NCBI GenBank assembly: GCA_030654175.1
Contig: JAURXZ010000001.1
Span: 1 to 64,000, forward strand
DNA from: Bacteroidia bacterium
GTDB lineage: Bacteria > Bacteroidota > Bacteroidia > 2-12-FULL-35-15
Direction of reading: 5' to 3'
DNA: 64,000 nucleotides
Shown: positions 1 through 64,000 of the stretch, in pieces
Position numbering within the stretch: position 1 is the stretch's first letter
Layout: each line of letters begins with the position of its first letter
Made by a program: the position numbers and the translations under genes
Notes under the pieces: model-generated
Database searches by the model: none
What the model was told of the DNA's origin: nothing
The model's input: the letters and a program-made list of their open reading frames with translations, nothing else

Positions 1-573
1 GTAACAGTGAAATTGTTATATCCCAGTGATTCACTTTTTAAATTAGTAGTTACAAATATTGATTCAAATTTATTTTTAACTGGATATAGAAAATTTATTG
101 GGTTAAAAACAGCAGGCATAAGTATGTGGGGGGGGGGATGTGATAATGATATCACTTGGATAGATGGGATGGGTGGTAATGGCCTCTTTTATAACGAATT
201 TCCTCAGGGAGCCTGTTTTGATGGTTATAGCTATGATATGGTTTGCTTTTGGCATAAAGGTGTTTATGTTTTTGGCGGTACTTTTTGTGATTATACAACA
301 GGTATAAATGAAATAAAAACAAATGATAAAAATTTACAGCTTTATCCGAACCCGGCCAATAATGCTATCAATATTGTTTTTAATGATGAAGATGCTGTAT
401 ATGCTATAGTTGAAATCAGAAACGTTTTAGGCAAATTAATAGAACGAATGCCTTTAAAAGTTGGAGTTCCTTATAATTATACAACTAATTCATTAGAATC
501 AGCGATTTATTTTATTTCATTCTATGTAGATGGCAAATTGGTAGAGAAGAGAAAACTTATTTTAATTAAATAA
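1..573 (+). CDS. T9SS-sorted secreted protein, C-terminal part (cut by window edge)
   Basis: The frame is open through base 1, so only the last 190 residues are visible. The final ~85 residues form a T9SS type A sorting domain, starting at the strand LYPNPANNAINI and ending in the basic EKRKLILIK. This domain directs export across the outer membrane and is cleaved at the surface. The part upstream resembles the middle of the protein at 1575-2543 (shared DSLFKL, TGYRK, WGG and CFW..GVY motifs), so both belong to one paralogous family whose function I do not recognise. A run of ten G inside the frame encodes Trp-Gly-Gly-Gly and is slippage-prone. The T9SS assignment is firm; the role of the mature part is unknown. 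Confidence 0.8.
   Translation, partial: VTVKLLYPSDSLFKLVVTNIDSNLFLTGYRKFIGLKTAGISMWGGGCDNDITWIDGMGGNGLFYNEFPQGACFDGYSYDMVCFWHKGVYVFGGTFCDYTTGINEIKTNDKNLQLYPNPANNAINIVFNDEDAVYAIVEIRNVLGKLIERMPLKVGVPYNYTTNSLESAIYFISFYVDGKLVEKRKLILIK
128..137 (+). repeat. G10 homopolymer inside a coding region
   Basis: Ten consecutive G lie within the Trp-Gly-Gly-Gly codons of the truncated T9SS gene. The paralogue at 1575-2543 has a broken G tract at the matching place and a G7 tract at about 2213-2219. A tract this long can gain or lose a base, which would switch the frame before the sorting domain. Whether it varies in the living population is inference. Confidence 0.7.
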
Positions 574-584
574 AAATTTCAAAA

Positions 585-702
585 ATGAAAAAATAATATT
601 TATAGTTATTCTCTTTGTTGTTATAATCAGGTAAATGCACAACAGTATATACCATTTCCAACCATAGCGCACAATGGAGTGTTATGGGCAACCTATAAGA
701 AA
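585..702 (+). pseudogene. Decayed 5' end of another T9SS-family paralogue
   Basis: Translation in shifting frames recovers the start of a paralogue: an ATG-AAA-AAA start followed at once by a stop, then Asn-Ala-Gln-Gln-Tyr-Ile-Pro-Phe-Pro-Thr, then after a frame change Ala-Gln-Trp-Ser-Val-Met. The intact gene at 1575 has NAQTYTPFPTDSAQWSVM at the same place. The rest of the gene is missing and the next intact gene begins ten bases on. It is therefore a relic of a lost array member, not an expressed gene. A GTG inside it gives an artificially extended start to the next frame. Confidence 0.7.
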
Positions 703-711
703 ATGACGATC

Positions 712-1563
712 ATGAGAAAAATTCTACTATTATATTCGACATTGTTGACACTTTATGCTCACGGACAGGCTTCCGTTTACCGGCCTTTCCCGACTAATTA
801 TGGTAAATGGGTTTATCAGTATTATGACGAATTCCATAATCCGACATCTCAATACACTCAATACACTTTAAATGGTGATACAACTCTTGCAGGCATAAAT
901 TATAAAAAGACTTTTGTGTATTCAAATTATGTAGGAGCATTAAGAGAAAACAATAAAAAAATATATTTTGTACCTGACACATCTTCAAACGAATATGTCT
1001 TGTATAATTTTAATTTGAATTTGGGCGATACAATTATTCACCCATATGGAGGAGCCGTTTGTAGTAATGATACCGTTATTATTCAACAGGTGGATTCTGT
1101 TTTGCTTTCTGATGGGTATCATCGGCAATGTCATTTAAGTTCAAATGCTATTTGGATAGAGGGTGTTGGAAGTTTGTTTTATTTACTTAACCCTTGTAAT
1201 GTATTTTGTGTCTCAGCCAATGATCTTTTGCAATGTGTGATTAGCGATTTATCATTTACCTACCCCTCAATAATTGGCTCCTGCACTGTTTCCGTTTCCG
1301 AACTAATAAGTTCTTCAAATAATATTTCCGCTTACCCCAACCCTGCCAATGATTTTATTAATGTGAGAATAGAAGGCATTAAAGATTTTAAAAATTATAC
1401 AATTACAATCGCGGATATTTTTTGTAGAATAGTTTCAAAAGAAAAAATTACACAAAACCAAATAGAATTAAGTAGTAGCACCCTTCCAAATGGAATTTAT
1501 TTATTGAAAATAAATGATGGCAGCTCAACCCTCTTAAACAAAAAAATAATCGTACAACATTAA
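712..1563 (+). CDS. T9SS-sorted secreted protein (tandem paralogue)
   Basis: The product has about 283 residues. I start it at the ATG at 712 rather than the in-frame GTG at 679, because only MRKILLLYSTLLTLYAHGQA is a proper signal peptide and the bases before it belong to a decayed paralogue. The mature start has the family's aromatic-Pro-Phe-Pro-Thr motif (YRPFPTN), followed by a DTT/Asn-Gly-rich body of unknown fold. The last ~80 residues from ISAYPNPANDF are a T9SS type A sorting domain ending KKIIVQH. It follows a decayed copy and precedes the intact paralogue by 11 bases, so the pair is probably co-transcribed. No enzymatic motif is visible. Confidence 0.8.
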   Translation: MRKILLLYSTLLTLYAHGQASVYRPFPTNYGKWVYQYYDEFHNPTSQYTQYTLNGDTTLAGINYKKTFVYSNYVGALRENNKKIYFVPDTSSNEYVLYNFNLNLGDTIIHPYGGAVCSNDTVIIQQVDSVLLSDGYHRQCHLSSNAIWIEGVGSLFYLLNPCNVFCVSANDLLQCVISDLSFTYPSIIGSCTVSVSELISSSNNISAYPNPANDFINVRIEGIKDFKNYTITIADIFCRIVSKEKITQNQIELSSSTLPNGIYLLKINDGSSTLLNKKIIVQH

Positions 1564-1574
1564 ATTATTAAAAG

Positions 1575-2543
1575 ATGAAAAAACATGTTATTTTATTTTG
1601 GCTATGGGTTATTGTATGTTCAAAAATAAATGCGCAAACGTATACCCCTTTTCCCACCGACAGTGCACAATGGAGCGTGATGCGTACTATCTATAACTTT
1701 TCTCAAAACTCATTTCAATACAAAATGAAAGGGGACACGGTATTGAATGGCATTACCTATCACAAAATATACTATTCGCTTGCTTTGGATTATAGTTCCC
1801 CTAACCAAAGTCTGCATTGTTTTTTAAGAGAGGATACCACCAAAAAGGTATTTGTAAAATACCCTACAGGTTCAGGAATAGATACCTCAGAATTTATGCT
1901 CTACAATTTTAATTTAGCGGTAGGAGATACTGTGACCATTAGATTATTGAACTATACCACCGATTCGCTATTTAAATTAGCAGTTACAAATGTTTTTTTA
2001 ACCATGACTTCGACAGGATATAGAAAAAAGATAGTATTGCAACCCATTATAGATATATGGGGAGGAACGGGGGGCTGTTATCAGATGGGCTGGATAGAAG
2101 GGATAGGTAGCATTTTTGGAGGTCTATTATACGATGAATTACCTGAGCAATCTTGTTCTAACGGAATACAATATGACCTTACTTGCTTTTGGGATCATGG
2201 GGTATACATTTTGGGGGGGAACGAGTGCGATTACTCAACAGGTATAAATGAAAAGCAAGGTAGCGATTATCAGACATATATATATCCTAATCCCGCGCAA
2301 AACAGTATAAACTTTGAGGCTAATTTTGAAACGGATGGCGCAACTGGCCTAACCACGAGCTTAACAAATTCATTTCTGATTATTACAGATGTTGTTGGAA
2401 GGCAAAAGGGTAAATATAACATTCCGGCTAAAAATTCAGCACTGGTAGTAAACACGGAGACATATAGTAATGGCATTTATTTTTATTCCGTTTACAATAA
2501 TGGAATTCTGAAAGAAACTGAAAAATTCATTATTAGTAAATAA
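1575..2543 (+). CDS. T9SS-sorted secreted protein (tandem paralogue)
   Basis: This is the best preserved member of the array, 322 residues. It has a signal peptide ending SKINAQ, the PFPTDSAQWSVM family motif, a central region with GDTV, TGYRK and W-(M/I)-G-G blocks shared with the truncated gene at 1-573, and a T9SS type A domain from YPNPAQNSINF to the end. Cys residues in the C-terminal half (GGCYQ, QSCSN, CFWDH, NECDY) are conserved between the paralogues and may form disulphides outside the cell. I cannot name a function; it is likely a surface or secreted protein whose copies vary. Confidence 0.8.
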   Translation: MKKHVILFWLWVIVCSKINAQTYTPFPTDSAQWSVMRTIYNFSQNSFQYKMKGDTVLNGITYHKIYYSLALDYSSPNQSLHCFLREDTTKKVFVKYPTGSGIDTSEFMLYNFNLAVGDTVTIRLLNYTTDSLFKLAVTNVFLTMTSTGYRKKIVLQPIIDIWGGTGGCYQMGWIEGIGSIFGGLLYDELPEQSCSNGIQYDLTCFWDHGVYILGGNECDYSTGINEKQGSDYQTYIYPNPAQNSINFEANFETDGATGLTTSLTNSFLIITDVVGRQKGKYNIPAKNSALVVNTETYSNGIYFYSVYNNGILKETEKFIISK

Positions 2544-2684
2544 TTTTATAAATAAAGACGATTTACAAATGATTCAGTTATGATTTATAAGATGATCTCC
2601 GGGAAATTTTGTTAGTGCCAATTTGTATAGTTAATAAACTGAAATTTAAATTATATACTATAGGATTGATATTCAGAAAACATC

Positions 2685-3581
2685 ATGAAAAAAATTATTA
2701 CTCTTATTGTCTTGACAATAATAATTAATTGTGCAAGAGGGCAAAACTACTTTCCGCTTCCTCTCGACAGTACAATTATTTGGCGAGTTGATTTTAACGG
2801 GCAAGATGCTTCTAATGCTTGTCCATCCTGTAATATACCCTATCAATACATTACAAATGGTGACACTATAATACATTCGATTTTATATACTAAAATCAAA
2901 GCAACTGGTTGGTACAATTGTGCCAACTGGAGTTGTGGCTTTGGTGTACAGGGAGGGTACAGAGGTGCAATCCGCGAAGACACTATTGAAAAAAAAATAT
3001 ACTTTATATTGGCAAATGACACAATAGAAAAAACGCTTTACGACTTTACACAAAATGTTGGGGATACCGTTAACTCTGTTTTGAGCGGATTTCTTGGACC
3101 ATTTATAATTGAAAGCATTGACTCCATATTAATTGGAACTTTGTACCATAAGCGTTTTAATTTAAACTATATTTATACTTCATTAATCGAAGGAATAGGA
3201 AGCACTTCAGGGCTGCTAGATCAGCTTGGTGGTGGCATAGGATTTGGTAGTACTTTAATTTGTGTTAGTCATTTCAATCAAACAATTTATCCAAACTCAA
3301 CAACATCTTGTGATATGGTTAATATTAATGATATTGAATTTATAAAATCAACAGTTAGTCCTAACCCATTTAATGAGTCATTTGAAATAAAATTATCGAA
3401 ACCTTTTGGAAACACTGAATTGATTATATACGATTTGCTTTCAAGGCAACAATTCAAAAAAAATTATAACCGAATGGAATCGATAAAGGTTGTACGCAAC
3501 AACTTGCCAAACGGAATTTATTTTTACCAATTAGTATCAGAAAATAAAGTTATTGCTACAGGGAAAATAATTGCAGAATGA
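2685..3581 (+). CDS. T9SS-sorted secreted protein (diverged paralogue)
   Basis: The product has 298 residues, with a signal peptide ending CARGQ, then NYFPLPLDS and W-R-V, a diverged form of the array's N-terminal motif. The middle has a Cys pair (ACPSC), GDTI, REDTIEKKIYF and a LIEGIGS block also found in its neighbours. The T9SS type A domain starts near VSPNPFNESFEI and ends TGKIIAE. It is separated from the previous copy by 141 bases in which I see nothing. Function unknown; the same array family with lower similarity. Confidence 0.8.
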   Translation: MKKIITLIVLTIIINCARGQNYFPLPLDSTIIWRVDFNGQDASNACPSCNIPYQYITNGDTIIHSILYTKIKATGWYNCANWSCGFGVQGGYRGAIREDTIEKKIYFILANDTIEKTLYDFTQNVGDTVNSVLSGFLGPFIIESIDSILIGTLYHKRFNLNYIYTSLIEGIGSTSGLLDQLGGGIGFGSTLICVSHFNQTIYPNSTTSCDMVNINDIEFIKSTVSPNPFNESFEIKLSKPFGNTELIIYDLLSRQQFKKNYNRMESIKVVRNNLPNGIYFYQLVSENKVIATGKIIAE

Positions 3582-3671
3582 GCCAACTCGAGGTAAGCCC
3601 AAATGATTCCAAAAAGCCCCCCCCCGTTGATCCATTCGTATATCCACTCCTCCCTGGGCAATATCCAATAA

Positions 3672-3860
3672 CAATTGAATTTTATTTTAACTGAAACAAA
3701 AAATATTTTAGGGCAAATAGTTAAAACAATTGATAACAATATATTTTCAAATGTCAAAAATAAAACAGAAATTGATATTGGTGAATTTTAAAAAGGCTTA
3801 TATTTTGTGCAATTGCAAAGTGAGAATAAAATTATGTGTAAGAAGTTCTTAAAAGAATAA
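3672..3860 (+). pseudogene. Remnant of a T9SS sorting domain
   Basis: One frame reads Thr-Glu-Thr-Lys-Asn-Ile-Leu-Gly-Gln-Ile-Val-Lys, then Glu-Ile-Asp-Ile-Gly-Glu-Phe, a stop, and Lys-Gly-Leu-Tyr-Phe-Val-Gln-Leu-Gln, ending Cys-Lys-Lys-Phe-Leu-Lys-Glu. That is the second half of a T9SS type A domain with one internal stop and no N-terminal gene body. Between it and the gene ending at 3581 lies unrelated sequence with a C9 tract (3617-3625). From 3861 to 4022, where the convergent gene ends, I see nothing else. Confidence 0.7.
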
Positions 3861-4022
3861 AAAAAAATCGCTGCGACTTATTGTTGCCAATACATCCGGA
3901 GGAAGTGATATTCTTTTTTATAGTTCTCCAAATTTATTGCGGAAAGACCTAAATCAGAAGGCTTAAACATAGTTATGGATAACGGTTTTTTATTATATCT
4001 TATTGCAAAAATATTTTTCTCT

Positions 4023-4592
4023 TTAAATTTCATCTATAGATTTACGTTCATTTGTTTTCAATTTTTGATATTCTGTTTTTGACATCCCCACTATTTCTTT
4101 GAATTGCATAGAAAGATGCTGTACACTTTTATAGCCTAAGCGATAAGCAATTTCAGAAAATGTTAATTCTTCATATTCCATAAATTCTTTTGCTTTTTCA
4201 ATTTTTTGCAGAATAAAATACCTTTCAATTGTAATTTTTTTATGGCGTGAAAAAGCTTTGCTCAGATATGGATAAGGCTTACCGATGACTTCTGCCAGGT
4301 ATATAAAAGTTTTTTCATTTAATAATATTTCAGGCCGGTTATTTATTATGTCCAGCACTGCTATTTTAATTAATTCAACCAATTGCTCATCTTTTTTCAT
4401 AATGATATCAAACCCGTTTTTTTCTAAAACTTTCTCAATGGAATTACTGGTTATAAAAGGCGAATCTATATAGGTAGCTTTCCCCAACTTTACTTCAATC
4501 ACCTGTAATCCCAATGCCTTTAACTCGTCAGTTACAACTTTGATGCACCTGGGACATACCATATTTTTAATATGAATTGCGGTTTTCTTCAT
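4023..4592 (-). CDS. HMA-domain AraC-family regulator (metal-responsive)
   Basis: This 189-residue protein joins an N-terminal heavy-metal-associated domain (residues 1-65) with Met-x-Cys-x-x-Cys as MVCPRC (Cys13, Cys16), to a C-terminal AraC-type double helix-turn-helix (about 90-180: YLSKAFSRHKKIT, then FSEIAYRLGYKSVQHLSMQF). HMA CxxC sites bind Cu(I), Zn or Cd. The AraC part binds DNA and usually activates transcription. It is the last gene of the minus-strand run, beside a multicopper oxidase and an RND remnant, so it is the obvious candidate sensor of the island. A direct metal-sensing link between the two halves is inferred from domain order; no operator could be identified by eye. Confidence 0.85.
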   Translation of the reverse strand: MKKTAIHIKNMVCPRCIKVVTDELKALGLQVIEVKLGKATYIDSPFITSNSIEKVLEKNGFDIIMKKDEQLVELIKIAVLDIINNRPEILLNEKTFIYLAEVIGKPYPYLSKAFSRHKKITIERYFILQKIEKAKEFMEYEELTFSEIAYRLGYKSVQHLSMQFKEIVGMSKTEYQKLKTNERKSIDEI

Positions 4593-4605
4593 TAGAATTG
4601 TATAA

Positions 4606-4858
4606 CTATTTCGATTGTTTGCTTTCTAAATATTTCTGTAATGCTTTCTCTCCGAACAGGTGAAACACAACAGGTGTTACAATTATGTCAAGAAGCGTTG
4701 AACTTAATAAACCACCAAGAATAACAGTTGCAACGGGATAAAGAATTTCTTTACCTGGAGGCATTTGAAAGAATAGGAGGCATATTATTAAAGCTCGCCA
4801 AAGGGGTGCCACAAGAACAATTACTAATCTTTCGAGGAGTTCTCTTATTACCATACTT
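4606..4858 (-). pseudogene. C-terminal remnant of a CzcA/CusA-type RND permease
   Basis: The last ~35 residues (PGKEILYPVATVILGGLL, then LLDIIVTPVVFHLFGEKAL) are almost identical to the C-terminus of the intact permease at 16264-19386. Upstream of Pro-Gly-Lys-Glu the frame is scrambled: the LERLV block is present, but the transmembrane stretch that follows reads sensibly only after frame changes. Everything before about base 4858 is missing. This is a relic of a third RND permease, left between the regulator and the multicopper oxidase. A functional 82-residue membrane peptide is possible but unlikely. Confidence 0.8.
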
Positions 4859-4868
4859 CCTGATTATT

Positions 4869-7265
4869 CTAATAATTCAAAGTTATTCCACCTCCTAATC
4901 CCATATCACTATCATAATGAGTTGATAAGGAAAAGTATTTTGTAACAATATACCTGAACCCTGTGGCATACTCTTTATCGGTATTTACCATAAAATTAAA
5001 TCTAAGTCGGCTGGTGATAGGTATCCCTTCTCTGCCCAATTGAAAACGCAACTTGCCATCTCCATCTATCCGTAAATCAGCTATAAGCAACATTGGTAAA
5101 GTATATCTCAGACCGGCAACGGCAGTTTTTCGGTTGTTTTTATTGCTTACCTGGCCTAAGAGATTATAATCATCTTTACCAAAGAGATTGCTTTCAATGC
5201 GTCCTCTGTTACTTATGTTTTTATAATGGTAATCGAAACCTACATAAGGGTATAGCCATTGCATCTTACCCAGATAACGGCCAAACATAGTTTCACTTTC
5301 GTAACCATGTCGGTCGTGCAGACCGAGATGCCATATAGTTTCTAATTTCAACCGGGTATTTGCTAACATGGCTTCGCCATCACTTCCATTACTTTCCAAA
5401 CCTATGCGCGCCATTGGGTGAAATTGTCTGTCATCCCTGAACAATTTCCGTAGTGACTTTTTAGGGTAAGGTAATTCAGGGTTTGGTGGTGAATTTTCAT
5501 AACTAAATATTCTTCCCATGCCACTCATCATGTGGTATAATAAATGACAATGGAAAAACCAATCTCCACTTTCAGTTGCCGCAAATTCTATGGTGTCAGT
5601 TTCCATTGGCATAATGTCAAGTACATTTTTTAATGGTGCGTGTTCTCCTTGTCCGTTTAATACTCTGAAAAAATGTCCATGCAGATGCATAGGATGGCGC
5701 ATCATGGTGTTATTGGTTAAGATTATTCTTATGTTTTCACCATTGCGAATTAAAATTTTGTCTGCCTCGGAAACAGTTTTATTATCTATGCTCCAGACAA
5801 ATCGGTTCATGTTTCCGGTTAGTTCAAAATGCAATTCTTTAAGAGTGCCTTTGGATAGCGTAGTTTTTTTTGGTGAACGCAGCATGGCATAGTTGAGTGT
5901 AACAATATCAGATGATGTATTTCCCATGTCCATGTTTTGCATATCATTCATATTCTTCATATCATGCGCCTTCACCTTCGGCACACTATCTTTTTTCATC
6001 CCGTCATTTTTCATGCTCTTTTCCGGTTTGGCTTCACCTGTAATTTCAGGATACATAACGGTATTCATATCCATTACCTGATTACTCATTTGCATACCCA
6101 TATTATCCATATCACCATTCATTTTCATCATGCCATTCATCATTTTCATACCTTCAAAATATTTCAGTTGCGGTAAAGGGGAGGCATTCATTTTCATACC
6201 ACTTCCTAACCAAAGTGAAGTAGATTTGGTGCGGTCTTCAGCTGTAGCTAAAAATTCATAGCTCATGTTTTCAGGAATGGTAACAATGACATCATAAGTT
6301 TCAGCAACACCAATAATAAGCCTGTCCACTTCCACAGGTTCTATATCTTCACCATCATTAGCAACAATAGTCATTTTCCCACCTGCATAGGTCAGCCAAA
6401 AATAGGTGGCTGCACCGCCATTGATAATCCGCAACTTCACCTTATCGCCTGCCTTAAATTGCGGTTGCTCGTTTACGGCTTTTCCATTGATCAAAAAACT
6501 GTCGTAAGCAATATCGCTAACATCCATCGCTAACATTCGTTTCCATTCGTTGGTTACTTTAGTTTTAAAATAACCTTCTTTTACGGCTTTAGCATAATTT
6601 TGTGTGCTGCCTTTTTTTATTGCATACCAATCGGTTGCATTATGCAAACTGCGATGTACTTCAGACGGTTTTTCATTTGTCCAGTCGCTTAATACCATTG
6701 GATATTGCTTTATAGCAGGTTCATTTCTTTTTAAAAAAATAAGTGCACCATACATTCCAATTTGCTCCTGTAATTTCGTATGCGAGTGGTACCAGTAAGT
6801 TCCGTTTTGCACAACAGGAAATTCAAACAAATGCGTGAGTCCTTGTTTGATTGGCGCTGTAGTTAAATTAGGCACGCCATCAAAGCGGTTGGGTAAAATA
6901 ATTCCATGCCAGTGGATTGATGTTGTTCCTTTCTTTAAATTGTTATGTACATAAATTGCTGCTGTATCTCCTTCAGTAAAATATAATGTTGGCGCAGGAA
7001 TAGATCCGTTAATAGCAATGGCACGTTTCGGTTTTCCTGTATAATTTACGATTGTGTCAGCAATATATAAATGATATACAACCCGCTTGCCCGGCAATTG
7101 ATTTACTTTTTCTATTTGCTGGTTTAAGACTTTTAAACTGTCCTTTTTATTTACGTTTTCCTCTTTAGCAGGTTTGACAGGTTGTTGCAACAGATGCTGT
7201 TCGTGCTGCGCAAAGGCTATGATAGAAAAGCCAAGCTGTATTATTAATAAAATAGATTTTTTCAT
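4869..7265 (-). CDS. Multicopper oxidase with CopB-like C-terminal domain
   Basis: The product has 798 residues and a signal peptide (ending AFAQ). The cupredoxin part carries the multicopper oxidase copper ligands: HWHG at 118-121, HSH at 160-162, then HPMHLHGH and HCHLLYH-x5-M near residues 525-590. Between them, roughly residues 370-450, is a long Met/Lys/Asp-rich stretch (MKMMNGMMKMNGDMDNMGMQ) like the methionine-rich copper sites of CopA. After about residue 610 the protein continues into ~190 residues (HPMARIGLESNG onward to GLGGGITLNY) that resemble the CopB outer-membrane copper-resistance domain. Predicted role: periplasmic oxidation of Cu(I) to Cu(II). A separate CopB gene is absent nearby, consistent with a fusion. 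Confidence 0.85.
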   Translation of the reverse strand: MKKSILLIIQLGFSIIAFAQHEQHLLQQPVKPAKEENVNKKDSLKVLNQQIEKVNQLPGKRVVYHLYIADTIVNYTGKPKRAIAINGSIPAPTLYFTEGDTAAIYVHNNLKKGTTSIHWHGIILPNRFDGVPNLTTAPIKQGLTHLFEFPVVQNGTYWYHSHTKLQEQIGMYGALIFLKRNEPAIKQYPMVLSDWTNEKPSEVHRSLHNATDWYAIKKGSTQNYAKAVKEGYFKTKVTNEWKRMLAMDVSDIAYDSFLINGKAVNEQPQFKAGDKVKLRIINGGAATYFWLTYAGGKMTIVANDGEDIEPVEVDRLIIGVAETYDVIVTIPENMSYEFLATAEDRTKSTSLWLGSGMKMNASPLPQLKYFEGMKMMNGMMKMNGDMDNMGMQMSNQVMDMNTVMYPEITGEAKPEKSMKNDGMKKDSVPKVKAHDMKNMNDMQNMDMGNTSSDIVTLNYAMLRSPKKTTLSKGTLKELHFELTGNMNRFVWSIDNKTVSEADKILIRNGENIRIILTNNTMMRHPMHLHGHFFRVLNGQGEHAPLKNVLDIMPMETDTIEFAATESGDWFFHCHLLYHMMSGMGRIFSYENSPPNPELPYPKKSLRKLFRDDRQFHPMARIGLESNGSDGEAMLANTRLKLETIWHLGLHDRHGYESETMFGRYLGKMQWLYPYVGFDYHYKNISNRGRIESNLFGKDDYNLLGQVSNKNNRKTAVAGLRYTLPMLLIADLRIDGDGKLRFQLGREGIPITSRLRFNFMVNTDKEYATGFRYIVTKYFSLSTHYDSDMGLGGGITLNY

Positions 7266-7361
7266 TTTATTGTTTTTAAAATAGTCTTAGATTACAAAGG
7301 GTTTATAGATAATATTCCTATTTCAAAGTTCTATCCCTTGTATTTACTATATAGTATATCC

Positions 7362-7922
7362 TTAATGACTATGCTCTTGATGTTCCTTCATTTCTCCTGA
7401 ATTTTTCAAAGAATTGACATACACATAAACAGAAAGGATTTCTTCTTCGTTCAAAGTGTTTGCCCACCCTGCCATTGCTGTTCCTTTTATTCCCTTTTTT
7501 ATAATAAGTATTCTTCCTTGATCAGAATAAAATGATGAATGTTCGGAGTTGGTAAAGTCGGCTGGCTTTGGTTCTAAAGCTGCCGCTGCGGAGCCATCAC
7601 CTTTACCACTATTACCATGACAGGAGGCGCAATATTTTGTGTATATTTCCTTTCCTTGTTTAAGTTGTGTTGTTGTGGCAGGAGATACGGACTCGTTATA
7701 TTTTTCACCCAGCTCTGCTTTAAGCCATTTTCTGGTGTCATTCATTTGCTTAGAATGATCGGCATCAGCGTGGCCATGAGTGGTTTCGGGTTCTGCCTGA
7801 GAATGTTTTTGTTCATCCTGTTCGTGTTTTTTTTCTGGATTTCCGCAAGAAGAAAGTGATACCATCGCATACACCACTGCCATAATAGTTGTAAACCTGA
7901 TTTTTAGTCTTAATTTTTTCAT
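7362..7922 (-). CDS. His-rich lipoprotein cytochrome c
   Basis: The product has 186 residues. A lipoprotein signal ends in LSSC (Cys26). A His/Glu-rich linker (residues 30-60, several Gly-His and Asp-His pairs) is followed by a class I cytochrome c domain with CASCH at 98-102 and a likely axial Met in GTAMAGW. The C-terminus is again His-rich (EHQEHSH). It would sit lipid-anchored in the periplasm and pass electrons, plausibly to or from the adjacent multicopper oxidase 96 bases downstream. The metal-binding role of the His stretches is inference. Confidence 0.85.
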   Translation of the reverse strand: MKKLRLKIRFTTIMAVVYAMVSLSSCGNPEKKHEQDEQKHSQAEPETTHGHADADHSKQMNDTRKWLKAELGEKYNESVSPATTTQLKQGKEIYTKYCASCHGNSGKGDGSAAAALEPKPADFTNSEHSSFYSDQGRILIIKKGIKGTAMAGWANTLNEEEILSVYVYVNSLKNSGEMKEHQEHSH

Positions 7923-8108
7923 ACTGGTGAGTTTTATTTTCGTTCGTTTTTTTGATTTATGTTAAAATAATTGATCATTCCTCTTTCCAAACTATAGTTT
8001 TACCTTTTTTTAAATTTCAAACTTTTGAAATGGTTTATTTTGAAACCGCAAAAACACACATTAGATTAATTTGTACTAAGTATTGGTAGTAATACAAGTC
8101 AGATGCAT

Positions 8109-8990
8109 TCATTTTACCAATATTTTATTATTAAGATTATTATTAAGAATTTTTCTGCTGACAATATTAAACATGTTCCCCTTAGGCAAAATATGAAGTT
8201 TTACATCCTGAAGGCAAATATTCTGATTCTTTTCAATTTGGCTTATATTGTTATAACTAATGTGAGTGCCGTCAATCAGAACAACAAGATTGCTTCCAAT
8301 GATTTCAACATTTTTAGGTGTTTTAAAAAACACAGCTGTATCTTCTCCTAAACCAATCCCCAGTTTATCAGGATAATTTGCAATCGCTTCAATTAACCTG
8401 CTGAATCTTCTGCGTTGGATAAAGTGGGTATCTATAATTACGTGAGGCAAAAGGTTAAGTCCTTTTGTAATCTTAATATGCCCTTTTACAAATGATTCAG
8501 AAGGAGCTCCTGCTGCAATCATTTTCTGAGTTAATGCCATTGCTCCCGCACTTGTACCAGATATAAGAAAATCCTTTTCTTTCGTGTATCTTTCCTTCAA
8601 TCTTTTGAGAAAATTAGTTTTAAGAAGAATATTGGAAAGTAAAACCTGATCCCCTCCGGTAAATAGCAAACCATCACAGTTTTCCAAGCGATCTATGTTT
8701 TCCGGCAAGTTAGCTTCTTTGGAATTTTTAAAGTGCAATACACCAATGTTTTTGCATTTGAGTTTTTTAAAAACTTTTTGGTATTCAATTCCAATTTCGC
8801 CAGGTATTTCTGAAGCTGAAGTTACAATTTCAATCCTGGAGTCCACTCCTTTCAATTCATTAATAATCCTTTCAAAGATTTCCATTTTTACCATTTTAAT
8901 CCTGCCAAGCCTTCTAAATTCCTTTTTCTCCTGTGCAGAAAGTGAAGTCCCCTTATCGGCATTACCGCCTATCAAAATTATTTTCCCCAT
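8109..8990 (-). CDS. Cyanophycinase-family (S51) peptidase
   Basis: This 293-residue cytoplasmic protein opens with GKIILIGGNADKG and carries FTGGDQ and the nucleophile motif GTSAGA (Ser147), all hallmarks of the S51 cyanophycinase/dipeptidase E fold. Cyanophycinases cleave the Asp-Arg storage polymer to beta-Asp-Arg. No cyanophycin synthetase is in the window, so the true substrate here is open; dipeptide or isoaspartyl-peptide hydrolysis is an alternative. Intergenic stretches of 186 and 169 bases flank it, so it is probably transcribed alone. Confidence 0.85.
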   Translation of the reverse strand: MGKIILIGGNADKGTSLSAQEKKEFRRLGRIKMVKMEIFERIINELKGVDSRIEIVTSASEIPGEIGIEYQKVFKKLKCKNIGVLHFKNSKEANLPENIDRLENCDGLLFTGGDQVLLSNILLKTNFLKRLKERYTKEKDFLISGTSAGAMALTQKMIAAGAPSESFVKGHIKITKGLNLLPHVIIDTHFIQRRRFSRLIEAIANYPDKLGIGLGEDTAVFFKTPKNVEIIGSNLVVLIDGTHISYNNISQIEKNQNICLQDVKLHILPKGNMFNIVSRKILNNNLNNKILVK

Positions 8991-9159
8991 TTTCCACTTA
9001 TCAGAATTAATTTTTTTTATTCCTCTACAAGAGGATTGATCACATTTTCCAAATTTAAATACGCGTTCAATTCCTTAATCTGCAATAAACTTAATAATGC
9101 TGCAACGTATTCTTTGAAAGTCCTATTTCAAAATTGTTAAATTGCAAAATTGCCCCTAT

Positions 9160-12100
9160 TTACTTTACAACAACAAATTTAGAAGTAGCATGAACAGCGC
9201 TCCCATCGACACTTACAAGATAAGTACCTTTCGGAAATTCATCAGTTGAAATTTGTATTTTTTGATCTCCGGAATTTAATTTCCCTGCTTTAATTGTTTT
9301 TGCTAATTTTCCTTCCAGATTATAAATAGAAATAGTTACATCGGTAGCTGATCCTAAATTAAACGTGATAGTACCACGTTCGTTCATAGGGTTAGGATAA
9401 ACAGTGATTCCAGAGTTGCTTGTTGATTTAAACGCATTAGCACTTGCTTCATTAATACCAACTGCACCTAAATAGCTTTCACTTTTCCAGGCCCCGCGGC
9501 CATGTGTAGCTGCATATATAACAAATGGATTATATACTTCGTTGCCGTCACGTCTTTGCTGACGGATTTTAAATACAGGTACATTTGGAAACAATCCGGA
9601 TGTTCCGTTTTCAGAACTCCACACAGGGTTTGTCACAGTAATATCAGGTGTAGAAAAAACACCGGATTCTGTTCCAACAATTAAACGTTTTGGGTCATTT
9701 TGTTCGATCAGCACTGTATAAACCGGCATAGCAGGTAATTTATTGGCACCAGAACCTTGTTTTTCACTAAAATTGGCAGTTGTGATAGAAGCAGGACACG
9801 TAGCAGCTGTAGTAGAATAATACACATGCGTAGGCGTTCCTGTTCCATAACCTCCTAATGAAACAGCCACTTTATTTGCATCTGTAGGATGTACAGATAA
9901 GCCCGTAATAAAATTTCCGCTGAAACCGGCAATTTGAGTTTTAACAACTACAGTGTTAGGGCTTGCCACATCACCATTAGCTGAATCAGTAATAGCTGCT
10001 AAATTTGAAAATCTATATAAAGTACCGGAAGAAGTTCCAACATATAAAATATCTCCGTCAGCTGACCAAGCAAGCTCTTCAGCTTCTCCTGAAAGTGTTC
10101 CAAGCTTCACCCAAACCGGAGTGCCTGAAAAATTTAAAGCGCCTTTTGTCATCCAAACACCATTGGCACCATTAAACCCAACAGCAAGTTTTGCCTGGAA
10201 TGGGTCAGGTACCATTAACGTATCACCAGGTTCAATTTGCGAGGTAGGGGTAAAGTTCAAAGGGTAAGCATAATCTGAACGTGTGATGCTAATATCTGAA
10301 CCCGAAGCATAGATCACATCAAATGATAAATTTACTGTCGATCCGATTGAAGGAGGAGTGTTAAAATAAAAATCAAATGCACCGGTAATATAGTTAATAG
10401 AATTGGTTTTAGTGATATCAACAGATCCGACAAGCGTACCAGATCCATTATCAGTAACAATTTGCAAACCGGAATTAAATGAAATAGAATCAGGTACAAT
10501 AGTAGCTGAAGGATATGGCAACGTTAAAATGCCTGTAAAATTTTTCTTAATTCCATCACCTATTCCCACCATTTGTGATACAGGTTGATTAATAAACGTA
10601 TAAAAATCGGGACTATTGGTTGCCGTTTTTGTTTCATACAAAGCTATAGGTGTAACAAATGATGCAAAACCCGATTCTCCTAAAGTAGGAAATAGAGAAG
10701 CAAACTTATCAGGATAAAAACTGTTGCCATAAGAGCCTTTGGCTGAAGTACGACTTAGTGAACCATAGTATACCGTAGTAAATGATACATTCGGACTTAA
10801 AAAAGATATTTCACTTTCAAATCCATCACCACCCCCAACTTGTTCCGCTGATTGAGGAGTATTCCCATGTCCGCTCACATATTGAGTTCCATTATCTTGT
10901 GCTCCGGAAATAAAACCTATTCTTCCCGGATCATCGCCTTCAAAAGCAATTCCATAGAATTGCATTACGTTATAACCATTGTTCATAGGTTGATAAACAA
11001 TGCTATTATTGCCGAAACCACTACCAGTATATCCTCTAAAAACACCACCATCATTACCTATATAAAAAACATCCGGATTAGTAGGATGAAATTTAAAATC
11101 ATGCACATCGGAATGAACATAATAAGGGTTATTAGGGCCTCCTCCTTGATTTGCAGCTAAACTCCACTGGCCAATACCCGGAACAGAAGGGTTTGTTTGT
11201 TTCCATATCCACATACCAACACCACCAACAATGATCCTGGTTTTATCGGATGGAAATACACCAATAGCATTATCATAATCAGACTGTCCTGTTCCGAACA
11301 TTTCAAATTGTGAACTGCCTCCATTTCCAATTGTAGCCCATGTTAAGCCTTTATCAATAGATTGGTATACTCCTAACAATAAGCCATTAGATGATTTACC
11401 TGCTAAGGCATACATATAATTTGGATCGCTTGGAGCTATGGCAAATTCAATCCGACTGACACCATTGGAAGGAAGGCCGGCCGTAACAAGCGCAAAAGTA
11501 CCGGAATCACCGGTAGTGGACCGGTATAGCTTGTTATTAATATTGGCTATAACAGTGCCATCGCTTGCTACATCAACATCCAGGGCAGTATTAGTATTGG
11601 CACTTCCATTATTCTGACGGATAGGGTGAGCCCATGTTAGTCCACCATTTTCAGATGATCGCAAACCATATTTGGTTGCTGCATATATTCTGTTTGCATT
11701 TACAGGGTCAGTGCCTAATTCGTGAACAGAACAAAAAGCTGTTGCAGCAGAACCACTGCTATTGTTTAGCGAAGTTGGAATTGTAGAGGCAATTCTTGAA
11801 AACGTATTACCACCATCCGTTGATTTATAAATACCTGCCCCTAAAATACCTGCTGAACCCGAACCGGTATAAAAATAAAAATCACCTTCACCTGTACCTG
11901 CGTAAATATCTCCATTTGCAGCTTGCGCAAGAGAAACAACAGCAAGATTGGGTTGTTGATCAAAACCCGCAACATTGCTCCAGTTAGAACCTCCATTGTT
12001 TGAAACCCATAAACCACCGGAAACACTACCGGCAAACATTTTATTCGGGTTGTTTTTATCAATTAAGATCGCCCTTGTACGTCCTCCTACATTATCAGGC

Positions 12101-12390
12101 CCTAATTCTGACCACTCTAATCCCAAAGCATTGGCAGACGACCTGTTGGTGTACATCTGATAAGCTTCTTCTCTCGATTTTAGTACATCCATCGGATCGA
12201 TTGTGCCTGTAAGCGGATTCTTCTGCATATTAAAAAGCCATTTAGCAGATCCTTTAGCCATCCTGTGGATACCTGTTTCGTTATTTATTTCTGCTTCGCT
12301 TTGAAAAGTATTGTCTAAATAGAAATGAGCAAAGGATAAGATTGTCCCAGCCATCAAAGCTGAACCTAATAGTAATTTGTTATTTTTCAT
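9160..12390 (-). CDS. Giant Asp-box (BNR/sortilin-like propeller) T9SS protein
   Basis: The product has 1,076 residues with an N-terminal hydrophobic signal. A beta-propeller-like body carries several Asp-box motifs (SNNGGSNW, STDGGNTF, SENGGLTW, SIDKGLTW) preceded by GPDNVGGRTRAI, the pattern of GH74/VPS10-like propellers found in many Bacteroidota exoproteins. No catalytic pair of a GH74 enzyme could be assigned by eye. The last ~80 residues from ITVYPNPMNERGTI are a T9SS type A sorting domain ending HATSKFVVVK. It probably acts at the cell surface in adhesion or polymer binding; the substrate is unknown. Confidence 0.85.
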   Translation of the reverse strand: MKNNKLLLGSALMAGTILSFAHFYLDNTFQSEAEINNETGIHRMAKGSAKWLFNMQKNPLTGTIDPMDVLKSREEAYQMYTNRSSANALGLEWSELGPDNVGGRTRAILIDKNNPNKMFAGSVSGGLWVSNNGGSNWSNVAGFDQQPNLAVVSLAQAANGDIYAGTGEGDFYFYTGSGSAGILGAGIYKSTDGGNTFSRIASTIPTSLNNSSGSAATAFCSVHELGTDPVNANRIYAATKYGLRSSENGGLTWAHPIRQNNGSANTNTALDVDVASDGTVIANINNKLYRSTTGDSGTFALVTAGLPSNGVSRIEFAIAPSDPNYMYALAGKSSNGLLLGVYQSIDKGLTWATIGNGGSSQFEMFGTGQSDYDNAIGVFPSDKTRIIVGGVGMWIWKQTNPSVPGIGQWSLAANQGGGPNNPYYVHSDVHDFKFHPTNPDVFYIGNDGGVFRGYTGSGFGNNSIVYQPMNNGYNVMQFYGIAFEGDDPGRIGFISGAQDNGTQYVSGHGNTPQSAEQVGGGDGFESEISFLSPNVSFTTVYYGSLSRTSAKGSYGNSFYPDKFASLFPTLGESGFASFVTPIALYETKTATNSPDFYTFINQPVSQMVGIGDGIKKNFTGILTLPYPSATIVPDSISFNSGLQIVTDNGSGTLVGSVDITKTNSINYITGAFDFYFNTPPSIGSTVNLSFDVIYASGSDISITRSDYAYPLNFTPTSQIEPGDTLMVPDPFQAKLAVGFNGANGVWMTKGALNFSGTPVWVKLGTLSGEAEELAWSADGDILYVGTSSGTLYRFSNLAAITDSANGDVASPNTVVVKTQIAGFSGNFITGLSVHPTDANKVAVSLGGYGTGTPTHVYYSTTAATCPASITTANFSEKQGSGANKLPAMPVYTVLIEQNDPKRLIVGTESGVFSTPDITVTNPVWSSENGTSGLFPNVPVFKIRQQRRDGNEVYNPFVIYAATHGRGAWKSESYLGAVGINEASANAFKSTSNSGITVYPNPMNERGTITFNLGSATDVTISIYNLEGKLAKTIKAGKLNSGDQKIQISTDEFPKGTYLVSVDGSAVHATSKFVVVK

Positions 12391-12484
12391 GACATTTAAT
12401 ATTAATGAGTAATCCAGATAATTAATTATTTAAAGTAAATAGAGATTTAATTTTGAAAAGTCAAACACCCCGTAAAGCATAAAC

Positions 12485-15400
12485 TTAATCAGATACAACC
12501 TTAATAAAAGCGGTAGTTTTTTCAGTTTTAAAAACCACCAGGTAAAGTCCTTTAGAAAGTTTAAGCTCAGCACCATCAATAGTTATTTGATGTTTACCCG
12601 CTCCCTGGCTTTCATTTTTTAAGGATACAATTTGTTTACCAAGCACATCATACAATCCTACGCTTACCTTTTCAGCTTGAAGTAGTGTGTAGTCAAGCGT
12701 AGTAGTATTACTAAAAGGATTTGGATACAGGTTTAAACCAACAACAGTGATCTCTTCCTCAATGCTTGTGGTGTTCAGCACTACCAGTTGTCCGTTAGAG
12801 CTGGCTACAGGAGAAAAAAGACCTGCACCGTTCTCGGACCGTACATTGAAATAATAGAGCTGGTTGAGTACCAGTGGCAATGGATTATTGATAGCAACCA
12901 TCTGCATAAAGTTATCAGTAAAAGCAACCAGATCGGTAGCTCCAGGGCTTGTACCGATTGAATAGTGGTATTTTGCTATTCCTGAATTGGGATCCGATGA
13001 AGGTGACCAGTTTGCTTTAAGCTCATTGGTAGAATAGGTGGTGCTGATATCAGCGCCTGTTCCATCATTAATAAAGGCAATAGCTGAAGGAGCGGTCCAG
13101 TCCACATCAACAGGAAGCGAAACCAGCGGTGACAGGTTACCAGCCGAATCCGTAACAATGGACTCTATTTTACCACCTGACAAGGGAGGCCCGGAGTTTT
13201 CAAAACGAATATCATTTGTATTTCCAGCACCAACATTTATTGTTTTTGTAGCAGCCCTTGAACGGAAGGTTTTAAAGTAATTTATCGTCATTGTTGCATC
13301 ACCTGTCCGGAAAGAAACAGCATTACCAGAAGCAATAGGCGTAGCGTCAACCCAGCTTTCAGCAATAATATTATTAATATAGATATCCATTTTACCAGTA
13401 ATACGGTCATATATTAATTTAAAATCATAGAACTGTCCTGCGGTAAAACTGTAGTTCCTGCTTTTGACTAATGTTTTAAGGTCATTGGTAACTTTATAAA
13501 ATTCTAGTTTATTATCATCCATTTTAAACATTACCAGGTAAGAATTCCCCCGGTTTGGTAAGGAAGCGCTATCACAGAAAAAGTGAAGGCCGGCTGTTCT
13601 GTTGGTGCCGCTACCATCAATTTTTGAATTCCAATGGTAAAGGTACCTGTTGGACAGGTTTTGAGTTAAAGCAGTAGAAATATTAGTGTTGACCAATGAC
13701 TGGTCAGTTTGTTCCAGAAAGCCGGAAGCACTGGCCCATGTTCCTGTATAGCTTGTCCAGTCGGGATGGATGGTGGTATTGTCAAAGTTATCATTAGCAA
13801 ATCCTCGCAGTCCATTGGCCCTCCATTCTGATCCATCAAAATCAATTACCCTGTAAAAGCTTTTACCAAGCCCTGATCCCAAGTTATTATCCGAATCAGT
13901 AAAACTTGCAATAAAGCTGCTGTCCTGCCATCCTGCGATAGGATTAATAACAGTAACAGGAGCGATCACATCACAAAACGGAAGGATAAAGTCAGGGCCA
14001 TAGGTATACACATTTCCGGTAAAAATTCTCCAATAGTAAGTAGCATTGGATTGAAAGTTAAGTGCAGGTGTAAATCCAGCAGGTCCGTTAAGCAACGTAA
14101 CATTGGAAGCCGGTTTTGAATAATAGCTGTTAAAGGCAGAATCCAGTGATACCTCCAGGGTCCAGTTAACATTGGAATTGTTCCAGCTAAAGTTAACCAT
14201 AGTAGAAGAGCAGGGGCCAAAAGATACCAGGAGATTTTCGGGACAATCAATTATTGTTACTGCTATAGAACGGCAATTGGACCAGCAGCCCTGGGTACTC
14301 AATGAGCGAAGGTAATAGGTTCCAGAAGTCGCAGCAATAAACGTACTGCCTGCATCAGTTGTATTTACTCCGCAACTGGATCCCTGCCAGTAATACGTCT
14401 CTCCGGAAGGTGCGTTAGGCATGGTAAGTGTTATTGAATCGCAACTGTTGGTGCTGGCTGTAGGAACTGGAGGTGTTGCAGGAGTTGGCGCCACAGTTAC
14501 TGCAACAGAAGAGCAGGAATTTGACCAGCAGCCTCCTGTATTTTGCCTGGCCCTCAACCTGTATGTTCCCGTAGTTGGTGCTATATAGGTTAAAGCAGAA
14601 CTGCTGGTACTGGTTCCGCAACTTGTGCCTTGCCAGTAAAAAGTAACTCCGGAAGGAGGATTTCCCCTGGTTAATGTCTGGCTACCACAAGCGTTTGTAG
14701 TGGTAGTAGGTGAGGAGGGATTATTGGGTATATCATTTATAGTCACTATTTTTGAGCTACAGGTTGACCAGGAACCATTTGTTAGGGCTCTTAAATAATA
14801 TGTTCCTGAAGTGGTTACTGTATAGTTCAGCGAAGAGTTGGCCGTACTTGTTCCGCAGCTTGTTCCCTGCCAATAATAGGTAGTACCGGAAGGAGGACTC
14901 GCTCTTGTGATGATTTTATCTCCGCAGGTATTGGTGGAAGTAATGGTTGGGTTAGGTGGAGGTGATGGGGGACTATTGCAGCCATTTATAAGGCAATAAT
15001 AATAGGTCCAGTTCCAGTTAATTCCGGGGTCGGTCTTTCCTGTATTGGGGTAGTGCTGATGTCCTCTTATTTTAACTGCTGAGGATAAGGTATTATGGCA
15101 GGCACAGGAAGGTCCGTTATAAGCGGTAGTAGGATCAATGCCGTAGCCGCTGTTGATACAGATATCTTTAACCAATGCAGCAGAAGTGGTGTACATGGCA
15201 ACAGTATACCAGCCTGTTTGATTTGCATAGCCTTCATGTTCAAGTCCTATGGTGTAACCGTTTTCAGTTCCTACGTGCCATGCTTTTTTTGATTCAAGAA
15301 CCATTTGTGTGATTTGTCCATCAGATGAACGCAGTACATAATGTGCGGAAACCTGGGCGTTGCAGTTCTTAAACCAGGAAATACATCCGGCATAAGATCC

Positions 15401-16207
15401 TTCCACATCGTGAATGGTAACGGCAGTAATTGCTTGTGTTCGGGAACTGAAATTGCATGAAGCCGCTGGATCCCAAATGGCCGGGCCATAATCGACACTT
15501 TGCACTGTGGGAGGAGGTTGAGCACTAAGACTTTTCTGGTATTGATTTCCATTTAAATCAATAATCGATTCGTCAGAAACGATTACAAAAGGAGAATTTA
15601 ATATTTTATAATTATTCTCACCAAATACGTTTACCAGGTTAATTGTGTAGGCAGGAAAAGAATAAGCAAGCTGATACTCTTCATTATTAAGAAATGTAAG
15701 AATAGAATATAATTGGGAGTTAAGAGCAAAGTCATTTTGTAAATCAGCATCAGGAAGCTCACTTAAAGCAATAAGGATAGGGATTTGACTTTCGGGGTTA
15801 TTGCCTGTAGTTGTAGATTGTGAAAGCAAGTAATTATATGCTTTTGCATATGCAATGATATTAGTACCAGGATCACTAATGATATCTGCCATTTGAAATC
15901 CGGAAAGCTGAGAAACCAATACCAGGTTGTTTCTGAAATAATTTTGTCCGTCAAGAGTAAGTCCCATCACGCCATAAGCTCCGGGCAATTCCATACAACT
16001 TTCAGGATCACCCGGGTTATGGGTTATATGAACAAAACGTGTATTGGAAAATGCAACAGCTTCCAGTATTCCTTTTGGGATTGCAGGATAAGCAATATAT
16101 GCCTGGTTAAACTGAGCCTGATAGTTATTTACAGGAGGTATGTCTATTTGAGAAAAAGAAAAATGAAAGAGTCCAAAAGACAGTAAAAACAGCAGGTTTT
16201 TTTTCAT
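12485..16207 (-). CDS. T9SS-secreted N-acetylmuramoyl-L-alanine amidase, multidomain
   Basis: The product has 1,240 residues with a signal peptide ending FSFSQ. After an N-terminal ~230-residue region, an Amidase_2 domain (about 235-410) shows the zinc and catalytic pattern: AVTIHD, AHYVLRSSDG, IGLEHEG, and RGHQHYPNTGKTDPG. It would cleave the amide bond between MurNAc and L-Ala in peptidoglycan. Three ~80-residue Cys-containing Ig-like repeats follow (about 420-660), each with YYWQG-x-SCG and GTYYLR/GTYRLR blocks. A laminin-G/concanavalin-like region (about 800-930), a fibronectin-like stretch and a T9SS type A domain (LYPNPFSNTTTL to the end) complete it. Because T9SS exports it, the target is probably foreign or shed peptidoglycan. 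Confidence 0.87.
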   Translation of the reverse strand: MKKNLLFLLSFGLFHFSFSQIDIPPVNNYQAQFNQAYIAYPAIPKGILEAVAFSNTRFVHITHNPGDPESCMELPGAYGVMGLTLDGQNYFRNNLVLVSQLSGFQMADIISDPGTNIIAYAKAYNYLLSQSTTTGNNPESQIPILIALSELPDADLQNDFALNSQLYSILTFLNNEEYQLAYSFPAYTINLVNVFGENNYKILNSPFVIVSDESIIDLNGNQYQKSLSAQPPPTVQSVDYGPAIWDPAASCNFSSRTQAITAVTIHDVEGSYAGCISWFKNCNAQVSAHYVLRSSDGQITQMVLESKKAWHVGTENGYTIGLEHEGYANQTGWYTVAMYTTSAALVKDICINSGYGIDPTTAYNGPSCACHNTLSSAVKIRGHQHYPNTGKTDPGINWNWTYYYCLINGCNSPPSPPPNPTITSTNTCGDKIITRASPPSGTTYYWQGTSCGTSTANSSLNYTVTTSGTYYLRALTNGSWSTCSSKIVTINDIPNNPSSPTTTTNACGSQTLTRGNPPSGVTFYWQGTSCGTSTSSSALTYIAPTTGTYRLRARQNTGGCWSNSCSSVAVTVAPTPATPPVPTASTNSCDSITLTMPNAPSGETYYWQGSSCGVNTTDAGSTFIAATSGTYYLRSLSTQGCWSNCRSIAVTIIDCPENLLVSFGPCSSTMVNFSWNNSNVNWTLEVSLDSAFNSYYSKPASNVTLLNGPAGFTPALNFQSNATYYWRIFTGNVYTYGPDFILPFCDVIAPVTVINPIAGWQDSSFIASFTDSDNNLGSGLGKSFYRVIDFDGSEWRANGLRGFANDNFDNTTIHPDWTSYTGTWASASGFLEQTDQSLVNTNISTALTQNLSNRYLYHWNSKIDGSGTNRTAGLHFFCDSASLPNRGNSYLVMFKMDDNKLEFYKVTNDLKTLVKSRNYSFTAGQFYDFKLIYDRITGKMDIYINNIIAESWVDATPIASGNAVSFRTGDATMTINYFKTFRSRAATKTINVGAGNTNDIRFENSGPPLSGGKIESIVTDSAGNLSPLVSLPVDVDWTAPSAIAFINDGTGADISTTYSTNELKANWSPSSDPNSGIAKYHYSIGTSPGATDLVAFTDNFMQMVAINNPLPLVLNQLYYFNVRSENGAGLFSPVASSNGQLVVLNTTSIEEEITVVGLNLYPNPFSNTTTLDYTLLQAEKVSVGLYDVLGKQIVSLKNESQGAGKHQITIDGAELKLSKGLYLVVFKTEKTTAFIKVVSD

Positions 16208-16263
16208 GATATAGATTTTAAAAGTTTAATTCACATATAGACAACAGCATTGAGCAATGTTTA

Positions 16264-19200
16264 TTAAAGTTCCTTCGATTGTTTACTTTCTAAATATTTT
16301 TTTAATGCCTTCTCTCCGAATAGATGAAACACAACGGGTGTTACAATCATATCAAGAAGCGTAGAGCTTAATAAACCGCCAAGAATAACAGTTGCAACAG
16401 GGTAAAGAATTTCTTTACCGGGAGCATTTTTATCAAGTGTGAGTGGAATTAATGCTAAAGCAGCTACCAATGCAGTCATCAATACAGGCACTAAGCGCTC
16501 CAATGATCCGCGAATAATCATTTTTTTATTAAATTGTTCACCTTCATGTTCTACAAGATGGATGTAATGCGAAATCATCATAATGCCGTTTCGTGAAGCA
16601 ATTCCCGTAAGTGTTATAAATCCAACTAAGGATGCTACAGAAAAAACTCCACCTGTAAGCATTACTGCAACAACGCTGCCTATTAATGCAAGTGGAATGT
16701 TCAACATTATTTGCAATACCATTGGAACAGATTTGAAATGCGTATAAAGAGCGAGGAAGATGCCAAGGAATGAAAAAACACTCAGTATCAATATCAGTCT
16801 TGATGCCGATTTCTGACTTTCAAACTGACCACCATAAGTAATATAATATCCCTGCGGTAAAATAAGTTCCGTTTGAATTTTCTTCTGTATCTCTTCCACG
16901 GTGCTTCCTAAATCACGCCCTGCAACATTGCAGGACACAGCAATTCTTCGCTGCGTGTTTTCATGGTTAACTGTATTGGGACCGTTCTCAAAATAGATAT
17001 CTGCCACTTCCTTTACAGGAATTAACTGACCAGTGGGGGTTTCCATTAAGGCTTGCTGGATAACTGAAATGTCATTGCGCTGGTCTTCCGGTAATTTCAA
17101 AACAATGTCAAATCTTTTTCGCCCGTCAAGCAATTGCGAAACAGGTTCTCCCTGAAACAGTGTTTGTAAATCACTCACTACATCACCACGCTTCATTCCG
17201 TAAAATTTTAGCATGTCCTCTTTCACCCGAATAAGTAATTGTGGAACCTGGGTTTGTTTTTCTACTTGCAAATCAACTACACCGGGCACTTTTTCAATGA
17301 TTGATTTCATTTGAACAGCATATTTGCGAAGCTCCATTAAGTCGTTACCGAATATCTTAATCGCAACCTGGGCACGCACCCCTGAAAGCAGATGGTCTAA
17401 ACGATGGGATATTGGCTGGCCTATATTTACATTTGCACTTTTTATATTTGAAAGTTTATCACGTACATCATTCAGAACTTCATCTTTTTTACGATTGCTT
17501 TTTGAATAATCCAAATCTACTTCTACTTCCGAATTGCTCACAGGTTCGGCATGTTCATCCAGTTCAGCACGGCCAGTTCGTCTGGACACATAAGTAACCT
17601 CCGGGACTTTTAATAATTGTTTTTCAGCTACCGTTCCTATCCGATTTGATTCATCAAGAGAAGTTCCGGCAGGTGTTGAAAAATTTATTGTTAAAGATCC
17701 TTCGTTGAAAGGGGGAAGAAATTCTGTTCCAAAAAACGGTATAAGTGAACATGCAATTACAAACAATATAATTACTGTAGCGACTATTTTTTTAGGACGA
17801 TCTAAACCCCAGTTAAGTAATTTTGTATCCTGTTTTTTCAGCCAACGAACTAACCAACTGTCTTTTTCTTCCTTGTCCATTAATTTCATGTTGGGCAGCA
17901 AATAATAACACATGGCAGGGGTTACAGTTAATGAAATTACCAGTGATGACACAATGGAAGTAATATATGCAACGCCAAGTGGTGCGAATATTTTCCCTTC
18001 CATTCCGCTTAATGAAAAGAGAGGAATAAAAACAAGAACAACTATAATAGTTGCATACACAATGGAATTCCTCACCTCACTGGATGCATCATAAATTACA
18101 ACTAATGGATTTCGCGGATTGGGTAGGTGGCGGTTTTCACGCAAACGCCTGAAAACGTTTTCCACATCCACAATGGAATCGTCCACTAATTCTCCGATAG
18201 CAATGGCAAGGCCACCAAGTGTCATGGTGTTTATGCCAACACCGAGCCATTTGAAAACAAGAGCAGTTATGATAAGGGAAAGCGGAATGGCTGTAAGTGA
18301 AATTAGTGTGGTGCGGAAATTCATTAAAAATAAAAAGAGAATAATAACCACCAATATAGCACCATCACGTAATGCCTCTTCCACGTTGGTGAGAGATGAT
18401 TCAATAAAATTAGATTGTTTGAACAAATCGGGATTTAGTTTTACATCTTTTGGAACAGAAGCTTGCAATTCTACTAATGCTTTTTCCACTTGAGCGGTTA
18501 AATCAATAGTGGAGGCAGAGGGTTGTTTTTCAACCGATAAAATAACGGCAGGTTTACCATTTACGCTTGCATCGCCACGTTTGAATTTTGCCCCGAACTT
18601 CACATCCGCCACTTGCGAAATAAGAATGGGAGTATTATCCTTATATCCTGCTACAATATTTTCAATGTCCTCAACACTTTTTAACCGTCCTAAATTTCTT
18701 ATTAACACTTCGCTTCCCTGGCGGTTAAAGAAATTTCCGGTGGTATTGAGATTAGACTTTTGAAGTGCTTCTTCAACGTTTCTGATGCTAAGTCCGCTGG
18801 CTTTTAATTTTGGTAAAGAAATAAGCACCTGGTATTGCAGCACATCACCTCCGATAGGAATTACCTGTGCAATTCCTTTAATTGAAAGAAGACGTTGCCG
18901 AATGGTGTAATCGGCAAGGGTGCGAAGGTCGGCAGGAGAGGTGCTGTCGGCTGAAATACCAACGAGCATTATCTGACCCATTACAGAACTGATGGGACCA
19001 AGTACCGGAGTAATACCCGGAGGTAAAGCACTTTGTATGCTTTGCAATTTTTCAGAAACGATTTGCCTTGCTTTAAGTATGTCGATAGAATAATCAAACT
19101 CAACAAACACCAATCCCAGCCCAATTGCCGAATTGGAACGAACAGCTTCTACACCAGTAGCACCATTTAATGCTGTTTCAACAGGATATACAACCAGTGC

Positions 19201-19386
19201 TTCCACTTCCTCGGGAGCCATTCCGCCAGCTTCAAGAAAAATAGTTACACGCGGGCGATTTAAATCGGGTAGTACATCAACCGGTAAATTTATTGCGGTG
19301 TATGTTCCGCCAATCATAAGGATTACAGCAATTGCCATTACTAACAGGCGGTTGTGGAGCGAAAAATTTATTATTTTATTTAGCAT
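16264..19386 (-). CDS. CzcA/CusA-type heavy-metal RND efflux permease
   Basis: Full-length, 1,040 residues, starting MLNKIINFSLHNRLLVMAIA. It has the RND layout: TM1, a large periplasmic loop, TM2-6, a second loop, TM7-12, with GRAELDEHAEP in the second loop and a YPVATVILGGLL C-terminal helix. TM4 reads GELVDDSIVDVEN. The second Asp and the Glu of the proton relay known from CzcA are kept, while the position of the first Asp (DFG in the other pump here) is Ala. This marks a different subfamily from the pump at 60682-64000. No adaptor or outer-membrane partner is adjacent; those at 32897-34027 and 39348-40535 lack a permease and may serve it. Substrate ion not determinable. Confidence 0.88.
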   Translation of the reverse strand: MLNKIINFSLHNRLLVMAIAVILMIGGTYTAINLPVDVLPDLNRPRVTIFLEAGGMAPEEVEALVVYPVETALNGATGVEAVRSNSAIGLGLVFVEFDYSIDILKARQIVSEKLQSIQSALPPGITPVLGPISSVMGQIMLVGISADSTSPADLRTLADYTIRQRLLSIKGIAQVIPIGGDVLQYQVLISLPKLKASGLSIRNVEEALQKSNLNTTGNFFNRQGSEVLIRNLGRLKSVEDIENIVAGYKDNTPILISQVADVKFGAKFKRGDASVNGKPAVILSVEKQPSASTIDLTAQVEKALVELQASVPKDVKLNPDLFKQSNFIESSLTNVEEALRDGAILVVIILFLFLMNFRTTLISLTAIPLSLIITALVFKWLGVGINTMTLGGLAIAIGELVDDSIVDVENVFRRLRENRHLPNPRNPLVVIYDASSEVRNSIVYATIIVVLVFIPLFSLSGMEGKIFAPLGVAYITSIVSSLVISLTVTPAMCYYLLPNMKLMDKEEKDSWLVRWLKKQDTKLLNWGLDRPKKIVATVIILFVIACSLIPFFGTEFLPPFNEGSLTINFSTPAGTSLDESNRIGTVAEKQLLKVPEVTYVSRRTGRAELDEHAEPVSNSEVEVDLDYSKSNRKKDEVLNDVRDKLSNIKSANVNIGQPISHRLDHLLSGVRAQVAIKIFGNDLMELRKYAVQMKSIIEKVPGVVDLQVEKQTQVPQLLIRVKEDMLKFYGMKRGDVVSDLQTLFQGEPVSQLLDGRKRFDIVLKLPEDQRNDISVIQQALMETPTGQLIPVKEVADIYFENGPNTVNHENTQRRIAVSCNVAGRDLGSTVEEIQKKIQTELILPQGYYITYGGQFESQKSASRLILILSVFSFLGIFLALYTHFKSVPMVLQIMLNIPLALIGSVVAVMLTGGVFSVASLVGFITLTGIASRNGIMMISHYIHLVEHEGEQFNKKMIIRGSLERLVPVLMTALVAALALIPLTLDKNAPGKEILYPVATVILGGLLSSTLLDMIVTPVVFHLFGEKALKKYLESKQSKEL

Positions 19387-19411
19387 ATATTTATTTTTAA
19401 AGTATTTCCTT

Positions 19412-20671
19412 TTAGGAATTAGGTACAGCTTCTTTTGCGATTTTTTCCATTATTAAATGATTGTCTCCGAGCTTACAAAGTGCATCACAATGCTGCCTTA
19501 AATCAGAAAATAAAATGTATTTAATTTTGACTTTGTTATTTCTTATAGCAGGGCGTGAGAGCTGCAATTGAACATCTTTCTCCCTGCTGTTTGGGGCTAC
19601 GAGGTATAGCACTTCATCACCGCCAGCAATTGTATAGGACAAGTCGGTAAGCCTCAATATACCGGAATAAATACTCGTAGATTTTTCTACTTCAAATGCT
19701 GCAATAACATTGTTAGTGCCTTTTTGAAACCATAAAACATCAATCAGCTTAATAGTTGTTGCTGTATCAGCATCTATATTTACTTCAGGAAATTTTGGTA
19801 AGCACAGGAACGAAAAATTATTTCCGTTAAACGATCTCGACTTGTCATTAGAAGCACAAATAACATCGTAACCTAATGCGTTCCCTATTTTAAGCAGATG
19901 GTATTGCATTTCGGAATGCAGGTTTTCATCTTCTTTTTCAGTCTTAATATCCTTATGGCGTTTTTCCATAAGTTTTTCAAGTTTATTTCTTTCAGTTTCA
20001 GATAAATACTCATCGCCTCCTATGACTAATTTTTGCATTCCTATCTCGAAAAGCAAACCTGCTATTGCACCTAAGTCGTTGGACAATTCCGATTTGTGCG
20101 CATTGTTTTTTTCAACCAAGACCTCCCGTATTTTTAAATACTCCATCCATGAGCCTAATTTTTTCTTGTCTTTGAATAAATAGTTAAAACCATTAATAAT
20201 AGCTGTATTGAAAGGAGGTATAATGGTTGGATGTAAAAAATAAAGAATACTTGCCACAGCGGGGCCAAGTCCTTTAATTTTCAGTGCATCGAGTTTCAGT
20301 ATTTCTTTTATAATCTGTTCCTCTGTTTTGGCATTCATGCAGTTTTCTAAAAATTGTCCGAATGCCTGCTTGTTTTGTTGGTTCTCATAAATATCAGGAA
20401 TCCTCAATTTAGGTTTCCAGTAAAACGGATGCGCAGCTCCTACAAACACTTGCTTTTGTTCAGATATGCAGGTCAAAACAAATTCCAAGGAAGATCCCTT
20501 AAAATCATTTGGAAATTTGTTGCTCTTTATATCTTCAATAACCTGGATAACGCCTCTGCGGATGGAGCGAAATGCTTTCAGCCTTTCATCATTGTTAATG
20601 AACCAGGTATTGTAAACCGATTCTTTATCGGATTTATATTGTTTGATGATAGGTTCGAGATTATTACTCAT
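19412..20671 (-). CDS. Putative nuclease-like protein: HhH-glycosylase-like plus PD-(D/E)XK-like domain
   Basis: This 419-residue cytoplasmic protein has no signal. Residues ~100-215 look like a helix-hairpin-helix DNA-glycosylase-type fold: [12 protein letters not shown] (130-141) is a good HhH, followed by IIPPFNTAI where active HhH-GPD enzymes have the Pro-x-Asp-Thr catalytic Asp; here it is Asn155. A charged helix (225-250) leads to a C-terminal domain (250-410) with IDVLWF (Asp311) and [10 protein letters not shown] (Glu327, Glu329, Lys330), the spacing seen in PD-(D/E)XK-type predicted endonucleases. Role unproven: restriction, repair or another DNA-processing function. It sits alone among metal and T9SS genes with no methylase beside it. 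Confidence 0.5.
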
Positions 20672-20686
20672 ATTTTTGTATGAATT

Positions 20687-21571
20687 TTAATTAATTAGTA
20701 GTTTTTTATTTAATATATTTTTTTCATTTCGTACTTGCACAGTATATATTCCTTTGCTCCAATTTGATATATTCAGAACATTACTTTGGCTAAAAAAAGA
20801 GTTTTTGCTGATTATATCACCAAAGCAATCGTAAATAATTACTTCTACAGGAAAGGCTGTTTCACTATTAAGTTTAATAGTTATAAATTCACTTGAGGGA
20901 TTAGGTGAAATGGAAACGTAATTAGAATTTAGACGATTTTCATCAATCCCAATAACGATCCCATTAAATTGTAAGTCATCTACGTAAATGTAACTTCCTT
21001 CTTTTGGAAGGCTACTACTTGAAGAAATCACTATAATAGCACTATCAGGGTCGCTGCTACTAAAGTAATTCAAATATGTACTATAGTTAAACCAACTGTG
21101 CGCCATTGAATTAAAATAACTTTCACCATAAGCTATGGTATCTCTTTTTAATTGTGCTTGATTCCATTTTGTCAATAGTATTTTCACGCTTGATGAATCA
21201 GTTGGATCGTAGGGCATAAATTGAATAAAATAACTCAAAGATTGTGGCCGTTCGGTATAAGAGAACCCTGATTTAGGTTGATATGTGATTGTATCAATTT
21301 CACCGCAAACAGCAACACCTGGAACAATTCCTTTACCAGGTATAGCCTTTGAAATTAGATACAAATATGACGCGCCTGAATAACCGGGACTTCCTTTAAT
21401 GCAAGTATAAATACCGCTACTATAAGTTATAAGGTTTAAGTTATCCCAATTATCAGGAGTTTGATAGCCACTGGTAATTGTCCAAAATTCAAAGCTATTG
21501 TTTGGTATTTGAGCCTTGCTCAATACTGATACAATTAAAAGGGATAATATAATTTGAAGGTGCCTATTCAT
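20687..21571 (-). CDS. T9SS protein with carbohydrate-binding-like domain
   Basis: The product has 294 residues with a signal peptide ending LSKAQ. The mature start IPNNSFEFW, followed by DNWDNLN and an SYIYVDDLQFNG strand near residue 200, is typical of PCMD/galactose-binding-like jelly rolls in Bacteroidota exoproteins. A T9SS type A domain follows from SISPNPSSEFITIK to the C-terminus. It lies 2 bases downstream of the LVIVD gene, so the two are probably co-transcribed. The ligand is unknown; the domain call is by pattern only. Confidence 0.7.
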   Translation of the reverse strand: MNRHLQIILSLLIVSVLSKAQIPNNSFEFWTITSGYQTPDNWDNLNLITYSSGIYTCIKGSPGYSGASYLYLISKAIPGKGIVPGVAVCGEIDTITYQPKSGFSYTERPQSLSYFIQFMPYDPTDSSSVKILLTKWNQAQLKRDTIAYGESYFNSMAHSWFNYSTYLNYFSSSDPDSAIIVISSSSSLPKEGSYIYVDDLQFNGIVIGIDENRLNSNYVSISPNPSSEFITIKLNSETAFPVEVIIYDCFGDIISKNSFFSQSNVLNISNWSKGIYTVQVRNEKNILNKKLLIN

Positions 21572-21573
21572 TA

Positions 21574-22869
21574 TTAGTCAATAATTATTTTTTTGTGAAT
21601 ACTCCTTTTATTTTGTTGTATTAAAATGGTGTATAATCCATTACTCCAACTTGATGAGTTAATTATAACCTCACTAGTACTGCCTATTTCCGAGTAAATT
21701 AATTTACCAAGCAGGTTGTAAATTTTTATTTCGATTGGAGAAAAAGTGTCAATAGCTTCCAAACTTATATTTATGATATTTTTAGCAGGATTTGGAAATA
21801 ATTTGACATTATCAAGTAAATTTTGCTCTTCTTTTATATTAGTTTGTAATCCGGAAAATTTAAAAATATATAATCCTTTATTTTCATCACTGGCTAAAAT
21901 ATTTCCGTCAGGACTAAAAACATACAAGCCATAATTACCTCCATATCCCGGGCCACTCAATGTACTATCCGTATCATATTCATCAACTAAGAATATATTT
22001 AAAGGGTCAGAAACATCAAACACTCTAAATCCATTGCGGTAATAGGATACATAAGCATAATTACCAATTATGTAAAAATTATGAATATAAGCTGAAGGGT
22101 CAGAAAAACTGTCAACCAGGATTGGTGAAGAGAGATTACTTATATCCCAAATTGTAATATCGTTTTCTGTTGAAGAAGATAATTCATCGCAAACAAATAG
22201 ATAATTTCCATCTGTGGATGGATAACCGGAATGATGGAAAATACCTAAAGAGGGAATCTGACCTAACAGCACTAAAGTGTCTGGTTGACTGAGGTCATAG
22301 ATTCGGGTTCCGCAATTATCAGAAAAATCATAAAGTCTGTTACCAACTATTGTAACATCATGCCCGGTACATGAAGGGGAATTGTAAACAAGTTGAGGGT
22401 TTAAAGGATTTGGATTAAGATCATATATTCTTAATCCGGGCGATTCTAAATACATGTATCCGTTTGGAGTAACGTAAACTGTGTGCGCACCTGAAAATGT
22501 CCCTACTTTTACCGGTGCTGCCGGATTGGTTAAATCAATGATTTTGCCAGTAGTTGAAGATATATTTTCTGCTACTGTATAAGCATACTGTTTAAAGGTG
22601 CCTACATCGACTACATTCACTCCACCACCACTGATAGTTCCAGTTTGAACTGGATTAGCAGGATCTGAAATGTTGATAATCCTCATACCTGAAGTGCTTG
22701 CACACAATAATGCATAGGGGATGTTTGTAGCGCTGTCAACATAACGATTTATATCGTGAATTGGGATCCCGCTGTAATTTAATCTTCCAATCAATGAAAT
22801 TGAATCCTGAGCATACGAAGCAGAGGTAATAATTATGATGTTTAAAAAAAATTTAAATTTGATTTTCAT
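21574..22869 (-). CDS. LVIVD-repeat (choice-of-anchor B type) T9SS protein
   Basis: I start it at the ATG at 22869, which gives the signal MKIKFKFFLNIIIITSASYA; an upstream ATG at 22908 would add 13 polar residues. The body is a series of ~45-residue beta-propeller blades with the LVIVD signature in variant form: GMRIINISDPANPV, GKIIDLTNPAAPV, GLRIYDLNPNPLNP, DITIWDISNLSSPI, GFRVFDVSDPLNI. A T9SS type A domain begins at KLFPNPAKNIINI. It is a surface beta-propeller of unknown ligand, in an operon with the gene at 20687-21571. Confidence 0.8.
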   Translation of the reverse strand: MKIKFKFFLNIIIITSASYAQDSISLIGRLNYSGIPIHDINRYVDSATNIPYALLCASTSGMRIINISDPANPVQTGTISGGGVNVVDVGTFKQYAYTVAENISSTTGKIIDLTNPAAPVKVGTFSGAHTVYVTPNGYMYLESPGLRIYDLNPNPLNPQLVYNSPSCTGHDVTIVGNRLYDFSDNCGTRIYDLSQPDTLVLLGQIPSLGIFHHSGYPSTDGNYLFVCDELSSSTENDITIWDISNLSSPILVDSFSDPSAYIHNFYIIGNYAYVSYYRNGFRVFDVSDPLNIFLVDEYDTDSTLSGPGYGGNYGLYVFSPDGNILASDENKGLYIFKFSGLQTNIKEEQNLLDNVKLFPNPAKNIINISLEAIDTFSPIEIKIYNLLGKLIYSEIGSTSEVIINSSSWSNGLYTILIQQNKRSIHKKIIID

Positions 22870-22931
22870 TCGGTTTTTGAATTTTTTATTTTGAATAGTT
22901 GGCAACAATTATTTTGTCATTTTTTTCAATA

Positions 22932-23390
22932 TTAGATTTCGTTTTCATTTTTTTTAATAACCTTTTCTTTTTCCCTGATTTTTTGCAGAAAGGAAAAATT
23001 ATGAGAATATAACAACAGGAATAAAATTAACGTACTCGCTGTGCTTATCACATACATACCAAAACCAATAGAAATGCCAACTGCTGCGGTGGCCCAAAGT
23101 GTAGCGGCCGTGGTTAAGCCTTTAACATATCCCTGATTTGTATCGCGAAAAATAACACCTGCACCCAGAAAGCCTATGCCTGAAATGATACTTGCCACCA
23201 TGCGTGTAGGATCAGCTAATTGAAGATGCAGATTAATTGCAGTTAAAACACATGCACCAAGCGATACAGCCGCATACGTTCTTACGCCAGCCGAGTTGCC
23301 GCTGCGTTCTCGTTCGTATCCCAATACCCCTCCCATGACTGTTGCTATCACAAGACGTGGAAGCAATGTTAATTCTGTATGTATATCCAT
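22932..23390 (-). CDS. MgtC/SapB family membrane protein
   Basis: The product has 152 residues. It has the MgtC N-terminal core: four to five transmembrane helices with GGVLGYERERSGNSAGVRTY and SGIGFLGAGVIF, the family signatures. The C-terminal ACT-like domain of MgtC is absent; a short charged tail ends it. MgtC-type proteins are linked to growth at low Mg2+ and to control of ATP synthase. A paralogue lies at 49012-49485. It sits 28 bases after an M43 protease gene in the same direction. Confidence 0.88.
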   Translation of the reverse strand: MDIHTELTLLPRLVIATVMGGVLGYERERSGNSAGVRTYAAVSLGACVLTAINLHLQLADPTRMVASIISGIGFLGAGVIFRDTNQGYVKGLTTAATLWATAAVGISIGFGMYVISTASTLILFLLLYSHNFSFLQKIREKEKVIKKNENEI

Positions 23391-23418
23391 GATATTAAAG
23401 TATTATTGTGTTTTTCAT

Positions 23419-25476
23419 TTATTTGTTGATTAAAAGTTTCTTAGTTATAAACTCAGTACCGATTTTCATTTTCACATAATACATACCGCCCGAAAAACTG
23501 GCTGTTTGAAACGCAACCTGGTGAAGACCGCCTGGCTGCTTTCCTGCTTCGGATGAAGTAATTATCCTACCTGTAATGTCCATTATTTCATAAGAGACGA
23601 TATCGGTTTTAGAAAGCAGGTATTCAATGGTAAAGGCAGTATTTGCCGGATTCGGGAATATCAATACGGAATAATTTGCAGCATCCTGATCTTCTATCCC
23701 TGTGGGAATAGCACCAAGATTAATATTGTCAATGTAAAGGTTGTTTCCACCATCGGTAACATTAACGATTTTGATAAGTACATTGCTATTGGTGGAATAC
23801 GTACCTAAATTAATATTGGCCGTTTTCCAAACAGTATTCGTATCGGGAATGTAAGGTGTAGTTTGCGTTGTGCCGGTGGTCATGGCTGTACCTGTTTTAT
23901 AGAATTTTTGTGTCCAGTTTACACCACAGTCATTCGATACCAAAACAATCAGCTCGTCTGAATAATTAGCATCCGATTTTGCGTAGGCCCATTTAAAATT
24001 CAGATAAGGTGTTCCTGTGAATGTAGTAAAATCAAAACGTGGCAAAAGCAACGCATCCGACTGTCCATAATTAATATTTATCAAATTATTGATTTTGGCA
24101 GATACAATTCCAGCGTAAGCGGTGGCAATTGTATCACGTTCCCACGTGATACCTGCATCAGGATTATCGATTGTGATTCCATTTGATGGAAATACAGAAG
24201 TTTCAAAGTCCTCAAAAAACGGCAAAGCCTGGCCAACAGGGGCGGTTGTTACGTTAATATAAGTTGACTGTATCACACTATCGCTTCCGCTGCTTCCTGT
24301 TGCAACAAGCTTAACAGCATAAGTACCTATTGCTGTATAAGAAATTGTAGGGTTTAAGGCAGTAGATGTTGCCGGTGTTCCTCCTGTGAAGTACCACTGG
24401 AAAGTTAAAGGATCGTTCAACGTTTTATTTGTAAAAAGAACTGAATTTCCAATGCAAATATTTTGAGCATTGGATGTAAAGTCCGCAATCACATTACAGG
24501 CTGGGGAAACATAACCGCTATCACAGCCGGTTGCAACGATATTCGATTGCTGCCATATATCGTAACGCATAGTTGTTAGGGAAGCATGCATCCTTGTTTT
24601 TTGTCCTTCAGTTAGCATACTTTTGCAGGCATCATCAGAATAATCCATGTAGTTTTGAATCTGATCACTAACATCCGGAAGGTCGTTTGCACAACTGTTT
24701 ATCGTAGGGCAGCCAAAATTAGGGTTGGCAGCGGGAGGGGTATCACAAACATAATCCCCATCAGCACAGGTATCAATTCCGCAACCTCCGTTAAATGTAT
24801 GATACATACCAAACCAATGTCCAATTTCATGTGTGGTAGTTCTGCCAAGTGTTGTAGCTGCTGTTCCAATACGCCCGACATAATCATTCCTTACCACAAT
24901 ACCATCCTCGTCAGGCGGTCCTCCTGGATAAGATGAATAGCCTAAAATTCCGCTGCTGCCATTGATAGTTTTAACGATATACATGTTGAGGTATCGGGTA
25001 TTGTCCCAATAGCTGAGGTTTTTCAATTGTGCCCGTTGATAGGTAAGGTGATTTGTAAGAGTTGATTGTATACGTACTATTCCATTGGTGCATCTGCCAT
25101 CAGGAGTTTTCTTCGCCAAACAAAACTCTATTTCAGTATCTACACCATTACCATCACCGGCTGTTCCCACTATTTTCCTGAAATCTTCATTCAATACTGT
25201 TATCTGACTTTGTATTTGAGCATCGGAAATATTCTCTGTTCCCCCATTATGAATAACATGCACAACTACAGGAATGATTTTTACACTGCTTGACAAATGA
25301 TTTTTATATACGGGTGCATAACCTATCACACCTGAAATAATTTTTTCCGCTTTTTCAATCTGCATTTTATGTTGTCGCTGATAATTATCGAAATAGCAGG
25401 GCTCTGCTAAAGTTTGTGCGTAGTTGGTGCAAGCTACAATAGCCACAATTAGTGTTGTTAAAATAAGTTTTTTCAT
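23419..25476 (-). CDS. Pappalysin-like (M43) metalloprotease, T9SS-secreted
   Basis: The product has 685 residues with a signal peptide ending CTNYAQ. The catalytic zinc motif HEIGHWFGMYH (HExxHxxGxxH) is present, followed by the Cys-rich CGIDTCADGD segment and a Met-turn in QNYMDYSDD, diagnostic of M43B pappalysin relatives. A PKD domain (about 340-410, FQWYFTGGTPATS) and a jelly-roll region follow. A T9SS type A domain starts at IFPNPANTAFTIEY. It is a secreted protease, probably calcium dependent like its relatives. It is the third gene of a tight operon after the methyltransferase and the Cys-rich protein, with only 2 bases to the latter. Confidence 0.9.
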   Translation of the reverse strand: MKKLILTTLIVAIVACTNYAQTLAEPCYFDNYQRQHKMQIEKAEKIISGVIGYAPVYKNHLSSSVKIIPVVVHVIHNGGTENISDAQIQSQITVLNEDFRKIVGTAGDGNGVDTEIEFCLAKKTPDGRCTNGIVRIQSTLTNHLTYQRAQLKNLSYWDNTRYLNMYIVKTINGSSGILGYSSYPGGPPDEDGIVVRNDYVGRIGTAATTLGRTTTHEIGHWFGMYHTFNGGCGIDTCADGDYVCDTPPAANPNFGCPTINSCANDLPDVSDQIQNYMDYSDDACKSMLTEGQKTRMHASLTTMRYDIWQQSNIVATGCDSGYVSPACNVIADFTSNAQNICIGNSVLFTNKTLNDPLTFQWYFTGGTPATSTALNPTISYTAIGTYAVKLVATGSSGSDSVIQSTYINVTTAPVGQALPFFEDFETSVFPSNGITIDNPDAGITWERDTIATAYAGIVSAKINNLININYGQSDALLLPRFDFTTFTGTPYLNFKWAYAKSDANYSDELIVLVSNDCGVNWTQKFYKTGTAMTTGTTQTTPYIPDTNTVWKTANINLGTYSTNSNVLIKIVNVTDGGNNLYIDNINLGAIPTGIEDQDAANYSVLIFPNPANTAFTIEYLLSKTDIVSYEIMDITGRIITSSEAGKQPGGLHQVAFQTASFSGGMYYVKMKIGTEFITKKLLINK

Positions 25477-25478
25477 TT

Positions 25479-25820
25479 TCAGCAGTTTATTATGTATTGG
25501 TTAAAATCAGTTATACAGGTTTTACATAGTTCATTACATTGCTTGAATGTAGAACCTTGTTCATATTCTAAAATAGTAATCGAGCATAGCGACCAGGATT
25601 CAAAGCAACATTTAATGAGCGCTTTATCCAAATGCGATCTCCTTTTCATAAATTGATATAACAAAGTGTTCAAATCGGCACAATCTCTCATGATTGAAGC
25701 ATCCCTTTCATTTCCTGAACTCAAAAAGGAAGATTCGCATTGCAGACAAAACTCTGTGAATAAATCCAATTGCCGAATAAGCAATGGTTTATGTGTATTG
25801 ATATATCTATTCTGGCGCAT
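25479..25820 (-). CDS. Cys-rich four-helix protein resembling Csp/DUF326 copper storage proteins
   Basis: The product has 113 residues with no signal peptide, so it is cytosolic. About nine Cys are spaced in helices: FCLQC, RDCADL, IKCC, SLC, KQCNELCKTC. The order CxxC ... RDCAD ... CC ... CxxxCxxC follows the pattern of four-helix-bundle copper-binding proteins (YhjQ/DUF326/Csp), where inward-facing Cys store many Cu(I). Some canonical Cys are missing, so capacity may be lower. It lies 7 bases after the methyltransferase and 2 bases before the M43 gene. The family call is by pattern and should be tested by profile search. Confidence 0.6.
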   Translation of the reverse strand: MRQNRYINTHKPLLIRQLDLFTEFCLQCESSFLSSGNERDASIMRDCADLNTLLYQFMKRRSHLDKALIKCCFESWSLCSITILEYEQGSTFKQCNELCKTCITDFNQYIINC

Positions 25821-25827
25821 GATAGCT

Positions 25828-26475
25828 TTATTTTACAGCTTTATATAATGTTAATGTTCCAAAGATGGTGGAGTAATTTTTTTTAATTTCTACTTTTTTA
25901 AAACCAGCAATTTCGATATATGCGGGCAATAAACCCTTTACGTTATCATTTGTAGTTTCAAATCCATCCAGAATTTGAACGAAGAAGAAAAGGGAACGCA
26001 TTAAAACAGAAGAAGCTTTACCCCAATCAGCTATATGCAATTCTCCGTTAGGCTTAAGTACACGCTTTATCTCAACTAAAGAATTATGTTTCTGTTGAGC
26101 AGTCAGGTGATGAAATACAAGGCTTGTCAAAACCCTATCAAAGCTGGCGTTTGAGTATGGCAATTTCACTCCATCATACTTAGTAACGAATATCATTGCT
26201 CTTGCTTTTTTTATTTTTTTATTTGCAATTTCCAATACTTTTTCGTCAACATCCACTCCATTTACTTCTGATGAGGGGTTAGTATCCTTTATCATAAGGG
26301 AAAGGGTAGCAGTTCCTACTCCAAAATCCAACACTTTATGATTTTCTTTGATGTTTGCCTGTCGCACCAATTCTGTTTTAAATTCTTTTTCAGGCATAGT
26401 AACACGAATTAGCGGGTTATAAAACCGTGTAAGCCATTCGTATTTTAAAGCGGGTATGTATTTTGTTGAGTTCAT
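25828..26475 (-). CDS. Class I SAM-dependent methyltransferase
   Basis: The product has 215 residues. Motif I is VLDFGVGTATLS, motif II is GVDVDEKVL, and the post-II acidic motif YDGVKLPYSNASFDRVLTS with the motif LKPNGELHIADWG match the UbiE/MenG-like Rossmann methyltransferases. The substrate cannot be read from sequence; small molecules, quinones or lipids are all possible. It is the first gene of the methyltransferase / Cys-rich protein / M43 protease operon. Confidence 0.85.
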   Translation of the reverse strand: MNSTKYIPALKYEWLTRFYNPLIRVTMPEKEFKTELVRQANIKENHKVLDFGVGTATLSLMIKDTNPSSEVNGVDVDEKVLEIANKKIKKARAMIFVTKYDGVKLPYSNASFDRVLTSLVFHHLTAQQKHNSLVEIKRVLKPNGELHIADWGKASSVLMRSLFFFVQILDGFETTNDNVKGLLPAYIEIAGFKKVEIKKNYSTIFGTLTLYKAVK

Positions 26476-26578
26476 TATTTAAGTTTTAATTTTGTTTTAA
26501 AATTTTAATTCTTATTTAGTTACTTCTCACCACACAGATTTCATGAAGATTAATCCCTCAGAAAATATTTCCTACGTG

Positions 26579-27022
26579 TTAACCTTTGGGCAACTTTACA
26601 AACTCTTCTGTAACAATTGACACTAAACGTTCTTTAATGTTTTCACAATGAAAATTTATCAGAAGTCCTTTGGGTTTTCCTGTAAGTTTCAAATTCGTTA
26701 ACAGTTGCGCTTTGTATAACGGAATCATCTTTTCTAAGGCTTTCCCTTCAACAATCACTAAATCGTTTACGAGTAAATGAAGTTTTAAACTTCCTCCTAA
26801 ATCTTTTCCTTTATAGTGCACAGGAACATCTATTTGCGACTTTACAAGCAATCCGGCAGTCCTCATTTCATCAATGAAACAAGACTCATAAACCGATTCG
26901 ATCAATCCGGTACCAATATGTTTGTGAACTTCAATAGCACAACAAATTATCGTGTATGAAATTTCATTTATATATTTTTGAGTAATCTTTTCCGTGTTAC
27001 AATGCGTTATCTGTGTCTCCAT
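26579..27022 (-). CDS. GxxExxY family protein
   Basis: The product has 147 residues. The name-giving motif is visible as GTGLIESVY (near residue 38), followed by a conserved core with V-HYKGKDLG, LIVEGKALE and LINFH. The family is common in Bacteroidota and was first noticed as an element inserted in 23S rRNA genes of Leptospira. Its fold is PD-(D/E)XK-like and its function is not established. It stands alone here, with gaps of about 100 and 39 bases to its neighbours. Confidence 0.85.
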   Translation of the reverse strand: METQITHCNTEKITQKYINEISYTIICCAIEVHKHIGTGLIESVYESCFIDEMRTAGLLVKSQIDVPVHYKGKDLGGSLKLHLLVNDLVIVEGKALEKMIPLYKAQLLTNLKLTGKPKGLLINFHCENIKERLVSIVTEEFVKLPKG

Positions 27023-27061
27023 ATTTTTCTATATTATTTCTATTTCTGCTGCGTATTTCCA

Positions 27062-27826
27062 CTATTTAATTTCGCCTCCTTTCTTTTTAAAACCCAATAG
27101 ATAGCTTACCTGTAGGCCATACAATATGTTTTTCCCTTGTATTCCATTCATCTCCATAACACCTCCGAATACACTTTTAAAACCGGAATTCGCCAATAGC
27201 TGAACTTGTAAAACATCTTTGCTAAAAACTGGCAAATCAATACCGATACCTGCAAAAGCTCCCCAATCCATCATTTGCATATCATCCATAATATTTACAG
27301 CATTGTAGCTATTCACACGGTAGGCATTAATCAGCGTGTGTTGTGAACCACCAAGTGAGAAAAACAATTTTGATTTACCAATTAACTCCTTTGTCCTGTA
27401 TTTTGCTCCCAACAGTATATCAATGTAGGAGAAACGATAACGGGGGCTGTAATCCGCCATATCCATATCGAACTTAGAGCCCCTTTGCATATAGCCGGCA
27501 TTGAGTGTTATTCCGATTTTTTCATTCAGCAAATATTCGGAACGAAGTCCTGTGCCTCCGCTCAATTTTAATCCGTATTCAATCATTGGCGCACCTGATG
27601 TCATTGTATTCCCAGCCATAGTCATTTTATTGCCATACATACTGCTTGCTCCGAAAGAGTAATACTGGCCGAACATAAATTTTGATTGTGCGGAAGAAAT
27701 AATAGGCAATAGGCAACAGGCAATTAGCAACAGGCAATAAGCAATTGGCGATTGGCAATGGGATAAGAGCAAGGAACAATCTTTTATTTTTGCATATTGC
27801 AAATTGCTTATTGTTTTTGTTTTCAT
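27062..27826 (-). CDS. Outer-membrane beta-barrel protein with repeat-expanded signal peptide
   Basis: The product has 254 residues. The mature part (after ISSAQ, about residue 48) alternates hydrophobic beta strands and ends in LLGFKKKGGEIK; it resembles small outer-membrane barrels. It lies 17 bases downstream of the multicopper oxidase at 27844-29340 and may cooperate with it. The signal region is abnormally long (~47 residues) and contains LLLSHCQ, SPIAYCL, LLIACCL and LPIISSA, a 7-residue period encoded by a heptanucleotide repeat. The original signal peptide was presumably shorter and the repeat was captured in frame. Whether export still works is an open question. Confidence 0.7.
   Translation of the reverse strand: MKTKTISNLQYAKIKDCSLLLSHCQSPIAYCLLLIACCLLPIISSAQSKFMFGQYYSFGASSMYGNKMTMAGNTMTSGAPMIEYGLKLSGGTGLRSEYLLNEKIGITLNAGYMQRGSKFDMDMADYSPRYRFSYIDILLGAKYRTKELIGKSKLFFSLGGSQHTLINAYRVNSYNAVNIMDDMQMMDWGAFAGIGIDLPVFSKDVLQVQLLANSGFKSVFGGVMEMNGIQGKNILYGLQVSYLLGFKKKGGEIK
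27701..27777 (-). repeat. Eleven degenerate heptanucleotide repeats within a signal-peptide coding region
   Basis: On the plus strand the units are AATAGGC, AATAGGC, AACAGGC, AATTAGC, AACAGGC, AATAAGC, AATTGGC, GATTGGC, AATGGGA, TAAGAGC, AAGGAAC, back to back. Since 7 is not a multiple of 3, the encoded peptide repeats every 7 residues. Related heptamer runs occur in the intergenic DNA at 35637-35671 and, more weakly, at 57616-57644. They recall the short tandem heptamer repeats (STRR) described in cyanobacteria, but no link is shown here. Confidence 0.8.
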
Positions 27827-27843
27827 AATTTGATTTTATTAGT

Positions 27844-29340
27844 TTAACTGATTTTAAAATTTAACATCATACCGCTGTCTTCATGCTCAAGGTTATGGCA
27901 ATGCAACACAAACTTTCCTTTGTTTTGTGGGAAGGTCATAATTACTCTTACCTTTTCCTGTGGCATAACCAGCACAGTATCTTTCCACCCTTTCTCTGTG
28001 GCAATAAGTGTATTTCTTCCGCCTGTTCTGTCCAATACCTGAAACTGAACCCCGTGAATGTGCATCGGATGAATTTCATCACCCATTGAATTATCAAACA
28101 CCCATATTTCTGTTGAACCTGCGGTTACTTCTTCGTCAATCCTGTTTATATCGTATGATTTGCCGTTTATAGTGTGCATACCCGCCATTGAACCCATGTT
28201 TCCCATTCCTCCCATATTCCCCATACTTCCCATATCCATTCCTGCAATATCAAATGTGCGGGTTTTGCTTGCAGATGTTTGCGGTATAGGATTAATTACA
28301 GAAAGAGTTGCAGGAACAGTGAAGGGGGTTGTTTCACTCTTGGAAACCGTAAATTTCATTATCTGAAATGACTGAGTTCCCTGAACAACTCCATTGCTGA
28401 ATGTGTTACTTTGCAAGTATATTTCAGTACCAAGAGAATAATTTGAAAAGTTGACTAAAATATCAGCCCTTTCTCCGGGCGCGAGCAACAAGCTGTTTAC
28501 ACTTTCTGAAGTGTTCAGCAAACCACCATCTGCCCCAATCACATAAAAGCTGGCACTATCGCTTAACGCAAGATTGTATATCCTGGCTGTTGAACCATTC
28601 AGCACTCTCATACGATAGAAACGTTTAGCCACATTGCTATAAGGAGCATACACACCATTCACCAATACATACTGGCCAAAATAACCAGTCATAACTTCGC
28701 CACTAGTTGGAGAGTAATTCAGACTGTAATCGGAATAAATTCTTTTATCCTGGATCACCAAAGGAATTTCATAATCATTATCGGGTAAATTCAAACTGGC
28801 CTCTTCAGCATCATTAACGATGAACATTCCGGCCAGTCCCATAAACACCTGGTGCGAAGTTTTTCCGTGTGGATGTGGATGATACCAGTATGTACCGGCT
28901 CTCTGATTAATTTGAAAATTAAAATTAAAAGAGCTTCCCGCCTGAACTATATTTTCAGGATGTCCATCCATACTAGCAGGAATAAGCAAACCATGCCAAT
29001 GTATATTTGTTTCTTCTGATAAACTATTTTGAAAAGTGATGTTTGCATTTTCACCATTCATCATTTTAATGGTTGGCCCGAGAATACTTTCATGGTATCC
29101 GAATACCCTTGTCGTTTTTCCATTTAGTATGGATGCGGTTGTTGATTTGGCTGTAAGGGATGGGTTTTTCACAATAGCAGGAATAGGCAAAGGGGTATCA
29201 AAAGATCCTTCTAAAACGGATACACTTTTACCCATGTCCATTTTATCTTTTTTACAGCTTTGTAATAGCCAGCCAATACCACCAATAGCGGTGAATGCGG
29301 TTGTAGTACTGGCCAGTTTAAGAAAATGTCTTCTTCGCAT
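27844..29340 (-). CDS. Multicopper oxidase (CueO/CotA-like), Tat-type lipoprotein signal
   Basis: The product has 498 residues. The N-terminus has a twin-Arg-like MRRRHFLK, a hydrophobic stretch, and Cys29 in LLQSC, so it may be a Tat-exported lipoprotein. All four copper ligand motifs are present: HWHG (114-117), HPHPHG (154-159), HPMHIHG and HCHNLEHEDSGM at the C-terminus. A short Met/Gly loop (GMDMGSMGNMGGMGNMGSMA) precedes the third motif, as in copper-handling oxidases. Predicted role: Cu(I) oxidation in the periplasm. It is independent of the oxidase at 4869-7265, lacks the CopB-like tail, and is followed by a barrel protein. A receiver gene lies only 9 bases upstream. Confidence 0.88.
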   Translation of the reverse strand: MRRRHFLKLASTTTAFTAIGGIGWLLQSCKKDKMDMGKSVSVLEGSFDTPLPIPAIVKNPSLTAKSTTASILNGKTTRVFGYHESILGPTIKMMNGENANITFQNSLSEETNIHWHGLLIPASMDGHPENIVQAGSSFNFNFQINQRAGTYWYHPHPHGKTSHQVFMGLAGMFIVNDAEEASLNLPDNDYEIPLVIQDKRIYSDYSLNYSPTSGEVMTGYFGQYVLVNGVYAPYSNVAKRFYRMRVLNGSTARIYNLALSDSASFYVIGADGGLLNTSESVNSLLLAPGERADILVNFSNYSLGTEIYLQSNTFSNGVVQGTQSFQIMKFTVSKSETTPFTVPATLSVINPIPQTSASKTRTFDIAGMDMGSMGNMGGMGNMGSMAGMHTINGKSYDINRIDEEVTAGSTEIWVFDNSMGDEIHPMHIHGVQFQVLDRTGGRNTLIATEKGWKDTVLVMPQEKVRVIMTFPQNKGKFVLHCHNLEHEDSGMMLNFKIS

Positions 29341-29349
29341 AATATTGAT

Positions 29350-29796
29350 TTAATTCGTTTTGAGGGTGCTGCTCGTTTTTGTTTTGTCGTTATTTATCGT
29401 GTCAAGTAGTTTCAAAATTTTTTCGGTTGTCAATGGCTTTTTAATGTAACCCGTACATTTTTTCTCTAGTGCCATTTTAATGTCCTGTGGATTAATAGAA
29501 GCACTAAGAATAAAAACATTAATAGGCTGTTTTACGATTTCTAATTTTTCCAACTCGTCCATAAACTCAAAACCGTTCATAATTGGTAAGTACCTGTCAA
29601 GCAAAATGAGTTGTGGAGCCTCAACTGTCTGTTTGAGATAATTCAATGCATCAGTTGTGCTTTCAAAAGTCAATATATTGGTTGCTCCGCAACTTTCCAA
29701 AATTTTTTGGTTGATGAAATTATCCACCTCATTATCGTCAATAAGCATAATCGATTTTAGTTTTTTCAAACTTACATTTTGAATAGCCTTTGTCAT
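29350..29796 (-). CDS. Single-domain response regulator receiver
   Basis: The product has 148 residues, essentially one CheY-like receiver. The acidic pair (LIDDNEVDN), the phospho-acceptor Asp in LILLDRYLP, the Ser/Thr of FILSAS and the Lys of YIKKPLT are all present. There is no output domain, so it must act through a partner; a LytTR-domain protein sits about 2.7 kb upstream in the same direction. It is a duplicate of the decayed receiver at 29841-30247. Confidence 0.88.
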   Translation of the reverse strand: MTKAIQNVSLKKLKSIMLIDDNEVDNFINQKILESCGATNILTFESTTDALNYLKQTVEAPQLILLDRYLPIMNGFEFMDELEKLEIVKQPINVFILSASINPQDIKMALEKKCTGYIKKPLTTEKILKLLDTINNDKTKTSSTLKTN

Positions 29797-29840
29797 GGTG
29801 TCAGTTTAATTCGTTTTGATAATGCTGTTCGTTTTTATTT

Positions 29841-30247
29841 TTATTTTGCCGTCTCAAGTATCATTAATTTTTTTTCTATTGTTAATGGTTTTTCAAAGTA
29901 ATTTGTACATTTTACTGTAATGCTAATTCAATGTCTTTTGGATTAACAAAGGCACTAAAAATAAAAATGTTGATGGTATGTTTTGCGATCTCTAATTTTT
30001 TTAACCCGTCCATAAACTCAATACTATTTTTAATTGGCAAGCAACTATTAAGCAGAATAAGTTGTGGTGCATATGCTACCTGTTTTAGATAATTCAATGC
30101 ATCAATCGTGTCTGTAAATGTGATAATGTTACTTGCACCGCAATGTTCTAATTTTTTTTTGTTGATGAAATTGTCTATTTCATTGTCGTCAATGAGCAGG
30201 ACTGTTTTTTGTTTTTTCAAACTTGTATTTTGAATGGACTTTTTCAC
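29841..30247 (-). pseudogene. Frameshifted receiver-domain paralogue
   Basis: The open frame starts at 30247 and stops near 29912 after 111 residues, inside the receiver fold. Past the stop, shifting the frame recovers Lys-Cys-Thr-Asn-Tyr-Phe-Glu-Lys-Pro-Leu-Thr-Ile-Glu-Lys, the missing end, down to a stop at 29841. The intact copy has KCTGYIKKPLTTEK there. The phospho-acceptor Asp is also replaced by Asn (LILLNSCLP). Two independent lesions argue for a decaying duplicate rather than a sequencing slip, though the truncated protein could still be made. Confidence 0.8.
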
Positions 30248-30251
30248 GATG

Positions 30252-32099
30252 TTAGTTTATTACCGTTTTTATAACTCTTTGAAAATTGGTATTTCCAACT
30301 CTTATAAGGTAGGCTCCTTTCGCTAAGTCGCCAATATCAATAATGGTTTCAAACATATTTGATACCGGGGTGATTTTTTTACTCCTGATTTGTTTTCCTG
30401 AAATTTCAAATAAATCAACTACAAACTCATCGTTTGAAGGAAGTTTGTGCGCTTTAAAATTCAATTTATTTTCAGACTGATAAACAGTAAACAACGGTTG
30501 ATTTTGGATTTCATCAACGCCAGTAACAATGGGAAGTTGGAACGAGTATATTCTTGTTCTGGGTCCACCTGATACAACATATTCACCGGTATGCCAAAAT
30601 GTTATTCCATTCGGATCAATTGATGTTTGCGAATAATCACCAAAACGGTTTGAGCAAGCGGTCAATACACCTGAACCGGCAATGGCTGTTTGTTCCGCAA
30701 ATGTCATTTGACCTAATGGATCGCTTTGTAAACGTCCGGTATATCTGAGGCCGGGTGATGTAACAGGACTAGGACCGGCAACGGCATAGCATAAGGCAAT
30801 GCTGCCATTATCATCCATAGCAATACTGCCCACCCAACGATTTAAATCATTAGGAGCATAAATTCCTTCCTGATACAATGACCATACTCCAGTACCTTGA
30901 TTCTGCCGCAATTCAACCCATTTTATACTCCGCTGACTTGTACTTAATTTTACTCCCCAATTTAAAACCACTGAATTGTAACCGGTCCATTTTCTCCATT
31001 GTGCCCTGAAATGAAGTATCCCTCCTATACCATCTAATTTTTGAGTTCCGGAAGCCTGCGAAATATCATCCCAATTTGGATCGTATGTTCCATCAAATGC
31101 TGCGGTTGGCAACACAGTTGGTACGGTGATTACTGCTGTTGGGGTGGTTCCCCATGTAACTGTCATTGACCAAATTTTAATAGCATCTATATTACTGCCA
31201 CCCCAGGAATTCTCAGAATAGGAAAAAAATGGCAGTGGTGTTCCGAAAGGAGGTAAGCCACCGTCAGCATCTCCGGGCAATGGAATAAAGAATCCGGAAA
31301 CGCCTCCGGTACTGAAATTTTTACTTATAGCTCTTGCAGAAGGATTTCCTAAAATCATCTGGTCTCTTTCAAAACAAAATACCTTATCACTTGATCCGTT
31401 AAAGGTCATATAATAGCCGTCAGACCAAATGGAGAACTTTAAATAATCTGGAAATTCAGGTATGATATATGAATAAGTATAATAAGTGCCTGTAGGATCA
31501 GCAGAGGTAGAAATAGCGATATATGCGTAACTTGAAGAACCATCGTCTCCAAATTGGCTTATAAACCAACGCTCAGCGTATTTATCATACATTACAATAG
31601 GATCACCCATATTCCCGGTAGCAGGGCTCCATAATGAACCTATGTTTTTTACAGTGCCTATTAGTCCTCCGGTGGTTTTATTAAATATTTTAAATGGAGA
31701 AGCATTTACAGCCTGTACATAATGATTGGGGCCAGCAGCCCCACTGGGGTCTGGCGGACAACCTCCTCCACTTTGACCTGGCCAATTTGTAAGCGGAGCC
31801 ATCATTTGCCTGGTTCCATTGGATTTTTGAATTGTTGCAGGATCATTACCGTATTCTGCTCCGTCCTCTGCCTGGTGCAGAAATTTTTGCGGAATCCTGT
31901 GAAGACGATCCAAAGATTCAACCCTATTCTCGCTCTCTTCATCATCCGGTGGGTTTGCTTCAAATAATTCTGAAACAGGTTTAGAAATATGAAAAGACGC
32001 TGGAGTTATAATTTCCACCTTGGCATCATCCTTTGTTGGTTGTGCAAATACGCTTGTAAAAGCAAATACACCCAAAACTATAAATGTTGTTGTTTTCAT
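30252..32099 (-). CDS. Large T9SS-sorted secreted protein
   Basis: The product has 615 residues with a signal peptide ending SVFAQ. After a charged linker, the body contains GGCPPDPSGAAGPNHYVQA and DPIVMYDKYAERWFISQF, a signature seen in a recurrent family of Bacteroidota secreted beta-propeller proteins that I cannot name. The C-terminal ~75 residues act as a T9SS sorting domain, in a diverged form that lacks the usual PNP (VVDLFEISGKQIRS, then KGAYLIRVG). No catalytic motif is visible. It lies 4 bases upstream of the broken receiver gene. Confidence 0.75.
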   Translation of the reverse strand: MKTTTFIVLGVFAFTSVFAQPTKDDAKVEIITPASFHISKPVSELFEANPPDDEESENRVESLDRLHRIPQKFLHQAEDGAEYGNDPATIQKSNGTRQMMAPLTNWPGQSGGGCPPDPSGAAGPNHYVQAVNASPFKIFNKTTGGLIGTVKNIGSLWSPATGNMGDPIVMYDKYAERWFISQFGDDGSSSYAYIAISTSADPTGTYYTYSYIIPEFPDYLKFSIWSDGYYMTFNGSSDKVFCFERDQMILGNPSARAISKNFSTGGVSGFFIPLPGDADGGLPPFGTPLPFFSYSENSWGGSNIDAIKIWSMTVTWGTTPTAVITVPTVLPTAAFDGTYDPNWDDISQASGTQKLDGIGGILHFRAQWRKWTGYNSVVLNWGVKLSTSQRSIKWVELRQNQGTGVWSLYQEGIYAPNDLNRWVGSIAMDDNGSIALCYAVAGPSPVTSPGLRYTGRLQSDPLGQMTFAEQTAIAGSGVLTACSNRFGDYSQTSIDPNGITFWHTGEYVVSGGPRTRIYSFQLPIVTGVDEIQNQPLFTVYQSENKLNFKAHKLPSNDEFVVDLFEISGKQIRSKKITPVSNMFETIIDIGDLAKGAYLIRVGNTNFQRVIKTVIN

Positions 32100-32134
32100 T
32101 TTGTAAAATTTTAAATTTATAGGATTATGTTTAG

Positions 32135-32449
32135 TCAGTTTACAGTAACCGTGATTGTTTTTTCATTTTCTTTTTTCATGTTTTTTGACATGGCTTTTAC
32201 TTTTGCCGTATAAGTTCCCGCTGTATTGTAAACATGAGTTACTGTTGCACCTTCGGCTGTACCTCCATCCCCGAATTCCCACTGATAATGCTTTGCATCC
32301 ATTGAACAACTTGCATCAAAGGAAACAGATTGCCCGGCTGTTCCAGTTTTTGTTGGACTATCAACACAAGCCATTGGTTCTTTCATACAGCTTGTAAAAC
32401 CAAGTGCTGCAATAATTGCAGTCGTCATAAAAATTGATTTTGTTTTCAT
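32135..32449 (-). CDS. PKD-domain lipoprotein
   Basis: The product has 104 residues. A lipoprotein signal ends in LGFTSC (Cys21). The rest is one PKD domain (YQWEFGDGG, then THVYNTAGTYTAKVKA). PKD domains mediate extracellular protein or polysaccharide contacts. It lies 35 bases upstream of the large T9SS protein, suggesting co-expression. A Met/Lys cluster near the C-terminus (MSKNMKKE) is unusual for the domain. Confidence 0.85.
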   Translation of the reverse strand: MKTKSIFMTTAIIAALGFTSCMKEPMACVDSPTKTGTAGQSVSFDASCSMDAKHYQWEFGDGGTAEGATVTHVYNTAGTYTAKVKAMSKNMKKENEKTITVTVN

Positions 32450-32516
32450 TTTGATTGATTTTTAGTTTAATAATTAATTTTCACACTTATTCATTTTAAT
32501 ACAGCTGTACACAATT

Positions 32517-32864
32517 TTAAGGACCTATTATGTTAATTTTAATTAATAAATTTTTTCGCTCGGCTTGGCTGATAGGAACTTCTTCGTTATTCACAACACA
32601 ACCATCCTTATTTATAACGGTAATTTTGTCAAATCTAACAATGTAAGATTGGTGAACTCGTATAAAATCCTTTACAGGAAGTTTGTTAGTAATGCTTTTC
32701 ATAGTAGTATGCAAGGTGTATTTTTGATCGGCAGTATGAATACGAACATAATCACCTATTGATTTAATCATATAAATATCCTGTGATTTTATTTTTATTA
32801 ATTTATTTTTTACTTTTATAAAAAGAGCTGCATCAACGCCAGGATATTGATTTGTATTCTTCAT
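32517..32864 (-). CDS. LytTR DNA-binding protein without receiver domain
   Basis: The product has 115 residues that are nearly all one LytTR domain (about 12-110): IKSQDIYMIKSIGDYVRIHT, TTMKSITNKLP, FIRVHQSYIV and ISQAERKNLL are diagnostic. LytTR proteins bind direct repeats upstream of target genes and are normally fused to a receiver. Here the two receivers (one intact, one broken) are separate genes 3 kb further down the same strand. It lies 32 bases downstream of the CusB-like adaptor, so it may be co-regulated with efflux. Confidence 0.88.
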   Translation of the reverse strand: MKNTNQYPGVDAALFIKVKNKLIKIKSQDIYMIKSIGDYVRIHTADQKYTLHTTMKSITNKLPVKDFIRVHQSYIVRFDKITVINKDGCVVNNEEVPISQAERKNLLIKINIIGP

Positions 32865-32896
32865 TTTGATGGATTTTTAGAAATAATAATTAATTG

Positions 32897-34027
32897 TTAT
32901 TGATTCATATAAACTGATTTAATCTGATACGTACCTGAAGTAACAACCCGTTCATTTTCCTCCAATCCATTCAGGATAACAGTTGTTTCGCTGCTACTCT
33001 CACCTAATTGTACATACATTACTTTGAATACTTCGGGATCATGATGAATAAAAACAACTGATTTTCCGTTAATTTCGGCAATGGCAGAAGTTGGCACAAC
33101 TAATTTTTTGTTTTCAGATTGAGCCATTACATCCACATTCACAAATTGACCAGGCTTGAACAAGCCTTCCGAATTATCTATTTCAAGAATAACTTGCGAT
33201 GATTGATTAACAGGGTTTATAACATTTCCAAATGCTACAAGACGAGCGTTTTCGGTTTTATGATTTTGTGCATATTCTACAAAAAACTTTACATCTTTTG
33301 TTATTTTACTCATGTCTTTATCATATATCTGCGCTTCTATTTTTAGTTTTTTTATATCAAATACATTGAAAATATTGTCTCCTTGTTTCACTTGTTGGCC
33401 AATGGCAAGATTAAAGTTGTCAACTAAACCATCAATTGGAGATTTTAGGGTAATAAGCTTGCTATTACCAACAGTTAGGTTATCAAACATTTTTTTATTT
33501 GTTGTTGCCGTATTGTATTTAATTTGTGCCTTCTGTAAATCTTTTTTGGATACAATATCTTCAATGGATTTCAATCGTTCATATTCCTTTTTTGCAGCTT
33601 CGTATTTAGCATCCGCATTACTTTTTTCGGTACTGATTTGTATTTGTTCGGAAACATCCAGGTTTTGTTCGATAACGGCTATTACCTGTCCTTTTTCAAC
33701 GCTTTCACCAATGCCAACATTTAGGGAAACAATAAAACCATTTTGCGGAGCAATGATTTGGGCAGCACCGTTAACAGAAGGCATTATCTTTCCATACAAT
33801 TTTATTCTGTTGTAATAATCTGAATAAACTGAAGGGGTAGTTTGAATATCAAATAAAAACTGTGTTTCTTTTAATACTTCAACTTCATCAGTAAGACTGC
33901 TACTGCTTGTTTGTTTTTTTTCATCCCCATGATCTTCACCACCATGAGCAAAGGCTTGGTGATTATTACTCAGAGGAATGGATATTACAACGAGTAGAGT
34001 AAATACGATGATTATTTTCTTTTTCAT
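32897..34027 (-). CDS. CusB/HlyD-type periplasmic adaptor of RND efflux
   Basis: The product has 376 residues with a signal peptide ending QAFA, then HGGEDHGDEKK, a His-rich start shared with the protein at 38740-39306. Barrel-sandwich halves are visible (LNVGIGESVEKGQVIAVIE and PIDGLVDNFNLAIGQQVKQG) around an alpha-hairpin (about 130-180), followed by beta-barrel and membrane-proximal parts. It would bridge an RND permease and an outer-membrane channel. No permease is adjacent; the closest unpaired one is at 16264-19386. An acyl carrier protein gene lies 40 bases upstream. Confidence 0.87.
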   Translation of the reverse strand: MKKKIIIVFTLLVVISIPLSNNHQAFAHGGEDHGDEKKQTSSSSLTDEVEVLKETQFLFDIQTTPSVYSDYYNRIKLYGKIMPSVNGAAQIIAPQNGFIVSLNVGIGESVEKGQVIAVIEQNLDVSEQIQISTEKSNADAKYEAAKKEYERLKSIEDIVSKKDLQKAQIKYNTATTNKKMFDNLTVGNSKLITLKSPIDGLVDNFNLAIGQQVKQGDNIFNVFDIKKLKIEAQIYDKDMSKITKDVKFFVEYAQNHKTENARLVAFGNVINPVNQSSQVILEIDNSEGLFKPGQFVNVDVMAQSENKKLVVPTSAIAEINGKSVVFIHHDPEVFKVMYVQLGESSSETTVILNGLEENERVVTSGTYQIKSVYMNQ

Positions 34028-34067
34028 ATTTTTGGATTTATTAATGTTATAGATAGTTTATTCAGTT

Positions 34068-34313
34068 TTAATTTATGTTTAACATGTTTTTTAAGTATTT
34101 CTCCGCATCACTTAGGCATATTAATTTTTCAATATCTTCATCAGGAATGGCAATGTTGAACGTTTTTTCAAAGTCAATTATTACATCAATCATATCTAAT
34201 GAATTTAATCCCAAATCGATAAATCGGGTTTCGGGTTGCAAGTCCTTCAAGTTCACATTTCGTTTGTTGACTAGTACTTCGTTAAATTTTTCTTCGAAAT
34301 CTTCTATTGTCAT
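34068..34313 (-). CDS. Orphan acyl carrier protein
   Basis: The product has 81 residues, acidic and helical. The phosphopantetheine site is GLNSLD with Ser38, followed by the usual IDVIIDFEKTF helix II. No fatty-acid or polyketide synthesis gene is nearby, so it is not the housekeeping carrier. It lies 5 bases after a choice-of-anchor V T9SS gene and 40 bases before a CusB-like adaptor. A close relative at 58702-58941 also lies beside a CusB-like adaptor gene, suggesting a retained link. The acyl group and acceptor are unknown. Confidence 0.88.
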   Translation of the reverse strand: MTIEDFEEKFNEVLVNKRNVNLKDLQPETRFIDLGLNSLDMIDVIIDFEKTFNIAIPDEDIEKLICLSDAEKYLKNMLNIN

Positions 34314-34318
34314 CTTTT

Positions 34319-35173
34319 TTATAGTATGGTTATTTTTGTTATTTCTTTTCCTGCATTATTAATTCGAATTAAATACATTCCCGGTTCAATTCCAGTTTCT
34401 TTTAGGTTGAAGCTCCGTTTATAAAGCCCTTTCTGATTTTTTTCATCAGCCAAAACCTTCAATAGTTTTCCCCGAATATCAAACAGGGCTATCGTGTTTT
34501 GACCGTCTTCCTTTACTTCATAACTAATTTCAATATTTCCATCTGAAGGATTTGGGAATATTGAAAAATTAGAAAAACCTTTTGAAACTTCGTTAATGCC
34601 GGTAATAGATGGGGTTAATTGTATTTGCGCAGAGTATGCGTTGTCTCCGCTTGTAGTATGGCTATGGTTAGAAGCCAAAGAGCCAACATATAAAGTAATT
34701 GTGCCAACATCGGTTGAAGGAGCCTGCCAGTTAAATGTCCATTGATTTGTACCAAGTGTAGAAGCATCTGCTGCGCAAGGTTTATGGCTGACATATTTTC
34801 TTGCTCCATCCATATACAAACGGGTTCTTGCGGCATCAATAAGAGAAAAGGCGCCTATTGTAGTATTGCTGTTGTCATTAAGTGCAACACACGAAAAGCC
34901 GAATTTATCAATACCGCTCTGTTGTATTGTAACAGTGCCAACGTATGTTTGGCCTGGAACATACTGTGTTATTCCACCACCAATATCAAAAGTAAGTGTT
35001 CCTGGCCCTGTATTATTTGTACCTGCATGACATCCCGTACAACTGGTTTCGCCTGGAGCTCCTGTGTGTCCCCCTACAAGCGGAGCATCGCAGGGAGAGC
35101 TAATATCAAATCCGCTTGCAATAATTACTAAAAGTGAAAGGCTGAAAAGTAAAAAGGTTAATCTGTGCTTCAT
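34319..35173 (-). CDS. Choice-of-anchor V (reeler-like) T9SS protein
   Basis: The product has 284 residues. After the signal peptide the mature start has GGHTGAPGETSCTGCHAG, the conserved opening of choice-of-anchor V proteins; its CxxCH could bind a c-type heme, which I cannot prove. A beta-sandwich body follows (about 55-195), with SHKPCAAD and NQWTFNWQAP as in reeler domains. The T9SS type A domain begins at FSIFPNPSDGNIEISY and ends EITKITIL. It is adjacent to the acyl carrier protein gene (5 bases), so they are probably co-translated. Confidence 0.82.
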   Translation of the reverse strand: MKHRLTFLLFSLSLLVIIASGFDISSPCDAPLVGGHTGAPGETSCTGCHAGTNNTGPGTLTFDIGGGITQYVPGQTYVGTVTIQQSGIDKFGFSCVALNDNSNTTIGAFSLIDAARTRLYMDGARKYVSHKPCAADASTLGTNQWTFNWQAPSTDVGTITLYVGSLASNHSHTTSGDNAYSAQIQLTPSITGINEVSKGFSNFSIFPNPSDGNIEISYEVKEDGQNTIALFDIRGKLLKVLADEKNQKGLYKRSFNLKETGIEPGMYLIRINNAGKEITKITIL

Positions 35174-35197
35174 GGCGTTTTTATTTTTAATTGTTTA

Positions 35198-35548
35198 TTA
35201 ATGTTGATGCCCACTATGTCCCTCATTTGATTTTGAAGGTTCTGATTTTGGTGTTATTTTTTCTGTCCCGTCAAAAGAGTAAATTTTACTTTTCTCTTTA
35301 CTTATTAGTTTTCCATCATTATCATAAATCAGTTCTATCACAGTTGATTTTTTTTGCACTTCTATTTTGTATTTATGTTTTTGCTGGAAGTCTGTAATTT
35401 TTAAAACACTGTTTACTGCATAAGCAGCATACTTTTTATGTAATTCATTATGAACAGTTGTAGGTAAACTATCTTGTTTTATTTTTGTTTCAGTTTGCGC
35501 AAATACTGCCAAAGGCATCAGCAAAATCAGAAAGATTATTTTTTTCAT
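35198..35548 (-). CDS. Periplasmic PepSY-like small protein with His-rich tail
   Basis: The product has 116 residues with a signal peptide ending VFAQ. The core (LPTTVHNELHKKYAAYAV, YKIEVQKKSTVIELIYD, DGKLISKEKSK) resembles the PepSY-like/beta-lactamase-inhibitor-like fold common in Bacteroidota periplasm. The tail ends GHSGHQH, a likely metal site. A paralogue with the same architecture is encoded at 57667-58035. Both copies sit within 1.5 kb of an acyl carrier protein gene, a repeated gene set. Function unknown; metal buffering or envelope sensing are guesses. Confidence 0.75.
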   Translation of the reverse strand: MKKIIFLILLMPLAVFAQTETKIKQDSLPTTVHNELHKKYAAYAVNSVLKITDFQQKHKYKIEVQKKSTVIELIYDNDGKLISKEKSKIYSFDGTEKITPKSEPSKSNEGHSGHQH

Positions 35549-35636
35549 TTTTAATTTATTGTGTTGTTTAATAATGTATTAAGAATTAGGAATTTGTGTT
35601 GGTTAAAGTTTGTTGTTTTTGATTAATTGTTATTTC

Positions 35637-35671
35637 TTGCCTTTTGCTAATTGCTTATTGTCTATTGATTA
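35637..35671. repeat. Intergenic heptanucleotide repeat run
   Basis: Five contiguous heptamers read TTGCCTT, TTGCTAA, TTGCTTA, TTGTCTA, TTGATTA on the plus strand. Taken as reverse complements they match the GGCAATA-type units at 27701-27777. The run lies between the PagL-like gene and the PepSY-like gene, within otherwise featureless A+T-rich DNA. Confidence 0.7.
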
Positions 35672-35691
35672 ATATTTTCATTTTTTATAAT

Positions 35692-36966
35692 CTAAAATTG
35701 ATACCCTACTCCCCATTCAAAGTAATCAGCTTTCGCCCAGTGGGTAAGCAGTGTAATATTTGCAACAATATGTTTTGTAATCAAATATCTTAACCCGACA
35801 CGATGAAAAAATAGTCCGTTAGATGCTTGTTTCTTAAAAACATAAACACCAAAATCCACTGGCACTGAAAGTCTATTCATATTAAATGAATAGCTGATTT
35901 TAGCACCAGCCTGAACTATGTCTACAATTTTAGTATTGAATACAGAATCGTTTACCCATACTTGTTTGGTCGCATTATTATATGCCATTTCAATTCCTCC
36001 GCCTAATTTGTTTTTATAATTTAAAGTCCTATACACATTTGTTTGTAAGCCGTAAGCCAAATACTTGGGGCCGCCAGGCGCTTCTAATTCTTTAATGCCC
36101 ATAACAGCAATTACTGAAGTTTGCCAAATTTTCGGTGTTGGTGCAATCGTATTTTTTATGTAGGTACATGTTTTATTACCAAACACGTAACCCAACCCTA
36201 CATTAACTGTAGCTAAGTTCAATCCTAAATTTGGTGTTCTCACAGCACCATTGGAGGCATGAGTTAATCCAAGACCTGCATCTAATCTCCAGTCTTTAGA
36301 AAGCAGCACAGTTGTATTTAAGCGTATGTTTATAAAACCATTTAAACGAGAACCGATCGCAGCATTTTTATGATTCTCAATTCTATCAAAAGCTTTTGTT
36401 AAATATGCCAATCCAGCGCCCAATCGTAAATTTAAGATTGCTTTTCGTTTAAGTTTATTTAAACGAATATTAGCGTATGGATATAGAGCCTCCATATTAC
36501 CCAACTGTTGTGGGTTAGCCAAATACATGTGCAGCACACAAACCCCTATCTCAGGATATTTATGAATTTGCTGCCAGGTTTTACAACCATCGGTGCGAAA
36601 AATATAATTTATCTCAGCACCATAAATATGACCTTTGATTAAATTTCCCATATTATTACGGTGACTAATTATCAAACCAAAATGTCCCTGAGGGGATAAT
36701 AAAAAATCTTGTCTTGGTGAATTTTGTGCTTTTAACAAGACGGGCAAAAGCAGCCATGCCATACTTAAACCCGCAGCCATACAACTAAAACCAGAAAGAG
36801 TATTGACGGGTTGTTTTATTAAGTCATTTGAAGCTTCGCAATAACTTTCTCCTACACCTTGTGGTTCACCCATCCAGCCATTCAGCAAAGCAACTATGCA
36901 AATGGCAAATGAAGTTATTCCCGCGAAAAGAGGAATAAGAAAGATGGATTTGTTTCGGGTAATCAT
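35692..36966 (-). CDS. PagL-like acyloxyacyl hydrolase with foreign membrane N-terminus
   Basis: The product has 424 residues. From about residue 90 on it is an outer-membrane barrel with the PagL-type active-site motif (LTHASNGAVRTPNLGLN near residue 235), so it probably removes acyl chains from lipid A. The first ~75 residues do not belong to that family: GESYCEASNDLIKQPVNTLSG and two hydrophobic helices look like the opening of a ceramidase-family membrane protein. A Met at 36762 would give MAWLLLPVLLKAQ, a proper signal peptide for the barrel. Either that is the real start, or a deletion joined two neighbouring genes. The protein at 34319-40535 scale neighbours are efflux and T9SS genes. 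Confidence 0.75.
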   Translation of the reverse strand: MITRNKSIFLIPLFAGITSFAICIVALLNGWMGEPQGVGESYCEASNDLIKQPVNTLSGFSCMAAGLSMAWLLLPVLLKAQNSPRQDFLLSPQGHFGLIISHRNNMGNLIKGHIYGAEINYIFRTDGCKTWQQIHKYPEIGVCVLHMYLANPQQLGNMEALYPYANIRLNKLKRKAILNLRLGAGLAYLTKAFDRIENHKNAAIGSRLNGFINIRLNTTVLLSKDWRLDAGLGLTHASNGAVRTPNLGLNLATVNVGLGYVFGNKTCTYIKNTIAPTPKIWQTSVIAVMGIKELEAPGGPKYLAYGLQTNVYRTLNYKNKLGGGIEMAYNNATKQVWVNDSVFNTKIVDIVQAGAKISYSFNMNRLSVPVDFGVYVFKKQASNGLFFHRVGLRYLITKHIVANITLLTHWAKADYFEWGVGYQF

Positions 36967-37060
36967 AACAAAAAAATAATTTTATAGTTTATCATTGTTT
37001 TTGGTTTCTTATTTTCTTACATACTTATACTATAACGGTTTGGTGGCATCTTAAATAAAT

Positions 37061-38734
37061 TTATTTTCGTTGAATAAAAAATTGCTCTGTTGTATAAATA
37101 CGTTCATTTATGATAACATTTACAAAGTAGCCGCCCATAGGTAGCGATGTTAGTTCGATATTAAATAATTGATCAGTACTTGTTTTTGATAAAATCAAAC
37201 GCCCAGATACATCAACTATTTCGATTGTTTTTTTACCTGACAAGAGACTCGCATCAATCGTTAATAATTGATTAGCAGGATTAGGAAAAATTCTAACTAA
37301 TTTTTTTAAGCTCTCTTCAATGCCTGTGCAAACCTGAACATTAATTATTTTGTTTATTGCAGCACTCGCGCCAAACGAGTTTGATGTAGTTAAAGAAACA
37401 GTGTAGGAACCTTCCGTAGGAAAAGTCGCAACAACACTTTGATTGGTAGATGTGCCAGGAAGTGCACCTGATAAAGACCAGTTCCATTCGGTCGGTGCAT
37501 TAATGGAGTTATCAGTAAATGTTATTTGTTGACCAACACAAATAGTAGTTGATGAAGGCGTAAAATTTGCCGTTGGTGGACTGTTTGTAATAGAATCGTT
37601 GCGTGTGTACCAGATAGGGGATGTCCAAATTATATTCCCATCAGCTTGGGTTATTCGTAAATAGTAATAATAGGTGGCGTTGTTGGCTATTGTATGACTA
37701 TATGATAAGGTGGATGAATTATTTACGGTGTTTAATATTCCGGCTACTGTGCCACTGCCCGGCACACCGTAATAAATAGTTATTGATGATATTGTTTCAG
37801 AAACATCAGGATCTGTTATGGATACAGCAATTGTTGGCGAACCAACTTGTGTAACAATGCTACCCATTGGCTGATTATTAATTGTAAAATTCACTTCAGC
37901 ATTCCAATCATCCGAACTATAAAAACGCATCTTACGGAAAGCATCCAAAATGGCAATACGTGTTAGTGATGATGCTAATACTACTAAACGCCCTGCCGTT
38001 TGTCGTCCAAACACGGAATTGTGTGAGTCATGGTCTAAACCAACACCTAAATGGTATCCTTGCTTTAGCGCATTATTATAGTCATTAATATTATTGCTTG
38101 TAGCGGGGTTGGAGTAGGTTTTGTTTGTTGAGAATGCAGGGCCACTACGGGCAGCCATACCTATAATTGCATTATCTGCACTGAGATTTACAGAATTTGC
38201 TAATATATTTCCATAATCGGAAGTTGCAGGATGTGCTAAATAAGCGAAAGCACCCTGTTTTTCATTTATCTTTTTCCATAAATTTGTATAATCATTTTTT
38301 GCTACAAATACATCATAATCATTCGCATCCCATCCCATCAATGAATCATAGCCGTATATAATTACGTGTCCTCCGCCTGATATAACACCCCACTCCATAC
38401 CGTAGAGCGCAACGAAAGAACCGTCAATAGTAGCAGAATCTGCATCAGCAATACCCTTATGGTAATATGCCGGACTGAGCATACCTGCACTCAAATGATT
38501 GTGCTCCGAAATACCATAAAAATCAATCTGTTGAGAAGCCTTTGCGTAATTAAAATCTTGTAAGGGGGTGGTTAATAAAGAAGTGTTGCTATCTTTATTT
38601 CCATCTGAATAGGATGAATGCGCGTGAATATTACCAAAGTAATAGTTATACGATTGTGCAGTGCAAACGCCTGTTAAGGCAAGCATAATAACCGTAATAA
38701 AGAATTGTTTTTTAATGATTTTTTTATTTCGCAT
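37061..38734 (-). CDS. CehA/McbA-type PHP-domain hydrolase, T9SS-secreted
   Basis: The product has 557 residues with a signal peptide ending GVCTAQ. The PHP fold shows its metal ligands: NIHAHSSYSDG at the start, GISEHNH, AHPATSDYGN and GLDHDSHNSV. Such secreted PHP proteins are metal-dependent phosphoesterases or related hydrolases; the substrate is unknown. A beta-sandwich (about 290-375) and a PKD domain (about 385-465, NWSLSGALPGTS) follow, then a T9SS type A domain (RIFPNPANQLLTID). It is 5 bases downstream of the FixH-like gene, so it shares that operon. Confidence 0.85.
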   Translation of the reverse strand: MRNKKIIKKQFFITVIMLALTGVCTAQSYNYYFGNIHAHSSYSDGNKDSNTSLLTTPLQDFNYAKASQQIDFYGISEHNHLSAGMLSPAYYHKGIADADSATIDGSFVALYGMEWGVISGGGHVIIYGYDSLMGWDANDYDVFVAKNDYTNLWKKINEKQGAFAYLAHPATSDYGNILANSVNLSADNAIIGMAARSGPAFSTNKTYSNPATSNNINDYNNALKQGYHLGVGLDHDSHNSVFGRQTAGRLVVLASSLTRIAILDAFRKMRFYSSDDWNAEVNFTINNQPMGSIVTQVGSPTIAVSITDPDVSETISSITIYYGVPGSGTVAGILNTVNNSSTLSYSHTIANNATYYYYLRITQADGNIIWTSPIWYTRNDSITNSPPTANFTPSSTTICVGQQITFTDNSINAPTEWNWSLSGALPGTSTNQSVVATFPTEGSYTVSLTTSNSFGASAAINKIINVQVCTGIEESLKKLVRIFPNPANQLLTIDASLLSGKKTIEIVDVSGRLILSKTSTDQLFNIELTSLPMGGYFVNVIINERIYTTEQFFIQRK

Positions 38735-38739
38735 AATGT

Positions 38740-39306
38740 TTAACCTTTATTGTAATTTTTTCTTCTCATAAAAAGCCAAATAGAAAGTACACTGAAAAGC
38801 ATTCCACCTAAAAACACGAAAAGCATTTTCCAACTAAAAAAAGAGGATTCAGTATTTTCCTCTTTGGGTAATGAAAGTTTTTTCCCTACTTCAATTCCTT
38901 CGAAAGTCATTAAATCAGCATTATCTCCAGCGGATATATTCGCAACAAGATTGTAAGATTTATCTTCAGGAAATGTTCCATCAATTATATAAGTTCCATT
39001 ATCTATTTGCTTTACGACAAACTTCAATTTGTCATTATCAGGTGAAGTAATTTCAATTTTAGCAGAATCAATGGTTTTATTAGTTGAAAAATCTGAAACA
39101 AAAAGTTTCATTTGCGCTGAATGTCCTGCTTCTATGGGTTCATAACGAAGCACCATTTCAAATACATCTGAAACACTACTCAATGTGAAATAGGTTTGAC
39201 CGGCCTTATTTGATTCTTTCTTTTTCTCACCATGATCTTCGCCACCATGAGCAAATACTAACTGATTACCGATTATGAAAAGAAGGATAAATGCTAATTT
39301 TTTCAT
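38740..39306 (-). CDS. Periplasmic FixH/YtkA-like protein with His-rich start and C-terminal anchor
   Basis: I use the ATG at 39306, giving MKKLAFILLFIIGNQLVFA as signal peptide; an upstream ATG at 39342 overlaps the preceding stop region. The mature start HGGEDHGEKKKE matches the His-rich start of the CusB-like adaptor at 32897-34027. A beta-sandwich domain (about 40-140) of the kind found in front of some Bacteroidota RND adaptors follows, and residues ~160-180 form one membrane helix before RRKNYNKG. It is directly downstream of the CusC-like gene, so it is a probable accessory metal-binding part of the pump. Confidence 0.75.
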   Translation of the reverse strand: MKKLAFILLFIIGNQLVFAHGGEDHGEKKKESNKAGQTYFTLSSVSDVFEMVLRYEPIEAGHSAQMKLFVSDFSTNKTIDSAKIEITSPDNDKLKFVVKQIDNGTYIIDGTFPEDKSYNLVANISAGDNADLMTFEGIEVGKKLSLPKEENTESSFFSWKMLFVFLGGMLFSVLSIWLFMRRKNYNKG

Positions 39307-39347
39307 CTTGTATATAGACTGGTTAAATATTAAATGTTCCATTTATT

Positions 39348-40535
39348 TTATTGTCCTTTTAAATAGTTAAGCTCAATAATAGATTGATTATAATTTCTAA
39401 TTGTTTCAATATAACTGAGTTTTATTTCAAATGCCTGGTTAAGACTTTGCATATAAGTAATATAGCTTATCTCTCCGGCATCATAGGAGCGTTTAGCAGT
39501 AATGATTACTGCTTCCGCCTGTTTTAGTCCGGTTTGTTCATAGTAATTCAGGCTGCCTGAATATTTACTGAAATCGTTTAAGGCTTGCGTATATTCAGAT
39601 GAATATGTTTTTTGAGCAATAGCATATTGCGATTGCGACATTTGATATTGGTATTTAGCCGCTTTAATTTGAGATGAATACGTCCAAAACCAAAGTGGTA
39701 GGGTTATCCCATAACGTAATCGAAAATTTGTGGGCTGTTCGGAACCTACCTGGTTAAGATACCCAAAAGAAAGTCCCGGTAAAACTTTAGATTTTTGCAA
39801 ACGCAGATTTTGTTTATTCACCAATGTGTTTTGCTCAAAATAGGTGAGTAAGGGACTTTGACTTATTGCTGTGGAATCAAACCTGATTTCAATTGGAATT
39901 GTTGTTGTCGTTTTTGTTATCTCATCTTTGGAACTAATAGTTGCATCCTTTAAACCAGTGATGAGTTGAAGCTGGAGCTGGGCGTTTTGCAAATCTGCTT
40001 TTGTCTGTTTAAAGAAGTTTTCAATTTCTTTGGATTTTGTTTCAGCACTTACTTTTTCAAGCAAGCCTGCATCACCTGCATTATACCGCCTTTCGGCAGC
40101 AACAAACAGATTATGAAAAATACTATCCTGGTAGGATAACTGTTTTACACGTATTTCAGCATATTGCATATTGAGATAAACAGTTCTCACATTACGAATA
40201 AGCTGCCATTTTGTTACCTGCTGATTTGACTCTGAGAGCAATACATTTTGCTTACCGAGCTTAGCTTGTTGTATATAGATAACAGGGTTCTGAAAATTCT
40301 GTTGCACACCAAATTCAAATTTTTTACCGTAGGGTGCCTCCATTCCTAAACTTGGATTTTCTATATTAAAACTCCCACGTTTGAGTGCTTTTTGCTGTTC
40401 AATTTCCTGTTGTGAAAATTGAATTTGCGGATGAGTTCGCATAGCGCTTGCAATGGCACTGTCCAGTGTTACTGAAACCTGCCCCTTTGATGAAAAGGCA
40501 ATTAGTAAAAAAATAAAAACAATATATTTATTCAT
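39348..40535 (-). CDS. CusC/TolC-like outer-membrane efflux protein
   Basis: The product has 395 residues with a signal peptide ending SSKGQ. Two repeats of long helices and barrel strands are typical of the TolC family (VTLDSAIASAMRTHPQIQFS at the start; RYNAGDAGLLEKVSAETK and SYDAGEISYITYMQSLNQAF in the helical hairpins). It resembles the TolC part of the fusion protein at 60682-64000. It would form the exit duct with the adaptor at 32897-34027. It is the first gene after the hairpin-containing gap at 40536-40832. Confidence 0.87.
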   Translation of the reverse strand: MNKYIVFIFLLIAFSSKGQVSVTLDSAIASAMRTHPQIQFSQQEIEQQKALKRGSFNIENPSLGMEAPYGKKFEFGVQQNFQNPVIYIQQAKLGKQNVLLSESNQQVTKWQLIRNVRTVYLNMQYAEIRVKQLSYQDSIFHNLFVAAERRYNAGDAGLLEKVSAETKSKEIENFFKQTKADLQNAQLQLQLITGLKDATISSKDEITKTTTTIPIEIRFDSTAISQSPLLTYFEQNTLVNKQNLRLQKSKVLPGLSFGYLNQVGSEQPTNFRLRYGITLPLWFWTYSSQIKAAKYQYQMSQSQYAIAQKTYSSEYTQALNDFSKYSGSLNYYEQTGLKQAEAVIITAKRSYDAGEISYITYMQSLNQAFEIKLSYIETIRNYNQSIIELNYLKGQ

Positions 40536-40553
40536 TAAATAATTATTTAAAGA

Positions 40554-40622
40554 GAAAGGGGGGCATGTATGAAAAAAGAATTGATGTACTCATCAATCAA
40601 AACTACCATGCCCTTACCTTTC
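40554..40622 (-). promoter_or_regulatory. Imperfect hairpin in the leader of the CusC-like gene
   Basis: The outer arms are GAAAGGGGGGCATG on the left and the complement of GAAAGGTAAGGGCATG on the right. Inside lies a perfect ATTGATG / CATCAAT stem with a TACT loop (40580-40597). The element ends 18 bases before the start codon of the CusC-like gene. Similar A+T-flanked, G-rich hairpins precede the genes starting at 47778, 58035 and 58941. Confidence 0.6.
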
Positions 40623-40652
40623 AATAGTTTAATATGTTATTTATGCATTGTA

Positions 40653-40707
40653 GGCAGGGGACTTTTTCAAGAACCTATACTTTTTGATAAGTTCCCCTGC
40701 CTTTTTT
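40653..40707. terminator. Strong hairpin followed by T6 on the plus strand
   Basis: GGCAGGGGA on the left pairs with TCCCCTGCC on the right around a ~30-base loop, and six T follow on the plus strand. No plus-strand gene ends here, so it is not a normal plus-strand terminator. On the minus strand it lies 126 bases downstream of the gene at 40833-41375 and lacks a T run, so it may protect the 3' end or belong to the hairpin family. Confidence 0.5.
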
Positions 40708-40832
40708 CAAGCATCATAAGGTGCATGACGCAAGCCCAGATCACTAGTCCGGGCAAGATTTAAAGAGTGAAAATACTACTATCTTCATAGTGTAAAAAGC
40801 TCTGTGGTCTTTTCTGCGCCTGCATTGTGTTT

Positions 40833-41375
40833 TTAATGATGGTGTCCTCCTTCACCTTCTTTATGCTTGTGCTCTTCTCCCTTTTTTTCTGTTTTCTTTT
40901 CAACCAAATCCATTCCGCATTTTGGGCATTTGCCTGGTTTGTCGCTTGTTACTTCAGGGTGCATTGGGCAGGTATAGGTTTTCGCAACTGATTTCTCTGC
41001 TTTGAATTTTGTTGTTGCTGTTTTATCGCCTACTTTAAATGTTACCACACAGGAAGTGTATGATGCAGCCTTGTCGTTTTTTACTGAAAAGCCATCAACA
41101 CCGGATGCAGTGAGATCTACGGTTGCTGAGGTTTTGTCGGTAAACATAAGTGTGGCTTTTCCTGTTACTCCTTTGTTGGGAATCGCTTTTTCATTGGCAT
41201 CCAGCAGATAAACGGTCATGTTTTCGCCCTTAACGAGCAGTTCAATATGGTAATCACCGGCAGATTGAACTATTCCACCATGAGGTGAGCCGTGATCGTG
41301 TCCCTGTGCTAAAGAAATTCTTGCTCCGGCTGTAAGCATCAGAGCAACTAATGCGATTGATTTTAATGTTCTCAT
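40833..41375 (-). CDS. Periplasmic CPMHP-type heavy-metal-binding protein
   Basis: The product has 180 residues with a signal peptide ending ISLAQ, then GHDHGSPHGG. A beta-sandwich (about 30-125) is followed by the short heavy-metal-binding domain with CPMHPEV and CPKCGMDL (about 137-160), and a Lys/Glu/His tail ending GGHHH. Such domains are found in front of metal efflux adaptors and copper P-ATPases and bind Cu or Zn through Cys, His and Met. It probably buffers periplasmic metal. It lies 48 bases downstream of a second protein with the same domain. Confidence 0.85.
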   Translation of the reverse strand: MRTLKSIALVALMLTAGARISLAQGHDHGSPHGGIVQSAGDYHIELLVKGENMTVYLLDANEKAIPNKGVTGKATLMFTDKTSATVDLTASGVDGFSVKNDKAASYTSCVVTFKVGDKTATTKFKAEKSVAKTYTCPMHPEVTSDKPGKCPKCGMDLVEKKTEKKGEEHKHKEGEGGHHH

Positions 41376-41423
41376 TTTTTTTGTTTTTTAATTGTTAAAT
41401 TTATTGATTACTGTTTATTTTTT

Positions 41424-42473
41424 TTACATTTTCATTTCCTTCATGTCGGTACCCTCTTTTTTCATCTTTGCTATTTCTTCGGGAGTGCCTTCTTTTACTA
41501 TAATTACAAAATCGATTGTATGTAAAGTATCTTCAGCTTTGAATTGTATCCATCCTCGATACGTACCTGGATTCTCAAAAGTGGTATGTAAATCAAACTT
41601 GCCGTTTTCAACATTGGGATGTACGTGGAGATAATTTTTTTCATTCATACTAATCACAACCATGTGAGCCTTTGCTCCCAGGTAATTTCCAAGAGTGTTG
41701 GCATCTATCTCTTTCCCTTGCTTTTTTAATACAGCACTAATATGCATTAGCCCGCCTGTTATGAGTTTACCTCCGTCAGGCACTAGGGTAATTGTATAAT
41801 CCCCTGATGTGCCGGCTAATTTTTCTGTCGTAAATTTTTTTGGAGCAGGAGCATTTCCTGAAACAGTCAGATTGATTTTATCAACGGTGTGATTTCCTAC
41901 CGATGGCTTGTAATCAGCGAATAAAATATAGTTGCCAGCGTTTTCAAACTTGGTTTCATTCTTTCCCTTTTTATCGGTGTATTCTGTTCCTTTGGGAAGC
42001 ACTTTTATTTCATAATCACCGCTTGCTTTATATTCAGGATGAATATGCTCAAAGTAGCTCAAGTCTTCACTTACAATAATCAGGTGGATTTTTTTTTCAT
42101 GTTCAACATCCAATTGTACAAGTTCATTTTCTTTGCCTTTTATTTTCGGAGTAAAAAAAAGTGTAGATTCTTTACCGGCTTCCAGTTTTTCGGGAGACGT
42201 TTTGAACTCCATAAAACAGGAAACATTACTTTGCTTTCCCGCATTATCATTATGTTCTAATTTCATCCCACATTTGGTGCATGGTTCACCTTCTTTACCT
42301 GTTATTTCAGAGTGCATAGGGCAGGCATATAAGTGATCAGCATCATGATGATGGTCGCCTCCTTCTTCGTGGTGGTGGGAAGTTTCTTCTTCTTGCTTAT
42401 TTTGATTTTCACTGCCACAGCTTGCCAAGGCAAAAGCCGAAAACAGCAGGGCTATATAATTTATCTTTCTCAT
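41424..42473 (-). CDS. Lipoprotein with CPMH-type metal-binding domain and beta-sandwich
   Basis: The product has 349 residues. The lipoprotein signal ends ALASC (Cys19). It is followed by a His-rich spacer (SHHHEEGGDHHHDADH), a heavy-metal-binding domain (CPMHSEI, CTKCGMKL), and two YtkA/FixH-like beta-sandwiches (about 85-200 and 215-330) with HIHPEYKASGDY and YLHVHPNVENGKF repeats. It would be anchored in the periplasm as a metal chaperone or buffer. The Met-Lys C-terminus (KKEGTDMKEMKM) adds further soft ligands. It forms a set with the genes at 40833-41375 and 42493-42615. Confidence 0.82.
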   Translation of the reverse strand: MRKINYIALLFSAFALASCGSENQNKQEEETSHHHEEGGDHHHDADHLYACPMHSEITGKEGEPCTKCGMKLEHNDNAGKQSNVSCFMEFKTSPEKLEAGKESTLFFTPKIKGKENELVQLDVEHEKKIHLIIVSEDLSYFEHIHPEYKASGDYEIKVLPKGTEYTDKKGKNETKFENAGNYILFADYKPSVGNHTVDKINLTVSGNAPAPKKFTTEKLAGTSGDYTITLVPDGGKLITGGLMHISAVLKKQGKEIDANTLGNYLGAKAHMVVISMNEKNYLHVHPNVENGKFDLHTTFENPGTYRGWIQFKAEDTLHTIDFVIIVKEGTPEEIAKMKKEGTDMKEMKM

Positions 42474-42492
42474 TTCTTTATTATACTAATGG

Positions 42493-42615
42493 TTAAATTG
42501 ATTTTATAACTGCAAACACAACTATTGCTATCAGAACGATATAGATTATCGCCTTGAAATATTTTTTAGAATTATTTTGAACAGGCTCATGGCCTGTTTT
42601 GCAACATTCTTTCAT
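42493..42615 (-). CDS. 40-residue Cys-Cys membrane peptide
   Basis: This short ORF encodes a 40-residue protein beginning MKECCKTGHEPVQNN, then a basic stretch (KKYFK) and one hydrophobic helix (AIIYIVLIAIVVFAVI) ending KSI. The vicinal Cys pair plus nearby His, followed by a single membrane span, suggests a small metal-binding membrane peptide. It lies 19 bases upstream of the metal-binding lipoprotein in the same direction. The clean signal-anchor composition and context support it as a real gene. Confidence 0.65.
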   Translation of the reverse strand: MKECCKTGHEPVQNNSKKYFKAIIYIVLIAIVVFAVIKSI

Positions 42616-42667
42616 TTTGGACAAAAATTAAATAGAGGGAAATTATCCTTTAGATAAAAAGAATAAT

Positions 42668-42706
42668 GAACAGTTCAGGCAATAGCATAGCTACCCCTGA
42701 CTGTTC
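42668..42706. terminator. Hairpin downstream of the HYC_CC_PP-like gene
   Basis: GAACAG at 42668 pairs with CTGTTC ending at 42706, and the stem continues with CAGG / CCTG; an inner TAGC / GCTA pair closes the loop. It starts 16 bases past the stop of the gene at 42722-43180. A GAATAAT direct repeat flanks it (42661-42667 and 42710-42716). No T run follows on the minus strand, so factor-independent termination is uncertain. Confidence 0.5.
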
Positions 42707-42721
42707 AGAGAATAATAAAAA

Positions 42722-43180
42722 TTAAATAATAAAGGATTGTATAAATACCCTTATATCAGGTATTTTGGGAGGTGGTAATGAATAAGAAGCGTAATTTTTT
42801 ATATCAAATACAAGTGGGTTATAAATAAATACTGCTTTGATAAAAACTAATTCTGTACAAGATACATTCTTAAAATCAAACGAAGAAACTATCGGATTTC
42901 CCTGACTTTCAAAAAATATTGATGTCTTATCGTTGCAGCAATTATCGTCCTTTTTATTTTTTTTATCCTGTTGATCGTTAGATTCATCATCGTGATGATG
43001 TGCTGGAGCTTCTTCATTACCATGATGATGGTCATGGCCGTCATCATGAGGCGTTGATTTGGTACTCAGCTCAAAAATGTGAGGTAAATTGCAGGAAGCC
43101 TGTTTAGCAAAAACATTCAGGTATGCGACAAGAAAAAATGTCGCAATAATGAATGATTTTATTTGAAAACGGTTCTTCAT
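42722..43180 (-). CDS. His-rich periplasmic protein resembling HYC_CC_PP family
   Basis: I start at the ATG at 43180 (MKNRFQIKSFIIATFFLVAY), which gives a signal peptide; the frame also has a GTG/ATG extension to 43222 without support. Mature features are a His/Asp block (HDDGHDHHHGNEEAPAHHH), a vicinal Cys pair (DNCCND), and the C-terminal YSLPPPKIPDIRVFIQSF. The CC pair and the Pro-Pro/Ile-Gln-Ser-Phe end are typical of a family of small Bacteroidota proteins that precede RND metal pumps. Exact function unknown; periplasmic metal binding is likely. Confidence 0.7.
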   Translation of the reverse strand: MKNRFQIKSFIIATFFLVAYLNVFAKQASCNLPHIFELSTKSTPHDDGHDHHHGNEEAPAHHHDDESNDQQDKKNKKDDNCCNDKTSIFFESQGNPIVSSFDFKNVSCTELVFIKAVFIYNPLVFDIKNYASYSLPPPKIPDIRVFIQSFII

Positions 43181-43341
43181 TTTTAATTTTATTGTTACAA
43201 ATATATAAATATAAATATGCAAATACTGTTAAATTATGCTAAAATTTCAAATTTTATTTTCAGGCTACTGCCGGATGCCGCAAACTACCGTTATTATTGA
43301 TGACCCTTGTAACCCTCGCCAAAAATAGTACAGCTTAAAAG

Positions 43342-43557
43342 TTAGCACGGGATACCAAGTTTTCTAATTTCCTTTTGTGTTGCTTCTATTATTTCTTTTA
43401 ATTGTTCTTTTTGCTTTCTGTCCAAAGCGCTTGCATTTTTTGTAAGCACTGATTGTATTTTGTCAAGATGTTTGATACAATAAGATAATCGAGATTCTGT
43501 TGGCAATTTGCTGATAGTCGTTTTGTAAAGTATGTCAAGGTCTAAAAGTGTTGCCAT
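43342..43557 (-). CDS. Small helical protein of unknown function
   Basis: The product has 71 residues, highly charged and almost entirely helical, with two Cys (YCIKHL and the C-terminal GIPC). No signal or membrane segment is present. It lies between the HYC_CC_PP-like gene and a TonB-receptor remnant, all in the same direction. I do not recognise the family. Its charge pattern and clean ATG support a real gene, but only moderately. Confidence 0.5.
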   Translation of the reverse strand: MATLLDLDILYKTTISKLPTESRLSYCIKHLDKIQSVLTKNASALDRKQKEQLKEIIEATQKEIRKLGIPC

Positions 43558-43664
43558 TTTATTTTTTTTAAAAAACTTTCCTTTTCGTAGTTTTTCTTGT
43601 TGCCTTTACAAATGTAGCCAATTATTTAATATTCTAACATTGCAACCAACAGCTTTGTACTTCT

Positions 43665-43880
43665 TTAGAACGATGCTCCAAAGCTTACAAAAATAGTTCT
43701 ACCGTTTCCGGGCATAATACCGGGACCGGGGTAACCACTTGCTCTATGAGTGGCATACTTTTCATCAGCGATGTTGTTCACTCTGGCTTTAAAATTATAG
43801 CGTTCCATAAATTTGTAAGAAAACGAAGCGTCTATTACCTGATACCTCACAATATTTAAAACGCAGTATTTAGAATTATT
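43665..43880 (-). pseudogene. C-terminal remnant of a TonB-dependent receptor
   Basis: The frame ends in the typical last strands of a TonB-dependent receptor: YQVIDASFSYKF, then NNIADEKYATHRASGYPGPG and GNGRTIFVSFGASF with a C-terminal Phe. Reading back past the first possible start codon, the similarity continues to about 43860 and the frame closes at 43881. Only ~65 residues of a normally 700-residue protein are left. A lost metal or siderophore receptor is implied. Confidence 0.8.
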
Positions 43881-44098
43881 CTAAATAAAGGGGCGCTAAA
43901 AAGTGGGGCCTCCAATCTTTAAATAGTGAGAAGGAATTTATGCTTTGCATTGGAAAAAGACTAGTAAAAGGGTATTCGCTGTTTGATAAATATGCTTATG
44001 GAACATCAACAATATTTCATTCATTAAAACCATTCAAAATTTCTTTAATCCACATACCCTTTTTATCAAATTTTGTTTTTTATGTTTTTATTTTCCAA
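43881..44098. other. Non-coding gap after the P-type ATPase gene
   Basis: This 218-base stretch has no gene I can support. A plus-strand frame crosses it (from 43940) but has no ribosomal or family signal. TAAAAGGGTAT at about 43965 is complementary to ATACCCTTTTT near 44053, which could form a ~100-base stem-loop just past the ATPase stop codon. Nothing else stands out. Confidence 0.4.
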
Positions 44099-46132
44099 TT
44101 AAAATTTCATCTTTTGTATCCGAATCGCATTTAATATTGCCAGCAGAGCTACGCCAACATCAGCAAATACAGCTTCCCACATAGTAGCCAGTCCTCCAGC
44201 ACCCAAAGCCAATACAATAACTTTTACACCAAAAGCTAATGCTATATTCTGCCATACAATCCGTTGGGTAACTTTGCTGATTTTAATGGCAGTAATAATT
44301 TTGGAGGGTTGGTCGGTTTGTATTATTACGTCCGCAGTTTCAATAGCTGCATCACTACCGAGAGCGCCCATGGCTATACCCACATCGCTCAAAGCAAGAA
44401 CAGGAGCATCGTTTATTCCATCACCAACGAAAGCGATAACCCGATGACTTTCCTTTTTCAAGTCTTCTACTTTCTGTACTTTCTGTTCAGGTAATAAACT
44501 GCCATAAGCATTTACAATATTCAATTCTTTAGCTATCTTATCTACAACGCTTTGTTTATCTCCTGAAAGCATTACAATTTTTGAAATCGTTTGGTGCATC
44601 TGTGAAACTGCCTCTTTTGCATCTTCTTTTAATTCATCAGCTATGGTAATGTACCCTGCATATTGGTTATTTATTGCGGCAACTACAATGGTGTCCGTTA
44701 TCGCATCAACTTCTGCCGGATAAGCTACATTGAATTTTTTTAACAGTTTGGTATTCCCCGCTAATACTTCCGAACCTTTATAAGTTCCTTTTAATCCATG
44801 TCCTGAAATTTCTTCTACGTTGCTTACCGGAACATCTTTATCTTTTCCGTTCGCATATTCAACAATCGCTTTTGCAATAGGATGGGTTGACTGGGATTCA
44901 ATGGCTGCAACTATTGCCACAAATTCATCTTTAGAATGGCTTACTGCATTTACTTCCTGGACTTTGAAAACACCTTTGGTCAACGTTCCTGTTTTATCCA
45001 TTACAATGGTGTTTATCTTTGTCATCAGGTCAAGATAATTAGAGCCTTTAAACAAAATACCATTTCGTGAGGCAGCTCCTATTCCTCCAAAGTATCCGAG
45101 CGGAATGGAAATTACCAATGCACAAGGACAGGAGATAACCAAAAAGATGAGCGCCCGATACAACCATTGCGAAAACACATACTGATCCACAAAAAAGTAA
45201 GGGACAAAAGTCAACACCAAGGCTAATAAAACCACTATCGGAGTGTATATTTTTGAAAATTTACGAATAAATAATTCCGTTTTCGCTTTGCGTGAAGTAG
45301 CATTTTGCACCATTTCCAAAATTCGTGCAAGTGAGCTTTCTGCAAATACTTTAGAAACTTTTATTTCTACTACCTTATCGAGATTAATCATTCCCGCAAG
45401 AACAGTTTCACCCTGTTTCAGTGTATTAGGTTTGCTTTCACCTGTCAAGGCAGCTGTATTAAAAGAGCTTCCAGCAGATTGCATTACACCATCCAATGCT
45501 ACTTTTTCTCCTGCTTTTACTTGTATGATCTCGTCAACCTTCACTGTATCAGGTGCAACCTCAGTTAATGTACCATTCCGTAATACCGTGGCTTTGTCGG
45601 GGCGTATATCAAGCAATGCTTTTATACTTCGTTTCGCACGGTTAACGGCTGCGGTTTGGAATAGCTCGCCAATAGCATAGAACAGCATTACTGCCACGCC
45701 TTCGGGGTATTCTTTTATGCCGAAAGCTCCAATAGTCGCAAGGCTCATAAGAAAAAACTCTGTAAAAAATTCTCCTTTGCGTATCGCTTGTACGGCTTCT
45801 TTTATTACCGGAAGACCAACAGGTAGGTATGCAATTACGTACCAAACCAAGCGTACATAGCTTTTAAAGAAATCTGCTTTTACGTAATTGTCGAATATAA
45901 TACCCAATAAAAGCATTGTTAAACTAATAGATAAAGGCAGGTATTGTTTCCATGCTGCTCCTTCAGAGCTTTCATGCTCATGATCGTGTCCATCGCCCTC
46001 CGTGTGCTGATGTTTGGGTTTAATCAATTCCGCAGCATTCGCATTGGTATAGATTTTCTCCTCCAGCGTACAGCAGGTCATATTGCCTTGTGCATCGTAG
46101 GTGTGCTTATGGTTGGAAGCTTTACTTATCAT
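44099..46132 (-). CDS. Zn/Cd/Pb-type P1B-ATPase
   Basis: The product has 677 residues. The P1B signature CPC is at 335-337 (SCPCALV), the phosphorylation motif DKTGTLT has Asp379, an HP motif is in STHPIAKA, and the hinge is GDGINDAP. The last membrane region has Lys followed by FADVG, as in Zn/Cd exporters of the ZntA class, rather than the Met/Ser pattern of copper pumps. There is no HMA domain; instead the N-terminus has a Cys pair (MTCC) and a His cluster (HQHTEGDGHDHEHE). It exports Zn, Cd or Pb from the cytosol. It lies 35 bases downstream of an MFS gene. Confidence 0.92.
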   Translation of the reverse strand: MISKASNHKHTYDAQGNMTCCTLEEKIYTNANAAELIKPKHQHTEGDGHDHEHESSEGAAWKQYLPLSISLTMLLLGIIFDNYVKADFFKSYVRLVWYVIAYLPVGLPVIKEAVQAIRKGEFFTEFFLMSLATIGAFGIKEYPEGVAVMLFYAIGELFQTAAVNRAKRSIKALLDIRPDKATVLRNGTLTEVAPDTVKVDEIIQVKAGEKVALDGVMQSAGSSFNTAALTGESKPNTLKQGETVLAGMINLDKVVEIKVSKVFAESSLARILEMVQNATSRKAKTELFIRKFSKIYTPIVVLLALVLTFVPYFFVDQYVFSQWLYRALIFLVISCPCALVISIPLGYFGGIGAASRNGILFKGSNYLDLMTKINTIVMDKTGTLTKGVFKVQEVNAVSHSKDEFVAIVAAIESQSTHPIAKAIVEYANGKDKDVPVSNVEEISGHGLKGTYKGSEVLAGNTKLLKKFNVAYPAEVDAITDTIVVAAINNQYAGYITIADELKEDAKEAVSQMHQTISKIVMLSGDKQSVVDKIAKELNIVNAYGSLLPEQKVQKVEDLKKESHRVIAFVGDGINDAPVLALSDVGIAMGALGSDAAIETADVIIQTDQPSKIITAIKISKVTQRIVWQNIALAFGVKVIVLALGAGGLATMWEAVFADVGVALLAILNAIRIQKMKF

Positions 46133-46167
46133 ATTACTTTGTTTTAATTATTTTAAAATTGAATTGA

Positions 46168-47352
46168 TTAATTTGCCTTAAGGATTGGTTTTTTTATAAA
46201 GACAATAAAATACAAAACCACTAAAATTGTTATTCCAGAGGTCAAATAGAATGTTGTTTGGGGATTAAAGTTAAACCAGATCAATCCTGCTAAAGAACTT
46301 GCAATGAATACTAAAATACTATGCAATCCTGCATATACACCTAAAGCTTTGCCTGTATCTTTCTTATCACAAACATTGCTTATCCATGCCCTGCTGATCC
46401 CTTCTGTGCTTGCCATGTAAATGCCATATAAAAAAAACAAAACAAAAAACCAGACTATATTAGAGTTTAAACCCATTCCTGCATATACTATTGAAAAAAT
46501 GATAAGTCCAAAAATGAAGGTGATTTTCACACCGATCTTATCCGCAAGTTTTCCCATAGGGTATGAAAAAAGAGAATAAATAAAATTATAGAATATATAT
46601 ATACCAATTGTTACTGTGTCGCTTTGTCCGCTTTCCTTTACCTTTAATATTAAAAATGCATTACTACTGTTAAACAAAGTAAAAAGCAATAATCCGATCA
46701 ATAGTTTCTTATATTCTTTTGGGCCGGTTTTTATATAACTGAAAGAAGAAATAAAAGACCATTTGGGAAGTTTGCCGGAAGATACTTTTTTTTTCTCTTT
46801 TAGGAATAGAACTGTTGTACCAGCAATAAGAGCTGGGGCAAACGCTATAAAAAACATTGTTTTGTAAGAATTAGGATAAAACTGTAAATACAATAAAGCG
46901 ATGGAAGGCCCAATAACTGCACCTAAAGTATCCATCATCCTGTGAAAGCCAAATACCGTTGCCTTTGTTTTTTGAGTGCTCTCATCAGATAAAAACGCAT
47001 CTCTTGCTGAAGTGCGGATGCCTTTGCCCAGTAAATCAAGCGAACGTGCCCCAAAGATCCACACAGGGAATGTAAAAACTCCCATTAATGGCCTTGCAAT
47101 TGCACTTAACCAGTAACCGGATTTGATAAAAGGTATTCTTACTCCTTTGCTATCTGATAATTCTCCAAAATACCCTTTGCTTAATCCCGAAATTGCTTCT
47201 GCAACTCCCTCCATAATACCTATAAGCACCACAGTAAATCCAATACTTTTTAAATATAAGGGTACAATTGGATATAACATTTCCGTTGAAATGTCTGTAA
47301 ACAAACTTACCATTGAAAGTATCCAAATACTTTTTGTTATTACTTTACTCAT
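46168..47352 (-). CDS. MFS transporter
   Basis: The product has 394 residues with about 12 membrane helices. The opening SMVSLFTDISTEMLYPIVPL and the loop GYFGELSDSKGVRIPF (a diverged MFS A motif) place it in an MFS group often found in Bacteroidota metal-resistance loci. A second A-like motif, GKLADKIGVKITF, follows helix 7. The substrate is unknown; metal or drug efflux is likely. DUF3703 is encoded just upstream and the P1B-ATPase just downstream on the same strand. Confidence 0.85.
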   Translation of the reverse strand: MSKVITKSIWILSMVSLFTDISTEMLYPIVPLYLKSIGFTVVLIGIMEGVAEAISGLSKGYFGELSDSKGVRIPFIKSGYWLSAIARPLMGVFTFPVWIFGARSLDLLGKGIRTSARDAFLSDESTQKTKATVFGFHRMMDTLGAVIGPSIALLYLQFYPNSYKTMFFIAFAPALIAGTTVLFLKEKKKVSSGKLPKWSFISSFSYIKTGPKEYKKLLIGLLLFTLFNSSNAFLILKVKESGQSDTVTIGIYIFYNFIYSLFSYPMGKLADKIGVKITFIFGLIIFSIVYAGMGLNSNIVWFFVLFFLYGIYMASTEGISRAWISNVCDKKDTGKALGVYAGLHSILVFIASSLAGLIWFNFNPQTTFYLTSGITILVVLYFIVFIKKPILKAN

Positions 47353-47409
47353 TTTCTATTTACATTTTTTATACCCTTGTGCATTAAACTGTGTTTATGA
47401 TTTGGATTC

Positions 47410-47778
47410 TTATTTATAATTTTCTAAAATCTGTTTTAAGTGTGGCGGTATCTCCATTGGTTTTAGAGCAGAAACATCAGCGCCTCCGGTATTACCCACA
47501 GGTATTTTTCCAACAAATGATTTAATGCCTCCAAAGACCAGGCGTGGAATCTGCCCAATGATTTCTTTTCTGTTTTTTATTTTAAAACCAAACTTTAACA
47601 TTAACCAATGAACCTTTGTATGTTCTTTAGGGTATGCTTGCCCAAGTATATGAGCGTTCTCTAAATGCTTCCAGGCGTTTAAAAGATCTCCATTATTAAG
47701 AGCGATTTGATAAAACCCAAGTTCCTGCTGGTAATATCCTTTTAACCCTTCCGGTATTTTTGTGTAAAATTTCATCAC
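47410..47778 (-). CDS. DUF3703 family protein
   Basis: The product has 122 residues without signal. It matches the DUF3703 pattern: two helices with ELGFYQIALNNGDLLNAWKH, LENAHILGQAYPKEHTKVHW, and PVGNTGGADVSALKPMEIPP at the C-terminal side. DUF3703 genes recur next to metal efflux systems; the biochemical role is unknown. It lies 57 bases upstream of the MFS gene. A family hairpin sits 26 bases before its start codon. Confidence 0.85.
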   Translation of the reverse strand: MMKFYTKIPEGLKGYYQQELGFYQIALNNGDLLNAWKHLENAHILGQAYPKEHTKVHWLMLKFGFKIKNRKEIIGQIPRLVFGGIKSFVGKIPVGNTGGADVSALKPMEIPPHLKQILENYK

Positions 47779-47803
47779 TTCTTTTTTACTTTTTAATTTA
47801 AAA

Positions 47804-47876
47804 ATGGTGGGCGGGAGAACCTGGCTATGAAAAAAGTTTATTTTCGTAAACCAAAAGGAACCAGACCTCCGCCCAT
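47804..47876 (-). promoter_or_regulatory. Imperfect hairpin between two minus-strand genes
   Basis: The left arm ATGGTGGGCGG pairs with the right arm CCGCCCAT; a second helix CTGG / CCAG lies inside. On the minus strand the second arm is followed by CCATTTTTAAATTAA, and the same bases follow the hairpin at 58056-58132. It ends 26 bases before the start codon at 47778 and begins ~50 bases past the stop of the previous gene, so a terminator or a leader structure are both possible. Confidence 0.6.
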
Positions 47877-47926
47877 ATATTTTTTAATGTGTCCGTCCTT
47901 CGCTTTTATTATTCATTTTTATTATT

Positions 47927-48856
47927 TTAATTTTTGTTAACAATAGTCTTTCGATTTTTAAATTTGAAATTAGCACCAACAATAAAATTAGACTGCAAAA
48001 AGAAAAAGTGTTGTTTGGCTCTGTCTGAATTGTTTTCTGTAGTTCTAATATCAGTCATATTAATAAATCCACCTTTCAATTCACTTTGAATAAAAAAACA
48101 ATCAAAAAGGGTTGTATTCAGTCCAATAAGTGGACCTAAGCCATATCCGGCCAAATGAAATTCATCATATCTTTTATTTCCCAAAAGGCTAACGTTTGTC
48201 CTTGGATATAATGCACCTACTCCCAATCCTTCTGTAATATTAATATCAATGTTGGCACGTTTAAATAGTTTCAGACTAACCAGGTTATCCAGCCTTCTTA
48301 TCCCTACATTCACATAATTAAGCCCATCCGTATGTTCAAATTCTAAAAAATCGCTCTTTATTTTTATAATATCATTGTTATAAACACCATTATAATTTGA
48401 ATTGGTATTTTGGATATTCCCTGTAATGTTTACAGTTTGATTTTGCTGGACAACATATTTCATGTGGTCTATTCCAAATGATATATTCCAGTTATTCTTA
48501 AAAAAATATCCTATTCTGAAATTTGTTTGCGGAATAGTTACTTTTAAAGGATGAAAATAGGGATCTAATGCGAAAGGACTTTGCCTGTCCTTAGCAACTA
48601 CCTTTTTTAACGTAAAATCATAATTATTACCTTGAAAACTAATATCTGATTTAGAATACCATGCCCGGTTCCAGCCCCAGTAGATATAAAATTTATTTTT
48701 AAACTGTTTCGCAGGAAAAAACATTGGTTCTTGTGAATAGGACTTTACCGCAGGAAATACAACAAGAAGAATAAAAAGTAGAATTATCATATACTTTGTA
48801 GCTTTATTGTATCCATCAAATGCTACTGGTGGCAATATTTTTTTCATTTTTATCAT
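47927..48856 (-). CDS. Outer-membrane beta-barrel protein with repeat-bearing leader
   Basis: The product has 309 residues (306 if it starts at the ATG at 48847, which has AAGGA eight bases before it). A signal segment (MIILLFILLVVFPAVKSYSQ) lies at residues ~22-41. The mature protein alternates aromatic-rich beta strands (YIYWGWNRAWYSKS, NFRIGYFFKNNWNISFG) and ends in a positively charged tail, as in small Bacteroidota outer-membrane barrels. Function unknown. Five copies of a pentanucleotide sit immediately upstream and could change expression. Confidence 0.72.
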   Translation of the reverse strand: MIKMKKILPPVAFDGYNKATKYMIILLFILLVVFPAVKSYSQEPMFFPAKQFKNKFYIYWGWNRAWYSKSDISFQGNNYDFTLKKVVAKDRQSPFALDPYFHPLKVTIPQTNFRIGYFFKNNWNISFGIDHMKYVVQQNQTVNITGNIQNTNSNYNGVYNNDIIKIKSDFLEFEHTDGLNYVNVGIRRLDNLVSLKLFKRANIDINITEGLGVGALYPRTNVSLLGNKRYDEFHLAGYGLGPLIGLNTTLFDCFFIQSELKGGFINMTDIRTTENNSDRAKQHFFFLQSNFIVGANFKFKNRKTIVNKN

Positions 48857-48871
48857 CCTTATGTAGTATAC

Positions 48872-48896
48872 ATTCTATTCTATTCTATTCTATTCT
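48872..48896 (-). repeat. (AGAAT)5 repeat in the leader/promoter of a barrel protein gene
   Basis: The plus strand reads five tandem ATTCT units followed by ATTTT. On the coding strand this is (AGAAT)5, ending 16 bases before the ATG at 48856 and 25 before the ATG at 48847. Repeat-number changes here would alter spacing in the promoter or leader without touching the reading frame. Confidence 0.8.
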
Positions 48897-49011
48897 ATTT
48901 TGTACTTAATCTTGTTTTTAATCATACTCGCCCTCTCCAACAGTCGTAATTTCCCCACTAAAGGCAAGGAGATGGCTGTTAAAGGAATGGTAGTTTCATT
49001 GCTTGATTTTT

Positions 49012-49485
49012 TCATTCATTATCGTCTTCATAAGTGTGATGTACTTTACTTCTCCACTTTTTTTTCAACCGTACATACCATCGGAAGTGATGTAATGCCA
49101 GCAAAAAATAGATTGCTGCTGTTGCCGTTATTGCAATCAAATACATATTATAAGCTACAGCTACTCCAACAGCAGCGGTTGCCCATACAGAGGTCGCAGT
49201 GGTAAGTCCGTGAGTTAACCCTTTGTTGCTGTCTTTATAAATAATGCCTGCACCCAAAAAGCCAATACCCGTAACTATATTGGCAACTATTCTCCCTGCG
49301 GCTGTGGTATCTGTTGTGTGAATACCAATAAGTGTAAATAATGCAGCACCAAGTGTTACGGCAGCGTATGTTCTAATGCCTGCTGCATTGCCATGCTTTT
49401 CTCTTTCTAAGCCTATAATAGCACCCAGCAAAAAGGCTATAAAAAGTTTTGAAACAATTATTAATTCGATTTTAAGGTCTATCAT
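49012..49485 (-). CDS. MgtC/SapB family membrane protein (second copy)
   Basis: The product has 157 residues with signature LEREKHGNAAGIRTY and TGIGFLGAGIIY, and four to five membrane helices, like the copy at 22932-23390. The C-terminal ACT-like domain is absent. Its ATG overlaps the stop of the SulP-carbonic anhydrase gene by four bases (ATGA type), so translation is probably coupled. That link is unusual; ion or pH homeostasis is the common thread. Confidence 0.88.
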   Translation of the reverse strand: MIDLKIELIIVSKLFIAFLLGAIIGLEREKHGNAAGIRTYAAVTLGAALFTLIGIHTTDTTAAGRIVANIVTGIGFLGAGIIYKDSNKGLTHGLTTATSVWATAAVGVAVAYNMYLIAITATAAIYFLLALHHFRWYVRLKKKWRSKVHHTYEDDNE

Positions 49486-51686
49486 TTTCGGTTAATACTT
49501 ATTTCCTCTAATTTTTCTTTAGATGCGATTAAATCACCAAAACTCACGTTTCCTGTTGTTGTATCATAATATGCAGACACTATGCCTAACTTACCCTCTT
49601 TAATTTGCTCAGTGATGTATTGACTTGTTTTTAAAATCTCATACAAAGAATTTTGAATGTTTAAACGGCAAGCCTCTTCTAACAAATTATTTTGTGAATG
49701 TTTAGTGTTTTGCAATTGAATAGCTTTATCAATTGAGGGTTTAATTTTTTGAGTAATTAGGGCAATATATCCTTCATTAATACCATGAATTGCCGCATTT
49801 ATGGCTCCGCAGTTGGCGTGTCCCTTTACGACAATTAGTTTAGTTCCGATTTCTTTATGCGAAAGCTCCATGCTTCCGATTATTTCGTTATTAATAATAT
49901 TCCCTGCCACACGAATTGAAATCAAATCACCGAGATTGCTGTCAAATACCATTTCGGGTGTTATTCTGGAATCAATACAACTTAATATAACCGCCATTGG
50001 ATATTGTCCGGATGAAGTTGCGTCCACTTGGTGTTTAAATTCTTTTTTTGACCATTTACCATTAATAAAGCGATTGTTACCGGCTTTCAAAAGATTCAAA
50101 ATTTTATCAGGCGTTAGTTGCTGTTGGGTTTTTTTATCCAATACATTGATAAACTGTATGTGTTCGGTCAGGTCGTATTCTTTTTTTAGTCCAATTTTAT
50201 TGAGCTTAATATTTCTTTCCGGAACAATTACTTCTTTAAAGTCTTTAATTATCTCAAGCACATCGTTATCGATATAGTCGGTTTTACTAGCATCAAGTAT
50301 AACTTTTGAATTATTGGGTATGCTCCATAAAGTGCTCTTTATCGTTGCTTTATTTAAAAACGAAACTTGATTGGGCAATTCTATTCGAATGGTTTCATCA
50401 CTATAAACAACTTCTTTTTCTATTGTAAACGGATTTCTGAAATTGCTTCTTAACAGGTAAAAAATACTCACACCCAGGCCAATCAAAACTCCTATTAACA
50501 AATCGGTAAATAATATGCCCAAAATTGTTGCCATAAAAGGTATAAACTGGTTCCATCCTTTTTGAAACATTTCCTTGAATAACTTACCTTTTGCCAATTT
50601 ATATCCGGTCATAATTAATATGGCGGCCAAAGCGGCTAAGGGTATCAAATTTAAAACGGAAGTAATTGTTAGAATGCTGATCAGCAAAAATAACCCATGA
50701 AGTATGGAAGATAATTTAGTTTTAGCCCCGGCATCAATGTTTACTGAACTCCTGACGATTACTGAGGTAACAGGTAAACCGCCAAAAAAACCTGCCAGCA
50801 TGTTTCCAAGCCCTTGAGCAATAAGTTCTTTGTTGGGTGGTGATTCTCTTTTATGGGGATCAATATTATCTACCGCTTCCAGATTTAACAATGTTTCTAA
50901 CGAAGCTACAATTGCCAATGTAAAAGCAACAACCCATACATTATAATTACCAAAGGCAGAGAGTGCCGGTAGTTTTATTTTAAACAATTCTGAAATTCCC
51001 GTTGAAGGTATAGTTACCAAATGCTGTCCTTCAATATAAAGTGTAGGCATATATCTTCTAAAAATTTCATTAAGCCCAATACTTAAGGCGACAACAGCTA
51101 ATGAAGCCGGAAATAATTTTAATTTTTTTAGTGCTGTTTTGTCCCATAAAAAGAGTAAGAGAACAGATATAAAACTGATAGCTATAGACCCGATATTGTA
51201 GTGAGAAAAACTTCCGAATAAATGAGAAAAGGTATTTTCGTGATTGGATTGAATGAACGAAAAAGCATCTTCATGGTCAATATCATAACCTAAAGCGTGA
51301 GGAATTTGTTTCAAAATAAGTAAAATTCCGATTGCGGCTAATAGCCCTTTAATCACATTAGAAGGTATGTAATTAGCAACCATCCCACCTTTAAAAAAAC
51401 CTCCTGCCATTTGTAAAACACCAGCTAGTAAAAGAGCAACAGAAAAAACTTCAAAGCCGCCAAGTTCAGTTATCGAGGCAAGCACTATTGTAGCGAGACC
51501 AGCTGCCGGACCGCTTACACTGGTTTGCGAACCGCTAAAAAAACCTACAATCACACCTCCGATAATTCCGGAAATTATGCCTGATAATAAAGGTGCGCCT
51601 GAAGCTAAAGCTACACCCAGGCATAATGGGAGCGCAACAAGATATACAACAAGGCTGGATGGTAAGTCATATTTTAAATTTTTCAT
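49482..51686 (-). CDS. SulP anion transporter fused to STAS and beta-carbonic anhydrase
   Basis: The product has 734 residues. The N-terminal ~410 residues form a SulP transporter (LVALPLCLGVALASGAPLL, TSVSGPAAGL); a STAS-like domain follows (about 435-490, KVILDASKTDYIDNDV). The C-terminal ~230 residues are a beta-carbonic anhydrase with its zinc ligands and dyad: CIDSR and GHANCGA. Such fusions are thought to move bicarbonate and interconvert it with CO2. The start MKNLKYDLPSS is conserved in the class. The gene overlaps the MgtC gene by four bases. Confidence 0.92.
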   Translation of the reverse strand: MKNLKYDLPSSLVVYLVALPLCLGVALASGAPLLSGIISGIIGGVIVGFFSGSQTSVSGPAAGLATIVLASITELGGFEVFSVALLLAGVLQMAGGFFKGGMVANYIPSNVIKGLLAAIGILLILKQIPHALGYDIDHEDAFSFIQSNHENTFSHLFGSFSHYNIGSIAISFISVLLLFLWDKTALKKLKLFPASLAVVALSIGLNEIFRRYMPTLYIEGQHLVTIPSTGISELFKIKLPALSAFGNYNVWVVAFTLAIVASLETLLNLEAVDNIDPHKRESPPNKELIAQGLGNMLAGFFGGLPVTSVIVRSSVNIDAGAKTKLSSILHGLFLLISILTITSVLNLIPLAALAAILIMTGYKLAKGKLFKEMFQKGWNQFIPFMATILGILFTDLLIGVLIGLGVSIFYLLRSNFRNPFTIEKEVVYSDETIRIELPNQVSFLNKATIKSTLWSIPNNSKVILDASKTDYIDNDVLEIIKDFKEVIVPERNIKLNKIGLKKEYDLTEHIQFINVLDKKTQQQLTPDKILNLLKAGNNRFINGKWSKKEFKHQVDATSSGQYPMAVILSCIDSRITPEMVFDSNLGDLISIRVAGNIINNEIIGSMELSHKEIGTKLIVVKGHANCGAINAAIHGINEGYIALITQKIKPSIDKAIQLQNTKHSQNNLLEEACRLNIQNSLYEILKTSQYITEQIKEGKLGIVSAYYDTTTGNVSFGDLIASKEKLEEISINRK

Positions 51687-51770
51687 TTAATTTTTCTCCT
51701 GTTAAATTTATTTTTAATATTGACGATTGTTTGATTGAATCCGCTTATGTTATTTTTTAATTATTAAGAT

Positions 51771-52397
51771 TTAGTTCATGCTTTGTTGATATGCGCTAAT
51801 GAGAGCCTCTAGTATTGTTTTGTTATTATTTACCCATTTGTTCTTAATCAGGGTTACTGATTCTATAAATTTTGCATTGTTGAAATTGTTCGTGTCTGCG
51901 ATCAAGTTTTTTTTGTTCATCGCCTTTATGGCTGATTTGAAGTCAATACTGTAGTAATAGTGATAGTCGCTACGGTGATGGTGCTGCGTGTATTGCTTAT
52001 ACACAATCAATCCTTTCATCTCCTTGATAATTTCAAAATATCCATAAGGAGAAAAAAATCCTTTGCCTTCAGCATAACGATATTTTCGGCCGTACCTGTA
52101 ATATCCATAGATGCTTCCGGGTTTAAATTTAATGACACTTCGTTGCCAATATTTAGTGGTATCGGGAGTAACTATTTTAATCTTAACTTTTGGATACCAA
52201 TTCGGAAAAGCGTATTTAAATTTACTTCCCTGTTGATTAAAGTTTACCGTGTTGGATAATTTGTTATTTACAAAATCATCATAAGTAAGGTAAACACCTG
52301 CTCCTATACAGTTGTTATGCTGAGAAAAGCCTGATACAGGAATTATCTGTATAGTTAAAGACAGGCAGATTGCAAATAGAATTCTGTTTGTAGTCAT
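51771..52397 (-). CDS. Secreted/periplasmic protein of unknown function
   Basis: The product has 208 residues with a signal peptide ending VSGFSQ. The mature part is rich in Tyr and basic residues (YYRYGRKYRYAEGKG, YTQHHHRSDYHYYY) and has an NNCIGAGVYLTYDDF start. I do not recognise a family. It follows the Asn-rich protein gene by 63 bases in the same direction. Tyr/His-rich composition fits a cell-surface or metal-contacting protein, but this is only a guess. Confidence 0.6.
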   Translation of the reverse strand: MTTNRILFAICLSLTIQIIPVSGFSQHNNCIGAGVYLTYDDFVNNKLSNTVNFNQQGSKFKYAFPNWYPKVKIKIVTPDTTKYWQRSVIKFKPGSIYGYYRYGRKYRYAEGKGFFSPYGYFEIIKEMKGLIVYKQYTQHHHRSDYHYYYSIDFKSAIKAMNKKNLIADTNNFNNAKFIESVTLIKNKWVNNNKTILEALISAYQQSMN

Positions 52398-52460
52398 TGT
52401 TATTTTTTTTTATTTTTTATGATTATTGTTTTTTTTGTTCAATCATAATAATGAATTGCT

Positions 52461-53972
<1,512 letters not shown>

Positions 53973-54005
53973 TTTGGTAGGTTTTATTTACGAAATATTA
54001 AAATT

Positions 54006-54033
54006 GTTTATGATTTATACTTAAATCATAAAC
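54006..54033. promoter_or_regulatory. Perfect 12-bp inverted repeat with 4-base loop
   Basis: GTTTATGATTTA and TAAATCATAAAC are exact complements around TACT. The element lies 35 bases downstream of the SPFH gene stop and 33 bases upstream of the Asn-rich protein start. It has no T run typical of a strong terminator. An operator for a dimeric regulator or an A+T-rich terminator are both possible. Confidence 0.6.
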
Positions 54034-54067
54034 ATATAAACATACATTGTGCCAATTGTTTCTTTTA

Positions 54068-55042
54068 TCATTTATCATTCACTATCACTGGTGATTTCCC
54101 ATCGGTGATGATTATTTTTGCATTAGACGATTTTACCAGCTCCTTAGTAATATCAAGTGCTTTGAATTTAATAAGTTTGTCGGTGATGGAAGTGTTCAGA
54201 ATGTCCTGAGATTTTTTGATGCCTTCTGATTCTATGAGAAGCCGTTCGGTTTCTTTTTTTTGTTTTTCAATAACAAAGTCAAGCGTTAACCGCTGTTTTA
54301 TAATTTCTAATTCGGCCTGTTTTGTTTGTTGTTCAAGATCATAGTCAAGCTGTTTCCTTTTTATTTCCAGATCAATCTCTGTTTTTTTTGAAACCTGTTC
54401 GGCATTGAGTTTTGCCTGAATGGTTGAAACTACATCGGCTGGCAGGTCAATGTCCTTAAGCATTATTAAGTCCACTACAAATCCATATTGTCCGATAATG
54501 GTACTGAGTTTTTCTTTCGTGGCTTTTTCAAAGGCGCTTCGTTCAGTAATAAGTGCTGTAGCTTGGTGGTTAAGTCCCTCCTGGCGCAGGGTGGAGATAA
54601 GGTTGTTGATGATGATTGTATTTTCGTAGTAACTATCGAATTTCAGATAGATGCTTTTTAGCGAATCTGGAATTAAATGGTAGAGCAGGGTAATTTCCGA
54701 AGTTACTTCTATGCCTTCTTTGCTATGGAAATTCAACTTAGTGGAATATTCTATCGTACGGGCATCAAATCGTACTATGCGTGTTCCGAAAATGCCACGG
54801 GCGTATGCTCCCGGTGTTAGGATATCTGGTTTAATTTTTCCGTAACGTACTTTTAATGCTGCTTGCCCCGGGCGAATGACGGTGCAGTTTTGCAATAAGA
54901 ACATCATACCTGCCATGAGCGAAATCAGCATAATCTGTTTTGTTATTTTTATCTGAAAATGATTACACGGATTATTTAAAAGATTACACCGATTACCATT
55001 TTCAATTTTCTTTGTGAAAATTGATTTTACTGCCTGTTTCAT
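54068..55042 (-). CDS. SPFH/prohibitin-like lipoprotein
   Basis: The product has 324 residues. A lipobox Cys53 (MMFLLQNC) precedes an SPFH domain (about 58-220): VIRPGQAALKVRYGKIKPD, RFDARTIEYSTKL, and LTERSAFEKATKEKLS-like stretch (LITERSAFEKATKE). A long coiled coil (about 220-300) follows. Such proteins oligomerise at membranes and modulate proteases. Residues ~16-30 (GNRCNLLNNPCNHFQ) are encoded by a short repeat also found at 57516-57613; the original start may have been near the ATA at 54951-54955 or the Met at 54931. Lipid-anchored SPFH proteins are uncommon. Confidence 0.78.
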   Translation of the reverse strand: MKQAVKSIFTKKIENGNRCNLLNNPCNHFQIKITKQIMLISLMAGMMFLLQNCTVIRPGQAALKVRYGKIKPDILTPGAYARGIFGTRIVRFDARTIEYSTKLNFHSKEGIEVTSEITLLYHLIPDSLKSIYLKFDSYYENTIIINNLISTLRQEGLNHQATALITERSAFEKATKEKLSTIIGQYGFVVDLIMLKDIDLPADVVSTIQAKLNAEQVSKKTEIDLEIKRKQLDYDLEQQTKQAELEIIKQRLTLDFVIEKQKKETERLLIESEGIKKSQDILNTSITDKLIKFKALDITKELVKSSNAKIIITDGKSPVIVNDK

Positions 55043-55092
55043 TGTTTTTGTTTTTTTAAATTAATTGATTGTGAGTAGGCACAATTTGCCAG

Positions 55093-56016
55093 CTAAAAAT
55101 TATAATAAGCTCTTAACCCTACTGCATTCTGTAATTTTAATCTTGGGTTAATTCCAATATTTATTTTTTCATACGTTGGACTATAAAGCAGTTGGATGGT
55201 AAATTTTGGATTCATCGTTATGTTGGCTCCAAATCCTGCGAATACTCCAAATCCTGTACCAATAGGTTTTTTAAGGAGTACAGCTGATGAATAGGCAGCC
55301 TGATTATAATAACTGGTCAGGTCAATTTTTAGGCTATTGATCAAAATTTCATTTTTATCATACTTGGTAATGGTAACATGTAAACCTCCCTCAACAAAAA
55401 AATTAAGTTTTTCATTATCACCCAATATGCGCTGGTAGCCAAATTGGAACATCAATCGTTGTTCACCTCCTTTAATAGCAAAGGTTTTGATACGGTTATT
55501 TATCTGGGAGGAACCAGTTTGCTGGGGAGTTATTATTGTAAAATTCCCACCGATATTTAATTTGGCAGCGTTAAGATTTAATAAAATCGCATTATTTTTA
55601 TCAACTGAATAGATACAATTTAACCCTACTGCAAAAGAAGGGCTGTACCTCATATTCATCGGCATATCGCTTTGGCTGAATGTCCAGGTATGATAATCGA
55701 CATTAAGTGCAGTTGCAATTTGATCGATCTGGCCAGAATAGCCATAACCACCGTATTGCATGTTAATTTTTTGATTCATTAAACTGTTATCCCATCCATT
55801 TTTGTTACCATCAATATCAAAACCGTATCCATCATACATACCCGCAGTGTATTGATTAGCAAAATAAGAACCTACAAACAAACCAAGTCGTAAACCTTTT
55901 TTTTGCACGAAATCCACCGGGATTTCATTGTCATTATCCTGAGTTTCCTGTGAAATTCCTTGAATGCCGCAAAAAAGCAAAAGGATATGTGAGATTATTT
56001 TAAAATTTTTCATCAA
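55093..56016 (-). CDS. Outer-membrane beta-barrel protein
   Basis: The product has 307 residues with a signal peptide ending GIQGISQ. The mature protein opens with acidic residues, then GLRLGLFVGSYFANQY, and alternating beta strands (GTGFGVFAGFGANITMN, FTIQLLYSPTYEK) to an aromatic C-terminal LRAYYNF, the pattern recognised by the BAM machinery. It belongs to the general OmpA/porin-like barrel type without an identifiable family. It lies 50 bases upstream of the SPFH lipoprotein gene; co-expression is plausible. Confidence 0.72.
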   Translation of the reverse strand: MMKNFKIISHILLLFCGIQGISQETQDNDNEIPVDFVQKKGLRLGLFVGSYFANQYTAGMYDGYGFDIDGNKNGWDNSLMNQKINMQYGGYGYSGQIDQIATALNVDYHTWTFSQSDMPMNMRYSPSFAVGLNCIYSVDKNNAILLNLNAAKLNIGGNFTIITPQQTGSSQINNRIKTFAIKGGEQRLMFQFGYQRILGDNEKLNFFVEGGLHVTITKYDKNEILINSLKIDLTSYYNQAAYSSAVLLKKPIGTGFGVFAGFGANITMNPKFTIQLLYSPTYEKINIGINPRLKLQNAVGLRAYYNF

Positions 56017-56117
56017 AACGGAATTAAGATTTTTTTCAGAAAAGGAATACTTATTTTTAAATTTTTATTTTTTTTAAAAGTCAAATGATACAGATCTTTT
56101 TAGCATAATACAATTGT

Positions 56118-57194
56118 TTAATAAATCTTTGATTTGTAATAAACATAGTTGGTGTTGAATATCTTATAAGTAATTACATTACGGTATAAGCGAAACTGAT
56201 TTATTTTCTCATTGGCAATAACTATGACTTGCCCATTATAAAATGCTTTTAATCTTCCCTGCTGGTCGAGGTAAGCGATAGTGTTAAAGTCAATATGGAA
56301 ATCGGAAGGGGTATAATTTTCAAGCGTATAGATTTTTCCTTTATAGAAGGCTTTAAAATAATTTTGTTCTGTAAAAACAATGATGCTGTCCTCTACTTTG
56401 TAAAACGAGGGTTCAAAAGATGCAATGGTGGTTGTTTTCCCGTCATAGAAAACTTTTAGCTCGCCATTAAGGGCGATGTATGCAACCATATCGTCAGCAG
56501 CCACCATTGATTTGGGTGGAAAACCTTCAAGGTCATAAGTGCTGCCTTTATAAAACGCCCTGAAACCGGGGTATCTTTCATCATAATAGGCAACTATGTT
56601 TTTGCCTGCCTCATAAGGCAGTGGTTCATCAATAGTAGTTTGGGTGAATGCTGCACCTCTGTAAAATAGTTTGAATTCATTAATATGATTTACATAAGCG
56701 AGAATGTTATCGCCTGTTTTAAAATTTTTTACAGGTGGTTCGTCCAATGCGTCTTCAAGGGTAATGATTTTTCCTTTGTAATATACTTTAAACGATTGGC
56801 TCAACAAATCATAGAATGAAACTAAGCTGTCGGCAGCATAATAGGACTCGGCATAGTTCGCTAACAGGGTAGTTTTTCCATTGTCAAATACTTTTAATCT
56901 CTGGCCCAAAGCAAACACTATAAGGTAATCTGTGGCAACATATTTTGGCATGAACCAATCTTCCAATGGCACTGTTTCGCCTTTGTAATATACTTTAAAG
57001 CTGCTACTGTTGTCAATGTATGCAATGGCGTTTCCTCCTACCTGAAAAGATTTCACGGGCATATATTCCTCCTGCATAATTTTTCCATCATCAAAAACAA
57101 AAAAATAATTTTTGTAGTCTGAAAAGGCCGCAAGGTTCTGCGTTTTTGCACTGATCGCGGCAGTCATGAAAAACAGGATTAAAAAAAATCTCAT
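56118..57194 (-). CDS. Secreted beta-propeller-like repeat protein
   Basis: The product has 358 residues with a signal peptide ending ISAKTQ. It consists of about seven ~45-residue repeats, each with hydrophobic-Val/Ala-Tyr, a Phe-Lys-x-(Phe/Tyr)-Tyr-Lys/Arg-Gly core and a Leu-Glu-x-Ala/Tyr end (FKVYYKGETVPLEDW, FKVYYKGKIITLEDA, FRAFYKGSTYDLEGF, FKAFYKGKIYTLENY). The period fits a beta-propeller. No sorting domain or membrane anchor is present, so it is probably periplasmic or outer-membrane associated by other means. Function unknown. Confidence 0.65.
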   Translation of the reverse strand: MRFFLILFFMTAAISAKTQNLAAFSDYKNYFFVFDDGKIMQEEYMPVKSFQVGGNAIAYIDNSSSFKVYYKGETVPLEDWFMPKYVATDYLIVFALGQRLKVFDNGKTTLLANYAESYYAADSLVSFYDLLSQSFKVYYKGKIITLEDALDEPPVKNFKTGDNILAYVNHINEFKLFYRGAAFTQTTIDEPLPYEAGKNIVAYYDERYPGFRAFYKGSTYDLEGFPPKSMVAADDMVAYIALNGELKVFYDGKTTTIASFEPSFYKVEDSIIVFTEQNYFKAFYKGKIYTLENYTPSDFHIDFNTIAYLDQQGRLKAFYNGQVIVIANEKINQFRLYRNVITYKIFNTNYVYYKSKIY

Positions 57195-57308
57195 TTGGTT
57201 TTATTTTTTTCGTATTAATTATTAATGTGAATCAAGGGTTGGATTAAAATGTCATGACGTGTTGTCCCTCTACCAACTCTATATGTTATTTAAAATTTAT
57301 ATTCATCC

Positions 57309-57515
57309 TTATTTTTCTCTTTTAGTACTATAGAAAAGAACAAAACATAAAACAACCACTGCAATTAAAATAATTGAGGCAAAAGAAATAAGAACGTGAT
57401 TCACTTTATTATCAAAGCAATCAACATGATTATGGTCAAGTGCATAGTCAACCCAATAAATGAGCACAGCCAGTAAAAGCATAATTGCGATAATCAAAAT
57501 TGTTATTTTTTTCAT
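57309..57515 (-). CDS. Small two-helix membrane protein
   Basis: The product has 68 residues. Helix 1 (ILIIAIMLLLAVLIYWVDYA), a short polar loop DHNHVDCFDNKVNH, and helix 2 (LISFASIILIAVVVLCFVLF) end in YSTKREK. The His/Asp/Cys loop between the helices could bind metal. It sits in the metal cluster directly after a repeat-rich intergenic stretch; a ~21-base repeat unit abuts its start codon. I do not recognise a family. Confidence 0.6.
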   Translation of the reverse strand: MKKITILIIAIMLLLAVLIYWVDYALDHNHVDCFDNKVNHVLISFASIILIAVVVLCFVLFYSTKREK

Positions 57516-57613
57516 CTGAAAATGATTACACCGATTATTAAAATGATTACACCAATATTGTTTTTTGTTGAAAATGATTACACCGATTATAAAATAATTA
57601 CACCAGTATTGTT
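57516..57613. repeat. Tandem/dispersed ~21-base repeat upstream of a small gene
   Basis: Four units of AAAATGATTACACCRATTAT start at about 57519, 57540, 57571 and 57591, some spaced by TTGTTTTTTGTTG-like bases. The 18 bases 57514-57531 are identical to 54951-54968 inside the SPFH gene. At 57616-57644 a weak heptamer run (TTGCCTA, TTACATA, TTACTTC) follows. Confidence 0.75.
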
Positions 57614-57666
57614 TGTTGTTTAATTGCCTATTACATATTACTTCATTTTTATTTCCCTGTTATATT

Positions 57667-58035
57667 TTAATGATTGTGCCCATCACCTGATTTCCCCGGT
57701 GATGATGGTGATGGAGATCTTGTTTTTTCAGTACCATCATAGGTGTAAACCTTGCTTTTCTCTTTATTAATGAGCTTTCCTTGTTTATCGTAATGCAATT
57801 CTATCACCGTTGATTTTTTCTGGACTTCAATTTTGTAAGTACTATTTTGCAGTTGATCCACCTTCCTGGAAATACTGTTCACACTATAAAGAGCATAATT
57901 TTTATTCAATTCATTATGAACGAGTGCAGGCAAACTATCCCCCGGTATTTTGGTTTCGGTTTGTGCAGAACAAACATTTATTATTACAAAAGTTAAACTT
58001 AACATAACAAAATAATTGATGATTGCTTTTTTCAT
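57667..58035 (-). CDS. Periplasmic PepSY-like small protein (paralogue)
   Basis: The product has 122 residues with a signal peptide ending NVCSAQ. The core LPALVHNELNKNYALYSV, YKIEVQKKSTVIELHYD and KSKVYTYDGTEKTR matches the copy at 35198-35548 closely; the tail ends SGDGHNH. The two copies share the same order of parts, so they arose by duplication of a block. It lies 22 bases after a family hairpin and about 0.7 kb from an acyl carrier protein gene. Confidence 0.78.
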   Translation of the reverse strand: MKKAIINYFVMLSLTFVIINVCSAQTETKIPGDSLPALVHNELNKNYALYSVNSISRKVDQLQNSTYKIEVQKKSTVIELHYDKQGKLINKEKSKVYTYDGTEKTRSPSPSSPGKSGDGHNH

Positions 58036-58055
58036 GTTGAATGATTAATTTAAAA

Positions 58056-58132
58056 ATGGTGGGTGGAAACTCTGCTTTGAAAACCCTAATGTCTTTACAC
58101 CATCAGAGAAAAGAAGCAAAGTCCCACCCATG
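58056..58132 (-). promoter_or_regulatory. Imperfect hairpin between two minus-strand genes
   Basis: The left arm ATGGTGGGTGG is followed by ACTCTGCTT, and the right arm reads AAGCAAAGTCCCACCCAT. The two arms pair almost throughout with one C-A mismatch. On the minus strand the second arm is followed by CCATTTTTAAATTAA, as in the copy at 47804-47876. It starts a few bases past the stop of the small His-rich lipoprotein gene and ends 20 bases before the PepSY-like start. Confidence 0.65.
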
Positions 58133-58136
58133 TTTA

Positions 58137-58304
58137 TTAATGTTTATGCTTATGTTCATCGCCTTCATGGTGAGCAGTATCATCAGCTAAATGCCCGTCA
58201 CCTCCTTTGTGTTCGACATTTGAATCAGTGCTGCTGTTCCCGCATCCGGCAATTCCGAACGTAAATGCTCCAAAGAGCAGGAGAATTAATGTGATTTTTT
58301 TCAT
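58137..58304 (-). CDS. Small His-rich lipoprotein (short paralogue)
   Basis: This short ORF encodes ~55 residues beginning MKKITLILLLFGAFTFGIAG with lipobox Cys21 (GIAGC). It continues with NSSTDSNVEHKGGDGH and ends in DEHKHKH. It is a paralogue of the protein at 59052-59252 (same signal and His/Asp/Glu-rich body). It would be anchored in the periplasm and bind metal. The exact stop position could be off by a base or two in my reading. It lies 10 bases downstream of the zinc-ribbon gene. Confidence 0.6.
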   Translation of the reverse strand: MKKITLILLLFGAFTFGIAGCGNSSTDSNVEHKGGDGHLADDTAHHEGDEHKHKH

Positions 58305-58314
58305 GTTGTTTCTT

Positions 58315-58695
58315 TTAAATTTTTCTTTTACATTTAGAACACCATTTACCTTGCCTTACATTTTCCGGGGTGCTTTGAAACTGATGTCCCTTATCGCATT
58401 CCCAAAGCAATTTAACTTTGACATTAATATATTCCTCTGATAAACATTTCCCGTTTCTTTTCTTAGCCAGCTTGTACATTTCTTTTATACCGAGAGGTAC
58501 ATTGTTAGCACAAATCGGACACCAGCTCTTTCTATTTTTCACACTTAAAGGTGAAGATTGCCAACGATGACCTTTACTACATTCCCACCAAAGCTTTGTT
58601 TTGGAATTAACATACTCCTTAGACCAGCATATACCACCTTTTGATTTTGCCAGTTGTCGCATTTCTTCTATGGTTCCTTTGAAGGTTAAGCCCAT
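58315..58695 (-). CDS. Two-repeat zinc-ribbon protein (DUF4379-like)
   Basis: The product has 126 residues made of two ~60-residue units, each with a Trp-Glu-Cys-x-x-Gly-His and a C-terminal Cys-x-x-Cys: WECSKGHRWQSSP ... WCPICAN and WECDKGHQFQSTP ... WCSKCKR. This matches the probable zinc-ribbon domain (DUF4379) found alone or fused to nucleases. No nuclease is fused here. It is wedged between an acyl carrier protein gene (6 bases) and a His-rich lipoprotein gene (10 bases), so it is operon-embedded. Zinc binding is likely; role unknown. Confidence 0.75.
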   Translation of the reverse strand: MGLTFKGTIEEMRQLAKSKGGICWSKEYVNSKTKLWWECSKGHRWQSSPLSVKNRKSWCPICANNVPLGIKEMYKLAKKRNGKCLSEEYINVKVKLLWECDKGHQFQSTPENVRQGKWCSKCKRKI

Positions 58696-58701
58696 GAGAT
58701 T

Positions 58702-58941
58702 TTAATTTATATTTAACCTTGTTTTTAAGTATCCTTCCACATCACCAACAGTTATTATTTTGTCAATGTCATCATCAGAAATGGTAAGATGGAAGGCTTT
58801 TTCAAATTCAATTATTAATTCAACCATATCTAAGGAGTTTAAACCCAAATCCGAAAACCTGGCTTCAGGCTTCAAGTCTTCCCAATTAATATTTAGTTTG
58901 TTAGTCAGAACGGCATTAAATTTTTCTTTAAAATCTTCCAT
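58702..58941 (-). CDS. Orphan acyl carrier protein (second copy)
   Basis: The product has 79 residues. The phosphopantetheine site is GLNSLD (Ser36), followed by VELIIEFEKAF. It is clearly related to the carrier at 34068-34313 (RFSDLGLNSLDM against RFIDLGLNSLDM). Again no acyl-chain synthesis genes are near; a CusB-like adaptor lies 355 bases upstream in the same direction. A family hairpin lies 34 bases before the start codon. Suggested role: acyl donation or a signalling role in envelope metal stress; unproven. Confidence 0.88.
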   Translation of the reverse strand: MEDFKEKFNAVLTNKLNINWEDLKPEARFSDLGLNSLDMVELIIEFEKAFHLTISDDDIDKIITVGDVEGYLKTRLNIN

Positions 58942-58974
58942 AATGTTTCATTTTATTCCCCTTTATTTAATAGT

Positions 58975-59046
58975 ATGGAGGGTATGGAAGTCCTGCCCTG
59001 AAAAATCTCTTTATTAAAAGAAAAAAGAGGCAGGGTTCCAACCCAT
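58975..59046 (-). promoter_or_regulatory. Imperfect hairpin between two minus-strand genes
   Basis: The left arm is ATGGAGGGTATGGAAGTCCTGCC and the right arm GGCAGGGTTCCAACCCAT. The pairing GGGT / ACCC, TGGAA / TTCCA and CCTGCC / GGCAGG is preserved though the sequence differs from the other copies. It starts 5 bases past the stop of the His-rich lipoprotein gene and ends 34 bases before the acyl carrier protein start. Confidence 0.65.
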
Positions 59047-59051
59047 ATTAA

Positions 59052-59252
59052 TTAATGTTTATGTTCATCGCCTTTGTGGTGAATAGTATCACCTTCTGCA
59101 TGATTATGTCCATCACCTTCTTCGTGTGTAGTTTCGTCATGTTCATGCCCATCACCTTTGTGTTCGGTTTTGGGTTCACTATTGTTTCCGCATCCGGTAT
59201 TTCCAAATGCAAATGCTGCAAGGAGCATGATAATTAATGTGATTTTTTTCAT
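59052..59252 (-). CDS. Small His-rich lipoprotein
   Basis: The product has 66 residues, starting MKKITLIIMLLAAFAFGNTG with lipobox Cys21 (GNTGC). The mature part is His/Asp/Glu-rich (HKGDGHEHDETTHEEGDGHN ... DEHKH), consistent with metal chelation. It lies 44 bases downstream of the CusB-like adaptor gene. A shorter paralogue is at 58137-58304. Confidence 0.75.
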   Translation of the reverse strand: MKKITLIIMLLAAFAFGNTGCGNNSEPKTEHKGDGHEHDETTHEEGDGHNHAEGDTIHHKGDEHKH

Positions 59253-59296
59253 TTTTGATTTGCTTTAGTTTATGTTTATATAGATTGCTATTAATT

Positions 59297-60661
59297 TTAA
59301 TGTTGGTGTCCTTCACCTTTGTTGCTCATTTTAGCTAAAATGAAAAATGCCCCATTTACAACTACTTTGCTGTTAGCAGGAATTTCTTTGAGCAAAGTAA
59401 TTTCACTATAACCGACATCTGTTGTGCCTTTGCGAACCGGAATTTTCTCAAATGTCATTTCACCTTCTTTTGGTTGTTCTTTCTTTTCTCCTTCAGCGTG
59501 AGCATGTCCGTGTTCATCATGCTTGTCAGTGCTTTTTGCATCTGCATGTTCTTCTTTTTCGCCTTCAACATGTTTGTGTTCCGCTTCTCCATTTTCTTTC
59601 TCTCCTTCAGCATGATGTTCTTCTTCACCGTGCTCATCTGTAACAACGAAAATAAAATCCTGTCCTTGTAAACTGACAATAGCATCAGTTGGCACAGCAT
59701 CAACGGTGGGATTTTCTAAACTTACCAATGCCGTAATACTCATCCCATCTATCAATCCTGTTTTATCGCCTTCTACCTGAGCGTGGACAGCAATAGCTTT
59801 TGTGTTTTCTTCAAAAGTGTTGCTGATGCCATAAACCTTTGCATCGTATTCTTTTCCCGCATTATTGGTAAGTGTAAAATGTATCGTCTGACCTTCTTTA
59901 AGCTTCGTCAAATCTTTTTCATACACATATAAATCCAAATGCAATTGGCTATTGTCCACGATTTCGGCTATGTTGGTGTTAGCATCTATGTTGCTTCCAA
60001 TGTTAACCAAAACGCTGCTTACAGCTCCACTAATAGGACTGGTTATATTCAATACCGAAGAAATGTTGTCGCTGGTAAGTGTTGTAGGATTGATACCAAT
60101 TAATTCTAATTGTTTCTGCAAACTCGATTTTCGTGCTTTTAGTCCCTTGATTTCGGCTTCACTTTGTTGCAATATTTTTAATGAACCGGCATTCCCCTTG
60201 TTCAATTCTTTCTGCCGTTCAAATTCTATTTGTGCCAAATCTGTTTTAGCCGACACAGTTAAGAATTCTTCCTGTAAAATAATAAACGCAGTATTTCCAA
60301 TGGTGGCAATAGTTTGTCCTTTAGTAACAGTATTGCCGGGTTGAACTAAAATAGTTTTTACAACTCCGCCAAGTAATGATGTTGCGCTTGCTTTATTTTG
60401 GTTTGGCACTTTCAAAATTCCGTTGGCTTTAAGCGAAGCGGTCAGTTGCTTTTTTTCAATGCTTCCCAATTGCATTTTGATTGATTTCATTTGTTCTGAA
60501 GAAAGTGTAACCGTGCTTTCGTTTTCATCGTGACCTCCTCCGTGTTCTTCGTGTCCCCCTTCTTCGTGACCTTTTTCCTTACCGGAAGTAGCATCACTTC
60601 CACAAGATCCAAAAAACATTGCTGTTGCAATTATTGTTATAACTATTATGAGATTTTTCAT
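59297..60661 (-). CDS. CusB-like RND adaptor with His-rich insertions
   Basis: The product has 454 residues. The lipoprotein signal ends FFGSC (Cys20), followed by GHEEGGHEEHGGGHDENE. Adaptor parts are VVKTILVQPGNTVTKGQTIA and ITSPISGAVSSVLVNIGSN around an alpha-hairpin, with YVYEKDLTKLKEGQ after them. A second His/Glu/Lys-rich insertion (about 350-405; GEEEHHAEGEKENGEAEHKH) interrupts the membrane-proximal domain and is unusual. The fusion permease gene lies 20 bases upstream and both belong to one pump. The His insertions probably gather periplasmic metal for efflux. Confidence 0.88.
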   Translation of the reverse strand: MKNLIIVITIIATAMFFGSCGSDATSGKEKGHEEGGHEEHGGGHDENESTVTLSSEQMKSIKMQLGSIEKKQLTASLKANGILKVPNQNKASATSLLGGVVKTILVQPGNTVTKGQTIATIGNTAFIILQEEFLTVSAKTDLAQIEFERQKELNKGNAGSLKILQQSEAEIKGLKARKSSLQKQLELIGINPTTLTSDNISSVLNITSPISGAVSSVLVNIGSNIDANTNIAEIVDNSQLHLDLYVYEKDLTKLKEGQTIHFTLTNNAGKEYDAKVYGISNTFEENTKAIAVHAQVEGDKTGLIDGMSITALVSLENPTVDAVPTDAIVSLQGQDFIFVVTDEHGEEEHHAEGEKENGEAEHKHVEGEKEEHADAKSTDKHDEHGHAHAEGEKKEQPKEGEMTFEKIPVRKGTTDVGYSEITLLKEIPANSKVVVNGAFFILAKMSNKGEGHQH

Positions 60662-60681
60662 TGTGTTTTTTATTTTAAGAA

Positions 60682-63600
60682 TTATCTGTTAATTAATAAA
60701 TTGATATTAATAATGGATTGATTGAGCTGATTTACCGATTGCAGATAGTTTAACTCCACATCAGTAGCGGTTTGCAATGCCTGTAAATATTCAACATAAC
60801 CCATTCCTCCGCTGCTAAAGCCCAGTTTTGCCGTGCTGATGATTAAAGCAGCATTGGGCAATGCCTGTGTTTTATAGTAATTAAACTGTAAAAGGTATTG
60901 GCTGTATTGCTGAAAGGTATTTTGCAATTGGTTTTGTAATTGCAGTTTAGCGTTATCAGCAGTTCTTTCCATGGACTGCTTTTGTACTTCAAGTGATTTG
61001 ACCTTAGCCGTATTGCTAAAAAAAGTAAGCGGAATACTCACACCCACATTGAAGCCTGTAAATCTTTTGCTGCCATCAAAATACACCTCGTTACCATTTA
61101 CATTCTGTGTGCCAATCAAACTTTGATTGAAATAACCAACTCTAAAATCAGGCAGCGTTTGCGCTATTTCCAATTTTTTAGTGCGTTCCGCTATTACAGC
61201 GTCCTGGTATAACAATTTAAGCGAAGGATTATTCGCGATAAGTGAAGTGTCAACACTATTGAGCGTAAGGGGTTGGAATTCCCCTTTATTGCTGACTGTA
61301 AAATCTTCATTTGTATTCATCCATGCTTTTAATGACCTATATGCCTGTGCTAATTCCGATTCATTTTGTTTAACCAATAATGACATTTCGCCCTGTTTTG
61401 TTTCAGCCGTAGTCTTCTCCAACAGGTTTGTTTCACCGGTTTTATACCGAAGACTGGCTGCATTCACAAAATCAGCATACAAACTATCTAAATACACCAA
61501 CTTTTTTTTATTATTCTCCAGATAGAGCAGTTGATAATAATACAAAGCTACCTGCGCTTTAATTTCAGTTTCAGTAGCCTGCTGCTGTAGTTCGCTTCCT
61601 TTCTGTTGTGCGCTATATAAACCGGCCTTTGAAGAATAGTAGGTTGGAAAAGGAATTCCCTGTGAGATTTGAAAAGCCTTATCCTGGTTAACGCTATTGT
61701 ATTGCCCAAATTGATAGTTAACTTCCGTTTTAGGCAATTCAAGATAGGATTTACTTAACTTTTCGTAAGACTTTACATTCAATTGCTGCGATTGTAATTG
61801 AAGATTATTTTTCAATGCTGTACCGATTGCATCTTCAATTGTTAGTTGTTTGGCAGTAGTTGCTGTTTGAGCATTTACGCTGCTAAAAGAGCCGATTAGT
61901 AGCAAAACAATCACTGTTGAAACAGTTGGTTTTATTTTTCTTTTTCCTGAAAATAGAATGTAAAGCAAGGGCAATACAAATAATGTAAGGAATGTGGCGG
62001 TAATCAGTCCGCCAATTACAACGGTAGCTAAAGGTTTTTGTACCTCTGCACCGGCCCCGTGTGAAAGCGCCATTGGTAAAAAACCAAGTGAAGCAACCAC
62101 CGCTGTCATTAATACGGGCCTTAAACGAATTTTAGTGCCCTCTCTTACCCTGTCTAAAATATTAGTCATACCGTCCTTTTCTAATTGATTAAAAGTTCCT
62201 ATAAGCACAATACCGTTTAGCACTGCTACACCGAACAATGCAATAAAACCAATGCCTGCGGAAATACTGAATGGCATATCGCGAATGAGCAATGCAAACA
62301 CCCCGCCAATAGCGGCCATTGGTATGGCTGTAAAAATAAGTGTGGCTTGTTTTATAGATGTAAACGTAAAGTAAAGCAACATGAAAATAAGCGCCAGTGC
62401 AACAGGTACGGCTATCATTAAGCGAGCTGATGCAGCCTGCAAGTTTTCAAATGTGCCACCATACGTAAAATAGTAACCTGATGGTAATTTTACTTCATTC
62501 AATTCTTTTTGAATGTCTTTTACCACACTTGCAACATCTCTCCCTTTCACATTAAAACCAATTACAATTCTGCGTTTCCCTCCTTCACGGCTGATTTGTG
62601 CGGGACCTAACTCCATTTTGATGTCTGCAACTTGTGAAAGCGGAATCTGAGTTCCGTTGGCCGCAGGAATATACAAATGGCTAACATCGTCAATGTTGTT
62701 GCGGTGTGTGCTGTCCAAACGAACTACCAAATCAAATTTGCGCTCGTTTTCATACACCACTCCTGCGCTGCCACCTGCAAAGGCGGTGCTTACAATATGG
62801 TTGATGTCTTCAATGTTTAATCCGTAATTGGCGATTTGAGTGCGGTTGTACTTAATTACAATTTGCGGTAATCCTGCAACCCGTTCAACACTTGGTTGGG
62901 TTGCACCTTCTACACGTTGCACTACTTCATTTACTTTATTAGCATAGGTTAATAGCGTATCCATGTTTTCTCCAAATATTTTTACTGCCACATCCTGACG
63001 AATTCCGGTCATTAATTCATTAAAACGCATTTGAATAGGTTGACTTTTTTCAAAGAACACACCGGGGATGTTTTCTAAACTTTCATATATCTCATCCGCC
63101 AGTTTCTCATAAGAAATATCCCGCTTCCATTCGCTTTGCGGTTTTAAAATCACCATCATATCGGTCGCTTCAGGAGGCATTGGATCAGTTGGTACTTCAG
63201 CGCTTCCTGTTTTACCCACTACCATTTTTACTTCGTCAAATTCTTTGATTACCCGTGATGCCTGCATGGAGGTTTCTATACTTTGCGATAAAGAGGTTCC
63301 TTGTGATAAGATGCAGTGGAAAGCAAAATCACCTTCTGCTAATGTTGGAATAAATTCTCCACCCATTCTTGAAAAGATAAAAACAGCAATTAGAAAAACT
63401 GACACAGTAGCCAGTACCACAATTTTTTTAAAACGAATCACTTTTTCCAAAAGTGGCGCATATACACGTTTAAAGAAATTCATTAGTTTATCACTAAAAG
63501 TTTCTTTGTGTGATATATTTTTTGGTAAAAATAAAGCGCACATCATAGGGATATAGGTTAGTGATAATATCAATGCGCCAAAAATTGCGAACCCAACTGT

Positions 63601-64000
63601 TTGAGCCATCGGACCAAACATTTTCCCCTCAATACCAATAAGTGTAAGAATTGGAATATAAACTATCAGGATAATTATTTCTCCGAAAGCCGCACTGCTA
63701 CGTATTTTTGATGCAGATACAAAAACCTCTTCATCAATTTCATTTTGAGTTAATCTGCCAATGCCTTTTCTTAATGATAAATGATGTAATGTAGCTTCGA
63801 CTATAATAACCGCACCATCCACAATCAAACCGAAATCAATTGCACCCAAACTCATTAGGTTAGCACTTACGCCAAACAGGTTCATCATGCCAAGAGCAAA
63901 CAATAGGGAAAGTGGAATTGCGGAAGCAACAATTAATCCTGCTCTTAAATTGCCGAGAAACAACACCAATACAAGAATCACAATCAAGGCACCTTCTATC
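60682..64000 (-). CDS. CusA-CusC fusion: RND permease joined to TolC-like channel (5' end outside)
   Basis: The frame is open to the window edge and 1,106 residues are visible. The first ~690 are an RND permease from TM3 on (ALIVILVLVLFLGNLRAG; TM4 DFGLIVDGAVIIVE with all three relay acids; GKTGSAEVPTDPMPPEATD). After KPTVSTVIVLLLIGSFSSVN, a TolC-family OMF follows (QLTIEDAIGTALKNNLQLQS; SLRYKTGETNLLEKTTAETK; GFSSGGMGYVEYLQALQ) to the end. Fusion of the inner-membrane and outer-membrane parts has been seen in Bacteroidota metal pumps. It would export Cu, Co, Zn or Cd with the adaptor at 59297-60661. Confidence 0.9.
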   Translation of the reverse strand, partial: IEGALIVILVLVLFLGNLRAGLIVASAIPLSLLFALGMMNLFGVSANLMSLGAIDFGLIVDGAVIIVEATLHHLSLRKGIGRLTQNEIDEEVFVSASKIRSSAAFGEIIILIVYIPILTLIGIEGKMFGPMAQTVGFAIFGALILSLTYIPMMCALFLPKNISHKETFSDKLMNFFKRVYAPLLEKVIRFKKIVVLATVSVFLIAVFIFSRMGGEFIPTLAEGDFAFHCILSQGTSLSQSIETSMQASRVIKEFDEVKMVVGKTGSAEVPTDPMPPEATDMMVILKPQSEWKRDISYEKLADEIYESLENIPGVFFEKSQPIQMRFNELMTGIRQDVAVKIFGENMDTLLTYANKVNEVVQRVEGATQPSVERVAGLPQIVIKYNRTQIANYGLNIEDINHIVSTAFAGGSAGVVYENERKFDLVVRLDSTHRNNIDDVSHLYIPAANGTQIPLSQVADIKMELGPAQISREGGKRRIVIGFNVKGRDVASVVKDIQKELNEVKLPSGYYFTYGGTFENLQAASARLMIAVPVALALIFMLLYFTFTSIKQATLIFTAIPMAAIGGVFALLIRDMPFSISAGIGFIALFGVAVLNGIVLIGTFNQLEKDGMTNILDRVREGTKIRLRPVLMTAVVASLGFLPMALSHGAGAEVQKPLATVVIGGLITATFLTLFVLPLLYILFSGKRKIKPTVSTVIVLLLIGSFSSVNAQTATTAKQLTIEDAIGTALKNNLQLQSQQLNVKSYEKLSKSYLELPKTEVNYQFGQYNSVNQDKAFQISQGIPFPTYYSSKAGLYSAQQKGSELQQQATETEIKAQVALYYYQLLYLENNKKKLVYLDSLYADFVNAASLRYKTGETNLLEKTTAETKQGEMSLLVKQNESELAQAYRSLKAWMNTNEDFTVSNKGEFQPLTLNSVDTSLIANNPSLKLLYQDAVIAERTKKLEIAQTLPDFRVGYFNQSLIGTQNVNGNEVYFDGSKRFTGFNVGVSIPLTFFSNTAKVKSLEVQKQSMERTADNAKLQLQNQLQNTFQQYSQYLLQFNYYKTQALPNAALIISTAKLGFSSGGMGYVEYLQALQTATDVELNYLQSVNQLNQSIININLLINR

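Follow-up and report, generated by a model that had tools for sequence, protein, structure and literature searches.

A CopL-family protein of copper-resistance islands with a predicted glycosylase-fold domain joined to a predicted restriction-type nuclease domain

The protein P0001, encoded next to a heavy-metal efflux gene in the window (the whole 64-kb stretch of DNA analysed here), is with a probability of about 85% a member of the CopL family. In this family, a HhH-GPD-fold domain lacking the usual catalytic residues is fused to a PD-(D/E)XK nuclease domain related to type II restriction enzymes, and the genes stand free of methylases as a regular part of copper/heavy-metal islands. Computation yielded the two folds, showed that two Ogg-type catalytic positions have been lost while the nuclease residues are invariant, and revealed strong purifying selection and linkage to metal genes. 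The gene is present in a single copy in the source genome, and its product has a two-part layout, with the HhH-GPD-fold domain in front and the PD-(D/E)XK domain at the rear:

19412..20671, minus strand: CopL-family gene (P0001), complete ORF with an ATG start, 419 aa
20027..20671, minus strand: N-terminal domain, residues 1-215, predicted HhH-GPD DNA-glycosylase fold, nearest Ogg2
20249..20281, minus strand: helix-hairpin-helix [11 protein letters not shown], residues 131-141, with A138 at the Ogg catalytic Lys position
20198..20218, minus strand: PPFNTAI, residues 152-158, with N155 at the catalytic Asp position of HhH-GPD enzymes
19415..19936, minus strand: C-terminal domain, residues 246-419, predicted PD-(D/E)XK restriction-endonuclease fold
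19730..19744, minus strand: IDVLW, residues 310-314, with D311 as predicted metal-ligand Asp (106/106 homologues)
19673..19699, minus strand: AFEVEKSTS, residues 325-333, with E327, E329, and K/H330 as predicted nuclease active site

The alignment behind these assignments comprised the 106 homologues of at least 380 aa; shorter ones, such as L008, L009, L010, and L096, were left out, the last being a Lactococcus copy with a broken frame. L001 denotes the window gene itself. Residues G134, G136, P137, N155, T156, I158, H252, and Q256 are invariant in all 106 homologues, as are D276, D311, E327, E329, S336, G337, R340, and D343, and the motifs quoted for P0001 are therefore not a product of chance. 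P0001 had no match in Pfam or NCBIfam, where some of its homologues gave only sub-threshold or unrelated matches, and phmmer against PDB chains returned no credible match for it. Viral spike fragments proposed by a profile search (E 7e-4) were rejected as chance matches, the stretches of the top one scoring E 1.3–1.5 on their own and the likeness amounting to a local helical resemblance. The best PHROGs match (E 0.0047 across 56 residues) was disregarded as well, and Foldseek against viral models gave no match at E 0.001. Two scans of viral contigs were likewise negative. The full-length AlphaFold2 model, built from 68 sequences, reached a mean pLDDT of 82.9 and a pTM of 0.55. Since the Z values obtained in fold comparison did not exceed 8, the fold assignments given below lean on the consistency of the match lists and on the motifs.

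The metal-resistance context within the window is made up of the following genes, in addition to one for a heavy-metal-binding-domain protein:

4023..4592, minus strand: AraC-type regulator (HTH_18), matching the AraC-type regulators of CopL loci L002, L145, and L146
4869..7265, minus strand: multicopper oxidase (CopA-like), three Cu-oxidase domains, TIGR01480 E 1e-124, below the curated cut-off
16264..19386, minus strand: CusA/CzcA heavy-metal efflux RND transporter, TIGR00914 829 bits (cut-off 701)
27844..29340, minus strand: multicopper oxidase (CueO-like), from family-model matches
44099..46132, minus strand: heavy-metal translocating P-type ATPase, TIGR01525 545 bits (cut-off 346)
59297..60661, minus strand: CzcB/CusB-type periplasmic adaptor, from family-model matches

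The CopL gene lies 25 bp upstream of the CusA/CzcA gene on the same strand. A sequence-only reading of this DNA had taken it for a possible solitary factor, a view contradicted by this arrangement and by the recurrence of CopL in copper/heavy-metal resistance islands. An 82-aa ORF at 4606-4854 (minus strand) duplicates the C-terminus of CusA as encoded at 16264-19386; the multicopper oxidase gene is thus adjoined by what is left of another cusA-like gene.

The genome collection contained 154 loci with a relative, of which the best 80 were analysed, and any of ten core metal families was present within ~8 kb at 70 of these best 80 of 154. For the comparison with controls, 40 genomes were drawn from the same best 80 loci: 37 of 40 CopL loci carried at least one of 12 marker families (three or more at 27 loci, none at 3), as opposed to 0 of 40 control stretches of the same genomes, each a 17-kb stretch (two were shorter) around a HhH-GPD gene. 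The 12 families had been picked from the neighbours of plasmid loci (L002, L003, L005, L091, L093, L094, and L096) and not from genome loci. The corresponding Fisher value of 2e-19 overstates independence because the 40 genomes are related and mostly belong to Bacteroidota. The nearest neighbour was on the same strand as CopL at 69 of 77 loci on the upstream side and at 62 of 77 on the downstream side. The commonest cluster of neighbours, found at 55 loci, has a representative in which the heavy-metal-binding motif CSMHP...CPICGM was read, as in CusB-like adaptors. No CopY-type operator was detected within 250 bp upstream of CopL at four Gram-positive loci (L091, L092, L095, and L096).

Among plasmids, 179 of 72,556 records harboured a CopL relative (65 from Enterococcus, 15 from Sphingobium, 10 from Listeria, and others). 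Twenty-five of the 179 were examined, picked by eye for genus spread and not at random; sequence markers derived from the window were present at 18 of these 25 loci versus 0 of 15 control stretches, the latter taken from distant parts of five of the 25 plasmids. According to annotation, read by eye, 21 of the 25 loci had a named heavy-metal or copper protein, and the control stretches had only an Nramp transporter, an iron-export gene, and an ArsR-type regulator. Two further loci (L142 and L147) showed only DUF305-type genes or an Nramp transporter, and no metal gene was annotated near CopL in L144 (Acidovorax) and L148 (Methylocystis). General stress genes were noticed at L140, L141, and L144 (Hsp20, PsiE, NhaA; polyphosphate kinase 2; acetate kinase and a phosphoketolase-like gene), and their position beside or instead of metal genes suggests a wider stress-island niche for some plasmid loci. 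On the Hymenobacter plasmid L146, a second gene annotated as restriction endonuclease directly follows CopL (9299-10495).

Overall, the CopL family accompanies copper/heavy-metal resistance across phyla, recurring in metal-resistance islands of Bacteroidota, Firmicutes, Proteobacteria, Actinobacteria, Deinococcus, and Cyanobacteria. Closer to the source genome, 5 of its 59 relatives had a match, two of them nearly full length, and among 395 genomes from the window's phylum, a profile of the rear domain matched 31, roughly half of which owed the match to full-length CopL. In three genomes, a fragment that matches just the first 36-42 codons of CopL and contains a stop was seen ~2.3 kb upstream of the intact gene (G062:C39:7709-7834, G072:C2:36886-36993, and G096:C99:59402-59509).

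Such a distribution might also be that of a gene that rides along on mobile metal islands or helps to maintain them, acting in transfer, recombination, or stabilisation and having no metal-stress role of its own. The plasmid carriers are indeed often conjugative (84 of 179) or mobilizable (39 of 179), and PD-(D/E)XK folds are also known in mobile-element proteins. We regard this explanation as improbable, given that CopL was also found on contigs of 4.3 and 5.6 Mb (L062 and L049), that its flanking genes vary widely while the metal genes recur, and that no constant transposase partner was seen among the CopL loci.

The name of the family follows from a Cupriavidus plasmid: C. metallidurans CH34 carries on pMOL30 (180704-181969) a full-length homologue with 43% identity to P0001. 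Published work gives an antisense start 'in copL' at 181,548 (PMC7563307), a start labelled copL at 181,983, which is 14 bp upstream of Rmet_6120 (PMC9045368), and the gene order copHQ; copL <-> copOFGJ (PMC11647585), which fits the pMOL30 annotation. The pMOL30 coordinates together with these printed starts and the gene order identify the family as copL (Rmet_6120 of the cop1 cluster). The factor of an "undescribed type" of the sequence-only reading thus turns out to be a gene already named in the C. metallidurans cop1 cluster, whose counterpart in the C. gilardii cop cluster is labelled 'type II enzyme restriction' in PMC12029693. The label printed for copL in PMC7563307 is 'cys-rich cytosolic protein', which is not borne out by the 5 Cys among the 421 residues of CH34 CopL. 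The published expression data do not agree. PMC7563307 presents copL and copE as the two cop1 genes without up-regulation under acute copper and counts the copL start site among those with a motif common to cop promoters. With a mix of metals, PMC11647585 lists copL among the cop genes that are up-up-regulated, and CopL is one of the cop1 products that a proteome study did not find (PMC11647595). A literature search, with most subscription journals outside its reach, found no functional study of copL or CopL. The proteins called CopL in papers on Xanthomonas or Rhodobacter are presumably different ones.

The front domain modelled alone with AlphaFold2 (44 sequences) had a pLDDT of 85.4 and a pTM of 0.84. 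VIA-align placed residues 1-215 of the full model on Ogg2 8-oxoguanine glycosylases (3knt, Z 7.4 over 166), and the domain alone gave the same leading structure with Z 7.7 across 163 residues at an rmsd of 4.5. All 50 of the 50 matches listed for the domain alone were HhH-GPD glycosylases, Ogg2 leading, while the best Foldseek match was weak (mouse OGG1, E 0.2). The models support a HhH-GPD fold nearest Ogg2 for residues 1-215 of P0001, with Z values under 8. The HhH-glycosylase-like front half proposed earlier from the letters alone is therefore upheld by the fold of the predicted structure and by the invariance of its motif residues in the 106 homologues. The Asp-to-Asn exchange noted in PPFNTAI likewise proved general, the GPD Asp position being Asn (N155) in 106 of 106 homologues as placed by motif register. 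At the position of the Ogg catalytic Lys (138), placed in the same way from the GxGxK motif of Ogg2 proteins, Ala is found in 98 and Ser in 8 of the 106 homologues, and Lys in none. Comparison of the CopL family by hhalign with 10 Ogg2 sequences (10 of 20 Ogg2 loci gave a usable ORF) yielded a probability below 1%, i.e., sequence homology was not detected. The correspondences of A138 and N155 are consequently by motif register, without a statistically supported alignment, and the proposed recognition of lesions depends on a fold with Z below 8. In the genome set, the positions of the CopL family were absent from the places matched by PF00730, and G000 gave no match to PF22175.

Loss of the catalytic Asp is in itself no proof of silence. 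In the crenarchaeal Sis-HhH-GPD, Ser152 replaces the Asp, and the enzyme is nonetheless active, using Glu134, according to PMC11754123. By this analogy, CopL could be an unusual but functional DNA glycosylase, for which the Asp is dispensable. The second Ogg-type catalytic position has been lost in CopL as well, with Ala or Ser in place of Lys throughout the alignment, which makes a working glycosylase very improbable.

For the rear domain (residues 246-419), VIA-align gave the fold of Nt.BspD6I as the best match (Z 8.0, 143 residues, rmsd 4.0), followed by FokI (6.8), EcoT38I (6.7), and EndoMS (6.5); Foldseek with the full model found EcoT38I as its best, weak match (E 0.003). The nuclease signature of CopL reads D311-x15-E327-V-E329-(K/H)330, and because position 330 holds Lys in 91 of the 106 homologues and His in the other 15, the pattern is ExE and not a plain (D/E)xK. 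A PD-(D/E)XK fold with an invariant predicted acidic site (D311, E327, and E329) is thus supported by the model for residues 246-419. The sequence-only reading, which had suggested a PD-(D/E)XK-like rear half and named structure prediction as a check, was right about the fold and needed correction in the motif; models and fold comparison support both of the folds it proposed. The PADLOC model REase_II matched 37 of 37 members (best E 2.2e-15), with the match in P0001 spanning the rear domain, and many CopL homologues are annotated as type II restriction endonucleases.

Both the PADLOC matches and the annotations speak for the main rival explanation, namely that CopL is a solitary restriction enzyme, either a methylase-free type II or a modification-dependent type IV one, guarding metal islands or their hosts against phage or rival DNA, whereby the silent glycosylase domain would read a modified base or a target sequence. 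Further points in its favour come from relatives of the rear domain that have no HhH domain. At 5 of the 17 such loci examined (L171, L172, and L188-L202), a methylase, read by eye from its motifs, adjoins the nuclease-domain relative or is fused to it: an N4/N6-type methylase at L172, C5-methylase-like ORFs at L191, L193, and L194, and, in L202, a DPPY methylase motif sharing one open frame with the FEVE nuclease motif, which is likely a fusion of a methylase with a nuclease related to the rear domain of CopL. No methylase motif was recognised at the other 12 loci, within ~2-3.5 kb for 11 of them and 17 kb for L171.

The surroundings of CopL itself argue against restriction. No PF01555 or PF00145 methylase was located within 10 kb of any of 43 full-length CopL copies in 40 genomes, positions being compared by eye, and the nearest one lay ~15 kb away (G097). 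The earlier statement that no methylase lies beside the gene accordingly agrees with what was found in these tested surroundings. The steady company of CopL consists of metal genes and not of defence genes, and for seven further ORFs of the window PADLOC gave no match. Moreover, none of 50,697 phage records contained a relative. The ORF at 25828-26475 (minus strand) encodes a UbiE/CpaM-like small-molecule methyltransferase and no DNA methylase; a similar-looking ORF occurred near CopL at 9 of 77 loci.

The rate of protein evolution, which is very slow, also counts against a restriction enzyme. Pairwise dN/dS was ~0.02-0.10 in both domains wherever a positive value was computable (8 pairs with 16 domain comparisons, one with a dN of zero and one without a value). 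Across phyla, sampled pairs showed 40-67% identity for CopL (10 comparisons) and 32-47% for copper P-type ATPases (10 comparisons), the ATPases not being established as orthologous. CopL is thus under strong purifying selection, and in the sampled pairs its conservation between phyla is similar to that of copper P-type ATPases. Greater divergence would be expected of a defence enzyme engaged in an arms race, and we infer that the slow evolution of CopL is easier to reconcile with DNA in general as its substrate than with a contest against phages. The restriction explanation is the foremost of the alternatives and a close rival, somewhat less probable than the explanation preferred below.

Another explanation would assign CopL to the metal regulon as a regulator that binds DNA or as a protein that organises the genome, with a nuclease fold that binds but does not cut. 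It draws on the position of the gene inside cop clusters, including the 25 bp separating it from cusA in the window, and on a CxCC motif (around residue 111 of P0001) present in 15 of 106 homologues (L004, L005, L093, L094, L095, L098, L139-L144, and L148-L150). The holders are the Proteobacteria, Actinobacteria, and Deinococcus members, and the motif is a possible metal site in that branch. However, P0001 and the Firmicutes members are devoid of CxCC, many islands already have regulators of their own, and all predicted nuclease catalytic residues are invariant, which would be unexpected for a mere binder. A regulatory role is therefore improbable.

Our best guess, held tentatively and at somewhat less than even odds, is that CopL may act on copper-stressed DNA as a nuclease directed by lesions or by structure. 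The front domain would grip and kink DNA at lesions or distorted sites arising from copper stress, with oxidised bases, abasic sites, and adducts as candidate targets, and would excise no base; the rear domain would then nick or cut beside the site, opening the lesion to the cell's own repair. In favour of this reading are the folds, the residue patterns of both domains, the linkage to metal genes with neighbours mostly on the same strand, the slow evolution, and, for copL, the response to a metal mix and the cop promoter motif. Against it speak the lack of copL up-regulation under acute copper, the failure to find CopL in the proteome, the undetected homology to Ogg2, the loci lacking metal genes or markers, the restriction-like relatives of the rear domain, and the negative search for a CopY-type operator. 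DNA binding, lesion preference, cutting, and a role in copper survival are the parts of this proposal that we infer from the computed features. Bacterial copper resistance is usually explained by efflux pumps, oxidases, and metal-binding proteins that sequester the ion, and an incising CopL, if true, would extend metal resistance by an arm that protects DNA. The broader statement that copper-resistance islands of at least six phyla carry a DNA-processing enzyme of their own is somewhat more doubtful still. In it, a lesion reader derived from a glycosylase and no longer excising bases would guide a restriction-type nuclease, and damaged sites would be incised instead of excised. The association of CopL with a copper ATPase from Bacteroidota to Enterococcus plasmids would suggest either that copper toxicity strikes DNA, which the islands must then shield, or that a restriction enzyme has been turned to a new use. 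As copL sits in a well-studied C. metallidurans cluster, the question is directly testable.

Compared with known systems, residues 1-215 of CopL share the predicted HhH-GPD fold with the Ogg2 enzymes MjOgg and TmOgg (3knt Z 7.7, 3fhf 7.0, 3n0u 7.0, and 3fhg 6.3). Ogg2 possesses the catalytic Lys and Asp where CopL has Ala/Ser and Asn; unlike Ogg2, the CopL front is fused to a nuclease domain, and its sequence homology to Ogg2 is undetectable by hhalign. Fission yeast Mag2, solved on abasic/damaged DNA, is also among the fold matches of the front domain (4b23, 4b22, 4b21, and 4hsb; Z 4.9), and it is not known to have glycosylase activity or a nuclease domain. With the type II restriction endonucleases Nt.BspD6I, FokI, and EcoT38I, CopL has the predicted rear-domain fold in common; it differs from them in its glycosylase-like front, its metal-island company, and the lack of a methylase partner (PF01555/PF00145) in the 43 copies. 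The nearest described counterpart, CopL of CH34, has the CxCC motif and His at 330, neither of which occurs in P0001, and shares with it the same conserved residues and a similar neighbourhood.

Follow-up and report, generated by a model that had tools for sequence, protein, structure and literature searches.

Inverted heptanucleotide arrays form a palindrome within the signal-peptide codons of a Bacteroidia outer-membrane protein gene

Results

The window, by which we mean the whole 64,000-nucleotide stretch of Bacteroidia DNA analysed here, carries on its minus strand an open reading frame of 254 aa (27062-27826) that translation, orthologues and a match to the Pfam family OMP_b-brl_2 (E 4.5e-9) identify as the gene of an outer-membrane beta-barrel protein (OMP). 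This frame starts 17 bases past a multicopper oxidase gene, also on the minus strand (27844-29340), which lies directly upstream and whose pairing with the OMP gene is preserved in the relatives L072, L073 and L074. Together with CusA, CusB-like and TolC-like proteins and a heavy-metal-binding lipoprotein, the multicopper oxidase makes up a metal-efflux set extending across 26 kb of the window (16264-42473).

Inside the OMP gene, and in frame with it as an earlier note on this DNA had proposed, is a degenerate array of period 7 at 27701-27759/27762, to which TRF assigns 8.4 copies with 75 % matches. The unit reads AAYWRGC on the plus strand and GCYWRTT on the coding strand, where eight successive units match GCYWRTT with one mismatch in total. 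Pattern search and unit counting place 8-9 degenerate heptamers at 27701-27762; the earlier figure of eleven at 27701-27777 was too high, the fit to the unit being lost over 27763-27777. Because 7 is coprime to 3, the encoded peptide also repeats every seven residues, a period already noticed from the translation, and the C-rich coding strand specifies SHCQSPIAYCLLLIACCLLP, the hydrophobic core of the signal peptide. The longest perfect tract in the array is 16 bp.

The array has an inverted counterpart that the earlier note overlooked. An inverted-repeat search places a second, purine-rich arm at 27787-27813 (minus strand), with pattern matches at 27792 and 27799, and the two arms of 24 nt are 83 % complementary across a loop of 24-31 nt (27763-27786, minus strand) that holds no ORF. 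Along the coding strand the order is thus ATG, purine-rich arm CAATAAGCAATTTGCAATATGCAAAAA, loop and C-rich arm, with the 5′ arm encoding the hydrophilic n-region and both arms falling within codons 1-42. The window feature is therefore a palindrome, or hairpin, made of heptamers and more than a simple tandem repeat. As RNA it folds modestly better than shuffled sequences, with a z of -1.4 and 18 of 200 shuffles equally good.

The signal peptide of the OMP is predicted to span 46 residues (27689-27826, minus strand), with cleavage between SSA and Q suggested by the Ala-Gln motif and by alignment to orthologues. A search of 148 relatives returned orthologues at 47 % (L072), 38 % (L073), 37 % (L074) and 32 % (L075) identity, all belonging to other families of the class; repeat-derived peptides of other genomes were also matched. 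Since the signals of L072, L073 and L075 are repeat-free and run to 19 residues before the Ala-Gln site (MKNIFVILPMIVITLFSKA followed by Q, and similar) versus 46 here, this comparison marks the repeat as derived, having added about 27 residues. The earlier estimate of a signal of about 47 residues, roughly twice the normal length, therefore holds, and a repetitive N-terminus with unrelated codons was not seen in the three orthologues. No close relative carries the OMP gene, so an empty site for the window insertion is not available. Nor did a translation start downstream of the repeat emerge: the first in-frame ATG past the array is residue 51, beyond the cleavage site, and a protein begun there would lack a signal altogether. 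An in-frame TTG inside the n-region may serve as an alternative start. We infer that the predicted 46-residue signal works and is cut at the proposed site.

To place the array in its genomic setting we used an 864-kb sample, taken as stretches, out of 5.1 Mb, together with pattern counts over the whole genome. The sample holds 18 period-7 arrays with a score of at least 14, versus 0 in order-2 Markov simulations. In addition, five 16-base windows match GCAAYWRGCAAYWRGC exactly at the 27701-27762 array and no other site in the 64 kb window does; the array is thus not a product of chance. The whole-genome heptamer count that had been suggested as a check gave 115+105 matches versus 52+40 for the reversed pattern at 3 mismatches, a setting too permissive for the count to tell much alone. 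Units differ across the genome (TTTAAAG, CTTGATT, GATGCAA, GTTGGTA and others), and what is dispersed is therefore a class of 7-bp arrays and not a single sequence. The claim of a dispersed repeat that entered a gene stands in this amended form, the three orthologues read being free of the repeat. Among 25 arrays of the sample, 11 are intergenic, 6 lie at ORF edges and 8 fall within ORFs; coding sequence makes up 86 % of the sample, so non-genic DNA holds more than its share of arrays. A clear inverted partner accompanies seven of the 25.

Two intergenic copies had been reported for the window. The one at 35637-35671 (minus strand) is genuine but degenerate, with 1-2 mismatches per 16 bases in the pattern search and no inverted partner found. 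The one at 57616-57644, with 3 mismatches per 16 bases, was dropped as chance-level (30 such matches in the whole window versus 17.5 expected).

Which strand is read appears to decide where an array is found in a protein. In the 864 kb sample, arrays read on the C-rich strand all lie in signal peptides, namely those of the window OMP, a PorP/SprF-like protein (L068) and a secreted protein (L050), whereas arrays read on the G-rich strand are internal and hydrophilic, in TilS, MutS, MurC and two other proteins. The sample is small, with signal peptides in 3/3 C-rich versus 0/5 G-rich cases. The names TilS, MutS, MurC and PorP/SprF are putative assignments from sequence. In TilS (L058, 6349-7779) the array forms an in-frame linker, and the protein is about 28 residues longer than all aligned congeners except its nearest relative. 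In that relative (G017) two deletions, of 14 and 7 bp, remove whole heptamers and jointly keep the frame. The idea that copy number may also change at the window array is supported by analogy only with these TilS differences. MutS (L046, 8006-10750) likewise has an in-frame heptamer linker. MurC failed as a second insertion case, its heptamer stretch bringing no net insertion and its loop being no longer than those of congeners; not every coding array is thus an insert.

Such arrays are widespread. Of 395 genomes of the class, 43 yielded arrays when searched with the peptide (LPIAYCL)n, and a scan at the DNA level revealed arrays in many cyanobacteria, in Bacteroidota and scattered through other phyla. 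In-frame captures recur in signal peptides: the lipoprotein signal of G056 contains 12 units, the TolC-like signals of G193 and G027 are captures as well, and in a cyanobacterial signal (L163) an array with a hydrophilic reading is followed by one with a hydrophobic reading.

The metal-efflux operon of G056 (L236) offers a direct comparison with that of G038 (L267), which is without these repeats although the CusA proteins are 93 % identical. Compared with G038, G056 carries extra DNA: CusA itself contains 135 additional bp, a length divisible by three, a further 149 bp follow tolC, 249 bp cover the lipoprotein's start and signal, and 496 bp are added between the lipoprotein and CusA. The 135-bp insert, an internal heptamer palindrome of this CusA-type transporter, folds strongly (z -3.9 versus shuffles). 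The 496-bp insert is a PF05635 (23S_rRNA_IVP, hereafter IVP) gene, with a weaker bAvd match too, flanked by inverted heptamer arms, and its predicted fold is a long stem whose loop contains the ORF (z -4.0 versus shuffles). One operon thus shows empty sites for both IVP-bearing and ORF-less heptamer hairpins. Start codons in G056 have arms on either side. The CusB-like signal of G056, considered as a further capture, was rejected, there being no length gain versus G038. Most heptamer captures observed in G056 are carried by the metal-efflux gene set.

We then surveyed the flanks of IVP genes in 24 genomes, nearly all picked for carrying such arrays, counting any period-7 array within 200 bp. 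Arrays flank 20 of 29 IVP genes (10 on both sides), compared with 0/27 PDDEXK_3 genes and 2/30 response regulators of the same genomes. Flanking arrays also occur at 13 of 15 IVP loci in cyanobacteria that carry heptamers, 10 of these loci having arrays on each side, and at 8 of 13 loci in additional Bacteroidota. The signal is local to the gene, with arrays in 65/112 adjoining flanks versus 2-5/111 from 200 bp outwards. When the two flanks of the same IVP gene are compared, one is an inverted copy of the other in 31/55 cases versus 9/432 mismatched pairs, and the unit varies between loci. Among genomes mostly not picked for arrays, an inverted score of at least 16 was reached at 13/28 IVP loci, and in the present genome matched inverted arms occur at four of five IVP genes. 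Period-7 arrays are thus strongly associated with IVP genes in Bacteroidota and cyanobacteria. IVP genes are present in 301 of the 395 class genomes and in 41 of the 43 array genomes; they are also common among genomes without GCAATAG-type arrays, and most arrays are not adjacent to an IVP gene.

In several genera an IVP gene sits between fadJ-like and thiolase genes (G000:C27 around 411600; L391-L406, L279 and L280), with arms of heptamer style and drifting sequence. Arms at this site are alike across genera, and matching there is thus less sharp, at 8/12 for same-locus versus 41/132 for cross-locus pairs. Some IVP genes (L283, L284, L287, L293 and L483) are flanked instead by arrays of period 8, 9 or longer.

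Discussion

Heptanucleotide repeats are known as the STRRs of cyanobacteria, as TAACTGA and other 7-bp repeats of Bacteroidetes and Beggiatoaceae (PMC4679880), and as GGGNATC repeats of Xanthomonas and Nostoc (PMC4692102). The window array resembles them in its degenerate 7-bp tandem units, its dispersed class and the phyla it shares; the known repeats are mostly intergenic, whereas the window array is palindromic and in frame within a signal peptide. The intervening sequences (IVS) of 23S rRNA are a second point of reference, with inverted ends, an S23/IVP ORF and a link to RNase III (PMC4990558). The elements described here share with IVS the inverted ends forming a stem, an IVP-family ORF in the loop or none, and a sporadic distribution. 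Unlike IVS they lie outside rRNA, in operons and protein genes, and their stems consist of heptamers. The window feature itself has inverted ends capable of forming a stem and is located in a protein gene and not in 23S rRNA; because its loop has no IVP/S23 ORF, we do not class it as a classical IVP-bearing IVS.

The window palindrome also invites comparison with Rickettsia palindromic elements. These palindromic repeats, which form families with conserved sequence, are found as in-frame insertions in genes for proteins of diverse function. Like them, the window palindrome is in frame within a gene and absent from orthologues; unlike in those families, the unit sequence varies freely between arrays, the sole constants being the 7-bp period and the inversion. 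The term itself is found in PMC2635572. Heptamer repeats, IVS and Rickettsia palindromic elements are thus already known. The open-licence literature that we searched yielded no prior report connecting heptamer arrays to IVP genes or to signal peptides, and both links appear unreported there.

What we observed directly at the window feature is a pair of inverted arms lying in frame, and a repeat that the three orthologues read do not have. The explanation that we favor, at a probability of roughly 60 %, is that a palindromic element with heptamer arms entered the 5′ end of the OMP gene, and that it is one of a set of stand-alone IVS-like hairpins whose ORF-less members have repeatedly been captured into proteins. 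A short palindrome with stem arms of degenerate 7-bp tandem arrays would have been inserted as a unit in this lineage. Its strand asymmetry, together with a net length that preserved the reading frame, is the probable reason why it was retained. Along the mRNA the purine-rich arm would give a hydrophilic stretch and the C-rich arm (LPIAYCL)n, the two together mimicking the n- and h-regions of a signal, after which signal peptidase would cleave behind SSA. The element would belong to the large class of 7-bp arrays of Bacteroidota and cyanobacteria, those of cyanobacteria being the STRRs, and the class would comprise stand-alone IVS-like hairpins either with IVP in the loop or, as in the window, without an ORF. 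The window palindrome would then be an ORF-less relative of the IVP elements, which presumably spread by or with IVP. Weighing against this explanation are the modest fold and IVP-free loop of the window palindrome, the small share of sampled arrays with a clear inverted partner, the position of most arrays away from IVP genes, the unavailable empty site, the absence of a net insertion in MurC and the frequency of IVP in genomes lacking GCAATAG-type arrays.

Local slippage offers an improbable alternative origin, in which a chance heptamer among the signal codons expanded in place, with no insertion, and the hydrophobic reading made the expansion harmless. In many bacterial genomes heptamers, for which slippage has been proposed (cited in PMC4679880 and PMC4692102), outnumber every other kind of long simple repeat, TilS displays indels of whole heptamers, and many arrays here are without an inverted partner. 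Slippage cannot, however, produce the inverted second arm of the window array or the matched inverted arms around IVP genes, and it fails to explain how palindromes came to stand at several sites of one operon at once when a relative is clean.

A further account, which we consider quite unlikely, holds that the inverted arms are an RNA structure over the gene start that tunes translation or mRNA stability, the encoded peptide being incidental. Its appeal is that the 5′ arm starts 13 nt past the start codon and is able to pair with the 3′ arm, that arms in G056 flank start codons, and that a clustering of TAACTGA heptamers ahead of start codons is known from elsewhere (PMC4679880). The predicted fold is nevertheless weak, being equalled by the 18 shuffles mentioned above, equivalent palindromes lie deep in CusA, far from any start, and the structure is absent in orthologues. 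A phase-variation switch, in which frequent change of heptamer copy number toggles the protein by frame, was rejected as the main reading and is very improbable: gain or loss of one or two heptamers would indeed shift the frame of this predicted surface protein, and a simple repeat close to an N-terminus is in many cases a contingency locus (PMC4692102), but units matching at about 75 % and a perfect tract of only 16 bp speak against fast switching. Like contingency loci, the window repeat is tandem, near the N-terminus of a surface protein, with a copy number that affects the frame; unlike them it is palindromic, too degenerate for frequent slippage and devoid of a long perfect tract.

Beyond the insertion of a palindromic element in this one gene, we tentatively suggest a broader possibility, which we hold somewhat less likely than not: the heptamer repeats found in cyanobacteria and Bacteroidota would be stems belonging to a widespread class of hairpins amplified by or with an IVP/bAvd-like four-helix-bundle protein. 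Copies without an ORF would spread through genomes and steadily seed new signal peptides and linkers, because an array specifies a signal-peptide core when read on one strand and a charged linker when read on the other. If true, this would connect the source of the heptamer STRRs of both groups with what the orphan IVP/S23 four-helix-bundle family does outside rRNA, and it would provide a recurring route from non-coding repeats to new signal peptides or linkers. It would also be a warning for annotation, since long LPIAYC-like N-termini in these phyla would be repeat-derived.

Additional observations in the window

A GxxExxY gene (26579-27022) lies just downstream of the OMP gene. Genes of this kind (PF13366) were ruled out as partners of heptamer arrays (0/27). 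As a family (TIGR04256/PDDEXK_3; L301-L330) they have matched inverted arms of their own in 12/27 cases (score of at least 16), with different motifs (CACAGAG.., ACAGGATT.., CGCAAAG..) about 8-10 bp apart, as if belonging to a separate hairpin element. The copy in the window has no convincing matched arms (score 10), with CACCACACAGATTTCATGA near 26528 as a possible remnant. At 57517-57620, directly upstream of a minus-strand reading frame, the window also holds a 51-bp repeat in two copies that are 92 % alike.
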